From Bacteroidota bacterium (GTDB lineage Bacteria > Bacteroidota > Bacteroidia > Bacteroidales > F082): a stretch of DNA of 55,584 nt. Positions within the stretch are counted from its first letter, which is position 1, and every line of letters begins with the position of its first letter. Under the pieces are notes generated by a model. That model saw only the letters and a program-made list of their open reading frames with translations, was not told where the DNA came from and did no database searches. The stretch lies in contig JACNJS010000047.1 in the NCBI GenBank assembly GCA_014382445.1, positions 1-55,584 on the forward strand, read 5' to 3'. A program made the position numbers and the translations under genes. Below, one piece after another: positions 1-55,584 of this stretch.

Positions 1-154
1 TGAATTTTGTGTTTTATAATTTATTTGTTATTTGTGTTTTGATTATTGTTATTTCATTTAAAAGCAAATTGCATAAGAACTGTATATCATTAATATACTT
101 TGGTTTACAAAACGTTGTCATTAGCAGGGAAACGACCGTAGGAAGTGACGATAA

Positions 155-187
155 ATCCCCTGTGCAAGAGGTTGTTTCTCAGGGGAT
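155..187. terminator. Hairpin downstream of the VTC-domain gene
   Basis: ATCCCCTG (155-162) is perfectly complementary to CAGGGGAT (180-187), with a 17-base loop. It sits 10 bases beyond the stop codon of the minus-strand gene ending at 197, where a terminator for that transcript would be expected. There is no clear U-tract, so it may be only an mRNA-end structure. The rest of 1-196 holds no gene I can support. Confidence 0.35.
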
Positions 188-196
188 ATTTAATAC

Positions 197-901
197 TTAA
201 GTTACCATCGGATGCAACATCTCAAAACCATTAACATATTTGGAGCTCTTGGATAATCTAAATGGCAGGCTGTTCGTAACTAATGCAGCATCTTTCCCAT
301 CATGGTCCTTATCATATTTAAGCTCTACAATTACATCATCACATGTATGCTTTTCCATAAAGTTATTAATGCCCCATCTAATGCCAAAATAATTCAGTTC
401 ATCATCAACTGTTAACCTGAAATTATTGTTAAAGCTAATGAAATATTGCCGTTTATAACTGTTAAGAAGAGCTGGATTAAGCATTACCATTACTGCCCTT
501 ACCCAATCGGGTATATCTGATGAGCGAAAAACATCCTGAATGTACATGCTTGTAAAACTATTATCAAGTGTGAAAGGTTTAATGGCGAACGACAATTTAT
601 TACCAACCATGCCTTCCCTCATTTTAAACTCAAGTATTGGTTTGGTAATATTTCCCATCAAATCGCCATACCATCGTATGCGGGCTTTTTTTCGGCTACC
701 TTTTCCGGATACATTATCAGAAAAGAAATCCATGTCGTTAGTATCGAAATAAATGTTATTCACGTAACGTGGATGATGAAGAGGAAGAAATGCAGCCCTG
801 TTATTTCTAACTTGTTGTACTATCTCATGATAATGCATGTTTTTAACAACAAACTTCCTCTCAAAACGACTTTGTTCAAAATTGAAGGGAGGAAAATGCA
901 T
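197..901 (-). CDS. VTC-domain polyphosphate polymerase-like protein
   Basis: A 234-residue protein without signal peptide. It shows the order of charged motifs typical of the VTC tunnel domain, which polymerises polyphosphate from ATP in yeast Vtc4: ERKF near residue 14, NNIYFDT near 48, KARIRWYGD near 73, LEFKMREG near 90, and the C-terminal VIVELKYD. The basic residues in these strands line the tunnel and the acidic ones bind metal in characterised relatives. It lies just downstream of a DUF4956 membrane protein on the same strand (33-base gap), a pairing common in bacteria. Family assignment is secure from the motifs; whether it really makes polyphosphate is inferred. Bacterial VTC-like proteins are often labelled only as VTC domain-containing. 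Confidence 0.85.
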   Translation of the reverse strand: MHFPPFNFEQSRFERKFVVKNMHYHEIVQQVRNNRAAFLPLHHPRYVNNIYFDTNDMDFFSDNVSGKGSRKKARIRWYGDLMGNITKPILEFKMREGMVGNKLSFAIKPFTLDNSFTSMYIQDVFRSSDIPDWVRAVMVMLNPALLNSYKRQYFISFNNNFRLTVDDELNYFGIRWGINNFMEKHTCDDVIVELKYDKDHDGKDAALVTNSLPFRLSKSSKYVNGFEMLHPMVT

Positions 902-934
902 TGGTAGTAAGCGTGAGATTATTTATAGTAAATA

Positions 935-1615
935 TTAAAACGACTTGCTTTCAACAAACGAAACACGGGTATTACTGCCAAGCTTTGATATGCTTTTTGT
1001 AAAGGATTGTAATTTCTCAGGTTTTGGCGAATCAACCACGAACGAGGCTTCAATAACCTGATCGTTTTCATCATACCTCTTTAAATGGAATTTTCCAAAC
1101 TCATGTTTAACAATATCCACAACCTGTTCAAGTTCAACTTCGCCGGCTTTAGCCGAAAAGTTTAAGTATAAATTCTGGTTAGTACTTTTTCTTGATAGAA
1201 AATACCTTGCCCAAATAATAACCATTGCTATTGCAAAAGCTTCAATAACAACCATAGTTTGATTTGCACCTAAGCCCAAACCTATTGAGATGGCAAAAAA
1301 TATGTAAGCTAATTCTTCCGGCTCTTTAATAGCTGCCCTGAACCTGACTATGGATAATGCACCCACAAGACCGAGTGACAATGCTAAGGATGTTTTTACA
1401 ATTGATATAATCAGCATTGTTGTAAAAGCAATAAGAATAAAAGTGCCTGCGAACTGTCGTCGATTTGAAATAGTACGGGCTGCAAATATATATGTGTATT
1501 CAAGTAAAATGGTAAGTACTATGATAACCAATGAATTAAAAAAGAAATCAGTTAGCGATACATGCTGTTCCTGAGTTATCAGAAATTTTTGAAATAATCC
1601 CCACCTGTCATCCAT
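935..1615 (-). CDS. DUF4956 membrane protein, partner of the VTC-domain protein
   Basis: A 226-residue protein when started at the ATG at 1615 (MDDRWGLFQK); an in-frame ATG at 1669 would add 18 residues that look untranslated. Three to four hydrophobic helices (about residues 20-45, 55-80, 85-105 and 110-130) enclose the conserved loop GLVGALSIVRFRAAIKEPEE, the hallmark of DUF4956. A soluble C-terminal alpha/beta domain of about 85 residues follows. The gene is immediately upstream of the VTC-domain gene, so the two are probably co-transcribed and may work as a membrane-linked polymer synthesis or transport unit. The biochemical role of DUF4956 is not established. Confidence 0.8.
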   Translation of the reverse strand: MDDRWGLFQKFLITQEQHVSLTDFFFNSLVIIVLTILLEYTYIFAARTISNRRQFAGTFILIAFTTMLIISIVKTSLALSLGLVGALSIVRFRAAIKEPEELAYIFFAISIGLGLGANQTMVVIEAFAIAMVIIWARYFLSRKSTNQNLYLNFSAKAGEVELEQVVDIVKHEFGKFHLKRYDENDQVIEASFVVDSPKPEKLQSFTKSISKLGSNTRVSFVESKSF

Positions 1616-1827
1616 AATATTTGAAATTTTGATACAAAAATAAAAGTCTGCAAATGTATAAAAAAACAAGATTCAGGCAAAAATCATTATTTGTAACTAA
1701 TCAGTGTTGGTAATAAATGTAGTCTAGTGATGAAATCAAGGAATAGAAACTAATAATCCCCCTTCTTAAAAGTATTAGGGAGATAGGGTATAATAGAAAT
1801 AAGATTAGCTGATAATTAAATAAGATA

Positions 1828-2376
1828 TTAATCCAGCGGATTAGCTGTGACTTCCGATTTAAGAGTAAAAAGAACAACAAATTCAACATCATCTGCATCA
1901 GCCTGGCCAGCTATCGAAACTGTAAACACTTTTTTGTCCATCAGGATATTTTCAATGGCATCCCACTGACCTGAACTGTTATCAAGCGTTAGCGAAGTTC
2001 CAACGGTTATGGGTTCGTTTGTAAACTCCCAGGTTGCATTATAACTCTCATTCATAACACTTATAACTGCCGATTCGAGCATCACGTTTTTGCTAATGCT
2101 TAGGACCTCGCCCGTAACTTCATTAATTTCAATTCCAATGATGTTGTCGATATACTGCTGGTACTCCGAACTGCTGTTGGGGTCAATAGTTTCACTTACA
2201 GCAAATTCACCGTAAATATCTGTTTTAACACTCGATATTGGAGGTACCACAACCTCAAATTCTGTTTGATAATCAGCATTGAACTTAACATATAGAATCT
2301 CTTTTGCTTCCTGGCAACTGGTTATTAAAACACATGTAGTTAGTGATACGAATAATATTTTTGTTAGTTTTTTCAT
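1828..2376 (-). CDS. Hypothetical lipoprotein
   Basis: A 182-residue protein starting with a lipoprotein signal peptide: basic MKKLTK, a hydrophobic stretch and a lipobox ending at Cys21 (ITSC). The mature part is acidic and beta-rich, with alternating hydrophobic residues, and has no motif I recognise. It stands alone, 212 bases upstream of the DUF4956 gene on the same strand, and ends 363 bases before aqpZ. It is likely a periplasmic or outer-membrane-anchored protein of unknown role. Confidence 0.65.
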   Translation of the reverse strand: MKKLTKILFVSLTTCVLITSCQEAKEILYVKFNADYQTEFEVVVPPISSVKTDIYGEFAVSETIDPNSSSEYQQYIDNIIGIEINEVTGEVLSISKNVMLESAVISVMNESYNATWEFTNEPITVGTSLTLDNSSGQWDAIENILMDKKVFTVSIAGQADADDVEFVVLFTLKSEVTANPLD

Positions 2377-2431
2377 GACAGGAAATATTTTGTTTATCTA
2401 TCAACAGACTACAAATATACAACAATCGTAG

Positions 2432-2572
2432 CTATATGTCAAATTCAACTTTCAGCTTATGAAATGCTAAATTATCCTTTAGCTTTTTCTTTTCTGGTGA
2501 CGTTACTTCAGAGATCGAAAAATCGAAATCGTCATACTTTTGCTTGAAGATAAAATTAACTCTTTCAAACGT
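2432..2572 (-). pseudogene. Possible C-terminal gene remnant in the gap before aqpZ
   Basis: The stretch 2377-2739 has no intact gene. On the minus strand a 46-codon open frame ends at TAG (2432-2434) and reads like real protein: it contains KQKYDDFDFSISEV and ends in KLKVEFDI. It has no start codon and is closed upstream by a TGA at 2573-2575. A neighbouring frame upstream also reads protein-like (SWFGKDLNV), which would fit a decayed, frameshifted gene. I do not recognise the family. Confidence 0.25.
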
Positions 2573-2659
2573 TCAGGTCTTTTCCGAACCAAGAGGTAAT
2601 TGATATGCATACAACTTCTAATAAAACAACATAGTTATACATTGGAATTCAATTTTTTT

Positions 2660-2667
2660 TAAATTTG
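2660..2667 (+). promoter_or_regulatory. Candidate Bacteroidota -7 element for aqpZ
   Basis: TAAATTTG is a perfect match to the Bacteroidota -7 consensus TAnnTTTG, 72 bases before the aqpZ start. A TTG (2642-2644) lies upstream with a 15-base spacer, shorter than the usual 19-21, so the -33 match is weak. Note the strong AAGGAGG-type ribosome site just before the ATG at 2740, which is unusual in a phylum where Shine-Dalgarno sequences are often absent. Confidence 0.4.
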
Positions 2668-2739
2668 TCATCTAACTATAAAATTAGAACAAATGCAATT
2701 TCATTTTTTTATTCACTAACTATATAAGGAGGAATTTTT

Positions 2740-3438
2740 ATGAGTTTATCAAAAAAACTTTTTGCAGAATTTTTCGGCACTTTCTGGCTTGTATTTGGCG
2801 GCACTGGCAGTGCAGTTCTTGCTGCGGGCTTTCCTGAATTTGGTATTGGTTTTACCGGAGTAGCTCTAGCATTTGGTTTAACTGTATTAACAATGGTTTA
2901 TGCTGTTGGCCCTATTTCGGGCGGCCATTTCAATCCGGCTGTTTCATTTGGTTTATGGGCTGGTGGCAGATTTTCATCTAAGGAATTGCTGCCCTATATT
3001 ATTGTACAGGTAGTTGGAGCCATTGCAGCTTCTGGTATTCTGTATCTTGTTGCCAGTGGTAATGCTGACTTCAATGTAAAGGATGGATTTGCATCCAATG
3101 GTTACGGAGAACATTCACCTGGAGGATATACGATGGTGGCTGCATTAATTGTTGAAATCGTATTAACATTCATGTTCATTTTTATCATTATGGGTGCAAC
3201 GGATAAACTTGCGCCAATAGGATTTGCTGGTCTTGCAATTGGAATGGCATTAGTGCTTATTCATTTAATCAGTATTCCTGTAACTAATACATCTGTAAAC
3301 CCAGCACGGAGTACCGGTCCGGCGCTATTTGTTGGAGGATGGGCATTGAGTCAGTTGTGGCTTTTCTGGGTCGCTCCAATGGTAGGAGGTATACTTGGCG
3401 GTTTTGCTTATAAAAGTTTTTTTAGCAAAAAAGAGTAG
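2740..3438 (+). CDS. aqpZ: Aquaporin Z (water channel)
   Basis: A 232-residue major intrinsic protein with six predicted transmembrane helices and two NPA half-helices (residues 65-67 and 187-189). The selectivity-filter residues of E. coli AqpZ are all present at corresponding places: Phe45, His175, Thr184 and Arg190, within the highly conserved [18 protein letters not shown]. Narrow-pore water selectivity rather than glycerol transport is therefore expected. Length equals the family norm. The gene is monocistronic: a candidate promoter lies upstream, a purine-rich ribosome site precedes the ATG, and a hairpin terminator follows. Confidence 0.96.
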
Positions 3439-3472
3439 CGGAAAATTCTAAAAGAAGAATTATTGTTATGCC

Positions 3473-3524
3473 ATCTGTTGAAATGTTGTTATAATAAACA
3501 TTTTGGCAGATAGTATTATTTTTT
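3473..3524 (+). terminator. Rho-independent terminator after aqpZ
   Basis: ATCTGTTGAAATGTT (3473-3487) pairs with AACATTTTGGCAGAT (3497-3511): 12 Watson-Crick and 3 G-U pairs around a 9-base loop. A T-run at 3519-3524 follows. It starts 35 bases after the aqpZ stop codon. Confidence 0.65.
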
Positions 3525-3660
3525 GCTTTAATTTCGCCGTTTTCTTGTAACCCCAAACTAATAAAACAGCAAATTCAAATTGCAGGAATAAATGATTTTG
3601 ACTCATGCTAATTACATTTCAACATTTTCAAATTCTGAATCATCTATCCGAAATTAATAC

Positions 3661-3668
3661 TACATTTG
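3661..3668 (+). promoter_or_regulatory. Candidate -7 element for the LTD/TonB receptor/PLD operon
   Basis: TACATTTG matches TAnnTTTG perfectly and ends 39 bases before the ATG at 3708. No TTG is seen at the standard -33 distance, so support rests on the -7 match and position. Confidence 0.4.
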
Positions 3669-3707
3669 CTATATAGAATCATATTGTAAAAAATTAAAAA
3701 AAATAGC

Positions 3708-4796
3708 ATGAAAAAATTATTACTCTTTTTATTTATATTACTTATGGGAGCAGGTTTGTTTGCTCAAAAAACCACTGACTTATTTTTCTCGGAATACATT
3801 GAAGGCAGTGGCAACAACAAGTGCGTTGAAATTTATAATCCTACGGATCAGGATATTGATCTGAATAATTATTATGTAGTTCGATTTAGTAATGGTAGTT
3901 CAGTATTTACCGAAGGGGGCGTAACACATCTTGGCGGTACAATAGCCCCTTATAAAACGTTTGTGCTGGTAAACGGGCAAACAACAAGCACTCCAACTTC
4001 TCCGGCTTGCAGCCCAATTCTACAGGCAATGGCAGATCAACTTGATGGAGATTATCCTGCACCAACTTACATGAATGGAAATGATGCTATTGCGCTCATA
4101 AAAACACCCAATGGTGAAGCTCCAAATGCGGATATGTCAAATGTTACCTCGGTTGACCTGATTGGTCAAATTGCATTGGGTAACATCATTTCAGGTGAAA
4201 CCGGATGGTCATATGTCCAGGATTCTACGCTTACCTATAACAACGCAACCGGCGACCCTGTTACCGGGAAAGTAATCAACTATATAGTTCAGTCTAAAGC
4301 AACCGATGGCATAACTTATGGCCCATTCTGGATGTCGTGGACGTCAAATCACTCTCTTATCAGAAAGCCTTTAGTCGTTACCGGCGTAGTGGCTAATCCT
4401 AACCCATTTATTGTTACTATGGAATGGGACACAGTTCCTGCACAATTGGATACTGCAACCGGTTATTACGTGTATTACGATATCTGGGATAACCTTGGAT
4501 CACATAGTTGCATTGCTGATCCAAACTACACTTCAATAGGTGAATTATCATCAATAAGAACTTTGAATATTTATCCTAACCCTGTTGTGTCGAACCATTT
4601 TACTTTCGAATCAAATACACCGGTAAAATCAGTTCAGGTATTTGATATTATTGGTAATGAAATTTATAAGGAAATCTATGCTCCTCCTGTAAAGGCAAAA
4701 GAGGTACTAATAGGATCAAGGAATGAGGGAATGTATCTGGTCAAGGTTATTTTTTCCAATAACCGCTCAACGACTCAAAAAATCCTTATCAAATAA
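3708..4796 (+). CDS. Lamin-tail-domain protein with T9SS sorting domain
   Basis: A 362-residue secreted protein. Residues 1-19 form a signal peptide (cut near LFAQ). About 22-165 form a lamin tail domain, recognisable from LFFSEYIEGSGNNKCVEIYN and the following NGNDAIALIK, as found in many secreted nucleases and surface proteins of Bacteroidota. The C-terminal ~75 residues are a type A T9SS sorting domain beginning NIYPNPV and ending in a basic KILIK tail, so the protein should cross the outer membrane and be anchored to or released from the surface. No catalytic domain is visible, so it may be a binding or adhesion component. It is the first gene of a likely operon, 93 bases ahead of a TonB-dependent receptor. 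Confidence 0.85.
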   Translation: MKKLLLFLFILLMGAGLFAQKTTDLFFSEYIEGSGNNKCVEIYNPTDQDIDLNNYYVVRFSNGSSVFTEGGVTHLGGTIAPYKTFVLVNGQTTSTPTSPACSPILQAMADQLDGDYPAPTYMNGNDAIALIKTPNGEAPNADMSNVTSVDLIGQIALGNIISGETGWSYVQDSTLTYNNATGDPVTGKVINYIVQSKATDGITYGPFWMSWTSNHSLIRKPLVVTGVVANPNPFIVTMEWDTVPAQLDTATGYYVYYDIWDNLGSHSCIADPNYTSIGELSSIRTLNIYPNPVVSNHFTFESNTPVKSVQVFDIIGNEIYKEIYAPPVKAKEVLIGSRNEGMYLVKVIFSNNRSTTQKILIK

Positions 4797-4889
4797 ATTT
4801 ACTTACATTTTTATTCGCAACAAAAGGTGTATGAGATGAAAGCTATTTCCGTCATCTTTTAAGTTTAGAATTTTAATACTACCCAAACT

Positions 4890-7676
4890 ATGAAACCAAG
4901 AATTTTGATCTTCTTATTTCTTTTGGCGTGCGCTGTTTCCGTTGTAGCGCAAAAACAAACAGTCAGTGGTGTGGTTAAAGATTCCTTTCTCGGAGAAACT
5001 GTGGTGGGAGCCAATGTTCTTGTCAAAGGCACATTAGTAGGTGCAGTAACTGATATAGAAGGAAAGTTTTCGCTTCAGCTTGAAAACGGCAATTATACTC
5101 TTGAGGTGACTTATGTTGGGAATATTCCGATTTCACGGGATATTGTGGTTGCTGATAAGCCACTTAGCATCACATTCAATATGAAAACGATCGTTTTGGA
5201 TGAAATTTCTATTGTGGGCGATGTGGCTCGTTCGAGAGAAACTCCGGTAGCTTTTACAACCTTGCTTCCCGAGCAAATTGAAGAACGTTTGGCCGGACAG
5301 GATATTCCGATGCTTTTAAACAAAACACCTGGTGTTTATGCTACCGAACAGGGAGGAGGCGATGGTGATGCCCGCATTACCATCCGTGGCTTTAGCCAGC
5401 GAAATGTCGCCGTCATGCTGGATGGTATACCTGTTAACGATATGGAGAATGGATGGGTTTATTGGTCAAACTGGTTCGGACTTAATGCCGTTACAAGAAG
5501 CATACAGGTTCAGCGCGGACTTGGAGCTTCGAAACTTGCACTCCCTTCGGTGGGTGGAACCATAAATATTCTTACCAAGGGCATCGAAAACAATCGTTCA
5601 ATGAGCATCGAACAAGGGATTGATAATGAAGGGAAGCATACTACCAATCTTGGATACACTTCCGGACAGTTAAAAAATGGTTGGAGTGTTACGATGGCCG
5701 GAGCCTATAAACAAGGTAATGGATGGGTAGATCAGACAAACGTCAAAGCTTGGTTTTTCTTTGCCAAAATAGATAAACGTTGGGGTAACCACATCACTAG
5801 TCTTACTGGATTCGGTGCACCTCAAACACACACACAACGCAGCTACAAACGCTCCATTGCCGCTTACGACACAGCTTATGCGAAAGAGCATGGCGTAATA
5901 CCTGAGGATTTTCCAACCATCCTGAACGAAGGAATTGGGTACAATCAACATTGGGGGTATTTACAACGCGATGCAGATCAATGGAACAGCGATGAGACAG
6001 CACGCGTGATTGATCCAAATGCAAAAACAGAAGTGTTAAACGAAAAGGTAAATACTTACTTTAAACCGCAATTCAGTATTCGCGATTCCTGGAATGTTAA
6101 CAGCAGGCTTGTGATATCCAATACTGTGTATCTATCATTAGGAACCGGAGGAGGACAAGGTACCAGAAACAGTCTTAAAAATACAAACCTGATAACGGCC
6201 GCTGATGTTGAAAATAATCCTGATAAATTCAGTGCAAACGAAATTGGCCAGATTAATTGGCAAGGTATATACGACCAAAATTCCGGGCCTACAAATACCG
6301 GATTCGGGATGGCATATCCAATTAATCCAACCTATAGTGATCATCTTTACTATTCTGCCAATTACCTGATACAGAGCAATAATAATCATAGGTGGTATGG
6401 ACTGCTTTCATCATTCACCTATGAATTAACTGATCAAATCGACTGGTCGGGTGGTATTGATTTGCGTTCGTATAAAGCTGAACACTACATGGAGATTACC
6501 GATTTGATGGGAGGCGATTATGCTATTGATAAAAATGATAAACGCAATGATTATGATGCTAATCCACAATTAGCAGTAGTACATGTTGGCGACAAAGTGT
6601 ATTATTATGATGATGGCCTTGTAAACTGGGGCGGTCTTTTTACACAAGTTGAATATAAAGTTGGTAAAGTCAGCTCATTTGTAAACCTTACTTCCTCAGT
6701 CAGTGGCTTTAAAAAGAAAGACTATTTCGGAAACAATGAATCAGAATGGAAATATAAACCAGGTTTTACATTTAAAACTGGTGCCAACTACAACCTAAGT
6801 GAACACAGCAATGTGTTTATTAATTTGGGATATTTGTTGAAAACGAGGGATTTTAAATACTATTTCAAAGGCTTTACCGCTGATTTTCTGCCCGATTCGA
6901 TCACAAAAAATGAAAAAGTTAAAGCCATGGAACTGGGTTATTCCTATACCAGCAAGAAGTTTGCGGCCAATGTTAATGCATACTATACCAAATGGGAAAA
7001 CAAGCCAACTAATCAGGTTAGAGGAAAATACGAAGATCCGGTCACCGGTACTGAAGGTTATACTTATGGTGATATTCCGGGAATGGATGCGCTACACGTA
7101 GGAATTGAAATTGATTTTATTTACAAAATCCTGCGAAACCTCGAATTCCAGGGCTTGATTTCTCTTGGAAATTGGGTTTGGAATAAGAAAATTGAAAATC
7201 TTCAGATGTATTATACGGATACTCACATGCCAGCAAATATTTTTAGTTTTGATGCAACCGGCATACACGTAGGCGATGCAGCACAAACCCAGTTGGGAGC
7301 CAGTTTAAGATATGAACCTATTAGTAGGTTGTATATCGAAGTAGGAGGAACCTTTTTTGATAGGTATTATTCCGATTTCAATCCTGAAGAAAGCACCGAT
7401 GAATATGGAAACCCTAAGGATTCCTGGAAAATTCCGGCCTATAGCATGTTTGACTTTCAAACAGGATATAGGTTTAGGATAAATGCTTTCGACAAACTCG
7501 GATTTGCAATCAAACTTAATGTTCTAAACGCATTAAATTCTGTCTATATTTCTGATGCCAGAAACAATGATACTTATATTCAAAGGCCTTTCACCAGCTT
7601 TGATGCCCGTTCTGCTTCCGTGTTCATGGGAGCTAGCCGTCGATTTATGGCATCATTAAAAATTACACTTAACTAA
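4890..7676 (+). CDS. TonB-dependent outer-membrane receptor
   Basis: A 928-residue protein of typical receptor length. Residues 1-20 are a signal peptide. Residues 24-109 form a carboxypeptidase-regulatory-like beta-sandwich (KQTVSGVVKDSFLGETVVGA), the N-terminal extension of SusC/FecA-like receptors of this phylum. The plug domain begins near 115 and contains ITIRGFSQRNVAVMLDGIPV. The remainder is a 22-strand barrel rich in aromatic residues with a terminal Phe/Leu-rich strand. There is no SusD partner, so a classical polysaccharide-uptake pair is unlikely. It sits between two T9SS-exported proteins, 20 bases ahead of a PLD-like enzyme, which suggests it imports products released by that enzyme. 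The substrate is inferred from context only. Confidence 0.93.
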   Translation: MKPRILIFLFLLACAVSVVAQKQTVSGVVKDSFLGETVVGANVLVKGTLVGAVTDIEGKFSLQLENGNYTLEVTYVGNIPISRDIVVADKPLSITFNMKTIVLDEISIVGDVARSRETPVAFTTLLPEQIEERLAGQDIPMLLNKTPGVYATEQGGGDGDARITIRGFSQRNVAVMLDGIPVNDMENGWVYWSNWFGLNAVTRSIQVQRGLGASKLALPSVGGTINILTKGIENNRSMSIEQGIDNEGKHTTNLGYTSGQLKNGWSVTMAGAYKQGNGWVDQTNVKAWFFFAKIDKRWGNHITSLTGFGAPQTHTQRSYKRSIAAYDTAYAKEHGVIPEDFPTILNEGIGYNQHWGYLQRDADQWNSDETARVIDPNAKTEVLNEKVNTYFKPQFSIRDSWNVNSRLVISNTVYLSLGTGGGQGTRNSLKNTNLITAADVENNPDKFSANEIGQINWQGIYDQNSGPTNTGFGMAYPINPTYSDHLYYSANYLIQSNNNHRWYGLLSSFTYELTDQIDWSGGIDLRSYKAEHYMEITDLMGGDYAIDKNDKRNDYDANPQLAVVHVGDKVYYYDDGLVNWGGLFTQVEYKVGKVSSFVNLTSSVSGFKKKDYFGNNESEWKYKPGFTFKTGANYNLSEHSNVFINLGYLLKTRDFKYYFKGFTADFLPDSITKNEKVKAMELGYSYTSKKFAANVNAYYTKWENKPTNQVRGKYEDPVTGTEGYTYGDIPGMDALHVGIEIDFIYKILRNLEFQGLISLGNWVWNKKIENLQMYYTDTHMPANIFSFDATGIHVGDAAQTQLGASLRYEPISRLYIEVGGTFFDRYYSDFNPEESTDEYGNPKDSWKIPAYSMFDFQTGYRFRINAFDKLGFAIKLNVLNALNSVYISDARNNDTYIQRPFTSFDARSASVFMGASRRFMASLKITLN

Positions 7677-7696
7677 ACATCAACAAACTTTTAAAA

Positions 7697-10225
7697 ATGA
7701 AAAAATTATTTATCATTACCCTAATAATCATCGGCATTTTCTCTTTTAGTAATGCCCAAAACACCATTCTCGAAGCACGCGGGATGCCTGTTGGCACAGT
7801 TGTTACAGTGAGTGGAATTGCTACTAATGGATCAGAATTAGGAATAATCAGATATATGCAAGATGCCACTGCCGGAATTGCCGCCTATGGTTCAGCAGTG
7901 GGGGTTGTGAACCGCGGCGACTCTATTACCGTTACCGGAACTCTTAAAATTTATAACCAACTTTTGGAACTCGATCCCATAGCCAGCGTTGTTGTAAACT
8001 CTTCCGGTAATACAGTACCAAATCCGATTTTATTGACCCCTATCCAACTTTCTGAATCTTATGAAAGCCAGTTGGTTAAAATAAATGATGTTATTTTTAA
8101 TGATGGAGGTCAAACCTTTACAGGAAATAAAAAATACACATTTACTGCCAATGGTGAAACAGGATATGTATATATTAAAAATGGTCAGGATTTTGTTGGA
8201 ACGATTATTCCCAGTGCCCCCGTTGAAATGACCGCCATATGCTCTCAATTTGATTATAGCAATCCCAACGCCGGCTATCAGGTATTACCCCGCGATTTGA
8301 ATGATATTTTCATTCCAGGCTCCATCTATTTTGTAGGGGCCTTATCCAATACAAATTTTACACATACAACGCTCGATTTTAGCTGGAATACTAATATCGC
8401 AGGAACAACCGAAATGTTCTACGGAACTACGGCCGAAACGGTAACCTCCAATATCACTTCCTCTACAGGAGGGACTGCAAATCACAACATTGATTTATCT
8501 GGCTTAAACGCCGGTGAAATAACGTGGGTACAGGCTTTTTCGGTGAGTGGGTCTGATACGGCTAAATCGGCTATAGTTCCTTTTGCTACAATTTCAAATT
8601 CATCAGGCGATATGAAAGCCTATTTCAATAGCGCTATTGATGTTTCTTATTCCAACGGAGTTGATGCAATATACCTCCCTCAAACCTTCGACGACACACT
8701 GATAAGTTATATTGATCGCGCAAAGTACACAATCGATTTCACTATCTACAATTTTAATAATGACGGAATCAGCAACATTAGCGATGCATTAAAAGATGCT
8801 GCTAATCGTGGTGTTCGGGTTAGGGTAATTGGTTGTGGTACTACTGCAAATTTAGGGATTGACGAGCTGGCTGGTTCTGCTGTTCATGTACTTATCGGCC
8901 CAAGCAGTTCGCAACGTACGGGTATTATGCACAACAAATTCATTGTTTTTGATGCACAATCCAATGATCCAAACGATCCACTCGTGTGGACAGGCTCGAC
9001 TAACTTTACCGACGGTCAGATTAATCTTGATGCCAATAACGTGATCATTGTGCAGGATCAAAGTTTGGCACGTGCTTACCAAATTGAATTTGAAGAAATG
9101 TGGGGCTCTTATGGTAACGAACCAAATGCTGCTAATGCCAGGTTTGGATCAGAAAAAATGAATAATACACCACACGAATTTATGATAGCTGGTAAACGTG
9201 TTGAATGTTACTTTAGCCCTTCGGATGGTGTAAATGGGAAGATTGTTGAGGTAATCAACACATCCGATAACGACCTAAGCGTTGCTACTATGCTTATTAC
9301 ACGTATTGAAATGGCAGAAGCAATAGTTGGTCGTAAGTCAGCAGGAGTTGCAGTAAATGTGATAACGAATGCAGAAGGAAATAATAACGCAACGGTAAAT
9401 AGTATGCTGGCAGCCTCGTTAACTACACATGTTACATTTGATAATGTATCATCCGGTATGCTTCATCATAAGTATATGATCGTAGATCAATGTGCTCCGG
9501 CTTCGGATCCTATGCTCTTTACCGGCTCTCACAATTGGAGCGCAGCGGCAGATAATGATAACGACGAAAATACGCTGATTATCCATGATGCAACTATGGC
9601 CAATATTTATTACCAGCAATTTGTAAAGCGTTTTGTTGATAATCAAGGGGTTCTGTTTGAACTTACTGAGCCTCCGACGGCTGTTAACGACAATGTTGAA
9701 ACCACGATTGAACAGCTTATTACAGTTATGGTGTTAGATAATGATATGCTGTTGGCTCCAATTTCATTAAGCATTGAAACACAGGCTACACAAGGGAATT
9801 CGTATATTCCATTCGCAAACCCAAATGTTATCAGCTATCTTCCAAATGCGGGATTCCACGGCACCGACTCTCTCGTTTACAAAATTGCGTATCAAGCAGA
9901 ACCAACACTTTTCGCCACTGCAAAAGTTTATATCACGGTGATTGATAATAGCGGTATTGAAGAATTATTTGTAAACGGTAAAGTAGATATTTATCCTAAT
10001 CCTGCAGATGATCAGCTTAAAATAGAATTTATTGCTAACCATAACACAAATCTTGAAATAGGAATATTGGATATTTCAGGACGTGTTATTATGCAGCATG
10101 ATTATTCAGCATCTCAAGGAGCAAACAAAATTAATTTGAACCTTAACAGTATCTCACACGGCGTATACTTATTAAGTATCGGTGATAATTATAGTAGTTT
10201 GAGATATAAGGTAGTTGTGAAATAG
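7697..10225 (+). CDS. Secreted OB-fold / phospholipase-D-like protein with T9SS sorting domain
   Basis: An 842-residue multidomain exported enzyme. The order is: signal peptide (1-20); OB-fold-like nucleic-acid-binding region (about 24-205, with GTVVTVSGIAT and RGDSITVTGTL); a fibronectin-III-like segment (about 212-300); two PLD half-domains with both HKD motifs intact (H412-K414-D419 and H590-K592-D597, each followed by TGS and an N); a cadherin-like Ig segment (about 655-755, AVNDN...VLDND); and a T9SS sorting domain starting VDIYPNPADD. OB-fold plus PLD in an exported protein favours a phosphodiesterase acting on nucleic acids, but the superfamily also includes phospholipases. It is last in the operon and is followed by a terminator. 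Confidence 0.85.
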   Translation: MKKLFIITLIIIGIFSFSNAQNTILEARGMPVGTVVTVSGIATNGSELGIIRYMQDATAGIAAYGSAVGVVNRGDSITVTGTLKIYNQLLELDPIASVVVNSSGNTVPNPILLTPIQLSESYESQLVKINDVIFNDGGQTFTGNKKYTFTANGETGYVYIKNGQDFVGTIIPSAPVEMTAICSQFDYSNPNAGYQVLPRDLNDIFIPGSIYFVGALSNTNFTHTTLDFSWNTNIAGTTEMFYGTTAETVTSNITSSTGGTANHNIDLSGLNAGEITWVQAFSVSGSDTAKSAIVPFATISNSSGDMKAYFNSAIDVSYSNGVDAIYLPQTFDDTLISYIDRAKYTIDFTIYNFNNDGISNISDALKDAANRGVRVRVIGCGTTANLGIDELAGSAVHVLIGPSSSQRTGIMHNKFIVFDAQSNDPNDPLVWTGSTNFTDGQINLDANNVIIVQDQSLARAYQIEFEEMWGSYGNEPNAANARFGSEKMNNTPHEFMIAGKRVECYFSPSDGVNGKIVEVINTSDNDLSVATMLITRIEMAEAIVGRKSAGVAVNVITNAEGNNNATVNSMLAASLTTHVTFDNVSSGMLHHKYMIVDQCAPASDPMLFTGSHNWSAAADNDNDENTLIIHDATMANIYYQQFVKRFVDNQGVLFELTEPPTAVNDNVETTIEQLITVMVLDNDMLLAPISLSIETQATQGNSYIPFANPNVISYLPNAGFHGTDSLVYKIAYQAEPTLFATAKVYITVIDNSGIEELFVNGKVDIYPNPADDQLKIEFIANHNTNLEIGILDISGRVIMQHDYSASQGANKINLNLNSISHGVYLLSIGDNYSSLRYKVVVK

Positions 10226-10260
10226 TGCTTTCCATAAAGGAATACTCTAACATAACTGCA

Positions 10261-10298
10261 AGGCTGTTTTAATATTTAAGCCGGCCTCATTTTTTTTT
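10261..10298 (+). terminator. Terminator after the PLD-like gene
   Basis: AGGCTG (10261-10266) pairs with CGGCCT (10282-10287) across a 15-base loop, followed by a run of nine T (10290-10298). It lies 36 bases after the operon's last stop codon. The stem is short, with one G-U pair. Confidence 0.5.
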
Positions 10299-10299
10299 A

Positions 10300-10407
10300 T
10301 TAGAGCATTATTACCATTGCTAAAATTAGTACCGTGATTAATACAAAGCTAATTATTAAGGCAATCCTGTTACCCCGTCGTTGTTCAAAACTGTCTTCAA
10401 GTAACAT
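10300..10407 (-). CDS. Putative 35-residue single-pass membrane peptide
   Basis: In the otherwise empty stretch 10226-10622 the minus strand has an ATG at 10407 opening 35 codons. The peptide has a charged head (MLLEDSFEQRRGNR) followed by an uninterrupted hydrophobic helix of about 20 residues (IALIISFVLITVLILAMVIM) and then the stop. This layout is typical of genuine small membrane proteins. It is not near any obvious partner on its strand. No homologue is known to me, so it could be chance. Confidence 0.35.
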   Translation of the reverse strand: MLLEDSFEQRRGNRIALIISFVLITVLILAMVIML

Positions 10408-10622
10408 AAGAATATCATTTAAGTTTTATTGAGAATTAACGGTTTCGGTATATAAAAAGTTGGGCATTAAGGAGTGATTACCTATCAACCGCACAAAGTT
10501 AATTGCGAGCTACAAGCTTGAATTTCAGCAATATCCTCCCAATTATTTATATACCGTGTTAGCGTTTCGTTGGGTTTTATTTATAAATACTCGAATCATA
10601 ATTTATAAGAATCATCGCCTAT

Positions 10623-11893
10623 TTATTCTCTCCTTCCAGTGCTTGAATTTCCTCCATGAAATCTTGGCGAACCAGCGTTTGGTAAAAGACCTGTTGAGTT
10701 GGTACGAAAAGCATATACTCCGCCACCCTTACCATTAACATCCATTGTGGCAATATATAATGTTCCTGTATTTGATATTGTAGCGGAACTCCAAACAATG
10801 TCATGAGATAATGAATTACTCCACTTTATTTTTCCTGTAGTCATTTCAAGTCCATGTAAGCGTTTTCTTCCATCAGCTCCTTCTGATCCTACATATACCA
10901 CGTTGTCGTTTCCCAACGCTGGTGATGAATAGAGATCAGCACCTATTGTATTTTCCCACAAAAGACCCGAGCCATCCTCTTTAATCGCATAAAATACGCT
11001 TTCATTATTTGCCTTCGTCCCAATATAAACATTATTGATGTTATCAACAGCAGGGGTAGCTCGAAAGTCGCCAACCATTCCAGCAGGAGTAAATTCCCAA
11101 ACTTTATCTCCTGTGTTGGTAAGTAAACATAATACTTTATCTCCTACCCCAACAAATATTTGGGAATAATCTACGGAAAATGCCGGACTGGACATGGATA
11201 GTCCTGTTGTAGGGTATTTCCATCTTTCTGTTCCATTACTTTTTAATGAAATAATAGAACCAAAGGATGTTGTATGAATATCACCTATTGCACTAAAGTA
11301 GATATTTCCATCAGGATCAATTATTGGTGCATTCATAATTGGTAAATTATTTCCATAAGTCCATTTTTCATTTCCATTCTCATCAAACGCATAAAACTTA
11401 TCCCCTCCAATATAAATAGTGTTATCAACAGCTATTGAAGGATTTGACATTCCAATGTCAGAAACAGAAGAAGTTATTATTTTCGACCACCTGAAAACAC
11501 CGTCATTAGTTAATGAATATAGGTATAATTTTGAATTAGAATTATCTCCATTAAGTCTTCCCTCAACAACAACAAAATATATATTACCATAATTATCAAG
11601 TGTTGCCCCCCTCTAACATCTTTATTTCCTAAAGAATATTCCCACACCTTAGTTAAATTAAGATTTGGTTTAAAAAAATTATTATCACTAGCTAAATCCC
11701 AGTTAGATCCACGAGATGTGCCAATATAAATATAATTGCCAACCAAGGTTGGTGGATTGTAATAAAAACCAACCGAACCTTCTGCGAACTTGTCTTCTCG
11801 TTTTAAATCGTCTTTTTCACAACTACTAGTAAAAATGAAAACAAATCCCAGCACTAATAATGAGCAAATCCAAATTTTTGTTTTCTTTTTCAT
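10623..11893 (-). pseudogene. Beta-propeller (PQQ-like repeat) lipoprotein, broken by a one-base frameshift
   Basis: Two adjacent minus-strand frames form one gene. The 5' part (from 11893) has a lipoprotein signal with Cys25 (FTSSC) and reads cleanly to DVRGG. The frame then goes wrong at a run of six G (C6 at 11606-11611 on the plus strand). Adding one G restores DVRGGATLDNYGNIYFVVVE and joins the downstream frame, giving about 423 residues. The body has repeats of the type IYIGG, IYFSAIGD, IFVGVGDKVLCL, NVYIGT and VVYVGSEGAD, each followed by W-containing strands, as in PQQ-binding-like beta-propellers. Such proteins are usually surface or periplasmic scaffolds. The break may be a real mutation, a phase-variable tract or a read error. 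It is last in the row of minus-strand genes behind the ECF sigma factor at 14010. Confidence 0.75.
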
Positions 11894-11998
11894 GTCATTT
11901 TGTATTAAAGGTTAATTCTCATTTATTTGTTGTTGTTTTTCCCCCAAAATGAACGCTAACTTGAATATAAAAGTAACAACAATAATTTTGATTTATTT

Positions 11999-12541
11999 CT
12001 ACCAGGTTACTGTATAACCAAAAATATTGGCAGAAATACTTGTTGACCTATTTATACTTACTTGTCCTGACATATCAATATTTCGGGAAATGCTGTTACG
12101 GGTTATCAAACCTTTGATATACAAATTATCTGATTGATGATTTACACTTGTATAACCTGAGGAGAAACTCCCAGAATAAGTAGTACTGCCTGTTAGTTCC
12201 AGGTTTGCGTTCGAGGTTATATATTTAACATTTGACATCGATAAAACAAGGTCGGTTGTCGTTATGCCGTGCGTATTATCATAAGTAGTAGTTCCAGTAA
12301 TTACAACATTGCCTCCCATCGGTCCATTTGCAGTTATATTATGTGTTCCTGTCGTAACTCCTGCAAGATTTTGATTGTAAATATCAACATAGCACATAAC
12401 CAGTGCATATGCAATATCCTTATAGAATGATTCATCGCTCATCGTTGGTGTATCCACAGTATCATCCTTCTTACAACTGCTTGTAATCACCATAAACATC
12501 CCCATAAATATAAATAGGAAAATCCAATTTTTATTTCTCAT
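11999..12541 (-). CDS. Hypothetical lipoprotein, Thr/Ser/Asn-rich
   Basis: A 180-residue protein with a lipoprotein signal peptide ending at Cys23 (ITSSC), followed by a KKDD spacer, as is usual for exported lipoproteins of this phylum. The mature part is rich in Thr, Ser, Gly and Asn, with alternating beta-strand patterning (NVVITGTTTYDNT, NLELTGSTTYSGSF), suggesting a beta-solenoid or beta-barrel-like sheet. No known domain is recognised. It lies between the Ig-like lipoprotein and the beta-propeller gene with gaps of about 100 bases on the same strand. Confidence 0.65.
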   Translation of the reverse strand: MRNKNWIFLFIFMGMFMVITSSCKKDDTVDTPTMSDESFYKDIAYALVMCYVDIYNQNLAGVTTGTHNITANGPMGGNVVITGTTTYDNTHGITTTDLVLSMSNVKYITSNANLELTGSTTYSGSFSSGYTSVNHQSDNLYIKGLITRNSISRNIDMSGQVSINRSTSISANIFGYTVTW

Positions 12542-12635
12542 TTTTTTAATTGTTAGTCATTAATGAATAAACACTACAAGAATGAATGAACACTACAAGT
12601 TTGGTTATAATCTTGGAGCATATTTAAATTGGTCC

Positions 12636-13361
12636 TTATTTTATTACGATAGTGTATACCGGACTATAAATCGCTATATCTCCAGCACCTCCTTTATCAG
12701 TAACAATGACCTTAAAATTAATTACCTTACCTGATGCACTATTAAACGATGTACACCTGACAATACCACCAGTTCCATCTACTACCAGTCCTGCATTTGT
12801 TAGATCTTTGCTTCCGGCAAATGTTTCGTCCAGCTTCCATGAATAAGGAGGAGTTCCTCCCATTGCAAATAAAGAAGCAGCATAAGGTTCGTTAGCTTCC
12901 GCATCTTTCAGTTGAAATCCAATAGATAATTGCTGAAATACAGCAGAATAGCCAGGGGTATAATCTGAAACCATAAGATCAATAGATTCGGTTCGGGATA
13001 CACTGCCATCACTAACAGTTACCTTAAATGTTGTTGTGCCGACTTTCAAGCCATTAATTGTATTGCCAATTCTATTGATTACACCATTAGCAATTGTAAC
13101 ACCGGCTGGTGGATTGGAACTTAAATCCAGAGACCATGTATATCTGCTTGTAGGATTTCCACCATCGGCGAGTATTGTTTGTGCATTAAAGTTTGTATAG
13201 CCTGCATTATCAATATTTGCACTAATACTCTGATTTTGCCCAAGAGGACTTTTTAAAATTCTCAACGAACTACCCGGGTCAATTGAATCTTTTTTACAAG
13301 AAAACATAATAGTAATGCCCATAAGAATTAACGAAATCAACAATAAAAGTTTTGTCTTCAT
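12636..13361 (-). CDS. Lipoprotein with putative Ig-like (He_PIG-type) domains
   Basis: A 241-residue protein with a lipobox at Cys22 (IMFSC). Residues about 60-130 resemble a putative Ig domain of the He_PIG kind, with YTWSLDLSSNPPAGVTI, a glycine turn and GTTTFKVTVSDGS. A second similar unit covers about 150-241 (GGTPPYSWKLDE, then INFKVIVTDKGG). Such domains serve as extracellular spacers or adhesion modules. Its start overlaps the stop of a 26-codon frame immediately upstream (ATGA), which may couple their translation. Confidence 0.7.
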   Translation of the reverse strand: MKTKLLLLISLILMGITIMFSCKKDSIDPGSSLRILKSPLGQNQSISANIDNAGYTNFNAQTILADGGNPTSRYTWSLDLSSNPPAGVTIANGVINRIGNTINGLKVGTTTFKVTVSDGSVSRTESIDLMVSDYTPGYSAVFQQLSIGFQLKDAEANEPYAASLFAMGGTPPYSWKLDETFAGSKDLTNAGLVVDGTGGIVRCTSFNSASGKVINFKVIVTDKGGAGDIAIYSPVYTIVIK

Positions 13362-13438
13362 AGTTCATATTTTTTAAGGTGTTTCTTCTCATCAGGTTTT
13401 TCGATGTTATCGGTTTCTGTTGAGTGGTTTTTATCCAT
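13358..13438 (-). CDS. Putative 26-residue charged leader peptide
   Basis: The ATG at 13438 opens a 26-codon frame (MDKNHSTETDNIEKPDEKKH...) that is strongly hydrophilic. Its TGA overlaps the ATG of the Ig-like lipoprotein in an ATGA arrangement. That geometry, plus non-random charged composition, hints at a translationally coupled small gene. No homologue is known to me and a chance frame is possible. Confidence 0.3.
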   Translation of the reverse strand: MDKNHSTETDNIEKPDEKKHLKKYEL

Positions 13439-13559
13439 TTTGATTGTACTTTTTATACAATATTTAGACGGATACGAATAATGAAGTAACTACAAATGCT
13501 GTATTTGTTTTTATTCTAGAGGATTTTCCAATTGGTTACGCTTAATAAACAAACTTTGT

Positions 13560-13958
13560 TTAGAGTATTTTTTCTTCTATCAAAATACCAATATCAGATA
13601 ACGTTATTAAATGCCTGTTAAGTTTGCCATCCCTGACGATTATCTCATATTCTACCATATTGCCTTTGTTTCTCATAACGGCATTCATTATTTCACCTTT
13701 AGCTTCCACAATTTTTATTATGGATGCAGGCAAATATCCTTCCGGAAGAAAAAGCTTATATTCTATTAGATTTCCGTTTAAATTAAAAATAGCAATATGT
13801 TCAATGTTGTCTTTGTAAAAAATAGCTTCTAAATAATTCTTCTTGTTATACCATTCTACATTTACGGCATTTTCAAAATTATGGTTAAAAGCCTGCAAAC
13901 AAACTCTTGACGGAGAAATGCCATTCCCTTTTAATACTTTTTTAAGAAAATCATTCAT
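13560..13958 (-). CDS. PepSY-like (BLIP-like, DUF2874-type) protein without signal peptide
   Basis: A 132-residue protein. It follows the pattern of the PepSY-like / beta-lactamase-inhibitor-like family of Bacteroidota: AFNHNFENAVNVEWYNKKN, then EAIFYKDNIEHIAIFNLNG, then LPEGYLPASI and a second half-repeat. Most relatives are exported, but here the protein begins MNDFLKKVLKGNG with no hydrophobic signal, so it is probably cytoplasmic unless the start is wrong. It begins 51 bases after the ECF sigma factor on the same strand. A role in sensing or in modulating that sigma factor is possible but speculative. Confidence 0.6.
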   Translation of the reverse strand: MNDFLKKVLKGNGISPSRVCLQAFNHNFENAVNVEWYNKKNYLEAIFYKDNIEHIAIFNLNGNLIEYKLFLPEGYLPASIIKIVEAKGEIMNAVMRNKGNMVEYEIIVRDGKLNRHLITLSDIGILIEEKIL

Positions 13959-14009
13959 AGTTAATTATACTTTCTATATTGACGATAAAAAAGCAGAAAG
14001 TAACAAGTT

Positions 14010-14579
14010 CTAGTTAGGCAGAAATTTTTCCGCATATAAATAAATTACCCTTGTACGTGCTCTTTTTAAGCGCATTTTAGCTGCATCTTCACTGATTCTT
14101 AATGCATCGCTAATCTGCTTTATCGACAAATCGTCCATGTACTTCATCAATAATAAGGCTTTTTCTTCGGGATGGATTAATTCGAGGATTATAAGTAGGT
14201 TTTCGTAGTTAATATCTTCAATACTTTCTTCCGTTTCATCAATAATCTCCGGCATTTCGTTTTCACGATTCCAATTTGGGTAATGCAGTTTTTTCTTTTC
14301 GCGCAAATAGTCAATGCAATGATTGTATGTAATGGAATATAACCAGGAGGAAAACGATGACTTTTGTTTAAATGAATCCAGTTTCTCAAATGTTTTTGAA
14401 AAAATATCCTCAGTAAGTTCTTCGGCTATACTTCTGTTTTTAACAAACGAATAGCACTTATCCAGAACTTTTGAATAATACCTGTTATAAAGAGCCTCGA
14501 AATATTTAGATAACCCATCAATTTTAATGTTCCTGATTATTTCATCATCCTTTAGCGAAATTAAGTCAACAGCATTCAT
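14010..14579 (-). CDS. ECF-type RNA polymerase sigma factor
   Basis: A 189-residue sigma-70 family protein of extracytoplasmic-function size. Region 2 spans about residues 24-95 (LYNRYYSKVLDKCYSFVKN, EELTEDIFSKTFEKL, SFSSWLYSITYNHCIDYLR). Region 4 spans about 125-180, with a helix-turn-helix at LSIKQISDALRISEDAAKMR. No anti-sigma gene adjoins it. Instead the next genes on the strand are a PepSY-like protein and lipoproteins, which are candidates for its regulon. It is divergent from the lipoprotein/L,D-transpeptidase genes starting at 14759. Confidence 0.9.
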   Translation of the reverse strand: MNAVDLISLKDDEIIRNIKIDGLSKYFEALYNRYYSKVLDKCYSFVKNRSIAEELTEDIFSKTFEKLDSFKQKSSFSSWLYSITYNHCIDYLREKKKLHYPNWNRENEMPEIIDETEESIEDINYENLLIILELIHPEEKALLLMKYMDDLSIKQISDALRISEDAAKMRLKRARTRVIYLYAEKFLPN

Positions 14580-14651
14580 TTTCTATAAAAATAATTCCTA
14601 CAAAGTTAACATTCTTTGAAATCAATCTTTAATAAATAAATTAACACCGTA

Positions 14652-14659
14652 TATATTTG
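14652..14659 (+). promoter_or_regulatory. Candidate -7 element for the helical lipoprotein gene
   Basis: TATATTTG fits TAnnTTTG, about 100 bases before the ATG at 14759. A second perfect match, TATTTTTG, lies at 14701-14708. Either could drive the gene. Neither has a well-spaced TTG. Confidence 0.3.
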
Positions 14660-14758
14660 AATTTCTATTATATAAAAAATATTTCGTATTTATTGTTACT
14701 TATTTTTGTTTTACCGTCATAATATCACAAAAAACAAAAACAATTAAATAATATCAAA

Positions 14759-15358
14759 ATGAAAAGTAATTTTTTTTTAGGATTAACAATTTTAGGATTA
14801 TCAGCTATTTTATTAACAAGCTGTTCGAAAGTACCCCAAGTTGAAATTGATGCAGCCAATGCAGCAATTGAAGAAGCAAAAACTGCCGGTGCTGAAACTT
14901 ATGTGCACGACAATTATGTTGCCTTGCAAGACTCGATGAATGCTGTTATGGTAAGCATCGAAACGCAAAAATCAAAATTCTTCAAAAACTATGCAACTGC
15001 TAAAGAAAACTTAACCGGTGTAACACAGTTTGCCATTGAAGTAAAAGTGCTTACCGAAAACCGTAAATCGGAGTTGAAAGTTGAAATTCAGAATACTATT
15101 GCCGAAGCAACATCATTGATTGATATAAACAGGCAATTAATTCTTAAAGCTCCTAAAGGAAAAGAAGGAACATCGGCTCTAATTGCAATTAAAGGTGAAT
15201 TGAACACTATTGAAGCAACGTTAGCCGAAGCAAACACCATGCTCGAGGCTGGTGATCTTCTGGCCACACTTGATAAAGCTAATGCTGCCAAAGCAAAAGC
15301 AACTACTATCAATACTGAATTAACGGAGGTAATTGCCAAATACAATAAAAGACGTTAG
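14759..15358 (+). CDS. Alpha-helical lipoprotein, DUF4398-like
   Basis: A 199-residue lipoprotein with lipobox Cys22 (LLTSC). The mature chain is almost entirely helical and Ala-rich. The N-terminal part (VEIDAANAAIEEAKTAGAET, then ALQDSMNAV) resembles DUF4398-type helical hairpins, which are often anchored near the cell envelope. It is separated from two downstream L,D-transpeptidases by a strong terminator. The first transpeptidase has a similar helical N-terminal region, so the proteins may act together on the envelope. Function unknown. Confidence 0.65.
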   Translation: MKSNFFLGLTILGLSAILLTSCSKVPQVEIDAANAAIEEAKTAGAETYVHDNYVALQDSMNAVMVSIETQKSKFFKNYATAKENLTGVTQFAIEVKVLTENRKSELKVEIQNTIAEATSLIDINRQLILKAPKGKEGTSALIAIKGELNTIEATLAEANTMLEAGDLLATLDKANAAKAKATTINTELTEVIAKYNKRR

Positions 15359-15400
15359 TAGCAAAAATACCAGAATCAGTAATGCGTCTGATGAATTTAC

Positions 15401-15430
15401 CCCGGTTGGTTACCAATCGGGTTTTTTTTT
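15401..15430 (+). terminator. Strong rho-independent terminator
   Basis: CCCGGTTGG (15401-15409) and CCAATCGGG (15413-15421) form a nine-pair stem (one G-U) with a TTA loop, followed directly by nine T. It lies between the helical lipoprotein gene and the first L,D-transpeptidase and should end or attenuate the first transcript. Confidence 0.9.
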
Positions 15431-15451
15431 AAATAGATATGAAGTAGCAAT

Positions 15452-16555
15452 ATGAAAAAACTAATATTTATTTTCCTTCCTTTTATTGTAGTTTTACTTA
15501 TGGTTGTGGCATACATTCTCTTTTGGATGCAAGTGCCACCAATTTCAGAAATAAGTAAAGCAAGGATTACGTTATCTGAGGCAGATAAAATAAAATCATT
15601 AAAATATGCCAGTAAACTGTTTCAAAATGCAAGTATGTATTATGATTCTGCTATGATTAATTGGAATATTGAAAATGAGAAGTTTATCATGTTCAGAGAT
15701 TATAAAAAGGTAAAAGAAAATGCTGAAAAATCAACTAAACTGGCAGTTGAGGCAATTGCCAAAACAAAAAATAGTTTGTCGAGTGCAGAAGAATTGCTTG
15801 CGATAAAAATTTCCCGGCTCGAAAGCAGAATAAAGGAATTTAACAATAAATATGGCAACTTTCCTTTTAAGAGCAAGGAAAGAAATGAACTTATAAAAAG
15901 CAAATTGATTTTAAACGAAGGGATTTTAGCCTACAATCAGGCAAAATATATGTCAAGTCGTACAAAATTAGATTCAGCCGAAACTTTAATCAACGCACTA
16001 CACGAAATTTATGAAGAAAGACTGGAAGATTATTTTAGTCAATACCCACAATGGAAAGAGTGGATTGACCAATCTATCTACAACTCAAAAAAAAATAAAA
16101 GCTATTGCATAATTGTCGACAAATATGCAAGGGAATGCATACTATATAAGAATGGTATTATACTACAAAAACTGAAAATAGAATTGGGACCAAACTGGAT
16201 TGGTGACAAAAACCAGCAAGGAGATAAATCAACGCCTGAGGGTTTGTACAAAATCGTAAGTAAAAAATCAAAAGGAGCAACCAAGTACTACAAAGCATTT
16301 CTATTGGACTACCCAAACGAAGATGATAAAAAACGATTTTTGTTAGGCAAAAAAAACGGAATTATTAAACAAGATGCCAAAATTGGCAACCTGATTGAAA
16401 TACATGGAAATGGAGGGAAGGGAGTTGACTGGACAGATGGGTGCGTGGCATTAACGAATACCGATATGGATAGTTTATATTCAGTTTGCCCTGAAGGAAC
16501 AAGGGTTACTATTGTAGGGTCGGTTGTATCTTTAAAAGAATTATTTTTAGATTAA
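15452..16555 (+). CDS. L,D-transpeptidase (YkuD family) with helical N-terminal region
   Basis: A 367-residue protein. One N-terminal transmembrane helix (about 4-25) is followed by a ~170-residue helical region (ISKARITLSEADKIKSLKYA and onward) resembling DUF4398-like hairpins, then a YkuD catalytic domain from about 215. The active-site signature is H318-G and T328-D-G-C331-V, so the catalytic Cys and the conserved His are present; Asp replaces the usual His/Arg-type residue in TxGC. The enzyme would cross-link peptidoglycan stem peptides or attach proteins to them in the periplasm. It ends 2 bases before the next transpeptidase start. Confidence 0.85.
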   Translation: MKKLIFIFLPFIVVLLMVVAYILFWMQVPPISEISKARITLSEADKIKSLKYASKLFQNASMYYDSAMINWNIENEKFIMFRDYKKVKENAEKSTKLAVEAIAKTKNSLSSAEELLAIKISRLESRIKEFNNKYGNFPFKSKERNELIKSKLILNEGILAYNQAKYMSSRTKLDSAETLINALHEIYEERLEDYFSQYPQWKEWIDQSIYNSKKNKSYCIIVDKYARECILYKNGIILQKLKIELGPNWIGDKNQQGDKSTPEGLYKIVSKKSKGATKYYKAFLLDYPNEDDKKRFLLGKKNGIIKQDAKIGNLIEIHGNGGKGVDWTDGCVALTNTDMDSLYSVCPEGTRVTIVGSVVSLKELFLD

Positions 16556-16557
16556 GT

Positions 16558-17319
16558 ATGAATACATTAAAACGGATTCTTCAGCCGGAGTACACAAGGA
16601 AGCTGATTGAGATTATGAATAAGTATAATAATGGTTTGGTTGATTTTGTAAAGATAACGGCTAAAAAACTACTATTTTTTCTGAGGAGCAATTTAAGTAC
16701 AATACTGGTTATTGTAATGATAGTTATTATCCCAATTATTCTGCGAATTATTCTTATGCAGATAATTACACTAAACAATGACTTTGTTAGCCCAAATCAG
16801 GATGATGTACTTAGGACAAAGAAGAAAATAAGTATGGAAATCAGCAATCTTGATAAAAAGCTAACAGCTAAAACACCAAAATCATATTATCTGGTTATTA
16901 ATACTGCATCCAATGAATTCTCCTTATACAAAGGAACCCAACTAATTAAAACTGACAAATGCTCAACTGGTAGTTATATTCTGTTGAAAAATGGCGACCA
17001 GCAACAATGGATGTTTAGTACCCCGAAAGGTGAATTCAGAATTCAGAGTAAAACCACATCACCGGTTTGGAAGAAACCCGATTGGGCTTTTGTTGAAGAA
17101 GGGTTGCCGGTTCCATCGGTTAACCACAATTCGCGGTTTGAGTATGGAGTACTTGGCGACTATGCGCTTAACCTCGGTCATGGCTATTTGATACATGGTA
17201 CTTTATACCAGCGTTTTTTAGGTTTGCCAGTTACACATGGATGTATTAGGCTGAATGATGAAAATCTTGAACTGGTTTATAGTTCACTATTGGTTGGGTC
17301 GAAAGTATATATTTATTAG
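16558..17319 (+). CDS. L,D-transpeptidase (YkuD family), membrane-anchored
   Basis: A 253-residue protein. An N-terminal cytoplasmic segment of about 40 residues precedes a transmembrane helix (about 45-72), then a YkuD domain starting near YYLVINTASNEFSLYKG. The catalytic signature is canonical: H213-G, then T226-H-G-C229-I-R231. It is translationally linked to the upstream transpeptidase (2-base gap) and is followed by a related-looking gene 11 bases on. Likely role: 3-3 peptidoglycan cross-linking or protein attachment at the inner-membrane outer face. Confidence 0.88.
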   Translation: MNTLKRILQPEYTRKLIEIMNKYNNGLVDFVKITAKKLLFFLRSNLSTILVIVMIVIIPIILRIILMQIITLNNDFVSPNQDDVLRTKKKISMEISNLDKKLTAKTPKSYYLVINTASNEFSLYKGTQLIKTDKCSTGSYILLKNGDQQQWMFSTPKGEFRIQSKTTSPVWKKPDWAFVEEGLPVPSVNHNSRFEYGVLGDYALNLGHGYLIHGTLYQRFLGLPVTHGCIRLNDENLELVYSSLLVGSKVYIY

Positions 17320-17330
17320 AAAAACATATA

Positions 17331-18134
17331 ATGCAATTATTTAAAAAAATAGCAGATTATTTACAAAATTTAAGCATGGCAAAGAGAATCCTCTATCCAT
17401 CTCTTTTTGTGGTTTTTGTATTTCTAATGAGTGTTGCCTTGTCGCCACTGTATAAATTGAAAGAATTTGAAAAGTTAGTAAAAAATGATTCTTTATTTAT
17501 TGCAAAGTACGATAAAAACTGGAGCCATTCAGAATTTTCGGAAATGGTAAAGGAAAAAACATATAAAGAAGCATTGCTTAAACTGGCTGGAAAAGATTCG
17601 GTCCAACTAGCCATCAATCTGGCAGATAGTACAGTATGTTTATATATTAATGGAGTTAAAATACACAAGACAGTCATAAAACTGTTCGAACAAGCTAAAC
17701 TGCTAAAGAAAATACCCACTATGCAGTACGTAAAGATTTTCTCTCAGCCTCTGAATATAAGTTCTCAGTTTGCAACAATTGTAAAAGAACCTGTAGTTAT
17801 AAGGCAAGCACCGAAAGACACCATTGAGGCTGCTTTGAATGCATGGGAGCCCGATACACTTTTACAAAATCCGGCATTCTTGCTACTTAGACTTGAACAT
17901 GGAATCGACCTGGTTTTTGAGCAGGAATCAAATCCTGTTTTTTACGATAAGTGGATAAAATTCAGATTTTTCAACGAGCTTTGGGCTAACAAAACTTTAA
18001 ATGCTTTGTTTTGTTTTTTCACCTTTAAAAAACAAGAATATTATCCGGTAATTACTATTAAAATCCCTGCAAACGAATTACGTGCTATTTACAGGGCATT
18101 GCCTCAAAATGCCTTTGTTGTACTTAAAATTTAA
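17331..18134 (+). CDS. Membrane protein, possibly a degenerate L,D-transpeptidase-like partner
   Basis: A 267-residue protein with one transmembrane helix (about 18-42). The segment SVQLAINLADSTVCLYINGV resembles the first strands of the YkuD domain in the gene before it (YYLVINTASNEFSLYKGTQL). No HG...S/TxGC active site follows. The rest is a mixed alpha/beta region without known motifs, ending in ALPQNAFVVLKI, which recalls the YkuD C-terminal strand. It is the third gene of a tight operon with two active-looking transpeptidases and may be a non-catalytic partner. The relationship rests on short similarity and position, so it is tentative. Confidence 0.6.
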   Translation: MQLFKKIADYLQNLSMAKRILYPSLFVVFVFLMSVALSPLYKLKEFEKLVKNDSLFIAKYDKNWSHSEFSEMVKEKTYKEALLKLAGKDSVQLAINLADSTVCLYINGVKIHKTVIKLFEQAKLLKKIPTMQYVKIFSQPLNISSQFATIVKEPVVIRQAPKDTIEAALNAWEPDTLLQNPAFLLLRLEHGIDLVFEQESNPVFYDKWIKFRFFNELWANKTLNALFCFFTFKKQEYYPVITIKIPANELRAIYRALPQNAFVVLKI

Positions 18135-18152
18135 AAAAGAAAGCATAAGTGC

Positions 18153-20405
18153 CTAATTCATAATCACTTCAACTTCTACCGCTACCGGAACTGTTGGTGG
18201 CGTAGTTTTAGCAATTGTTAATTCATCAATAAGGTGTGTAGCTCCTGCAAATTTATCAATTATGAAAAGTACGTAGCGAATGTCGACTACAATGGTACGC
18301 TGCAGATTAGGGGCAAATGCAATGTCGCTGCTCATTGCCTCCCAGTTGCCGTCAAAAGCTATGCCTGTTAACTCACCCTTGCCATTAATTACTGGCGATC
18401 CTGAATTCCCACCGGTAATGTCGTTATTGGTTAAAAAGCAAACAATCATCTTCCCATCTTGTCCATATTGTCCGTAATCTTTTGTTTCGTACAATTCAAT
18501 AAGTTTTTCGGGAACTATAAACTCGTCATCTTCCGGATCTTCTTTTTCAATTACACCGCTAAGGTGAGTAACGTAGTCGAAATGAATTGCATCAGCCGGA
18601 TAGTAATCCATTACTTTTCCGTAAGAAAAGCGAAGTGTTGAGTTTGCGTCGGGATAGAAAATTTTATCGGGTTGCATTTCACGAATTCCTTCAACAAATA
18701 AACGATTGGCAGTTGTTAGTTCGTCGCTGCTTCTTTTAACATTGGATGATGCGGTCATCAGAGAACCCATGAATTCTCTGGATAATATAAATGCAGGATC
18801 TTTATCCAGTGCCTTAAGAGAAGGATCAACTAAAAATGCCATCACTTTTGCTTTAGTGGAAAAGTTTGATTTTGAGTAAACATAAGAGGCTATTTCTTTA
18901 AAATTGCCTTTAAACTTTTTAACAAGATTGTTGAGCAAATCAGGATGCATCTCTTTCGGAATATTATCATAGTACATTTCTGTCATCGCTGCAAATACAT
19001 CCTCATCGGTTGCCATGTCGTAATTTTTAAAATGCTCGTCAATGTTTTCCTTAAGTTTTTCAATCTCAGTGTCAATCTGATTTTGCTTTTTCACTTTTTT
19101 CTTCTTATCTTTTTCTTCCTTACATTTTTCCATAAACGACTGGAGTGCAGAAAAATCGCCAGCATATCCTATTAATTCAGTACCACCAACGCCGGTTAAG
19201 CTCGCATAAATAAGTGTAGAATAACCAACTGCTTTTTCGACATTCGACTCATCAATAATTGTTAGTATTTCTCCATATTTTTCGTTTCGAACCGAATCCA
19301 GTTCAACCCAGAGCATGAATTCATTTTCAAATGCTTTTTTATCTTCGTAAACATCAAGGTCTTTAATTCCTTTGTTTTGGCCGATGAATAATTTCCACGC
19401 ATTTGCAATCCCGGCATAATTTGAAGCATATTTAATCTTTACTTCTTTGTCGTTACTCATATGTTGTTTCCAGACTTCAAGTTTTTTACCAAACACTTCA
19501 ATGATTGGAGGATAAAAATTTTCTACTTTAAAGTCAATTCCGGAAGAAGTAAGATTTCGTTCTGTTCCACCTGGGAATCCCCAAATCATAGCAAATTCAT
19601 TTTCTTTAACAGGATCGAGTGATACAGGAAGGAAATGTTTTGGTGCCAACGGGATATTTTCTTCAGAATACTCAGCAGGACTTCCGTCAGGAGCGGTGTA
19701 AATCCGAAAAATACTAAAATCGCCGGTATGGCGTGGCCACATCCAGTTATCGGTATCACCACCAAATTTGCCAATCGATGATGGAGGTGCTCCAACCAGA
19801 CGAACATCTGTAAATACTTCGTAAACAAACATGTAGTATTCATTGCCACTAAAAAAACTCTTAATAACAACATTGTATTTTCCGTCTTCAGCAGCATTTT
19901 CTTTAAGTCGTGATGTTATTTTTTTGATGGCTGCCGTTCGATCGCTTCCTTTCAGAGTATCGCTTAAATTAAGAAAGATGCTATCGGTTACATCAGCCAT
20001 ATAATTAAGAATAGATGCTGTAAGTTCCTCGTTGGGAAGCTCTTCTTCGCGGTTCATAGCCCAAAATCCATCAGCAAGATAATCATGATCAACCGAACTA
20101 TGCTTCTGGATAATATTATACCCACAGTGGTGATTGGTGAACATCATGCCCTCGTTTGAAACAATTTCGGCGGTACAGAAGAACCCTTGTGGGACAGGAT
20201 CGCTGGATAATCCAACAATAGCATCTTTCAAACTACCGTTGTTAACACTATAAATCTCATCGGGTGTTAGCTGTAACCCCATTTTTTCCATATCCACATA
20301 ATTCAATCTCTCAAGAAAAATGGGTAGCCACATGCCTTCGTCGGCTTTTACTTTTATACCCGAAAACAGGATAATAAAAGCAAATAAGTAAGATAATTTT
20401 TTCAT
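18153..20405 (-). CDS. S46 family dipeptidyl-peptidase (DPP7/DPP11 type)
   Basis: A 750-residue exported serine peptidase that removes dipeptides from oligopeptides in the periplasm. A signal peptide (about 1-21) precedes the chymotrypsin-fold halves. The triad can be placed by motif: H93 (TNHHCG), D229 (RHTGDF) and S668 (GGNSGSP). The N-terminus-binding DNW (219-221) is also present. In P. gingivalis the residue 18 positions after the DPP11 serine separates acidic-specific (Arg) from hydrophobic-specific (Gly) enzymes. Here it is Gly686 in FDGNWEA, pointing to DPP7-like preference for hydrophobic P1 residues. A Lys/Glu-rich insertion (about 420-450) lies in the helical domain. The gene is convergent with the transpeptidase operon. 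Confidence 0.93.
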   Translation of the reverse strand: MKKLSYLFAFIILFSGIKVKADEGMWLPIFLERLNYVDMEKMGLQLTPDEIYSVNNGSLKDAIVGLSSDPVPQGFFCTAEIVSNEGMMFTNHHCGYNIIQKHSSVDHDYLADGFWAMNREEELPNEELTASILNYMADVTDSIFLNLSDTLKGSDRTAAIKKITSRLKENAAEDGKYNVVIKSFFSGNEYYMFVYEVFTDVRLVGAPPSSIGKFGGDTDNWMWPRHTGDFSIFRIYTAPDGSPAEYSEENIPLAPKHFLPVSLDPVKENEFAMIWGFPGGTERNLTSSGIDFKVENFYPPIIEVFGKKLEVWKQHMSNDKEVKIKYASNYAGIANAWKLFIGQNKGIKDLDVYEDKKAFENEFMLWVELDSVRNEKYGEILTIIDESNVEKAVGYSTLIYASLTGVGGTELIGYAGDFSALQSFMEKCKEEKDKKKKVKKQNQIDTEIEKLKENIDEHFKNYDMATDEDVFAAMTEMYYDNIPKEMHPDLLNNLVKKFKGNFKEIASYVYSKSNFSTKAKVMAFLVDPSLKALDKDPAFILSREFMGSLMTASSNVKRSSDELTTANRLFVEGIREMQPDKIFYPDANSTLRFSYGKVMDYYPADAIHFDYVTHLSGVIEKEDPEDDEFIVPEKLIELYETKDYGQYGQDGKMIVCFLTNNDITGGNSGSPVINGKGELTGIAFDGNWEAMSSDIAFAPNLQRTIVVDIRYVLFIIDKFAGATHLIDELTIAKTTPPTVPVAVEVEVIMN

Positions 20406-20535
20406 TTAAAATGATATTTTAAGTTAGAATATTGCATTTATGCATTAATTGTACAAGTAATATTATTTTAATTTAATTGTATTTCTTCATTATGTTGTTC
20501 TAAAATTGTTAAATAGTAGAATATCCCCTTATACC

Positions 20536-21684
20536 CTATCCCCCCTTATCCCCTTTATCCATAAAAAAATCCTCAATCTTTTCACAAATTATATCTACAA
20601 TTTCATGAGTCAATTCGTAAAATAGTGGTAACCTTAGTAGAGTGTCAGCAAGCTTATCGGTATTTTGTAATATTCTCCCATCGTGATATTTTGAATAATA
20701 TGGGCTGCTATGTAATGGTAAATAGTGGAAAACTGCATGTACCATATTGTTGTTTAGGTGATTGAGCAATTCATCACGTTGTTTTTTGTTTTTTGTGAGA
20801 ATATAAAACAGATGTCCGTTATTTGTTGCAAACTCCGGTAATTTAATAATCCCAATATAGCCACTTTTAGCCAAAGGAAGCAAATTGTAATAATATCGTT
20901 CCCAAATTGCCTTTCTTGTTTTCTGAATATCTTCAATATGAGTAAGTTGTGCGTATAGGAATGCGGCAATAATTTCAGATGGTGAATATGATGAGCCCAC
21001 ATCAACCCATTCATATTTATCAACGTCACCTCGTGAAAATGCCGAACGGTTCGTGCCCTTTTCCCAAACAATTTCAGCACGGTTAATATACTTTTTATCA
21101 TTAATCACCAGCAGCCCGCCTTCGCCACTGCTAATGTTTTTTGTTTCGTGGAACGAAAAAGTTGCCATATGGCCAAAGCTCCCAAGTGGTTTTCCTTTAT
21201 AGTAAGAGTCAATTGAATGCGCAGTATCTTCTAACAAAATCAAATTGTGCTTTCTGCAAATTGATAATGCCTTATCCATATCAACAGCTACACCTCCATA
21301 GTGCATTACAAACAGTACCTTGGTTTTACTTGTGATAAGTTTTTCAGCGTCATCAAGATCAATATTTGGGTGATCACTCAAACTGTCGGCAAAAACAATT
21401 TTTGCTCCTTGTAATATAAACGGACTGGTTGTTGAAACAAAAGTGTAGGATGGCATAATAACTTCATCGCCTTTTTTTATTTCCATTAATAATGCTGCCA
21501 TCTCTATGGCGTCGGTGCATGATGTTGTGAGAAAAGTTTTTCGGAAACCGTAATTTTCTTCAAAAAAAGAATGGCACTTTTTAGTATATATTCCGTTACC
21601 AGATATATGACCAAATGAGGCTGCACTCGTAATATTTTGAATCTCTTTTCCTGTAAACCAGGGTTTGTTAAACGGTATTTTCAC
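20536..21684 (-). CDS. wecE: dTDP-4-amino-4,6-dideoxygalactose transaminase (WecE/RffA-like)
   Basis: A 382-residue PLP aminotransferase of the DegT/DnrJ/EryC1/StrS family. It begins IPFNKPWFTGKE and carries GDEVIMPSYTFVSTTSPFIL, AHSIDSYYKGKPLGSFGHMA and FSFHETKNISSGEGG, which closely follow the WecE/RffA subfamily. The Schiff-base lysine is K182 and the ring-contacting acid is D153. It would convert dTDP-4-keto-6-deoxyglucose to the 4-amino sugar for a surface glycan. It lies 95 bases downstream of a GNAT acetyltransferase on the same strand, which could acetylate the product. The sugar-nucleotide synthesis and glycosyltransferase genes are not in the window. Confidence 0.88.
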   Translation of the reverse strand: MKIPFNKPWFTGKEIQNITSAASFGHISGNGIYTKKCHSFFEENYGFRKTFLTTSCTDAIEMAALLMEIKKGDEVIMPSYTFVSTTSPFILQGAKIVFADSLSDHPNIDLDDAEKLITSKTKVLFVMHYGGVAVDMDKALSICRKHNLILLEDTAHSIDSYYKGKPLGSFGHMATFSFHETKNISSGEGGLLVINDKKYINRAEIVWEKGTNRSAFSRGDVDKYEWVDVGSSYSPSEIIAAFLYAQLTHIEDIQKTRKAIWERYYYNLLPLAKSGYIGIIKLPEFATNNGHLFYILTKNKKQRDELLNHLNNNMVHAVFHYLPLHSSPYYSKYHDGRILQNTDKLADTLLRLPLFYELTHEIVDIICEKIEDFFMDKGDKGG

Positions 21685-21779
21685 TGGTAAAAATGGATTA
21701 GTTCACTTCCGGTTGCGAAATTAAATATTTTTATGGTTCAATTTTTTGTGTAGTTTGTTTCACCAACTATCATTAAGTA

Positions 21780-22463
21780 TTATAGCTCCTTAAATGACTT
21801 AAAATATAACGTTTTTAATCCATCATTTTTTTCTACACGTTCTATTTTGTCATCGTTTAGTTTATCATAAAGGAAATCAGCAAAGTCGCTATAATAATCG
21901 TGTTGTTCAAATTTAAGAACAGTATTTTCATTACTTGTTAATTTGAGAAATGCACCTCGGATAAACTTTGCTTTTTTAAAGTACGACTCTTTCGTCATAA
22001 CGTAAAGCTGGTTTTCCACATCCTCTTGTCCTTCGCATAACCTAAAGCCCAACAACCTGTTATAGCGTTTTGCCCTGTGGTTGGTTTTTAATATGTGAGC
22101 GTATGCCGTTAAACCAAATGTCATTATACCCAATTCGCCAAAAATTAATACAGCCAGAAGAGGTATATGTGTATTCAGATATTTTTTATCCCAGATAAAA
22201 ATGCCGGTTTCCATACTTCTTTTTTCCCAATCGATATACTTACCGTTTATCAGGCCAATCTTTTCATTTTTATATTCAATTACGAAATACAGATTGTGGT
22301 TGTTATTCACCGACTTAAACCACTTTTCCTGCATTTCCGGAGTAATATAATCCCGATATTCCATAAATTGGCTTACCTGAGATGAGTTTCGCCAGTTACG
22401 TACCAACTCAATATCTTCGTGCACCAATCTTCTGAAAACAATATTTCCTTTTGATATTATCAT
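21780..22463 (-). CDS. GNAT family N-acetyltransferase
   Basis: A 227-residue protein. The first ~165 residues follow the RimJ/RimL-like GNAT fold: IVFRRLVHEDIELVRNWRNS at the start, IGLINGKYIDWEKRSMETGI in the core, then LTAYAHILKTNHRAKRYNRL (acetyl-CoA-binding region) and LGFRLCEG. A C-terminal ~60 residues is extra. Its position just upstream of wecE suggests acetylation of the 4-amino-4,6-dideoxyhexose, the job done by WecD in enterobacteria. The substrate is not shown by sequence, and protein or small-molecule substrates remain possible. Confidence 0.75.
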   Translation of the reverse strand: MIISKGNIVFRRLVHEDIELVRNWRNSSQVSQFMEYRDYITPEMQEKWFKSVNNNHNLYFVIEYKNEKIGLINGKYIDWEKRSMETGIFIWDKKYLNTHIPLLAVLIFGELGIMTFGLTAYAHILKTNHRAKRYNRLLGFRLCEGQEDVENQLYVMTKESYFKKAKFIRGAFLKLTSNENTVLKFEQHDYYSDFADFLYDKLNDDKIERVEKNDGLKTLYFKSFKEL

Positions 22464-22471
22464 TTGAAGCG

Positions 22472-22479
22472 CAAAAGTA
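22472..22479 (-). promoter_or_regulatory. Candidate -7 element for the GNAT/wecE pair
   Basis: On the minus strand TACTTTTG matches TAnnTTTG perfectly and ends 8 bases before the ATG at 22463, which would give a very short leader. No TTG at standard spacing. Confidence 0.3.
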
Positions 22480-22512
22480 GCAGATTATTTATTAGCGATT
22501 AATAAAAAGCTT

Positions 22513-22520
22513 TACATTTG
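22513..22520 (+). promoter_or_regulatory. Candidate -7 element for the SxtJ/carbamoyltransferase genes
   Basis: TACATTTG is a perfect -7 match ending 21 bases before the ATG at 22542. It overlaps an alternative TTG start at 22518 and thereby argues for the ATG start. Confidence 0.4.
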
Positions 22521-22541
22521 AAAATATCAAAAACTTCATTT

Positions 22542-22949
22542 ATGAGTTCAGAAAAAACGGGAAAATACTTCCCAACAAAAATTTCAAAAAAACAAGCATC
22601 AGATACAGGCATGGCTATTGTGCTGATACTGCTTTTGGTCGGACTATTTGCACAAAACAATTTGTACTATAAAATAGCGATTCCTGTTTTGGTAATTAAT
22701 ATGATATTTCCAATGTTTTTTTATTTTTTTGCTATTATCTGGCTTGGCATTTCTCAATTATTAGGAACGGTTATTTCAAAAATTATTCTAACAATTGTGT
22801 ATATCATTATGGTTATTCCTGTTGGATTATTCAGAAGACTTTTGGGTAAAGATTCATTACAATTATCTGATTTTAAAAAAAGTAGTAACTCAGTTATGAA
22901 GATGCGGAATTATAATTTCTCTTCAAAAGATATTGAAAAACCGTATTAA
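22542..22949 (+). CDS. SxtJ-family small membrane protein
   Basis: A 135-residue protein from the ATG at 22542 (MSSEKTGKYFPTKISKKQAS). Two to three hydrophobic segments (about 30-62 and 66-105, including IWLGISQLLGTVISK and VYIIMVIPVGLFRRLLGKD) end in a polar tail. The pattern, with a G-R-K-F/Y-P-type N-terminus and LFRRLLGKD after the last helix, fits the SxtJ family, which is found beside carbamoyltransferases. It heads a likely operon: DUF5989 follows 20 bases on, then the carbamoyltransferase. Function unknown; a membrane accessory to the carbamoylation step is plausible. Confidence 0.75.
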   Translation: MSSEKTGKYFPTKISKKQASDTGMAIVLILLLVGLFAQNNLYYKIAIPVLVINMIFPMFFYFFAIIWLGISQLLGTVISKIILTIVYIIMVIPVGLFRRLLGKDSLQLSDFKKSSNSVMKMRNYNFSSKDIEKPY

Positions 22950-22969
22950 TTAAATTTATTTTTTAGTGT

Positions 22970-23119
22970 ATGGAATTCTTAACCGACTTATGGGCATTTT
23001 TAAAAGTACGAAAAAAATTTTGGTTGTTACCACTAATTATTGTACTACTATTATTTGGGGTGTTAATTGTATTTACCAGTGGTTCAGCAATAGCTCCATT
23101 TATTTATACAATATTTTAA
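22970..23119 (+). CDS. DUF5989-type 49-residue membrane protein
   Basis: The ATG at 22970 opens a 49-codon frame, MEFLTDLWAFLKVRKKFWLL, followed by one long hydrophobic helix and the tail SGSAIAPFIYTIF. This is the characteristic form of DUF5989 proteins: a short amphipathic head with a K/R-KFW motif, one transmembrane helix and an S-A-x-A-P-F-I-Y-x-x-F end. It sits between SxtJ and the carbamoyltransferase, exactly where the family is found in other genomes. It was not proposed as a reading frame by simple length cut-offs. Function unknown. Confidence 0.8.
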   Translation: MEFLTDLWAFLKVRKKFWLLPLIIVLLLFGVLIVFTSGSAIAPFIYTIF

Positions 23120-23137
23120 CTATCAATTTTTTATTAT

Positions 23138-24997
23138 ATGTCAACAGCAATTTTAGGTATTTCAGCTTACTATCACGACAGTGCGGCTGCATTAATTATT
23201 GATGGAGAAATAATAGCCGCTGCCCAGGAAGAAAGATTCACAAGGAAAAAGCATGATTCTTCGTTTCCAATAAATGCTGCAAAATATGTGCTTACTGAAG
23301 CCGGAATTGAATACAAGGATTTAACAGCTATTTCATTTTACGATAAACCATTTATTAAATTTGAAAGATTACTTGAAACCTATCATGCTTTTGCACCAAA
23401 AGGATTAATTAGCTTTCTTTCCACAGTTCCGGTTTGGATAAAGGAAAAACTATTCATGAAAAAAATGCTTAACGAAGAACTTGCCAAACTGGGGAAAGCA
23501 AAAATTCGTATTTTATTTCCCGAACATCATTTATCTCATGCTGCAAGTGCTTTTTATCCTTCTCCTTTCGAAGAAGCGGCAATTTTAACTATCGACGGAG
23601 TTGGTGAATGGGCTACCTCTACAATTGGCTATGGAAAAGATAATGAAATTACTATACTAAAAGAACTGCATTTCCCACATTCAATAGGGTTGCTTTATTC
23701 GGCATTTACATATTATACAGGCTTTAGAGTAAATAGTGGAGAATATAAGTTAATGGGTTTAGCTCCTTATGGGGATAATGATTCTGTGCAAACCAGGGAA
23801 TATAAGGAGAAAATATTACATGAATTGGTTGATATTAGGGAAGACGGGTCGATTTTACTTAATATGAAGTATTTCGGGTTTGCTACCGGTTTAAAAATGA
23901 CCGATGATAAGAAATGGACGAAATTATTCGGATTGCCTCCCCGAAATACAGAATCGGAAATAACACAGCCATACATGAACCTGGCATTAGCCATTCAGCA
24001 GGTTACTGAAGAAATTGTTTTAAAACTGGCGAAAACAGCTAAAGGGTTAACAAAAAGCGATTACCTGGTTATGGCTGGCGGAGTTGTGTTAAATAGCGTT
24101 GCCAATGGAAAAATAATAGAATCAGGATTATTTAAGGATATTTGGATTCAACCTGCTGCCGGTGATGCCGGAGGAGCCTTAGGTGCTGCTTACTTAGGTT
24201 GGTATTTATGGAAAGGAGAAAAAAGAATTGTAAACAAAAATCCTGATGCAATGAAGGGTGCCTATCTGGGCCCCGAATTTGATGAAAAAAGTACCAGAAG
24301 TGTAATAAGGAAATATAATGCTCAATATGAATATTTTAACAACTTTAATGAATTAATTGAAGTTGCGGCATCTAAAATTTCTGAGGGTAATGTTGTAGGA
24401 TGGTTTCAGGGGAGAATGGAATATGGTCCCCGTGCGTTGGGTAATAGAAGTATTCTTGGCGATGCCAGAAACCCTGAAATGCAAAAGAAAATGAATCTTA
24501 AAATAAAATATCGGGAAGGGTTTCGGCCTTTTGCACCTTCAGTATTAGAGGAGGATATAAAGGAATATTTTGTTTTAGATACCTCTTCACCTTATATGCT
24601 TCTTGTAATTCCGGTTAATAAAGAAAGACTGCTTACATTGCCCGAAGGGTATAACGAAATGGAACTTTACGACAGGTTGTACCAAATCCGTTCGGATATA
24701 CCTGCAATTACACATATTGATTATTCGGCAAGGATACAAAGTGTAAATAAAAATACAAATCCTCAATACTGGAAGCTTATTAATGAGTTTAAAAAACAAA
24801 CCGGTTATGGAGTTGTTGTAAATACAAGTTTTAATGTTCGCGGAGAACCAATTGTTTGCACTCCTGATGAGGCGTTCAGATGTTTTATGAGAACGGAAAT
24901 GGATTATCTGGTGATTGGCAATTATTTATTTGAAAAAAATCAACAGGGTAGTTTAATTAATGATTCAATTTGGCAGGAAGAATTTAAATTGGACTAA
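23138..24997 (+). CDS. Carbamoyltransferase (NodU/CmcH family)
   Basis: A 619-residue protein of normal family length. The N-terminal ASKHA-like domain starts ILGISAYYHDSAAALI and contains the metal-binding EHHLSHAASAFY (H130, H131, H134), IDGVGEW and GGVVLNSVANGK. The C-terminal domain (about 400-600) has GWFQGRMEYGPRALGNRSIL and FNVRGEPIV. These enzymes make carbamoyl-adenylate from carbamoyl phosphate and ATP and transfer the carbamoyl group to a hydroxyl of a sugar or natural product. With SxtJ and DUF5989 upstream and an SGNH-like membrane protein downstream, the target is probably a cell-surface glycan or lipid. The acceptor is unknown. Confidence 0.93.
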   Translation: MSTAILGISAYYHDSAAALIIDGEIIAAAQEERFTRKKHDSSFPINAAKYVLTEAGIEYKDLTAISFYDKPFIKFERLLETYHAFAPKGLISFLSTVPVWIKEKLFMKKMLNEELAKLGKAKIRILFPEHHLSHAASAFYPSPFEEAAILTIDGVGEWATSTIGYGKDNEITILKELHFPHSIGLLYSAFTYYTGFRVNSGEYKLMGLAPYGDNDSVQTREYKEKILHELVDIREDGSILLNMKYFGFATGLKMTDDKKWTKLFGLPPRNTESEITQPYMNLALAIQQVTEEIVLKLAKTAKGLTKSDYLVMAGGVVLNSVANGKIIESGLFKDIWIQPAAGDAGGALGAAYLGWYLWKGEKRIVNKNPDAMKGAYLGPEFDEKSTRSVIRKYNAQYEYFNNFNELIEVAASKISEGNVVGWFQGRMEYGPRALGNRSILGDARNPEMQKKMNLKIKYREGFRPFAPSVLEEDIKEYFVLDTSSPYMLLVIPVNKERLLTLPEGYNEMELYDRLYQIRSDIPAITHIDYSARIQSVNKNTNPQYWKLINEFKKQTGYGVVVNTSFNVRGEPIVCTPDEAFRCFMRTEMDYLVIGNYLFEKNQQGSLINDSIWQEEFKLD

Positions 24998-25039
24998 TCC
25001 GTGTTTAACTAATCAACGTTGGCTTTGGATGTTACTTTT

Positions 25040-26119
25040 TTATTTTATCCGGCTTAATGTTTCTAACGCATATGCCCTGTGAGCTGCAGGTTGTGGGTGT
25101 TTGCCCTGATAATCGTGAGTTGAAACACCATACTTTTTAACTGCCCGAAGTCCGTTTATAAAAGTAATATCAGGATGTTTTGCCAGGGCTTTAAATAAAT
25201 CTTCATCCGGTTGATCCTTGGCATTATTTGGCATAAAAAGAACGATAATCTTCGCTTGGGACGCAGAAAATAGGTTTTCTATTCCAGTAAAATAAAAATC
25301 ATATACATCAAAATCTGAAACCTTGTTGCTTGATTTAATGTCTCTCATTTTTTGAAACAAACGGTTATTTTTCAGATAAATATATACGAATCGGGGAACT
25401 GACATGAATATTTTTACAAATTTTCTTAAACTCAAATCAGTCCCTTCCTTGCGGTACATAGTCACTAATTCAAAAACATGTCGAGTGCTCAAAGGGTAAT
25501 TTATTTTAATACCGCTTTCATCCTTGGCAAGATAAGCAGCAGTTAATGGAACATTTTTTGAGGCGATTGGAGGAAATGGAGTTCTGGACCTGTTGAGTAA
25601 ACCCTGCCAGCATCCCAGAATTATGTATTTTGGTTTTAATTTATCGAGTAACCCCTCATCTTTAAGCTTCTGTGCCTTCAGTAAAGCGTGTACATACGAA
25701 AATGAGGAAATTCCATAATTATATGCCGGTATTTCTAAACTGTCTGCAATCACCTGTGTAAATGTTTCCTCGCTATCTACCTCGTCACCGTAAGTTAACG
25801 AACAACCCAACGATAAAATTCCTCCTGGACGAAATGAAACTGCATCCTCATTTTCACCAATCCTGTACCCCATCTGATGACTTTTAACGTAAAAGCTACT
25901 ATCCTGAATATAATCTGAAATACAGGGAGCAAAATCAAAACCTATTTCCTTATCATAAATATAAGATCCGGCAGGCCAACGTCCGGGTTTGGAGGCCATT
26001 TCTCCTAGTTGGCTATGTATCAGATAAGTGATTATAATATTGAAAATCAAGAATATTACAACGATGACACTAAACATATAAATCAGGTAAGTCAATCTTT
26101 TTGAATTCAAATGTTTCAT
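25040..26119 (-). CDS. Membrane-anchored SGNH/GDSL hydrolase-like protein
   Basis: A 359-residue protein with one N-terminal transmembrane helix (about 10-34). The outer domain has SGNH-type blocks: LSLGCSLTYGDEV (GxSxTxG, candidate Ser nucleophile near residue 106), YNYGISSFSY, and a C-terminal KHPQPAAHRAYALE with His. A clear GxND block III is not obvious; MPNNA may replace it. Such proteins accompany SxtJ/carbamoyltransferase genes and could remove or transfer acyl groups on the same surface polymer. It is convergent with the carbamoyltransferase (42-base gap). Confidence 0.7.
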   Translation of the reverse strand: MKHLNSKRLTYLIYMFSVIVVIFLIFNIIITYLIHSQLGEMASKPGRWPAGSYIYDKEIGFDFAPCISDYIQDSSFYVKSHQMGYRIGENEDAVSFRPGGILSLGCSLTYGDEVDSEETFTQVIADSLEIPAYNYGISSFSYVHALLKAQKLKDEGLLDKLKPKYIILGCWQGLLNRSRTPFPPIASKNVPLTAAYLAKDESGIKINYPLSTRHVFELVTMYRKEGTDLSLRKFVKIFMSVPRFVYIYLKNNRLFQKMRDIKSSNKVSDFDVYDFYFTGIENLFSASQAKIIVLFMPNNAKDQPDEDLFKALAKHPDITFINGLRAVKKYGVSTHDYQGKHPQPAAHRAYALETLSRIK

Positions 26120-26532
26120 TACTTTCTTTTAAATTTATATAATCTGTAAACAAATATAAATAAATCACAAAACATCTTGAGCATTGCGATTTTTTTTTGA
26201 AGTAGGTAATGCTAAGTTATTATGCGACGTAAACCAAACTTGAATCTATCGTCTTTTTTTTTGACCCTATGAAAATCCTCAATTGTGCCATTAATACTTT
26301 CAGTATTAACTATTTAAAAATTAGATTTATTATAAATTAATGGTTTAATCAATTGATTTACTGATAGTACTGCAAAAGCCTTTCTGTTAACAAATTATGC
26401 CATAGTTTATTTACTATTTTTACCGGCTAAAATTTCAGCATAATACTTGAGTTAATTTCATAAATATTAGCGAAATAATTAACGCTGCTGATCTGTTTAT
26501 TATCAAAAAAGCTAAATAATAAATTAATTAAT
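26120..26532. other. Intergenic region before nfnA, with a possible transposase scrap
   Basis: No intact gene is present. It must hold the promoter of the nfn genes, but I see no convincing -33/-7 pair. On the minus strand the reading ...SINGTIEDFHRVKKK (about 26298 to 26254), then after a frame break FKFGLRRIIT-stop (ending 26212), recalls the conserved NGxIEDF end of ISL3-like transposases. It is short and degenerate, so this is a weak suggestion. Confidence 0.25.
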
Positions 26533-27369
26533 ATGAGCAAAATACTTGAAAAGGAGTTTTTTTCAAAGAATGTAGTTAAGATTGTTCTTGATGCTCCTGA
26601 AATTGCAAGGTCGCGAAAACCTGGACATTTTGTAATAATAAAAATTGGTGAAAAAGGTGAAAGAGTGCCACTAACAATTGCGGGTTCGGATATTGAAAAA
26701 GGAACAATCACACTTGTTGTACAGCAGGTAGGGGTTACGTCTGCAAAATTGTCAGCATTAGAGGTTGGTGATGAAGTAACCGATGTTGTAGGTCCACTAG
26801 GTCAGGCAACACATATTGAAAAAGTTGGTACAGTACTTTGTGCCGGTGGTGGTGTTGGCGTTGCTCCTTTGTTGCCAATAGTTGAGGGGTTTAAAAAAGC
26901 CGGTAACCGAGTGATTACTGTTCTTGCTGCCCGAAATAAAGACCTTGTTATACTTGAAGAACAAATGCGAGAGTTTTCTGATGAAGTAATTGTTATGACT
27001 GATGATGGGTCATCAGGTAAAAAGGGACTTGTAACAGCAGGCATGGAAGAAGTAATTAATCGTGAAAAAGTTGATCTTGCTGTAACTATCGGACCTGCTA
27101 TTATGATGAAATTTGCAGCCCTTACAACTAAGAAATATAATATTCCTACTCTGGCAAGTCTTAATACAATTATGGTTGATGGCACAGGGATGTGTGGTGC
27201 TTGTCGTGTAAGTGTTGGCGGAAAAACTAAGTTTGTATGTGTTGATGGTCCTGAGTTTGATGCACATGAGGTTGACTTTGATCAGATGTTAATGCGCCTT
27301 GGAGCTTATAAAGATATAGAACACAAGTCTTATCAAAAATATTTAGAAACAGTCGAAACAGTTGCATAA
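26533..27369 (+). CDS. nfnA: NfnA: ferredoxin:NADP oxidoreductase small subunit (FAD, [2Fe-2S])
   Basis: A 278-residue ferredoxin-NADP-reductase-fold protein. The N-terminal FAD domain includes GERVPLTIAGSD. The NAD-binding domain starts with CAGGGVGVAPLLP. The C-terminal cluster motif is D216-x4-C221-x2-C224-x11-C236, fitting the Asp/Cys-ligated [2Fe-2S] site known from the bifurcating NfnAB enzyme. With NfnB it would couple NADH and reduced ferredoxin oxidation to NADP+ reduction in the cytoplasm. The stop codon directly abuts the start of nfnB. Homologues are also labelled sulfide dehydrogenase or DHODH electron-transfer subunit; the neighbour decides for NfnA. Confidence 0.9.
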   Translation: MSKILEKEFFSKNVVKIVLDAPEIARSRKPGHFVIIKIGEKGERVPLTIAGSDIEKGTITLVVQQVGVTSAKLSALEVGDEVTDVVGPLGQATHIEKVGTVLCAGGGVGVAPLLPIVEGFKKAGNRVITVLAARNKDLVILEEQMREFSDEVIVMTDDGSSGKKGLVTAGMEEVINREKVDLAVTIGPAIMMKFAALTTKKYNIPTLASLNTIMVDGTGMCGACRVSVGGKTKFVCVDGPEFDAHEVDFDQMLMRLGAYKDIEHKSYQKYLETVETVA

Positions 27370-28857
27370 ATGGAAAATATAGCAGAATATCTAAAAGCCG
27401 AAAGACAACAGGAGTGGAGAGCGGAAATTAGAAAAAGCATCAAAACAAAGGAACGTATAGCTAAGGTTCGCGCTAAAATGCCAGAAGAAGATCCTGATAT
27501 TAGAAACAAAAGTAATGTAGAAGTAAATACCGGCCTTACTTTTGACCAGGCTGTTGCAGAGGCTCAACGCTGTATCGATTGTCCTGATCCTACTTGTATG
27601 ACAGGTTGTCCGGTTGGAATTAATATTCCGAAGTTCATTAAGAAAATCGAATCTAAAGATATTCTTGGGGCAGCTGCCGTTCTTAAAGAAACTAATGGAC
27701 TACCAGCAGTATGCGGACGAGTTTGTCCCCAGGAAAAGCAATGCGAAATTAAATGTTACTACACCGTAAAAATGGATGCAACACCTGTTGCTATTGGATT
27801 CCTGGAAAGGTTCGCCGCTGATTATGAAAGAGAAAGTGGTAGTGCTTCAGTTCCCGAATGTGCCGAATCAAATAATATAAAAGTAGCAGTTATTGGATCG
27901 GGCCCTGCTGGGTTAGCCGTTGCCGGCGATCTTGCGAAATTTGGTTACGATGTAACTGTTTTTGAAGCTCTTCACGAAATTGGTGGCGTACTAAAATATG
28001 GAATTCCCGAATTTAGGTTGCCAAATGAAATTGTTGATTTCGAGATTGATAACCTGCGTGCAATGGGAGTTAAATTCATAACTAACTTTATTGTTGGAAA
28101 AACATCATCCTTCGATGATCTGAGAAATGATGGATTTGAAGCTTTCTTTGTAGGATCAGGTGCAGGTTTACCAAATTTTATGAATATTCCTGGTGAGAAT
28201 TATAATGGCATATTTTCATCAAACGAATATTTAACGCGAGTTAACTTAATGAATGCAGCCAACCCTGAATTTGATACTCCTGTTATAAGTGGTAATTTAG
28301 TAGCCGTGATCGGAGGTGGAAACACTGCAATGGATTCGGTACGTACCTCTAAAAGGCTCGGTGCCGAAAGATCAATAATTATATACCGTCGGTCGGAAGA
28401 GGAAATGCCTGCAAGAGTTGAAGAAGTAATACATGCTAAGGAAGAAAGTATCGAGTTTATGAACCTTCATAATCCACTTGAATATTATGCCGATGCGGAT
28501 GGTCGTGTCAATAGTATGAAAATTCAGAAAATGGAACTCGGCGAACCAGATTCCTCGGGACGCCGCAGACCAATTCCTATTGAAGGATCGGAGTTTATTA
28601 TTGATGTTGACACCGTTGTTGTGGCTGTTGGTGTTTCGCCTAACCCTTTAATTCCTGCATGTTTACCCGAATTAGAAGTAACCAGATGGGGGACCATCGT
28701 TGTAAACGAAGAGACTATGCAATCATCAGTTCCTGATTTGTTTGCCGGTGGCGATATTGTAAGAGGCGGTGCTACTGTTATCCTTGCTATGGGTGATGGC
28801 CGTAAGGCTGCAGCAGGTATGCATCAGTATATACAGGGTAAGATTAAAACTAATTAA
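27370..28857 (+). CDS. nfnB: NfnB: NADPH-dependent bifurcating oxidoreductase large subunit (GltA-like)
   Basis: A 495-residue protein of the glutamate-synthase small-subunit-like family. Two [4Fe-4S] sites are visible: C68-x2-C71-x4-C76-x3-C80 and C115-x3-C119-x5-C125-x3-C129. A FAD fold follows (AVIGSGPAGLAVAGDLAKFG, near 172) and an NADP fold (VAVIGGGNTAMDSVRTSKRL, near 308). Such proteins are often annotated as homotetrameric NADPH glutamate synthase, but no large GltB subunit is nearby and the abutting nfnA makes electron-bifurcating NADH-dependent ferredoxin:NADP oxidoreductase the best call. The TAA of nfnA and the ATG of nfnB are adjacent, suggesting translational coupling. Confidence 0.9.
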   Translation: MENIAEYLKAERQQEWRAEIRKSIKTKERIAKVRAKMPEEDPDIRNKSNVEVNTGLTFDQAVAEAQRCIDCPDPTCMTGCPVGINIPKFIKKIESKDILGAAAVLKETNGLPAVCGRVCPQEKQCEIKCYYTVKMDATPVAIGFLERFAADYERESGSASVPECAESNNIKVAVIGSGPAGLAVAGDLAKFGYDVTVFEALHEIGGVLKYGIPEFRLPNEIVDFEIDNLRAMGVKFITNFIVGKTSSFDDLRNDGFEAFFVGSGAGLPNFMNIPGENYNGIFSSNEYLTRVNLMNAANPEFDTPVISGNLVAVIGGGNTAMDSVRTSKRLGAERSIIIYRRSEEEMPARVEEVIHAKEESIEFMNLHNPLEYYADADGRVNSMKIQKMELGEPDSSGRRRPIPIEGSEFIIDVDTVVVAVGVSPNPLIPACLPELEVTRWGTIVVNEETMQSSVPDLFAGGDIVRGGATVILAMGDGRKAAAGMHQYIQGKIKTN

Positions 28858-28887
28858 TATTAATTTGACACAAATAACACATTAGAT

Positions 28888-29886
28888 ATGCCAGACTTAA
28901 GTACAAAATATCTTGGCCTCACGCTCAAAAATCCTATCGTTATAGGAAGCTCAGGCCTTACCGATTCAGTTGAGAAAATTGTTGAGCTTGAAAAAAACGG
29001 TGCAGGCGCAGTTGTTCTTAAATCACTATTTGAAGAACAAATTTTGTTGGAAGCAGATCATAGTCTCAAAAAAGCACAAGAGGATAAAATGATATATTCT
29101 GATTACTCAGAAACTCTTGATTATATCGACGTTCATGTTAAAGAAAAAGAACTAAGTAATTATATCACGCTTATCAGAAACTCAAAAAATAAAGTTTCAA
29201 TACCTGTAATTGCAAGCATTAATGCAATATCTGATATGGAATGGACAGGTTTTGCAAAACAAATTGAAGATGCCGGTGCTGACGCAATTGAACTCAATAT
29301 TTTTGTTATGCCATTTAATATGGACAACGATTGTGATGCGAATGAAAACATGTATTACACCATTGTTAAAAAGGTTAAAAATGTTGTTAGGATTCCTGTT
29401 TCTGTAAAAATTAGCCCGTTTTTTGCTAATTTGGGCAAGGTGATAACTAATCTTGAAGAAAACGGTGCTGCTGGTGTTGTTTTGTTTAACAAATTTTCAA
29501 ATCCCGATATTAATATCGATAATGAAAAAGTATCACATGCAGAGGTTTTTAGCACACCAACCGATATTGCAACTTCGCTGAGATGGATTGCGATTATGGC
29601 AAAGCGTGTTAAGTTTGATCTTGCTGCATCAACAGGTATTCATGATGGAGAAGCAATTATAAAACAAATTCTGGCCGGAGCCAAAGTAACTCAGGTTACA
29701 TCTGCTATTTATAAGCATAGCCCTGAAGCAATTGTTACAATGTTGAATTTCGTTAACGACTGGATGGAACAAAAGGGCTATAATTATGTGGATCAGTTTC
29801 GCGGCAAACTTAGCCAAACCAAAACCACCAATAATAACGTTTACGAGCGTATTCAATTTATGAAATATTTCAGCGATTATAGTTAA
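28888..29886 (+). CDS. Dihydroorotate dehydrogenase-like flavoprotein, function unknown
   Basis: A 332-residue TIM-barrel protein starting LSTKYLGLTLKNPIVIGSSG, the class 1 DHODH pattern, with phosphate-binding-like features near the C-terminus (ASTGIHDGEAIIKQILAGAK). In true class 1 enzymes the base (Cys or Ser) follows a conserved Asn in NxSCPN; the equivalent here appears to be ELNIFVMPFN, with neither Cys nor Ser. It is therefore probably not a pyrimidine enzyme. It lies 30 bases after nfnB, and such DHODH-like proteins often sit near ferredoxin-linked genes, so a redox role with NfnAB is more likely. An unusual hydrophilic insertion (about 50-85) is also present. Confidence 0.8.
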   Translation: MPDLSTKYLGLTLKNPIVIGSSGLTDSVEKIVELEKNGAGAVVLKSLFEEQILLEADHSLKKAQEDKMIYSDYSETLDYIDVHVKEKELSNYITLIRNSKNKVSIPVIASINAISDMEWTGFAKQIEDAGADAIELNIFVMPFNMDNDCDANENMYYTIVKKVKNVVRIPVSVKISPFFANLGKVITNLEENGAAGVVLFNKFSNPDINIDNEKVSHAEVFSTPTDIATSLRWIAIMAKRVKFDLAASTGIHDGEAIIKQILAGAKVTQVTSAIYKHSPEAIVTMLNFVNDWMEQKGYNYVDQFRGKLSQTKTTNNNVYERIQFMKYFSDYS

Positions 29887-29897
29887 TATAATACATC

Positions 29898-29954
29898 CAC
29901 TGGCGCGCATTTGCCATACATGACAAACTAACACCTACACTGGCGCGCATTTGC
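29898..29954. repeat. Two 40-base direct repeat units
   Basis: CACTGGCGCGCATTTGC occurs exactly at 29898-29914 and again at 29938-29954. The sequence after each copy is also similar (TGACA..ACTAACA), so the true unit is about 40 bases. The second copy forms a small hairpin, CGCATT/AATGCG. A third partial echo, CACGCATTGC, lies at 29991-30000, followed by CTTCACTACGTTCAAAATGAC, which resembles a dispersed intergenic repeat common in Bacteroidota. The gap 29887-30268 has no gene. Confidence 0.7.
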
Positions 29955-30044
29955 AATGCGTGACATTACTAACACTAATTGAAATATAAGCACGCATTGC
30001 AGACGGGCTTCACTACGTTCAAAATGACTAAGGACTTGTGTTAA

Positions 30045-30098
30045 AACCCGCTGAGTGGATTTTCCTCGACGGTAGGAGAGGAAAACTCTCAGCGGGTT
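30045..30098. repeat. Long two-part inverted repeat between the DHODH-like gene and gdhA
   Basis: AACCCGCTGAG (30045-30055) pairs with CTCAGCGGGTT (30088-30098), and inside it TTTTCCTC (30060-30067) pairs with GAGGAAAA (30078-30085), around a 10-base loop. No T-run follows on either strand, so it is more like a REP-type element than a terminator, though it could still stop or protect the nfn transcript's 3' end. Confidence 0.7.
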
Positions 30099-30268
30099 GA
30101 GAAGCCTAATTCTACTATTTATTTGAGATCACATTAAAAAAATGGAAATTATTAATTTTTATTGTGAATCCATTAATCAGTTATTTCATAAATTTACGCC
30201 AGATTATAACTGGCTATGAACTTAGGTTTAAACTATTTTTCTGATGTAAAATTTTAATAATTGATTAA

Positions 30269-31555
30269 ATGAATAATACTTCATACAACCCATTTGAGAA
30301 CGCACAAAAGCAATTCGATCGTGCTGCAGATATGCTCGATTTAGATCAGGCAACGCGAGATCTTCTGAGGAACCCCATGCGTGAACATCATTTTTCTATT
30401 CCAGTTCGCCTCGATGATGGTACAGTAAAGGTTTTTAAAGGATATCGGATACAACATAACGATGCCCGTGGTCCTGCAAAGGGAGGGGTTCGATTTCATC
30501 CCCAGGAAACAGCTGATACAGTGCGCGCCTTATCAATGTGGATGACCTGGAAAACAGCCGTTGCTGATTTGCCTCTCGGTGGCGGAAAAGGTGGTGTAAT
30601 TTGTGATCCGCATGATTTAAGCGAACTTGAGCAGGAGCGGCTTTGCAGAGGTTGGATCAGGCAGGTGTATAAAAATATTGGCCCCGAAACTGATATCCCT
30701 GCTCCCGATATAATGACTAACTCTAAACACATGCTTTGGATGCTTGATGAATATGAAGTGCTTTCAGGAAAGAGAGCTCCAGGTACAATTACAGGTAAAC
30801 CGGTTGGTATGGGAGGGTCGCAGGGGCGTACCGAAGCCACTGGTTATGGTGTTATTATTATGGTTAGAGAAGCACTAAAAGAACTTGATACTTTACCTTC
30901 AAACACGATTGCCAGCCTACAGGGTTTCGGTAATGTATCGCAATACGCTATTGAGTTATTTACTCAAATAGGAGGAAAGGTAATTTGTGTTTCGTCATGG
31001 AATCAGGAGGATCTGACCAGTTATTCTTATAAAAAAGATTCAGGAATTGATCTTGATGAGTTAAAGTCGATCACAGATAATTTTGGCGGGATAATTAAAA
31101 ACAAAGCAATAGATCTTGGTTATGAAATACTTCCTGGCGACGCATGGCTTGAGCAGAATGTTGACATACTTATTCCTGCCGCTATTGAAAATCAAATAAC
31201 ACTCGAAAATGTTAATAAAATTAGCAATCGGGTAAAAATTATTGCGGAAGGTGCTAATGGTCCAACTTCTCCGGAAGCATCTGATATAATTAATGACCGT
31301 AATATTTTTGTTATACCTGATTTTCTTGCTAACGCTGGTGGTGTTACCTGTAGTTATTTTGAACAGGTTCAAAGTAATATGAATTATTATTGGGAAAAAG
31401 ATGAAGTACTAAGTAAACTCGATGTAAAAATGACCTCGGCATTTATTGCAGTAAGCGATTTTGCAAAGGATAACAATCTAAATATGAGGGATGCTGCATA
31501 TGTGATATCAGTTGACAAGGTAGCAAGAGCATGCCACGATAGGGGGTGGGTTTAA
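30269..31555 (+). CDS. gdhA: Glutamate dehydrogenase (Glu/Leu/Phe/Val dehydrogenase family)
   Basis: A 428-residue protein of the hexameric small-type family. The substrate region VFKGYRIQHNDARGPAKGGV (K71) is followed by LPLGGGKGGV with the catalytic K107, APDIMTNSKHMLWMLDEYE, and a Rossmann domain (SLQGFGNVSQYAIELF). The C-terminus has DFLANAGGVTCSYFEQ. It interconverts glutamate and 2-oxoglutarate plus ammonia; the NAD/NADP preference cannot be read with confidence. The length and sequence type resemble GudB/RocG-like enzymes rather than the 445-residue biosynthetic GdhA. It precedes the ATP-grasp genes by 86 bases on the same strand. Confidence 0.92.
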   Translation: MNNTSYNPFENAQKQFDRAADMLDLDQATRDLLRNPMREHHFSIPVRLDDGTVKVFKGYRIQHNDARGPAKGGVRFHPQETADTVRALSMWMTWKTAVADLPLGGGKGGVICDPHDLSELEQERLCRGWIRQVYKNIGPETDIPAPDIMTNSKHMLWMLDEYEVLSGKRAPGTITGKPVGMGGSQGRTEATGYGVIIMVREALKELDTLPSNTIASLQGFGNVSQYAIELFTQIGGKVICVSSWNQEDLTSYSYKKDSGIDLDELKSITDNFGGIIKNKAIDLGYEILPGDAWLEQNVDILIPAAIENQITLENVNKISNRVKIIAEGANGPTSPEASDIINDRNIFVIPDFLANAGGVTCSYFEQVQSNMNYYWEKDEVLSKLDVKMTSAFIAVSDFAKDNNLNMRDAAYVISVDKVARACHDRGWV

Positions 31556-31641
31556 GGTTGTGGAGTGGGTGTTTCTTGTTTTTGTTTAAGTTTTCATGTT
31601 AATACACAATAAAAATAATACATCAACAATAATCAACTAAA

Positions 31642-33378
31642 ATGGTCGACAAAAAAAAAATAGTGCCTTTTAACCGAAGTTCTTTTTTAAATTCTGATAA
31701 AAGAATAACATACATCGGCGATGGTTCGATGGGAGGAAAAGCACAAGGTCTTATTGATATTGATGATGTATTAAAGCGTGAAATTAAACCTGAAAAATAT
31801 CCGGGTATTTTTGTTGATATTCCTGCTATGACGGTCATACGCACCGACGTATTTGATGCCTTTATTAAACGCAACAAACTTTTCGAGATTGCTCTTTCCA
31901 ACATCTCCGATGGACGAATAGCACACGCATTTCAAAAAGCAAGTCTGCCCTTCGAGGTACTTGGTGATTTAAGATCATTAATATCACAGGTGCATACTCC
32001 ACTGGCTGTGCGCTCGTCGAGCATGCTTGAAGATGCTCAACACGAGCCATTTGCCGGAATTTATGGCACTAAAATGACTCCAAATAATCAGCCGGATGCA
32101 ACCGGAAGGTTTAATAAGCTTGTTGAAGCAATTAAATATGTTTATGCTTCAACATATTTTAAAGCAGCAAAAGATTATATGAAAGCCACTACTCATAGTA
32201 CTGAGGATGAGAAAATGGCCGTAATTATTCAGGAAGTAATAGGTAAAAAGCATGAAAGCAGGTACTATCCCGAATTATCAGGAGTTGCTCGGTCATATAA
32301 CTTTTATGCATTTGGAAATGCCTCTCCAAAAGATGGTATTATTAACCTTGCATTAGGTTTGGGCAAGACAATAGTTGATGGAGGTGTTTCATGGTCGTTT
32401 TGTCCTACTTTTCCAAAAGCCGATCCTCCTTTCGGGTCGGTTAGCGACATGCTTAAAAACACTCAAAACGATTTCTGGTCAGTTAATATGGGTCGAGCTC
32501 CGGCTTACGATCCGGTTAACGAAACAGAGTATATGGCAAACGACAACATTTTCATTGCTGAAAAAGACAATACACTTAAATATATTGCATCTACTCTTGA
32601 TAGTAATTCAGGCACGGTAATAACCGGCATTGGTAAAAAAGGGCCACGGGTATTAAACTTTGCGCCAATTCTACGTTTAAATAATATTCCATTGGTCGAT
32701 CTGATATCAGAAATGCTCAAGATATGCGAAAAAGCCGTAGGTGCCACTGTTGAAGTTGAATTTGCAATGACATTTAATAATGATAAACCGCATCGGTTTG
32801 GTTTCTTGCAGGTTAGACCTATGGTTGTGTCAACCGAAGAAGTTAAGGTTGAATTGGATGAACTAAAAGGCGACAATATTTTGTGCTCCTCAACAGGAGT
32901 TCTTGGTAACGGAACCAATAAACTGATTACTGATATCATTTATGTTAAATCCAACAAGTTTGATGCTGCATTAACTTATAAAATTGCTGCCGAACTCGAA
33001 AAAGTTAACGAATTATTAATTTCTGAAAACCGACCATATTTACTAATGGGTTACGGAAGGTGGGGTACATCCGATGCCTGGGCGGGGATACCTGTTAACT
33101 GGGGGCAAATTTCGGGGGCAAAAGTTATTGTTGAAGCCCCATTAACCGGAATGAACTCAGAATTGAGCCAGGGTTCTCACTTTTTTCATAACGTTACCGG
33201 ACTTGGTGTGTTATATTTTTCTGTGCCTTATTCAGGTGAATTTCCCATTGATTGGAATTGGTTAGATAATCAGGAAGCTGTAAAAGAAACCGACTTGATT
33301 AGACATGTTAAACTCCAAGATCCCATTCATGTTAAAGTAGATGGAAGAAGTGGGCGTGGGATAATCTGTAAATCATAA
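31642..33378 (+). CDS. PEP/pyruvate-binding (PPDK_N, ATP-grasp) protein without phosphohistidine domain
   Basis: A 578-residue protein, paralogue A of three. It shows the PPDK/PEP-synthase ATP-binding signatures: SMGGKAQGL (29-37, Lys33), AVRSSSMLED (122-131), FAGIY (137-141), IIQEVIG (195-201), and EVEFA with FLQVRPM (371-394). It stops short of the phosphohistidine swivel domain and the PEP/pyruvate barrel, so it cannot be a complete PEP synthase. Instead there is a ~180-residue C-terminal region with GYGRWGT (470-476) and SQGSHFFHNV (H513), shared with the other two paralogues. It is 10 bases upstream of paralogue B. The ATP-grasp assignment is secure; the reaction is unknown. Confidence 0.88.
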   Translation: MVDKKKIVPFNRSSFLNSDKRITYIGDGSMGGKAQGLIDIDDVLKREIKPEKYPGIFVDIPAMTVIRTDVFDAFIKRNKLFEIALSNISDGRIAHAFQKASLPFEVLGDLRSLISQVHTPLAVRSSSMLEDAQHEPFAGIYGTKMTPNNQPDATGRFNKLVEAIKYVYASTYFKAAKDYMKATTHSTEDEKMAVIIQEVIGKKHESRYYPELSGVARSYNFYAFGNASPKDGIINLALGLGKTIVDGGVSWSFCPTFPKADPPFGSVSDMLKNTQNDFWSVNMGRAPAYDPVNETEYMANDNIFIAEKDNTLKYIASTLDSNSGTVITGIGKKGPRVLNFAPILRLNNIPLVDLISEMLKICEKAVGATVEVEFAMTFNNDKPHRFGFLQVRPMVVSTEEVKVELDELKGDNILCSSTGVLGNGTNKLITDIIYVKSNKFDAALTYKIAAELEKVNELLISENRPYLLMGYGRWGTSDAWAGIPVNWGQISGAKVIVEAPLTGMNSELSQGSHFFHNVTGLGVLYFSVPYSGEFPIDWNWLDNQEAVKETDLIRHVKLQDPIHVKVDGRSGRGIICKS

Positions 33379-33388
33379 ATCAACTGTT

Positions 33389-36300
33389 ATGACTGATAAT
33401 AAACATCTGGATAAAATTATTATTGAGCTAAAAGAACGAGCCAAAGAGCTCAATTGTCTTTACAAAATTCAGGAGCTTCTAAACAAAACCGACAGTATAA
33501 ATGATGAAAACTGTAAAGAAATTAGTGACGCAATTTCGCCAGGTTTCCAATATCCCGATATTTGTGTGGTGAAAATGACATGCCCCCAGGGAACTCATTG
33601 CACAAGCAACTTTAAAGAAACTGAGTGGGTGCTTAGCGCTGATATATTAGTTCAGGATGAGATTGTTGGAAATATCAAGGTGTACTATACTGAAGAAAGG
33701 CCTGATGCTGATGATGGCCCATTTTTAAAGGAAGAACGAAAGCTGATTGATAATATAGCAGAGCGAATTGGGTTGCAAATATTGCATGGTAAATTAAAAT
33801 CTGTATTTGAAAAACAAAAAAAGAACGGCGAAAAAAGAGATTGGTGGGTTGTATTGGATATGCTCAAGCAAACAGACCCAAAATTACTTGTCAGGCTTTC
33901 CCGTAAGATGGTAAATTACCTTTGTTGGACAGGTGTAAATGAGGCTGATCAGTTGTTGGAAAGGTTTAGCCCTGTGTTTAAGAATGAAGGTGGTAGCTTA
34001 TTAACTGAAGTAAATAAACCATATCAGCGCCAAGCTGATAGTGATATGATGGCCTTGTCGTATGAGATATTTGAGGTAGCTGGAAGGCATATGGACGAAA
34101 AGAGAATTCTAGAAACAATACAAAAATGGACAAAAGAAGATAAATCAGGATTTTTAACCGAAGTAATGGAAAATTCGGGTTCAACACTTGCAAATATTAG
34201 CACGGCCATCGAACGATACCATCATTTGATACCTCATATGTTAGAATTGTCGGGGCCACGCGAAAAAAGCCTCAAGGTTGCTTTAATTCGAAGACTCCTT
34301 TCCGATCAGTCGGTATTTATAGCAATAGCAAAGGATTTTATAGAAATTGACAGTTTCAATGAATTAATGCAACATATTATTTACCCTACTAATAGTCACG
34401 GTAAGCTGGGTGGAAAAAGTGCCGGTTTATTTCTTGCAAAACACATATTAGCAGATGCTGTAAGTGAAAATGAGCTTTTAAAAAAGATCAAAATACCTCG
34501 TACATGGTATCTAACCTCTGATGGCCTGTTAAATTTTATGAGTTATAATAACCTGGAGGAAATTATGGAACAAAAATACAAAGAGATAGGAAGGGTACGA
34601 CAGGAATATCCATATGTTGTACAGGTATTCAAAAACTCTTTGTTCTCTCCTGAAATTGTAAAAGGGTTGTTAACAGCGCTGGAAGATCTTGGTGATGTAC
34701 CACTTATTATACGAAGTTCAAGCTTGTTAGAAGATCGTGTTGGAGCAATTTTTGCCGGAAAGTATAAGAGTTTGTTTATTGCTAATAAAGGCACTAAGGA
34801 GGAGAGACTGGTTGATTTAATGGATGCTATTGCAGAAGTTTATGCTTCTACCTTTGGCCCCGACCCAATAAATTACAGAGCCCAGAATAACTTGCTCGAC
34901 TATCAGGAAGAAATGGGCATAATGATTCAGGAAGTTGTAGGTGCCAAAGCCGGACCATACTTTTTCCCATCCTTTGCCGGTGTGGCATTTAGCCAAAACG
35001 AATATATGTGGTCGAGCCGAATTAAGCCTGAAGACGGACTTGTACGCCTTGTTCCGGGACTTGGCACACGTGCCGTTGACCGCCTAAGTAATGATTATCC
35101 GGTTTTGCTTTCGCCGGGTCAGCCGGGGCTTAGAGTTAATGTAACAGTTGATGAGATAATAAGTTACTCACCACGGTTTATTGATGTGATAAATCTTGAT
35201 ACCGGCACTTTTGAAACAATTGAACTTGAAATGCTTCTTAAGCGCTATGGTAAAGAATACCCGGCCATTAGCCGAGTTGTTTCTGTTCTTAAGCAAAATT
35301 TTATTCAGCCTGCCCGGCCTCTTGGTATGAATTTTTTGAAAGATAGTTTTGTAGCCAATTTTGAAGGGTTGGTTAAAAGAACTACTTTTTTAAAAGAAAT
35401 TCACGATATGCTCAGCATTCTTCAAAAGCGATATGGTCATCCGGTTGACATTGAGTTTGCTCATGATGGCAAGGATTTTTATTTATTGCAATGTCGTTCG
35501 CAAAGCTATGGATACCAGAGTGAACCGGCTGAAATTCCTATTGATTTTGATAAAAATGCAGCATTATTTTCAGCTAATAAATACATTACTAACGGAACAG
35601 TATCAGATATTAGTCATGTAGTTTATGTTGACCCTTCCGAGTATTCAGAATTAACGGATCACAAGAGTTTGCTTAACGTAGGAAAAGCCATTGGCCTTCT
35701 AAATGAACTTCTTCCAAAACGTCAATTCATACTGATGGGCCCAGGGCGTTGGGGTAGCCGCGGTGATATAAAACTTGGTGTAAGTATCACCTATTCTGAA
35801 ATAAATAAAACAGCAATGCTCATCGAAATTGCAAAAAAGAAAAAAGATTATGTTCCGGATTTGTCATTTGGCACGCATTTTTTTCAGGATTTAGTTGAAG
35901 CAAACATTAAATATTTACCTCTTTATCCTGATGATAACGACACCATTTTTAACTACGACTTTTATAATAATTCTGAAAACATTTTCCCTGTTTTAGTTCC
36001 TGACCTTGCACATTTGCAAAATGTTATCAAGGTAATTGATATTTCAGCTACAATCGGTAATGTTCTTAATATTTATATGAATGCTGATAAAGAATTGGCC
36101 GTCGGAATAATTGAGGAACCTGACGAAAGTAGATTCAAAAAAGAAGTATTGCAAAAAAAACCTGCGTTGACAGTTGATAAAGACAGGCATTGGCGCTGGC
36201 GATTACGCATGGCCGAAAAGTTAGCAGCAAAACTTGATGCAAAACACTTTGGTGTTGTTGGACTGTATATTTTCGGTAGCACTAAAAACGCTACTGCAGG

Positions 36301-36562
36301 TCCGGGTAGCGATATTGATTTATTAGTACATTTTAGAGGTACTGATAAACAGCATGATGAATTGATTTCATGGTTAGACGGTTGGAGTATTAGTTTAGGC
36401 CAAGTAAATTTTGAGAGAACTGGTTATAATACCGATGGGTTATTAGATGTACATTTTATTACTGATGAGGATATTTCGAACAAAACTAGTTACGCCATTA
36501 AAATTGGCGCCGTTACTGATGCTGCAAGACCTCTTGTGATAGGAATGCCTCAGCCTTCTTAG
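33389..36562 (+). CDS. GAF-like / PPDK_N ATP-grasp / nucleotidyltransferase fusion protein
   Basis: A 1057-residue protein, paralogue B. The order is: a GAF-like sensor (about 1-145, with CPQGTHC and GPFLKEERKLIDNIAERIG); a helical linker (145-330); a PPDK_N ATP-grasp domain (LGGKSAG around 343, IRSSSLLED from 441, QCRSQ near 700); the shared C-terminal region with GPGRWGS (784-790) and FGTHFFQD (H830); and finally a nucleotidyltransferase domain with GST (963-965) and GPGSDIDLLV (D975, D977), the Pol-beta/MNT-type metal motif. The ATP-grasp region carries IFAGKYKS where relatives have FAGIY. No swivel or barrel domain exists. The combination suggests a ligand-sensing, nucleotide-transferring regulator, but no substrate can be named. 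Confidence 0.85.
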   Translation: MTDNKHLDKIIIELKERAKELNCLYKIQELLNKTDSINDENCKEISDAISPGFQYPDICVVKMTCPQGTHCTSNFKETEWVLSADILVQDEIVGNIKVYYTEERPDADDGPFLKEERKLIDNIAERIGLQILHGKLKSVFEKQKKNGEKRDWWVVLDMLKQTDPKLLVRLSRKMVNYLCWTGVNEADQLLERFSPVFKNEGGSLLTEVNKPYQRQADSDMMALSYEIFEVAGRHMDEKRILETIQKWTKEDKSGFLTEVMENSGSTLANISTAIERYHHLIPHMLELSGPREKSLKVALIRRLLSDQSVFIAIAKDFIEIDSFNELMQHIIYPTNSHGKLGGKSAGLFLAKHILADAVSENELLKKIKIPRTWYLTSDGLLNFMSYNNLEEIMEQKYKEIGRVRQEYPYVVQVFKNSLFSPEIVKGLLTALEDLGDVPLIIRSSSLLEDRVGAIFAGKYKSLFIANKGTKEERLVDLMDAIAEVYASTFGPDPINYRAQNNLLDYQEEMGIMIQEVVGAKAGPYFFPSFAGVAFSQNEYMWSSRIKPEDGLVRLVPGLGTRAVDRLSNDYPVLLSPGQPGLRVNVTVDEIISYSPRFIDVINLDTGTFETIELEMLLKRYGKEYPAISRVVSVLKQNFIQPARPLGMNFLKDSFVANFEGLVKRTTFLKEIHDMLSILQKRYGHPVDIEFAHDGKDFYLLQCRSQSYGYQSEPAEIPIDFDKNAALFSANKYITNGTVSDISHVVYVDPSEYSELTDHKSLLNVGKAIGLLNELLPKRQFILMGPGRWGSRGDIKLGVSITYSEINKTAMLIEIAKKKKDYVPDLSFGTHFFQDLVEANIKYLPLYPDDNDTIFNYDFYNNSENIFPVLVPDLAHLQNVIKVIDISATIGNVLNIYMNADKELAVGIIEEPDESRFKKEVLQKKPALTVDKDRHWRWRLRMAEKLAAKLDAKHFGVVGLYIFGSTKNATAGPGSDIDLLVHFRGTDKQHDELISWLDGWSISLGQVNFERTGYNTDGLLDVHFITDEDISNKTSYAIKIGAVTDAARPLVIGMPQPS

Positions 36563-36563
36563 A

Positions 36564-37436
36564 TTAAATAAGTTCGCGCTCACTACTCTTCGGATCATCA
36601 GGGTTAAACCTTACAAGGGCAAGCTCATTTCCATCATGAGCTGCTGATATTGCTGTTGTGTTTCCAATTTGTTCATACCAGTGTCCTGTAATTCTTGCGG
36701 ATTCATGAATATGTCCGTGTAGTGTTATCATTGGGTGCCTTTCTGCAATAAACCTGCTAATAGCTATACTCCCAACATGTACATCAAGCGGAACATGATC
36801 TATTTTTCTTCCATCCAAGGCAGCTCTGTCGAGTTTTGTTTTGTACGGAGGTGAATGGAAAAGAAAGATTGACCTTTCCAGTTTGTTATCACCGGCAAGT
36901 AATTTTAAATCTTTTTGAATTGTTTGATGGATTATTTTTTTTCTATCAACTTTTTTAAAGTAGGCCCCCTCTTCTGGTGGTAGGCAGCCAGGGTCGGTGT
37001 ATCGCGAAACATCATAGCGTTCCCAGTCTTTTATGATAAACGGCGTTGGTGGTACATATGAATAACCATATACATCAAAATCCGAAAACGTAACCTTTTT
37101 GTTATGTATATACTCCCAATAACCAAGTTGTTCACCTTTTTTTATGTCATCCTCATCACCTTTACCATCATCATTTCCAAGTATTAAAAATACTCTGGGA
37201 TAATTATTCTTAAGCGTTTTTTTTAAACTCGAAAATCCACTAAAAAGAACATCATTGATAAAATCACCTGTAGTCTTACTTTTTGATGTTAGTGCAAATA
37301 ATCCGGAAGGCAGCAAATCACCACCCCAAAAAACAGCCTTTGGCTTTTCTTTTTCAATTGCACTGAATAGTTTTTGGTAGCGAGAATGAGAGCCGTGAAG
37401 ATCTGATACAAAAAAACAGGTATTCATTAATATCAT
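36564..37436 (-). CDS. Metallophosphoesterase (calcineurin-like)
   Basis: A 290-residue protein with the five phosphoesterase blocks: SDLHG near the start, WGGDLLPSG, LGNDDG, FHSPPY and HGHIHES. Both metal sites are therefore intact; the third block reads GND where many relatives have GNH. It has no signal peptide and should be cytoplasmic. The start may be the ATG at 37436 or three codons later at 37427. The gene is convergent with paralogue B (stop codons almost touch), inside the cluster of ATP-grasp proteins, and could remove a phosphate or nucleotide mark made by them, though this is conjecture. Confidence 0.85.
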   Translation of the reverse strand: MILMNTCFFVSDLHGSHSRYQKLFSAIEKEKPKAVFWGGDLLPSGLFALTSKSKTTGDFINDVLFSGFSSLKKTLKNNYPRVFLILGNDDGKGDEDDIKKGEQLGYWEYIHNKKVTFSDFDVYGYSYVPPTPFIIKDWERYDVSRYTDPGCLPPEEGAYFKKVDRKKIIHQTIQKDLKLLAGDNKLERSIFLFHSPPYKTKLDRAALDGRKIDHVPLDVHVGSIAISRFIAERHPMITLHGHIHESARITGHWYEQIGNTTAISAAHDGNELALVRFNPDDPKSSERELI

Positions 37437-37475
37437 CGTAAAATAAAATCATATCAAAGATAATTTTATTTTTAG

Positions 37476-37483
37476 TAGTTTTG
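37476..37483 (+). promoter_or_regulatory. Candidate -7 element for the histidine kinase gene
   Basis: TAGTTTTG is a perfect TAnnTTTG match ending 37 bases before the ATG at 37521. No TTG at -33 spacing. Confidence 0.35.
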
Positions 37484-37520
37484 TAGCATTAGTACGTAGA
37501 AATTTATTTTCCCCACTAAT

Positions 37521-40370
37521 ATGACCAGTACTTATCGCCACACTTATTTAATCTTTTCAATATTGATATTATCTCTTTTATTAGTTACGAATAGCGCTTT
37601 CAGTGATTCCTCAAATGAAATAAAAAAATCTGATTCAAATGAGGTAATCGACCTTTGTGATTCTGCGATAATTAATATTGACGATTATAATTCAAGTATA
37701 ACTTTTGCACGTAAAGCAAATCAAATAGCCTTTCTAAATAAAATTGATAACTGTTTAGCTGAATCGGAGTTTACGCTTGGTACTGTTTTTTTTCAACATT
37801 CGTTATACGATAGCGCATTAATTTATTTTAAAGATGCTTTTCCAAAATATTCAAAAATAAAAAATGAAACACGAATTATTGAAACTCTCGAGTTTCTTAG
37901 TAGGGGTTATACTGAGTTATATGATTTTAAAGAGTCAATTAATTATGCTTTAATTGGTGTTAGTTATTCTGATTCGTTAGAATTAATAGGGTCTGAAGGG
38001 AAATTTTACTTTTACCTTGGATACTGTTATGAAGAGTTAGGACTTTATCAGAAAGCTGTTGATGCTCTGAATAGTGCTTTAAGAGCTTTTGAATCAGTGC
38101 AGGACAGTGCTGCCCTAAGTTCTACACTAATAAATATTGGAATAATTTTTTCACGCAATGAAAATTTTTCTGATGCCTATGATTATACTGCCCGCGCACT
38201 TGCAATTAGTACTAAACTTAATGATAAGAAAGCGATATCAATATGTTTAAATAATATAGGTGATATTTACAGTTTAACGCATGAATACAATAAAGCACTT
38301 GAGTATTTTAAACGCACATTAGAAATAAACAGGGAACTTGATGATACTGAAGGCGTAGCAATTAGTTTAAATAATATTGGAGATAGTTACCGAAATTTGA
38401 AAGATACTGTACTTGCCATTAGCTACTACTCAAAAAGCATTAATACTGCAAACAGAAATAATTATCCATCAAGGGCTACTCCCTTGGCAAGCATCGGAGA
38501 TATTTATTTAAAGAAAGGTGAACTTAAACTGGCACTTAAAAATGCTCTTGAAAGCCTTGATATAGCTGTATCATCAAACATCTCTAAAAATATGCTTTCC
38601 TCTTATGAATTGTTGCACAAAATTTACTCAGCAATGGGTAAATATGAAAATTCATACAATTACCTTGTTAAATATCGAAATTTGTACGACAGCACCTATT
38701 CTGTTACCAAAAGTAAACACATACTGGAGGTTAAAGCTAAATATGATGATGAAAAACAGAAGTCGGAGATTACCAGCTTAAAAGAAAAAAGTACAAATGA
38801 AACAAAACGCCGAACAAATTTAATGATAATTATTGCTATTACTTTATTGGTGATAATAATTATGTTAATCATTAATATATTATATCGCCGATCGAGAAGA
38901 CTTGTTTATAAACAAAAGCAATATTATGAAAAGCTACTGGAGAGATCGGAAGATTTTATTTTTGTAATAAGTAAAGATGGCAAAGCCAAGTATATTAGTC
39001 CGTCGTATGAAAGAAAAGTAGGCAGGGAAATAAATTCCCGCATTGGTAAAAGCGTTTTTGAATTTGTTCATCCGGATGATATTGAATTTGTAAAAAAAGA
39101 ATTTGCAGCACTTGTAAAAGATAAAAAACCTCGCAGCATCGATTTTAGAATGCAAACTGAAACAAATGGTTGGGTTTATGTGCAAACATACGGACAGAAT
39201 CTAATCGGCGATGGTGCTATTGATGGTATTGTAGTAAACTTTTGGGATATTACTCAAAGAAAGAAAAATGAAGAGCTAATCAAAGAAAGTGAATTGAGAT
39301 TCAGAGAAATATTTAATGCATTTCCTGATATATATTTTCAAGCAGATTTACGAGGTAAAATAATAGAAATAAGTCCATCGGTTACTAAACTAACAGGTTT
39401 TACACGTGAGGAGATAATAGGGGTAACATCAAAAAAATATGATAATTATATATCTGATTGGGAGAAGATAGGAGCTGAATTAGAATCAAATTACTCAGTT
39501 CATGATTATGATACTCAGGTAACTACAAAAGATGGAAATATTCTTCACTGCTCTTTATCCGCTGAAATGATATTTTCTGAAGAAAATAATGCCCCAATGG
39601 GTATAAAAGGAGTTATTCGTGATATTAGCAGTAGGGTAAAAAATCAGAAATCACTAAGTGACTCTGAAACTAAACTTAAAGAAGCAAACCAATCTAAAGA
39701 AAAACTCTTTTCTATTATTGCTCATGATCTCATTGGCCCTATTGGTACCAACAAATCTATAGTTGATCTGATAGTTAGTCAGGTTGATGAACTATCACAT
39801 GAAGAGATTGTTACACTTATTTCGTCATTGAAACCATCCCTGGATTCCACATATGCTTTAATCGATAACCTTCTTTCATGGGCACGAATTCAACAACATC
39901 AATTAAAGCCCAGTCCAGAACTCATCTCACTAAATAAATTAGTTCAAGAAATGGTTGAATTATTAAAAGACCAGGCTATAAGGAAATCAATAATTATAAC
40001 GATAGCAAGCGATAAGCCTGTTACAATATTTGTCGATAAAAACCAATTGGGTATTGCAATAAGGAATTTGATTTCAAATGCAATTAAATTTTCATATCCA
40101 GAAAGTGAGATTTTAGTCACCATTAGTAGTACTGACGAACTGGCTGAAGTAAAAATTTCCGATTCTGGTATTGGCATGACTAAAACCCAAATTGATAATG
40201 TATTAGCCGGAAAGGGTAGTACGGAAGTTAGGAGGGGGACGGACAATGAAAAGGGTACTGGGTTTGGTTTAGTTATTGTAAATGAATTTGTTAAAAATAA
40301 TAATGGCGTTCTCAAGGTCGCAAGCAAAAAGGGTGAAGGCTCCACTTTTACTGTTTCTTTTCCAATTTAA
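37521..40370 (+). CDS. Sensor histidine kinase with TPR and two PAS domains
   Basis: A 949-residue membrane kinase. The order is: signal/hydrophobic segment (about 8-28); periplasmic tetratricopeptide repeats (about 70-390, e.g. CLNNIGDIYSLTHEYNKALE); a coiled coil; a transmembrane helix (about 433-457); PAS 1 (about 470-585); PAS 2 (about 592-715); HisKA with H735 in FSIIAHDLIGPIG; and a HATPase_c domain with NLISNAIKFS (N box), DSGIGM (G1) and GTGFGL (G2). The usual Arg-x-Pro after HD is replaced by IGP, common in this TPR-kinase group. No receiver is fused, but paralogue C (40725), with two receiver-like domains, is the next gene and may be its partner. Confidence 0.9.
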   Translation: MTSTYRHTYLIFSILILSLLLVTNSAFSDSSNEIKKSDSNEVIDLCDSAIINIDDYNSSITFARKANQIAFLNKIDNCLAESEFTLGTVFFQHSLYDSALIYFKDAFPKYSKIKNETRIIETLEFLSRGYTELYDFKESINYALIGVSYSDSLELIGSEGKFYFYLGYCYEELGLYQKAVDALNSALRAFESVQDSAALSSTLINIGIIFSRNENFSDAYDYTARALAISTKLNDKKAISICLNNIGDIYSLTHEYNKALEYFKRTLEINRELDDTEGVAISLNNIGDSYRNLKDTVLAISYYSKSINTANRNNYPSRATPLASIGDIYLKKGELKLALKNALESLDIAVSSNISKNMLSSYELLHKIYSAMGKYENSYNYLVKYRNLYDSTYSVTKSKHILEVKAKYDDEKQKSEITSLKEKSTNETKRRTNLMIIIAITLLVIIIMLIINILYRRSRRLVYKQKQYYEKLLERSEDFIFVISKDGKAKYISPSYERKVGREINSRIGKSVFEFVHPDDIEFVKKEFAALVKDKKPRSIDFRMQTETNGWVYVQTYGQNLIGDGAIDGIVVNFWDITQRKKNEELIKESELRFREIFNAFPDIYFQADLRGKIIEISPSVTKLTGFTREEIIGVTSKKYDNYISDWEKIGAELESNYSVHDYDTQVTTKDGNILHCSLSAEMIFSEENNAPMGIKGVIRDISSRVKNQKSLSDSETKLKEANQSKEKLFSIIAHDLIGPIGTNKSIVDLIVSQVDELSHEEIVTLISSLKPSLDSTYALIDNLLSWARIQQHQLKPSPELISLNKLVQEMVELLKDQAIRKSIIITIASDKPVTIFVDKNQLGIAIRNLISNAIKFSYPESEILVTISSTDELAEVKISDSGIGMTKTQIDNVLAGKGSTEVRRGTDNEKGTGFGLVIVNEFVKNNNGVLKVASKKGEGSTFTVSFPI

Positions 40371-40424
40371 ATCAATGGACTCAAATTTCAAAAACGAAGT
40401 GCCTTGAAAATTGTTAGTCGAATT

Positions 40425-40529
40425 GATCCCGAGCAAGGCCGAGGGATCTCCTTCGTGTACTATTCCCCGCCCTTTGGGGCGAATAACAAAAATAATTCAT
40501 TTAAGATACCCCACTGCTTTGCGGCGGGG
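40425..40529. repeat. Cluster of three small hairpins (dispersed-type intergenic repeat)
   Basis: Three inverted repeats follow one another: GATCCC/GGGATC (40425-40430 with 40443-40448); CGCCC/GGGCG (40468-40472 with 40477-40481); and CCCCACTGC/GCGGCGGGG (40509-40517 with 40521-40529, loop TTT). The last resembles the GC-rich CCCGCTGC...GCGGCGGGG repeat scattered between Bacteroidota genes. Its GC content contrasts sharply with the flanking AT-rich DNA. The gap 40371-40724 has no gene. Confidence 0.65.
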
Positions 40530-40699
40530 AGTTTCATTAGTGTTTTATATTGGTTGCCCATATAACTTTTGCTTGTGTTTGAATCTGAGGTGCTATTAAA
40601 CATAAAATTCCTTAATTGGTTCAACTTTTAGCTTGCCCTCAATCTTATTAATCAAACAATATTTATAGTTCAAGAATAAATATCCACCAATGAAATATT

Positions 40700-40707
40700 T
40701 ACATTTG
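40700..40707 (+). promoter_or_regulatory. Candidate -7 element for the receiver/ATP-grasp gene
   Basis: TACATTTG matches TAnnTTTG and ends 17 bases before the ATG at 40725, supporting that start and separate transcription from the kinase gene. No standard -33 TTG. Confidence 0.35.
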
Positions 40708-40724
40708 TAAGCAAATTTCAAATT

Positions 40725-43706
40725 ATGGTTTCTTCAAAAGCAGAAATACTGAGTCAGAATTTTTATTTCAGCGAAACATCGTTTATCAATCTTATGAAAA
40801 AAAGGATAAATAACGTTTTACTGATTTCCAGTGTATATGATGCTTTTATGCTTGAAGAAGATGGCAGGATAGATGAACAGATTTTTCATGAATATACCTC
40901 ACTTAACCTTAGATATCCACCACAATTTTTAAAAGCAACAAACGAATCAGAAGCCTTTGTTGTGTTAAAGGAAGAGAGAATTGATCTGGTGATTTCAATG
41001 CTTAGTGCCGAGAAATCGTCAACATTTGAGCTAGCCAATAATATCAAGTCAAAATATCCTGAAATCCCTATTGTAATACTTACGCCCTTCTCGAGAGCAG
41101 TGAGTCTTAAAATCGAAAAAATCGACCATAGCTCTATCGACTATATCTTCAGTTGGCTGGGCAATGCCGATATATTGCTGGCAATAATTAAGCTTATTGA
41201 AGACAAAATGAATGTTGATAATGATGTTGCTGAAGTTGGCGTACAAGCAATAATTCTGGTAGAAGACAATATCAGGTTTTATTCCAGCTATTTGCCAATA
41301 ATGTACAAAATTATCTTTAAACAGTCGAAATCGTTTGTTAGCGAAGGCCTTAATGAGCATCAACGAATGTTGAGAATGAGGGGAAGGCCAAAAATTTTAC
41401 TCGCAACAAATTATGAAGAAGCCTTCAGCTTTTATGAAAAATATAAATCAAATCTGCTGGGTGTTATTTCTGATATAGCTTATTCAAGAAATGGAATTAT
41501 TGATAAAAATGCCGGAATTGAGTTATGCACGCTAATAAAAAAAGATAATCCTTTTACTCCATTGTTGCTTCAATCATCCGATTTTAAAAAATTTAAAAAG
41601 GCGAAGGAGCTTAGAGTAGGGTTTCTTGACAAAAATTCAAAAACGCTTACATTCGACCTCAGAGAATTCATTAAGGAGTACTTTGCTTTCGGCGATTTTG
41701 TTTTTAAAGACCCCAAAATGGGTATAGTTGTAACCAGGGCACATGATCTTAAATCCCTTCAGGAAAAAATATTGACTGTACCTGCAACCTCCCTCCGTTA
41801 TCATATTGTTCGAAATCATTTTTCAAAATGGTTACGTGCAAGGGCATTGTTTCCGCTTGCCGAGTTATTCAGATATTTTACAAGCGACGACTTTAACGAT
41901 ATTAATGAAATAAGGTCGTTCATTTTTAATGCAATATCGCAGTTTAGAATGTCGAAAGCACGTGGCGTGATTTCATCTTTTAACCGTGATACATTCGATA
42001 AATATTTTAGCATTTCACGCATCGGACAAGGATCAGTAGGAGGTAAGGCCAGAGGGTTGGCTTTCCTCGATTCGTTAATTAAGCGTAACAATCTTTATAA
42101 TTATTTTGATAAAGTTGATATAAACATTCCAAAAACAGTAGTAATCGGAACCGATATGTTTGATGAGTTTATGGACATAAATAAGCTACATACAATTGCG
42201 CTATCCGATAATATTAGTGATGAGGAAATCTTAAGACATTTTTTAGAAGCCCGCTTGCCCGATCATGTATTTGCTGATATTCATAAAATAGCCAGCAGTA
42301 TCGAAAGTCCTCTTGCAATCAGGTCGTCTAGTTTGTTGGAGGATTCACATTACCAGCCTTTTGCCGGTATTTATAATACTTATATGATTCCTTTTCGTCC
42401 GAATGATGTTGATGGCATGTTCATGATGATGCGTACTGCTATAAAAGCTGTTTATGCCTCAGCGTATTATGCCGACAGTAAAGCATATATGCAGGCTACA
42501 TCAAATGTGATTGACGAAGAAAAAATGGCAATAGTAATACAGGAAGTTGTTGGCAGTAAGTATGGTGATAGGTATTATCCTACTATATCGGGAGTTGCCC
42601 GATCAATCGATTATTACCCGCTTGCCCCCGGAAAACCTCAGGATGGAACAGTTAGTATTGCGTTAGGGCTTGGTAAATATGTAGTAGACGGAGGATTATC
42701 GTTGAGGTTCTGCCCTAAATATCCAAAGAAGGTGCTTCAAATATCTACTCCCGAAATGGCTATCAAAGAAACACAAAAGAATTTCTATGCCCTCGACCTG
42801 AGTAATAAAATTTTTGAACCTCAACCAAATGATTGTGCAAGCCTGCTAAAGCTTAAAATTAAGGATGCAGAAGAGGATAATTCAATTCGTGATATAGCAT
42901 CAACCTATGTGCTGCACGATAATGTTATACGTGATGGATATAATTATAAAGGTAAAAAAATAATTACTTTCTCTAACATTTTGAAACATAATACTTTCCC
43001 CATAGCCGCAGTTATCGATAAAGTGCTAAAGCTTGGTGAAGAAGAAATGGGCAATCCGGTAGAAATTGAATTTGCTGTTGATCTGAATGTTCCAAAAGGA
43101 GAAAAGATATTTTTTAAATTATTGCAAATCAGGCCGGTTGTTTCGAAAGACGATAGTATTACTATTTCGGAGGACGAAATGAAAACCAATGGGTCATTAA
43201 TTATATCAAAATCGGCATTGGGTAACGGTGTTATTGATAATATTTTTGATATTGCGTATGTTCGCCCTCAAAATTTTGATCCGGCAAAAACCAAAGATAT
43301 TGGTGGTTATATAAATGAGCTGAATAAAAAATTTATTGAGCAGGATTCAAATTATATTCTGGTAGGACCGGGCAGATGGGGATCAGCCGATCCATGGCTC
43401 GGAATACCTGTTAACTGGTCGCAAATATCAGCCGCAAGGTTAATAGTTGAGTCGGGGCTCGAAAATTATCGTATCGACCCGAGTCAGGGAACGCACTTTT
43501 TTCAGAATTTAACATCTTTCAGAGTAGGGTATTTTACTGTTAACCCGTTTATTGACGATGGTTTTTATGATATTGATTTTCTGGATAAACAACCGGCAGT
43601 TTTTGAAAATAATCTTGTAAGGCATGTGAGATTTAAAAATCCCTTCATAATCAAAATTGATGGCAAAAAGAATTTGGGTGTGGTTTTCAAACCAACTATT
43701 GTTTAA
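40725..43706 (+). CDS. Tandem receiver-like / PPDK_N ATP-grasp fusion protein
   Basis: A 993-residue protein, paralogue C. Residues about 27-165 form a receiver-like fold whose phosphoacceptor position is not Asp (VISML). Residues about 172-330 form a second receiver with the full set: acidic ED in ILVEDN, D250 in VISDIAY, Ser in LLLQSSD and Lys in FLDKNS. A helical linker leads to the ATP-grasp domain (GSVGGKARGL with K441, AIRSSSLLED from 532, PFAGIY, EIEFA and LLQIRPV). The shared C-terminal region has GPGRWGSADPW (881-891) and SQGTHFFQN (H924). No phosphohistidine or barrel domain is present. It looks like a response regulator whose output is an ATP-grasp module. Its 3' end overlaps the convergent next gene by 11 bases. 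Confidence 0.87.
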   Translation: MVSSKAEILSQNFYFSETSFINLMKKRINNVLLISSVYDAFMLEEDGRIDEQIFHEYTSLNLRYPPQFLKATNESEAFVVLKEERIDLVISMLSAEKSSTFELANNIKSKYPEIPIVILTPFSRAVSLKIEKIDHSSIDYIFSWLGNADILLAIIKLIEDKMNVDNDVAEVGVQAIILVEDNIRFYSSYLPIMYKIIFKQSKSFVSEGLNEHQRMLRMRGRPKILLATNYEEAFSFYEKYKSNLLGVISDIAYSRNGIIDKNAGIELCTLIKKDNPFTPLLLQSSDFKKFKKAKELRVGFLDKNSKTLTFDLREFIKEYFAFGDFVFKDPKMGIVVTRAHDLKSLQEKILTVPATSLRYHIVRNHFSKWLRARALFPLAELFRYFTSDDFNDINEIRSFIFNAISQFRMSKARGVISSFNRDTFDKYFSISRIGQGSVGGKARGLAFLDSLIKRNNLYNYFDKVDINIPKTVVIGTDMFDEFMDINKLHTIALSDNISDEEILRHFLEARLPDHVFADIHKIASSIESPLAIRSSSLLEDSHYQPFAGIYNTYMIPFRPNDVDGMFMMMRTAIKAVYASAYYADSKAYMQATSNVIDEEKMAIVIQEVVGSKYGDRYYPTISGVARSIDYYPLAPGKPQDGTVSIALGLGKYVVDGGLSLRFCPKYPKKVLQISTPEMAIKETQKNFYALDLSNKIFEPQPNDCASLLKLKIKDAEEDNSIRDIASTYVLHDNVIRDGYNYKGKKIITFSNILKHNTFPIAAVIDKVLKLGEEEMGNPVEIEFAVDLNVPKGEKIFFKLLQIRPVVSKDDSITISEDEMKTNGSLIISKSALGNGVIDNIFDIAYVRPQNFDPAKTKDIGGYINELNKKFIEQDSNYILVGPGRWGSADPWLGIPVNWSQISAARLIVESGLENYRIDPSQGTHFFQNLTSFRVGYFTVNPFIDDGFYDIDFLDKQPAVFENNLVRHVRFKNPFIIKIDGKKNLGVVFKPTIV

Positions 43707-44766
43707 CTAATAGATAATTGGAGCGCAGCAAGTTTGCAGCTAAGCAGGAATGAATAGGTAATACTCCAATTATATCCCCGGGTTTAAACTTTTTCAAATC
43801 CTTCTCCGGCATTTTGATAATTCCATGTTCCTGCGATAAAGATGATACATAAGCTCCGGGTATCGGCGCACTCCAACCGTCTTTTGTAAAATTAACTACG
43901 TATCCAAAAAGCCTGAAATCATTATCTGCGGCAATAAACTCTTTCGATAAATGAATAGCTCCTCCGTAAATTACGAGTTCGTTTCTTTGGGGATGAGCGG
44001 CAACAACAGGGCAGGCAACTGCAATCGCTATATCTTCAATTGCGCATGATCCCATATGATATTGCATTACATCATAATAAACAAAATTACCGGGACGAAT
44101 TTCATCAAATCCTGCTAAATTATCAGTCATGCTGCATGATGGTGTGTCACCATATGAAATAATAATATTCGGAAATAGCTTAATGTAATTTTGTTTCAAT
44201 TTGTTAAGAATATCTTTGCTATCTTCCATTATCTTTAGAATCTCATTTTTCCCTTTGGCTGAGTAAGTGTGTCCTGCATGACTAAGAAATCCTTTGAAAT
44301 TAAGATGTTTATGCGAGTCAAGTAAGTGAATGATCTTATCTAATTCGGGGTCATCTGGTATCAATCCTGTACGGTGATATCCAGTATCAATTTTAATAAA
44401 TATTCCTAAAGAATGAGTAATAAAACTACTCAATACAATTACTGTGTATTGAGATTCTACTAATATATTTAAATTTACCCTGCTGGCTAATTCGTTTATA
44501 TCATCAATTTCCGGAATATTAACAGGGAAAGCAATGGTGATGTCGTTCCACCCGTAATCAGCAAAATATAAAGCCATTGAAACTGATGAAACAGTAATGC
44601 AATTGATTCCATTTTGTTTAAAAAGCTCTCCAATTTCAGCTGATTGATGCGTTTTGAAATGAGGCCTGAAAATTGTACTGCTTCTTTCAACCTTGCTAAC
44701 CATGTTAGCTAGGTTTCTGGTAACTTTTTGTTGGTCTATAATTAATGTCGGGACTTTTATTTTCAT
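43696..44766 (-). CDS. PLP enzyme of the D-threonine aldolase / D-serine dehydratase-like family
   Basis: A 356-residue protein with an alanine-racemase-type N-terminal barrel. The PLP lysine is K38 in FRPHFKTHQ, followed by FIKIDTGYHRTGL, LSHAGHTYSA and ISYGDTPSCS. A C-terminal D-serine-dehydratase-like domain holds the metal pair in PIHSCLAANL (His and Cys). Family members cleave D-threonine to glycine and acetaldehyde or dehydrate D-serine; the exact substrate is not decidable here. It starts 3 bases after the stop of the upstream gene at 44770 on the same strand. Confidence 0.82.
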   Translation of the reverse strand: MKIKVPTLIIDQQKVTRNLANMVSKVERSSTIFRPHFKTHQSAEIGELFKQNGINCITVSSVSMALYFADYGWNDITIAFPVNIPEIDDINELASRVNLNILVESQYTVIVLSSFITHSLGIFIKIDTGYHRTGLIPDDPELDKIIHLLDSHKHLNFKGFLSHAGHTYSAKGKNEILKIMEDSKDILNKLKQNYIKLFPNIIISYGDTPSCSMTDNLAGFDEIRPGNFVYYDVMQYHMGSCAIEDIAIAVACPVVAAHPQRNELVIYGGAIHLSKEFIAADNDFRLFGYVVNFTKDGWSAPIPGAYVSSLSQEHGIIKMPEKDLKKFKPGDIIGVLPIHSCLAANLLRSNYLLVKQ

Positions 44767-44769
44767 TGA

Positions 44770-46572
44770 TTATTTTGCAATTATTACTTTTTTACTCATT
44801 ATTTTATTTGATGCTATGATTGTGAGCAAATATATGCCAGGTTTAACTCTATCAGTTATAATTATAAACGATTGTGAATTATTTAATTCAATATCAGTTA
44901 AAAGTACAGTATTCCCAATTGTGCTGGTAAGCTTTACCTTAATTTGTCCACGATGCCTTTCAGGCAGTTTTACATTTATGAAGTTTTTAGCTGGATTTGG
45001 CCATGTTTCGAAATAATTTGAATTACACATAATCCGGTAATCAACTGCAGTAATCAAACTATCGGGACAGACAGTAATAATTCCACCTGCCTCGTATCTC
45101 AGCTTTGCCGGAATAGTTCCTGCATCTATCTGGTTTGGAATTCCCACCGAAGGCCAACCAAGAGTGTCATTCCAAAAATATGGAGGTTCTGATAAATAAT
45201 AACTTGAATCACTTAGGTAATTTGTTCCGGCCGGAATAATCTCACCTTTAACATTATTGCCATATTCAAATTGATCCTCACCGGTGAGAACGTAAAGTCC
45301 ATGCAAAAATTCAGTGTTAGTTACTTCGTTACCTACATAATTCTGATCATTTGTTTCAAGCAACTCACTTGTAGTCATAATTATACCATATAATTCAGCA
45401 CGATTTCTGAACATTGTGTTATGTGGCCCCGATGGTCCCCAGTAATGATCGGTTACAATGTTTTGTGCAATGTTTCCCTCCATAAGGTTTGAATATGCAT
45501 AATGGCCGTGAAAAGAAATATCGCCAGATGCATCATGTATTTGTTCAGTTCTATATGGCTCAATAGAATAATTATATGAGAAAACATTACCGTTTGCACC
45601 TGTTTTTACCATCATGGCGTGGCGTAAATATCTAAACACATTATTGGTGATCAGGCATTCACTGGTATGATGATTTAGCGTAACCCCATATCCTCTGGTT
45701 CCTACACCATCATATGTAAATGCATGATGAAAATAGCAGCCGTCGATAAGGATATTAATGTTTGAGTTTATCGAAACATGACTTCCAACACTCGAATCGC
45801 TTTCAACGCCTCTTATCATGCAGTTGGCGGCAAAATTTGTATAAATGTTTGCTCCGGCACCTTCAACGGATTCATCAACACGTTTAATTTTAATGCATTT
45901 AATTCCTGCATTTGAAATCGGAATAATTGGCCTTATTTCGGGATTAAGCTCGGGTGAGTAATCAATTCTTAGTGCACTTTCCAAAAGCAGTTTATTATCA
46001 ATAACAGCTATAACCCTGGTAATTTGCCCTACGGAATAATCAGCCCATGAAATTGGAACTACATCCCACGCACCATTTTGCTGCCGTATTTCTACATAAT
46101 CGCCTGCACTAAATGAGCTTACATCAGCAACAGTAATTAAGTTATGATCTTTGTAGTATCCTCCCGTTATGGTCACGAAATCATATGTTTGTGTTTTTGA
46201 AATCGAGATACAGTTAACAGCATTTTCTCCCATATCAAACACCAGAGTTGATGAATCGGAACCCGAACCTACTAATATACAACTGTCGGGCAGGATAATC
46301 GGTTCTTCTATAAGGTAATTTCCGGGTGGAAAATAAACATAACCAGCCTGGCCAGCCAGTGATGAAATAGCATTCATGACCGCAGGTTGATCATTGGTGA
46401 TACCATCGCCTATGGCTCCAAAATCCATAACGTTTACTTGAATATCAGGTTGGTAAAAATTTATGTTTAAAATAGCGGATTCCCAATCAACGCGCCTTTC
46501 TTCAGGTATAACCTGACCAACGATATTGATAATTAATAAACATGTAACTGATATTAAAAACAATTTCTTCAT
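44770..46572 (-). CDS. Pectate-lyase-3-type beta-helix protein with T9SS sorting domain
   Basis: A 600-residue secreted protein from the ATG at 46572 (MKKLFLISVTCLL), which gives a clean signal peptide; the in-frame ATG at 46605 would put extra residues before it. The N-terminal motif VMDFGAIGDGITNDQPAVMN is the pectate lyase 3 / GH28-like superfamily start, and Asn/Gly-rich beta-helix coils follow (NILIDGCYFHHAF, CLITNNVFRYLRHAMM). The last ~80 residues are a T9SS sorting domain (FETWPNPAKNFINVKL to KKVIIAK). It probably acts on or binds a polysaccharide at the cell surface. No catalytic residues can be assigned with confidence. Confidence 0.8.
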   Translation of the reverse strand: MKKLFLISVTCLLIINIVGQVIPEERRVDWESAILNINFYQPDIQVNVMDFGAIGDGITNDQPAVMNAISSLAGQAGYVYFPPGNYLIEEPIILPDSCILVGSGSDSSTLVFDMGENAVNCISISKTQTYDFVTITGGYYKDHNLITVADVSSFSAGDYVEIRQQNGAWDVVPISWADYSVGQITRVIAVIDNKLLLESALRIDYSPELNPEIRPIIPISNAGIKCIKIKRVDESVEGAGANIYTNFAANCMIRGVESDSSVGSHVSINSNINILIDGCYFHHAFTYDGVGTRGYGVTLNHHTSECLITNNVFRYLRHAMMVKTGANGNVFSYNYSIEPYRTEQIHDASGDISFHGHYAYSNLMEGNIAQNIVTDHYWGPSGPHNTMFRNRAELYGIIMTTSELLETNDQNYVGNEVTNTEFLHGLYVLTGEDQFEYGNNVKGEIIPAGTNYLSDSSYYLSEPPYFWNDTLGWPSVGIPNQIDAGTIPAKLRYEAGGIITVCPDSLITAVDYRIMCNSNYFETWPNPAKNFINVKLPERHRGQIKVKLTSTIGNTVLLTDIELNNSQSFIIITDRVKPGIYLLTIIASNKIMSKKVIIAK

Positions 46573-46636
46573 TTTTACGTTAATAATAAGGTATAAAGGT
46601 AACAATTTTTTACCTTTGAGTCAAAATGTTATTATT

Positions 46637-47176
46637 ATGAGATACGGATTTTATACCCTGGTTATTTTTTTTGTAGTAGCGCAAACAGCATGCCAACGTG
46701 GTGAAATGGAGGTGGTTACTGAAAAGATTCAGTATGATGTTAATATTAAAAGCCCTGAGCCCGAATACGACTGGTGGATACAAAATTTGGTAGGGCCGCA
46801 GCGCGAACGTCTGGTTGATTTAATTATTGACGGGGCAAAATCAGGTAAGTGGCAAGCTTATGATTATTTCAATAACCCAATTGGTAAAGATGAAGTATTG
46901 GACATATTTGCTGATACCATGGTAGTAACACTTATGAAAACTGAGCCCCCATACGAGTTATTCGACACATTGATAATTTATAATATTCTTCAAGAAGATA
47001 TAATCCGTTTAAGATTTTTGGAGGAATGGAGTATTAATCCTGAAAACCTTGATTTTAATAAGAATATTATTGGTTTAGCACCGGTTGCACGCCGACTTGA
47101 TTTTAATGGAGTTGAAAGATGGCAACCATTATTCTGGATTTATATCGATGATAAATTTATTGAGGAATTTGAATAG
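46637..47176 (+). CDS. GldN/PorN-like lipoprotein
   Basis: A 179-residue protein from the ATG at 46637 (MRYGFYTLVI); an upstream in-frame ATG lies inside the divergent neighbour and is unlikely. A lipobox ends at Cys19 (AQTAC). The mature part recalls GldN/PorN of the type IX secretion and gliding machinery: DLIIDGAKSGKWQAYDYFNN, then LRFLEEWSINPENLDFNKNI and IGLAPVARRL, ending WQPLFWIYIDD. In GldN the equivalents are the K-E-D/E-W helix and the I-x-P-L-F-W-x-Y ending. The usual neighbours GldKLM are not here, and GldN is not normally a lipoprotein, so this would be a stand-alone relative. The similarity is recognised by eye. Confidence 0.55.
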   Translation: MRYGFYTLVIFFVVAQTACQRGEMEVVTEKIQYDVNIKSPEPEYDWWIQNLVGPQRERLVDLIIDGAKSGKWQAYDYFNNPIGKDEVLDIFADTMVVTLMKTEPPYELFDTLIIYNILQEDIIRLRFLEEWSINPENLDFNKNIIGLAPVARRLDFNGVERWQPLFWIYIDDKFIEEFE

Positions 47177-47196
47177 GAGAGTTTGAGCATAATAAT

Positions 47197-48294
47197 TTAT
47201 TGTGATGATCCGCCACCGAAATTTCTACTTAATAGTACTTCCTGACCTTCAATTTGGTAACTGGTGAGATCACCATTCCGGTTATATGTTTTAATCGTTG
47301 ATGTTTCGCTACCTGTTACAGTATTAAAAACCAATATCCCCTTATCAAGTACTTTTATATATGTTGGGTCGGAAGATTTATTACCCTTTGGTCTTTTAAG
47401 CCCAAGGTTTGATAGTAGCTTTCCGTACTGATTTTTGAAAACACTGGCAATTAGGCTTTTGTTAGTATTTATGGTTGTTGGAACAATTTCATGCTTACTG
47501 TTTTCAAATCGGTTAATTGATGAAGACCCACTGTTTTGGAGTTGAGCAAGTGGAGTAAAATCATTTGCATCTACTAATTGTCCGTTGATACTTTTGCTCT
47601 CAAGGTACGCGACCCGGATCTCTTCATGAACTATGTTTGAAAAATCATTTTCTGAAAGTTGAATTATTGAAATTTGTCTTTCTTCTGTTTCATATTGTTT
47701 AACTGTAGCTGATGATAAGGAAGTTGTGATTGTTTTTGGTGCTATTTTGTTGATGGCCATAAACTCCTCTCTAAAATTTGGAGATTGTTGATTAAAAATA
47801 AACCAGTACCCTGCAAACAAAATAATTATCGCTGCTGCAGAAGAATACCAAATTGGCACTAATTTAGATTTGTGTTTTAATAGTTCCTTATCAGAAAAAA
47901 CAATATCAAAAGACGGCGCCAGGTGCAAATGGCTATGAAGGTTAAACTCCTTATTCAGATTCGGGTTTTTATCAAGAAACTGTAGTAATAATTTCTTTTG
48001 CGATTCATTTAAATCACTCTCATAACTGGCTATAAAAAATTCTTCATAATTATCCTCATTAATATCACCAACAGAAATAACAGGCTTTCTTTTTAGTTTG
48101 TTTTTATCAGCAAAACTTGATTCATCAGGATTAAGCATAATATCTTTTAATCCAACAATTTCTTCCTTTATGTCAGGATTGTTTTCTAAAAATGTAATGA
48201 AACAGGCCGTCGCAATGGCATTAAGTTTGCCATCGAGATAGTCAATTACGAAAGTTTCGTAATTAGATAAGTTTATGTCAATATTTTTATTCAC
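47197..48294 (-). CDS. Anti-sigma-factor-like membrane protein
   Basis: A 365-residue protein encoded 2 bases after the ECF sigma factor stop. The cytoplasmic N-terminus has two copies of one module: NYETFVIDYLDGKLN with LENNPDIKEEI (about 11-45) and NYEEFFIASYESDLN with LDKNPNLNKEF (about 82-117). A transmembrane helix lies near 149-166 (SSAAAIIILFAGYWFIF). The periplasmic ~200 residues are Ser/Asn-rich without known motifs. Position and topology make it the likely anti-sigma partner. It is not the FecR type. Confidence 0.7.
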   Translation of the reverse strand: MNKNIDINLSNYETFVIDYLDGKLNAIATACFITFLENNPDIKEEIVGLKDIMLNPDESSFADKNKLKRKPVISVGDINEDNYEEFFIASYESDLNESQKKLLLQFLDKNPNLNKEFNLHSHLHLAPSFDIVFSDKELLKHKSKLVPIWYSSAAAIIILFAGYWFIFNQQSPNFREEFMAINKIAPKTITTSLSSATVKQYETEERQISIIQLSENDFSNIVHEEIRVAYLESKSINGQLVDANDFTPLAQLQNSGSSSINRFENSKHEIVPTTINTNKSLIASVFKNQYGKLLSNLGLKRPKGNKSSDPTYIKVLDKGILVFNTVTGSETSTIKTYNRNGDLTSYQIEGQEVLLSRNFGGGSSQ

Positions 48295-48296
48295 TC

Positions 48297-48782
48297 TTAC
48301 AAAACAAATTCCGGGCTAACAATAAACTTCTTTAAAAATAATCTGGCACGGTATATATAAACCTTTACCTGCGATTCACTCAGGTTTGTAATTTCTCCAA
48401 TTTCCTGATACGAATAACCTTCATAATCACGTAGCATTAGTACTGATCGCTGTACCTCAGGAAGTTTTTCTACTGCTATATTAAGGATTTCCTTTAAATC
48501 ATTATAGCTGCTATATGATTCATCACGTATGTGTTCTGCATTGTCGATTGATATATTTCGACTATTTTTTCGCAAATGATCAATCAATGTATGATAGGCT
48601 GTGGTGAATAAGTATGATTTTCCTTTGGCAGCGTTTATTTCTTTGCGTTTTATCCACATCTTCATAAACGACTCCTGAACTATATCGTGTGAAATTTCTG
48701 TTTCCCTCAGGTTTTTCAATATAAATCTGTAAACGCCATCTGAGAATTCGTCAACACAATTATTATATTCACTTATCGTCAT
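48297..48782 (-). CDS. ECF-type RNA polymerase sigma factor
   Basis: A 161-residue sigma-70 family protein. Region 2 covers about 12-75 (YRFILKNLRETEISHDIVQE, SFMKMWIKR, YLFTTAYHTLIDHLRK). Region 4 covers about 100-150, with the helix-turn-helix YSYQEIGEITNLSESQVKVY. It lies directly upstream of the putative anti-sigma membrane protein (2-base gap), the standard arrangement. Targets cannot be inferred. Confidence 0.9.
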   Translation of the reverse strand: MTISEYNNCVDEFSDGVYRFILKNLRETEISHDIVQESFMKMWIKRKEINAAKGKSYLFTTAYHTLIDHLRKNSRNISIDNAEHIRDESYSSYNDLKEILNIAVEKLPEVQRSVLMLRDYEGYSYQEIGEITNLSESQVKVYIYRARLFLKKFIVSPEFVL

Positions 48783-48884
48783 TTTTGCGCGTAATAATCT
48801 CTCATATTTTTATGAGACGGTAGTAAGTATAAGAATGTTACAAAGAAAGTAAAAAAATTAGATGGTTCTAATCACTATTCGCTA

Positions 48885-50675
48885 TTAGTCATTCAACTTC
48901 AACACCACCAAAAATGCCTGTTGAGGAACTTCAACGTTGCCAACCTGACGCATACGTTTCTTACCTTTCTTTTGCTTTTCGAGAAGTTTACGTTTACGGG
49001 TGATATCACCTCCGTAACATTTAGCAGTAACATCTTTACGAAGAGCTTTTATTGTTTCGCGGGCAATAATTTTAGCCCCAATTGCTGCTTGTATTGCAAT
49101 GTCGAATTGTTGACGAGGGATGAGATCTTTTAATTTTACACATATTCTTCTGCCAAGATCATATGCATTATCAACATGATTTAATGATGAAAGAGCATCT
49201 ACAGGTTCGCCATTTAGCAATATATCCAACTTAATCAGTTTAGCAGGTCTATATCCGGTAATGTGATAATCAAACGAAGCATATCCCTTTGATATACTTT
49301 TAAGTTTGTCGTAAAAGTCGAAAACAATCTCACCCAAAGGCATATCAACAGTTAACTCAACACGGCTTGTAGTTAAATAAATCTGGTTTTTAAGTTCCCC
49401 TCTTTTGTCAAGGCAAAGTTTAATTATAGGACCGATATAATCAGTACGTGTTATTACCTGGGCTTTAATATATGGTTCTTCAATATGATCAATATATTTT
49501 TGTTCGGGTAATCCCGATGGATTATGAACTTCAATAGCCACATTTTTATTAGTTATTACACGATATGAAACGTTGGGCATGGTTGTTATAACATTCATGT
49601 CAAACTCACGGTCTAATCTTTCCTGAATGATTTCCATGTGAAGCAGCCCCAAAAATCCACATCTAAAACCGAAGCCCAGTGCCATCGATGATTCGGGTTC
49701 AAAAGTTAGTGAGGCATCGTTTAACTGAAGTTTTTCAATCGATGCCCTGAGTTCTTCATATTCTTCAGGATCGGTAGGGTAGAGGCCTGCAAAAACCATT
49801 GGTTTAACGTTCTCAAACCCTTCAATCGCTTTATTGCATGGAGTTGCCGAATGGGTGATAGTATCGCCGACTTTAACCTCTTTTGAGGTTTTTATACCTG
49901 AAATAATATATCCAACATCACCTGTTTTTAATACACTGCGTGGTTCTTGTTTTAATCGTAATACTCCAATTTCATTGGCTTCGTATTCTTTACCAGTATT
50001 AAAAAACTTCACTTTATCGCCTTTTCTTATTTCACCATTGAAAATCCGGAAATAAGCTATTATACCACGAAACGAATTAAATACTGAGTCGAATATTAAT
50101 GCCTGAAGAGGTGCCTCAGGTTTGCCGGTGGGTGGTGGTACTTTATCAATAATAGCTGCAAGTATTTTATCAACACCATAACCTGTTTTGCCACTTGCTT
50201 CAATAATGTCATCGTAGTCGCACCCAATCATATCAACAATCTGATCTTTAACTTCATCAGGCATTGCATTATCCAAATCCATTTTGTTAAGCACAGGAAT
50301 TATCTCAAGGTCATTTTCAAGGGCAAGATAAAGGTTAGAAATTGTTTGCGCCTGAATTCCCTGAGAAGCATCAATAATAAGCAGCGCCCCTTCACAGGCA
50401 GCTATTGATCTTGACACTTCGTATGAAAAATCAACATGGCCCGGTGTGTCGATAAGATTCAACACATATTTCACATTTTCATGGATATAATCCATCTGAA
50501 TTGCATGGCTTTTTATCGTAATACCCCGTTCACGTTCTATATCCATATCATCAAGCACCTGTGCTTTTATATCGTGACCTGAAACAGTATCCGTAAACTC
50601 CAAAAGTCTGTCAGCCAACGTGCTTTTGCCATGATCAATATGAGCAATAATGCAAAAATTTCTTATCTCCTTCAT
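48885..50675 (-). CDS. lepA: Elongation factor 4 (LepA)
   Basis: A 596-residue translational GTPase, matching the family length, when started at the ATG at 50675 ([19 protein letters not shown]); an ATG at 50696 adds seven residues without support. G motifs are complete: AHIDHGKST, the RGITIKS switch I, DTPGHVDF and NKMDLD. The LepA-specific C-terminal domain ends [14 protein letters not shown] and includes [20 protein letters not shown]. It acts on stalled or mistranslocated ribosomes. Transcribed divergently from secA. Confidence 0.97.
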
Positions 50676-50871
50676 ATGAGGCAAAAATACGAACAATTCT
50701 CATTGTTTAATAGATTAAATTAGCACTACTTTTTGCACAATGTTAAAGAGGTTTATGTATCAATTATAGTGCGAAAATGTGAAACTACTTATCCCTAATT
50801 TGCCTCACACTCATCAACCGTTTCCACTTTCAGGGAGCATCGTCCGCTATTAACTGACTAATATTTATTTG

Positions 50872-50901
50872 TTGGGAGTTTGTAAATTAACATTAATTTC
50901 G
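50872..50901 (+). promoter_or_regulatory. Candidate secA promoter (-33 TTG, -7 TAATTTCG)
   Basis: TTG at 50872-50874 is followed after exactly 19 bases by TAATTTCG (50894-50901), one mismatch from TAnnTTTG. Spacing is ideal for the Bacteroidota housekeeping promoter, and the secA ATG is 74 bases further on. The divergent gap to lepA (50676-50975) has no gene. Confidence 0.45.
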
Positions 50902-50975
50902 CCACTGATTAAATCGGGCATTAATACAATGGAATAATTATTGATGACCGGTTATTTTAAATGTAGAAAGCAATT

Positions 50976-53900
50976 ATGTTAAGCATATTTAAGAAAGTTC
51001 TTGGAGATAAGTCGAAAAAGGATTTAAAAGAAATAAATCCATTCGTTATAAAAGTTAAAGAAGCATACGGAGATATTGAAAAACTTACAAACGACGAGTT
51101 ACGGGCAAAAACTATAGAGTTCAAAAATCGGATAACTGATCACATACGTGAAGAAGAAACTGAAATTGCAAGCCTGAAAGAAATAATGACTTCTAATCCC
51201 GATATGAACGTTGATGAAAAGGAAGAAAATTATGTAGCCATTGATAAGTTATCCAAGAAGAGTTACGATAAAACCCAGGAGATTCTAAATCAGATACTAC
51301 CTGAAGCTTTTTCTGTTATGAAAGAAACTGCCCGAAGGTTTAAGGAAAACAAAGTTGTTGAAGTAACAGCAAATGATTTCGATAGAGAGCTTAGCGCTAA
51401 GTTCGATAGTGTGAATATAAAAGGAGACAAAGCATATTACAACAATACATGGCAGGCAGGTGGCAACCCTATAACTTGGGATATGGTTCACTACGATGTG
51501 CAGCTTATTGGAGGAACGGTACTTCATCAAGGTAAGATAGCCGAGATGGCAACAGGTGAGGGTAAAACTTTAGTTGCAACATTACCTGTTTACTTGAACG
51601 CTTTACCCGGAAAAGGCGTTCACATTGTAACTGTTAACGATTACCTTGCGAAACGAGATTCACAGTGGATGGGAATGCTTTATATGTTCCACGGTCTTAA
51701 GGTGGATTGTATTGATAATCACCAGCCGAATACTCATGAACGCCGACAAGCTTATCTGGCTGATATAACCTTTGGTACAAATAATGAGTTTGGATTTGAC
51801 TATTTGCGTGACAACATGACAGGTAATCCCTATGAACTTGTACAGCGTGAACATAATTATGTAATAGTGGATGAGGTTGACTCCGTACTGATTGATGATG
51901 CACGAACACCTTTAATTATATCCGGGCCTACTCCCAAAGGCGATATTCATGAATTTGACGAACTTAAAGCCGATGTGCTAAAACTTTACAATGCGCAAAA
52001 AAGCCTGGTTTCTACAATATTGGTTGAAGGAAAAAACTTTTTAAAAGATAAGGAAAACAACGAAAGTGTTAAAAAAGCCGGTGATGCACTTTTGCGGGCC
52101 TATCATGGTTTACCAAAAAACAAAGCACTTATAAAGTTGTTAAGTGAAGAAGGGAATAAGCAATTAATGCAGAAAACCGAAAGCTTTTATCTTCAGGAGC
52201 AGGCAAAAAATATGCACATCATCGACGATGAATTATACTTTGTAAATGACGAAAAGCACAATTCGGTGGATCTTACTGAAAAAGGCATTGATCTTCTTAC
52301 CATATCCTATGATGATCCCGAATTCTTCATTATGCCGGATATTGGGGCTCGGGTTGCCGAATTGGAAAGTGAAAACCTGAGTGAAAAGAAAATGCTGGAG
52401 CAAAGAAATCAGATGATCCAGGATTACTCAATTAAATCAGAGAGGATTCATACAGTTACTCAGCTTCTTAAGGCATATACACTTTTTGAAAAGGATGTGG
52501 AATATGTGATTATGGATAACAAAATAAAAATTGTTGACGAACAAACTGGCCGTGTTATGGAGGGGCGGCGATATTCTGACGGTTTGCATCAGGCTATTGA
52601 GGCTAAAGAAAACCTTAAAGTTGAAGCTGCTACACAAACATATGCAACTATTACTCTGCAAAATTATTTCCGCATGTATAGTAAGCTTGCGGGTATGACC
52701 GGTACTGCCGAAACAGAAGCCGGGGAGCTATGGGATATTTACAAACTTGATGTGATAGTTATTCCAACAAATAAACCAATTGTACGCGATGATAGGCAGG
52801 ATTTGGTTTACAAAACAAAGCGTGAAAAATATAGTGCAGTTATTGATGAAATAGAAAAACTTGTTGAGGAAAAACGACCGGTGTTGGTTGGTACAACATC
52901 TGTTGAAACGTCGGAACTGTTAAGTAGAATGCTTAACAGAAAACACATTACTCATAACGTGCTAAACGCAAAATTACATCAACGAGAGGCACAGGTTGTT
53001 AAGGAAGCCGGACAGCCTGGGATGGTTACAATTGCTACTAACATGGCTGGTCGTGGTACCGATATTAAACTTGGAGAGGGTGTTGTAGTTTCCGGAGGTC
53101 TTGCCATTATTGGCACCGAAAGGCATGATTCACGTCGTGTCGACCGTCAGTTGCGAGGTCGTGCAGGACGACAAGGTGATCCAGGTAGTTCACAGTTTTT
53201 TGTTTCTCTTGAAGATGATCTAATGAGGATGTTCGGCTCGGGAAGAATAGCCGGAATAATGGATAAACTTGGGTTAGACGAAGGTGAAGTAATTCAGCAT
53301 TCTATGATTACCAAATCGATTGAGCGTGCACAGAAAAAGGTAGAGGAGAATAACTTTGGTGTTCGTAAACGACTACTGGAGTATGATGATGTGATGAACT
53401 CACAACGCGAGGTTATCTACAAACGCCGCCGCCATGCATTGTTTGGCGAAAGACTTTCTGTTGATATATCAAACATGATTTATGATTTGAGCGAACAAAT
53501 TTCTTCGGATTATCAATCGGATAATGATTTTGAAGGATTTAAAATGGAAGTACTTCGAACTCTCGCTACCGAATCACCTGTTGATGAACAAGAGTTTGCG
53601 GCAATTGATAGTACCAAACTTACTGAAAAATTGATGGATGTAGTTTATTCATCTTATTTAGAAAAAAGAAACAGACTTGCTGTTAATACACTTCCTGTTA
53701 TTAAAGATGTATATGAAAACCAAAGTCAGTACGAAAACATTGCCATTCCTTTCTCGGATGGGAAACGACAGGTTCAGATAATTGCAAATCTTAAAAAATC
53801 AGTTGAATCAAACGGCGCTGAAGTTCCTGTTGCATTTGAAAAAGGGATCACACTATCAACAATAGATGATCTGTGGAAAGAGCAACTACGCGAAATGGAC

Positions 53901-54269
53901 GAGTTGAAACAGTCCGTACAAAATGCTTCTTATGAGCAGAAGGATCCTTTGTTGATCTATAAATTTGAATCGTTTGAGTTGTTTAAAAAAATGATCCAAA
54001 AAATAAACAAAGATGTTGGTTCCTACCTGATTAAAGGAGATGTGTATATGAAAAGCGATACTGCTTTGCGTGAAGCCAAGATACCTCGCGGACTTGATCG
54101 TTCGCAAATGAAAGAGGAAAGGGGAGATATGCTCTCACAGGCACATAGTGATACTCAGGAACGACAAAAACCACAACCGGTAAAAGTTGAAAAAAAAGTA
54201 GGAAGAAACGACCCATGCCCATGTGGCAGCGGAAAAAAATATAAACAATGTCATGGAAAAATTTTATAA
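50976..54269 (+). CDS. secA: Preprotein translocase ATPase SecA
   Basis: A 1097-residue protein, longer than E. coli SecA, as is usual in Bacteroidota because of N-terminal and nucleotide-binding-domain insertions. Walker A is MATGEGKTL (about 189-197) and the DEAD-like box is [16 protein letters not shown]. Motif VI-like sequences are [10 protein letters not shown] and [16 protein letters not shown]-terminal SEC-C zinc motif, [16 protein letters not shown], follows a proline-rich linker. It drives Sec-dependent export at the inner membrane and is required by all the signal-peptide proteins listed here. Confidence 0.98.
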
Positions 54270-54288
54270 CTTAGCTAAAAATATTGTT

Positions 54289-54717
54289 ATGAAAAATTCA
54301 TTATTATACTTAAGCATTATCCTAATATTAGCTGTTGCTGCCTTAAATACAGGATGTTACCCGGATGATCCAGGACCTCAATTTCCTGTTTATAATTATA
54401 CCGACTCTATCATTCATCCTCCTGATATTTTCCAGGTACTGTACAATATTAGTTACGTTGGCGATAAACAGGCACATATAACATTTAAAGATGATGCAGT
54501 TTGGTTTATTCAAAGATTAGGCGAAGCTCATATTAATTATTGGGCCGTTAACGATACCGGAACCCTGACTATAGTTTATACAGATACATTGGGCCTTAGA
54601 GCCGGATATACTTATATTTTTACCGCTAATAATAATAATTACACAGAGTTCAATAATTTTTTTACCCAGTTTAACAAATTGGCAATTGACTATGATACCT
54701 TCGAGCCTAAATTCTAA
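54289..54717 (+). CDS. Hypothetical lipoprotein downstream of secA
   Basis: A 142-residue protein from the ATG at 54289 (MKNSLLYLSI), 19 bases after the secA stop; an in-frame ATG at 54223 lies inside secA and would mask the signal peptide. A lipobox ends at Cys23 (LNTGC). The mature part begins YPDDPGPQFP and is beta-rich with aromatic residues; no known domain is recognised. Co-transcription with secA is likely from the spacing. Confidence 0.65.
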   Translation: MKNSLLYLSIILILAVAALNTGCYPDDPGPQFPVYNYTDSIIHPPDIFQVLYNISYVGDKQAHITFKDDAVWFIQRLGEAHINYWAVNDTGTLTIVYTDTLGLRAGYTYIFTANNNNYTEFNNFFTQFNKLAIDYDTFEPKF

Positions 54718-54887
54718 GCTCAGTCATTTTTTATAGCCTATTTACTTCTTATTTGTTTAATTTTCGGAACTCATTCTGAGGATTGTGTTATTGATTAGAA
54801 ACACAAAATAGCATCATTCGCATATAATTTAAATACCAAAATATTCCTCTGATTACTATTTTGTGATATAGTTAAACTTTTTCACCT

Positions 54888-54895
54888 TATATTTG
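54888..54895 (+). promoter_or_regulatory. Candidate -7 element for the patatin-like gene
   Basis: TATATTTG is a perfect -7 match ending 28 bases before the ATG at 54924. A TTG at 54861-54863 precedes it with a 24-base spacer, longer than usual. Confidence 0.4.
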
Positions 54896-54923
54896 TAATT
54901 GTTTAACTTATAAACAATAGATC

Positions 54924-55584
54924 ATGCTAAAAAAAAGCCTTTTTATTTATTTGATAATCGGCTTGTTATTATTGCACAACCCATATTTATATTCAGTAAA
55001 TATTGATAACCCAGGTAAAAAAGAACGACCAAAGGTGGGTTTAGTACTAAGTGGTGGAGGTGCCAAAGGATTTGCCTACATTGGAATGTTGAGAGTTTTT
55101 CAGGAGGTAGGACTTGAAATTGATTATATTGGCGGTACAAGCATTGGAAGTATTATGGGAGGCTTGTATGCAATTGGTTATAGCCCTGATGAGATAGAAA
55201 AAATGGTTAAGGAGCAGGATTGGAATGCTCTTCTTTTAGATGAGATTCCAAGAAAGTATGTGGCCTACGAAGAAAAAGAATTCCTCGAAGGTTCAATAAT
55301 TTCTCTGCCATTTAAAAAACGAAAAATTGGATTGAAACAATCAATGTACCAAGGTCAACAGGTTAACTTATTATTAAATAAATTTTTTTCACCTGCATGG
55401 CATATTACTGATTTTGGCAAACTTCAAACACCTTTTTTGTGTGTTGGAACAAACTTATTTAATGGTGATGCAGAAATACTTAAGCATGGGTATCTTCCTA
55501 TGGCAGTTCGTGCAAGCATGTCGATACCAGGATACTTTTCACCTACTTACTATAATGGTTATTACCTGGTTGATGGAGGAATTG
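54924..55584 (+). CDS. Patatin-like phospholipase, 3' end beyond the window
   Basis: The frame runs open from the ATG at 54924 to the window end (220 complete codons). A signal peptide (about 1-24) is followed by the patatin domain: oxyanion loop GLVLSGGGAKGFAYIGM (44-49 GGGAKG), nucleophile elbow GTSIG (Ser73), and the catalytic Asp in LVDGG at the very edge. In Bacteroidota such exported patatins usually continue with a POTRA-like segment and an outer-membrane barrel (PlpD type), giving about 750 residues; that part cannot be seen here. Confidence 0.9.
   Translation, partial: MLKKSLFIYLIIGLLLLHNPYLYSVNIDNPGKKERPKVGLVLSGGGAKGFAYIGMLRVFQEVGLEIDYIGGTSIGSIMGGLYAIGYSPDEIEKMVKEQDWNALLLDEIPRKYVAYEEKEFLEGSIISLPFKKRKIGLKQSMYQGQQVNLLLNKFFSPAWHITDFGKLQTPFLCVGTNLFNGDAEILKHGYLPMAVRASMSIPGYFSPTYYNGYYLVDGGI

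Follow-up and report, generated by a model that had tools for sequence, protein, structure and literature searches.

To our knowledge, the characterised enzymes that combine an ATP-grasp domain with a swivel domain, namely PEP synthase, PPDK, rifampin phosphotransferase (RPH) and glucan water dikinase, have small molecules or glucans rather than proteins as their substrates. In RPH, a rifampin-binding domain is located between the ATP-grasp and swivel domains. Covalent control in nitrogen metabolism is known from the GlnE/GlnD enzymes, which modify glutamine synthetase/PII. Glutamate dehydrogenase (GDH) links carbon metabolism to that of nitrogen and, in gut Bacteroidales, is a main enzyme of ammonia assimilation; an old report is said to describe its reversible inactivation in Bacteroides. 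The window analysed here (the whole stretch of DNA, 55,584 nucleotides of contig JACNJS010000047.1 from a Bacteroidota bacterium) encodes three proteins, denoted A, B and C, that share a PPDK_N-type ATP-grasp domain and a C-terminal domain (CTD). The coupling of this family to GDH is strong, and the family is best read as an ATP-driven phosphoryl-transfer module dedicated to GDH, which would probably place the enzyme under reversible covalent control, with receiver and other domains as inputs.

Domain architecture of proteins A, B and C

All three genes are located on the forward strand. Protein A (578 aa; 31642..33378) consists of the ATP-grasp domain (residues 29-404; 31726..32853) directly followed by the CTD (residues 405-578; 32854..33375), and no other domains were found. 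Protein B (1057 aa; 33389..36562), whose gene starts after a gap of 10 bp, combines an N-terminal region of ~330 aa, for which no Pfam family was found, with the ATP-grasp domain (residues 339-713; 34403..35527), the CTD (residues ~730-905; 35576..36103) and a minimal nucleotidyltransferase domain containing the GSTKN...SDIDL motif (36176..36559; PF01909, E 2.7e-8). Protein C (993 aa; 40725..43706) starts with a receiver-like region, followed by a canonical receiver (residues ~176-330; 41250..41714; PF00072, E 1.6e-7) with the probable acceptor Asp250 (41472-41474), a stretch with weak, below cut-off similarity to DUF5752, the ATP-grasp domain (residues 437-811; 42033..43157; PF01326, E 1.2e-42) and the CTD (residues 815-993; 43167..43703). 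The 3' end of gene C overlaps by 11 bp a gene on the opposite strand that encodes a D-serine-dehydratase-like PLP enzyme (43696-44766). A sequence-only reading of this DNA had pointed out PPDK_N signatures in the three ORFs starting at 31642, 33389 and 40725; these signatures (GGK, RSSS, [ED][VI]EFA and LQ.R) were re-found, and the Pfam profile PF01326 matches A, B and C with E-values of 5e-36, 8e-54 and 1e-42, respectively. The proposed fusions to a receiver in C and to a nucleotidyltransferase in B were likewise recovered by Pfam profiles, but the GAF domain that had been placed in B was not, with no GAF match in residues 1-334. The lack of a PEP/pyruvate barrel was also borne out: there is no PEP-utilizers_C match in A, B or C, and the C-terminal TIM barrel is missing, with A and C stopping after the CTD and B after the nucleotidyltransferase.

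The accessory domains are themselves conserved. Among 34 C-type proteins, the receiver residues D181, D250, S284 and K303 are kept in 33, 34, 33 and 32, respectively. The nucleotidyltransferase columns G963, S964, D975 and D977 are conserved in 46-48 of 53 B-type proteins, and the strict GS...SDID pattern is found in 35 of the 53, some of the remaining ones being cut by contig ends. This domain is absent from shorter B relatives of ~776 aa.

The CTD comprises ~175 residues and contains two motifs, GxGRWG and G[ST]HFF, with the histidine of the latter, a candidate phosphoacceptor, at position 513 in A (GSHFF; codon 33178..33180), 830 in B (35876-35878) and 924 in C (43494-43496), exactly as the sequence-only reading had it. 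Every pair among 54 CTDs scores above 40 bits in BLAST, which indicates that this is one homologous domain. The claim that none of the three proteins has a phosphohistidine swivel holds for Pfam sequence models: PF00391 matches neither A, B and C (E up to 1) nor 20 individual CTDs (E up to 10). When the same 20 members were scanned singly against Pfam, nothing significant was detected, the best E-value being 0.06 among five unrelated families with one member each; the CTDs of A, B and C themselves likewise gave no significant Pfam match. A PDB sequence search with the CTD yielded no credible relative (best E 0.09), and an HHalign comparison with 24 swivel sequences gave a probability of 0.1%. 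In global and low-threshold profile alignments of ATP-grasp plus CTD with 21 ATP-grasp plus swivel sequences (and with one PEP synthase alone), the ATP-grasp domains align and the histidines stay unpaired. Foldseek run with the CTD alone gave no significant match. The predicted fold, in contrast, looks swivel-like. In structural comparison of an AlphaFold model, the best 9 of 50 rows are swivel domains of PPDK and rifampin phosphotransferase, with modest scores, and the modelled ATP-grasp plus CTD aligns with the ATP-grasp plus swivel of PEP synthase. Given these top rows and the shared position, the CTD is probably a swivel (beta/beta/alpha) domain that has diverged strongly. The earlier suggestion of a new acceptor domain is thus only partly retained: the conserved histidine is still best read as a possible acceptor, but its replacing a swivel is weakened because the CTD, by its predicted fold, probably is one itself. 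In the model of A, a helix spans residues 513-520 with His513 at its start, and we infer that the G[ST]HFF histidine would be the phosphate acceptor.

K33, R124, E130, D131, E373, Q390, R473, W474, E498, S509, H513, F514 and F515 (numbering of A) are identical in all 96 rows of an alignment that covers bacteria and archaea (93 of 96 listed relatives plus the three window proteins), although the underlying genome collection was scanned by the GRWG and GTHFF patterns, so that motif conservation in this sample is partly selected. A second alignment was gathered by whole-protein similarity from genomes of the window's phylum and consists of 54 rows, that is, 61 CTD hits minus 7 that were copies of the window genes from other loci or truncated pieces. 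Here, all 54 rows keep the residues of the ATP site and of the CTD motifs, His513 among them; R392 is kept in 53. We take K33, R124, E373 and Q390 to be the equivalents of PPDK catalytic residues; in favour of this assignment, the EFA and LQ.R region aligns by profile with the PPDK encoded in the same genome. The three relatives outside the 96-row set are L089:2869-4668 and L093:8768-10537, both with GTHFF, and L122:11119-12900, in which the histidine is replaced by aspartate. The latter replacement (GTDFY) occurs in an Anaerolineae tandem copy of a B relative (L122:10606-12954) that lies beside an intact copy and is likely an inactive partner subunit.

Association with glutamate dehydrogenase

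A GDH gene of the 428-aa type (30269..31555, forward strand; ELFV_dehydrog E 6e-69, N domain E 2e-54) lies 86 bp upstream of gene A and is the first gene of a probable gdh-A-B unit. In a promoter/terminator scan that gave 10 terminator-like sites compared with 8.6 in shuffled sequences, the forward strand has none in the gdh-A and A-B intergenic gaps. The best NCBIfam model for the window GDH is GdhA_Arch (476 bits, below the cut-off of 750). The 428-aa GDHs are marked by a short insertion in the coenzyme-binding domain (residues ~244-254; 30998-31030) that contains Trp244 in 50 of 52 sequences and is absent from 20 GDHs of other types; additional subfamily-specific residues include H115, H154, Y252 and W293. 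The insertion is possibly a contact or control site, or might reflect altered coenzyme use. About 1.4 kb upstream of the GDH gene, two genes (26533-28857) appear, by eye, to encode proteins similar to an NADPH:ferredoxin-type reductase subunit and to the small subunit of glutamate synthase.

The same arrangement recurs in other genomes. Where a locus retains the gene preceding the cluster, this gene is a same-strand GDH in 16 of 19 loci with B or A+B from the window's phylum and in 33 of 64 loci of the genome collection, with six more of the latter in which GDH is in the second position; the two samples overlap, with L028/L047 and L036/L061 apparently being the same contigs. For C-type genes (24 members in 20 loci), GDH is immediately upstream in 16 and an immediate neighbour on either side in 19. 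Clustering of neighbours across 101 loci identified only GDH and a metallophosphoesterase as widely recurrent: the GDH cluster is represented in 57 loci (50 genes at position -1 on the same strand) and the metallophosphoesterase cluster in 27 (25 at +1). This survey thus adds to the sequence-only reading a GDH link that was absent from it. The GDHs that accompany the family belong to at least two unlike subfamilies; of the five scanned from C-type loci, four reach the threshold of a model for NADP-specific or related GDHs and the fifth stays below it. In Parabacteroides distasonis, the C-type gene is head to head with the annotated gdhA, and the same arrangement is seen in a Phocaeicola locus; in a Prevotella C-type locus, no GDH was found within the stretch examined.

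The association extends to presence and absence across genomes. Among 247 genomes of the window's phylum, 21 encode B, and the identical set of 21 encodes the window-type GDH (Fisher p ~7e-31, with genomes treated as independent though related), under cut-offs set after viewing the output (at least 63% identity for GDH, the next group being at most 52%, and at least 680 bits for B; G109 is counted on two fragments). Presence and absence both occur in four of the seven families concerned, and in three genomes (G109, G160 and G196) B and GDH are located on separate contigs. Among 149 genomes from the phylum to which the acidobacterial locus L072 belongs, the window-type GDH is present in 30 of 36 genomes with B versus 2 of 113 without it (odds ratio ~278), again under cut-offs chosen after the output was seen (B, E at most 1e-100; GDH, at least 598 bits; G383 counted on a 66%-identical partial match), and 27 of the 36 have B no more than 6 kb away from a GDH. 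In five of the six exceptions, B is diverged (38-40% identity) and the GDH shares 50-53% identity with that of the window; in one genome with a diverged B (G428), the two genes are ~2 kb apart, and in another exception (G419) there is no GDH match at E 1e-40. All 39 genomes that lack GDH immediately upstream at the locus, in some cases because of a contig end, encode some GDH: it is at least 58% identical over most of its length in 22, represented by a fragment of at least 60% identity in two more, and less similar in the remaining 15, which include most of those from Chloroflexota. Since all 21 B-bearing genomes of the window's phylum have the 428-aa GDH and at least 12 of them also have A, B is the core component for this GDH and A is an optional partner. 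Given that its members tend to sit beside particular GDHs and to come and go with them, the family probably controls GDH.

Distribution of the family and other neighbours

The scan of the genome collection identified at least 559 confirmed relatives. Judged by their titles and tree labels, the 80 loci that were kept belong to Bacteroidota, Ignavibacteriota, Calditrichota, Acidobacteriota, Planctomycetota, Chloroflexota, Spirochaetota, Bacillota and others, with archaeal members in Thermoplasmatota and Methanomethylovorans. A tree of the 96 rows, built by a quick method, divides into two deep, fully supported sides, one with the A and C types (27 rows) and the other with the B types (69 rows). 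A (or C) and B are paired in tandem in 11 of the 20 loci from the window's phylum, always with an overlap of 4-8 bp. The genome collection shows such pairs in 26 of 78 loci (two of the 80, L052 and L081, have no member ORF), 11 of these with overlaps of that size; many of the contigs are short. The proteins thus do occur together elsewhere, and in five archaeal loci (L094, L101, L105, L107 and L111) the gene order is GDH, C type, B type, phosphoesterase. Paralogue counts are lower bounds, with three candidates scored per genome where more existed. The genome of the window encodes a fourth, C-like paralogue of 1064 aa on contig C19 (L003:1471-4665), with no GDH ORF in the 4.7 kb read around it; the two other GDHs of this genome are on contigs C91 and C29. 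The fourth paralogue is convergent with a gene whose product, by eye, is a membrane fusion protein of the efflux type. Another contig of this genome, C51, encodes a 959-aa protein (L128:16-2895) with a weak swivel match (20.4 bits, below the cut-off) followed by a region that looks PPDK_N-like by eye, the reverse of the usual order. Two records labelled 'Bacteriophage sp.' from human faeces (MT835667.1 and MT835811.1) also encode the CTD and are perhaps bacterial contigs.

The metallophosphoesterase, which is convergent with B in the window (36564..37436, reverse strand; PF00149, E 7e-10), directly follows the cluster in 10 of 20 loci of one sample and 15 of 69 of the other (25 of 89 together), and its residues D12, H14, D40, N88, D89, H194, H240, H242 and H244 are kept in 27-28 of 28 sequences. 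It is the candidate for a reversing phosphatase. Upstream of C, a sensor histidine kinase with TPR-PAS-PAS architecture (37521..40370, forward strand) is possibly the input to the C receiver; no histidine kinase is among the recurrent neighbour clusters of the 101 loci. Both the kinase and the phosphoesterase had been recognised in the sequence-only reading. A defence-system role was considered and set aside, PADLOC matches being single candidate components and confined to the nucleotidyltransferase and phosphoesterase parts; a toxin-antitoxin reading of the MntA-like domain of B was also rejected, its 20.9 bits being far below the cut-off of 60.

Proposed mechanism, alternatives and known systems

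Quite possibly, although at a little less than an even chance, A, B and C represent one widespread family of two-domain phosphoryl-transfer proteins that serve GDH. ATP bound in the ATP-grasp domain would phosphorylate the invariant G[ST]HFF histidine of the CTD; the CTD would then swing and deliver the phosphoryl group, either to GDH itself or to some ligand or carrier that acts on it, thereby altering GDH activity, and the metallophosphoesterase would reverse the transfer. The phosphohistidine chemistry, the direction of transfer and GDH as the acceptor are what we infer from the domains and their neighbours. B, with or without its partner A, would serve the 428-aa GDH and C, with its canonical receiver, would often serve an NADP-specific GDH, whereas the receiver and the extra domains of B might supply nitrogen or energy signals. 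Regulation rather than metabolism, as the sequence-only reading had it, is still the best interpretation; the likely target, GDH, was missing there and follows from the link described above. A broader and more tentative proposal is that this is an ancient mode of post-translational GDH control, common to bacteria and archaea, in which barrel-less, ATP-driven histidine-phosphoryl-transfer proteins would phosphorylate GDH or a carrier acting on it, two-component receivers and other sensor domains being in control and a dedicated phosphoesterase forming part of the system.

The same gene-order and co-occurrence evidence would fit ATP-gated regulators that bind GDH non-covalently and switch with ATP or signal state, the histidine being a structural or internal-switch element. 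The profile alignments, which do not support equivalence of the histidines, agree with this explanation, but the invariance of the ATP-site residues and the histidine over 96 rows favours chemistry, and the phosphoesterase that follows the cluster in 25 of 89 loci also speaks for a covalent modification; on balance, we consider a non-covalent regulator unlikely, if worth serious attention. A metabolic role, as an ATP-dependent kinase or ligase of a small molecule of glutamate, 2-oxoglutarate or ammonia metabolism made beside GDH for its substrate or product, would be in line with the small-molecule and glucan substrates of the ATP-grasp/swivel enzymes named above, and the invariant R473, W474 and E498 of the CTD could bind such a substrate. 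Nevertheless, no third, substrate domain was found, the receiver Asp250 is kept in all 34 C-type proteins examined, a nucleotidyltransferase and varied N-terminal regions are present, and the partners are at least two unlike GDH subfamilies, all of which makes an enzyme of this kind rather improbable.

The NTP_transf_2 domain of B with its conserved GS...SDID and the link to a nitrogen enzyme raise the possibility that this domain nucleotidylylates GDH, with the ATP-grasp domain and CTD sensing the energy state and gating the reaction. We regard this as decidedly improbable given that the domain is missing in A, in C and in the ~776-aa B relatives, several of which (L100, L103 and L110) still cluster beside the 428-aa-type GDH, so that the nucleotidyltransferase is an add-on. 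Finally, GDH and the family genes might share an operon through hitch-hiking, with no functional interaction. Passive synteny does exist: the next neighbour clusters, in 10-11 loci, are histidine biosynthesis genes (identified in the one locus scanned) that lie downstream and were judged incidental. Yet the co-occurrence is kept in the three genomes with B and GDH on different contigs, and the association spans bacteria and archaea as well as two unlike GDH subfamilies, which renders mere hitch-hiking very improbable indeed.

If true, the broader proposal of an ancient GDH control system could explain the reversible GDH inactivation in Bacteroides. Covalent GDH control in many phyla would be a counterpart to the control of glutamine synthetase by GlnE/PII. 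With a clear target, an invariant candidate histidine in GTHFF and a candidate reversing enzyme, this large unnamed family is directly testable. The openly licensed literature searched yielded no account of PPDK_N-type proteins together with GDH; the individual domain types are known, and a barrel-less two-domain ATP-grasp/swivel-like protein tied to GDH is apparently undescribed there. In one annotated gut record, the family gene is labelled only 'PEP/pyruvate-binding domain-containing protein'. Two reports that came up were set aside: in the parts available, nothing ties the extracellular-vesicle 'phosphoenolpyruvate synthase' (PMC12096838) to this family, and the PPDK_N proteins near SelO in enterobacteria described with ProFaNA (PMC10364804) appear unrelated to it.

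In overall make-up, the family resembles a pared-down pyruvate dikinase. With PEP synthase and PPDK it shares the PPDK_N ATP-grasp, whose ATP-site residues are intact, and the next domain has a predicted fold that looks swivel-like, but it differs in lacking both a sequence match to PF00391 and the PEP/pyruvate barrel, and in possessing the conserved GRWG segment in the CTD, the receiver or nucleotidyltransferase fusions and the GDH link. Unlike in the rifampin phosphotransferase RPH-Lm, the ATP-grasp domain and CTD are contiguous, with no antibiotic-binding domain in between. The N-terminal phosphohistidine domain of Enzyme I and EI(Ntr) differs in that EI uses PEP, whereas the family has an ATP-grasp domain. 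With response regulators, C shares a receiver in which D181, D250, S284 and K303 are conserved, but its output is the ATP-grasp/CTD pair rather than a DNA-binding domain or a c-di-GMP enzyme. The resemblance to GlnE/GlnD is one of analogy, in that a dedicated enzyme of the nucleotidyltransferase fold, which in B has the GS and DxD motifs, covalently controls a central enzyme of nitrogen metabolism; in the present family, by contrast, the target would be GDH, and the shared core is the ATP-grasp domain with the CTD, the nucleotidyltransferase being optional.
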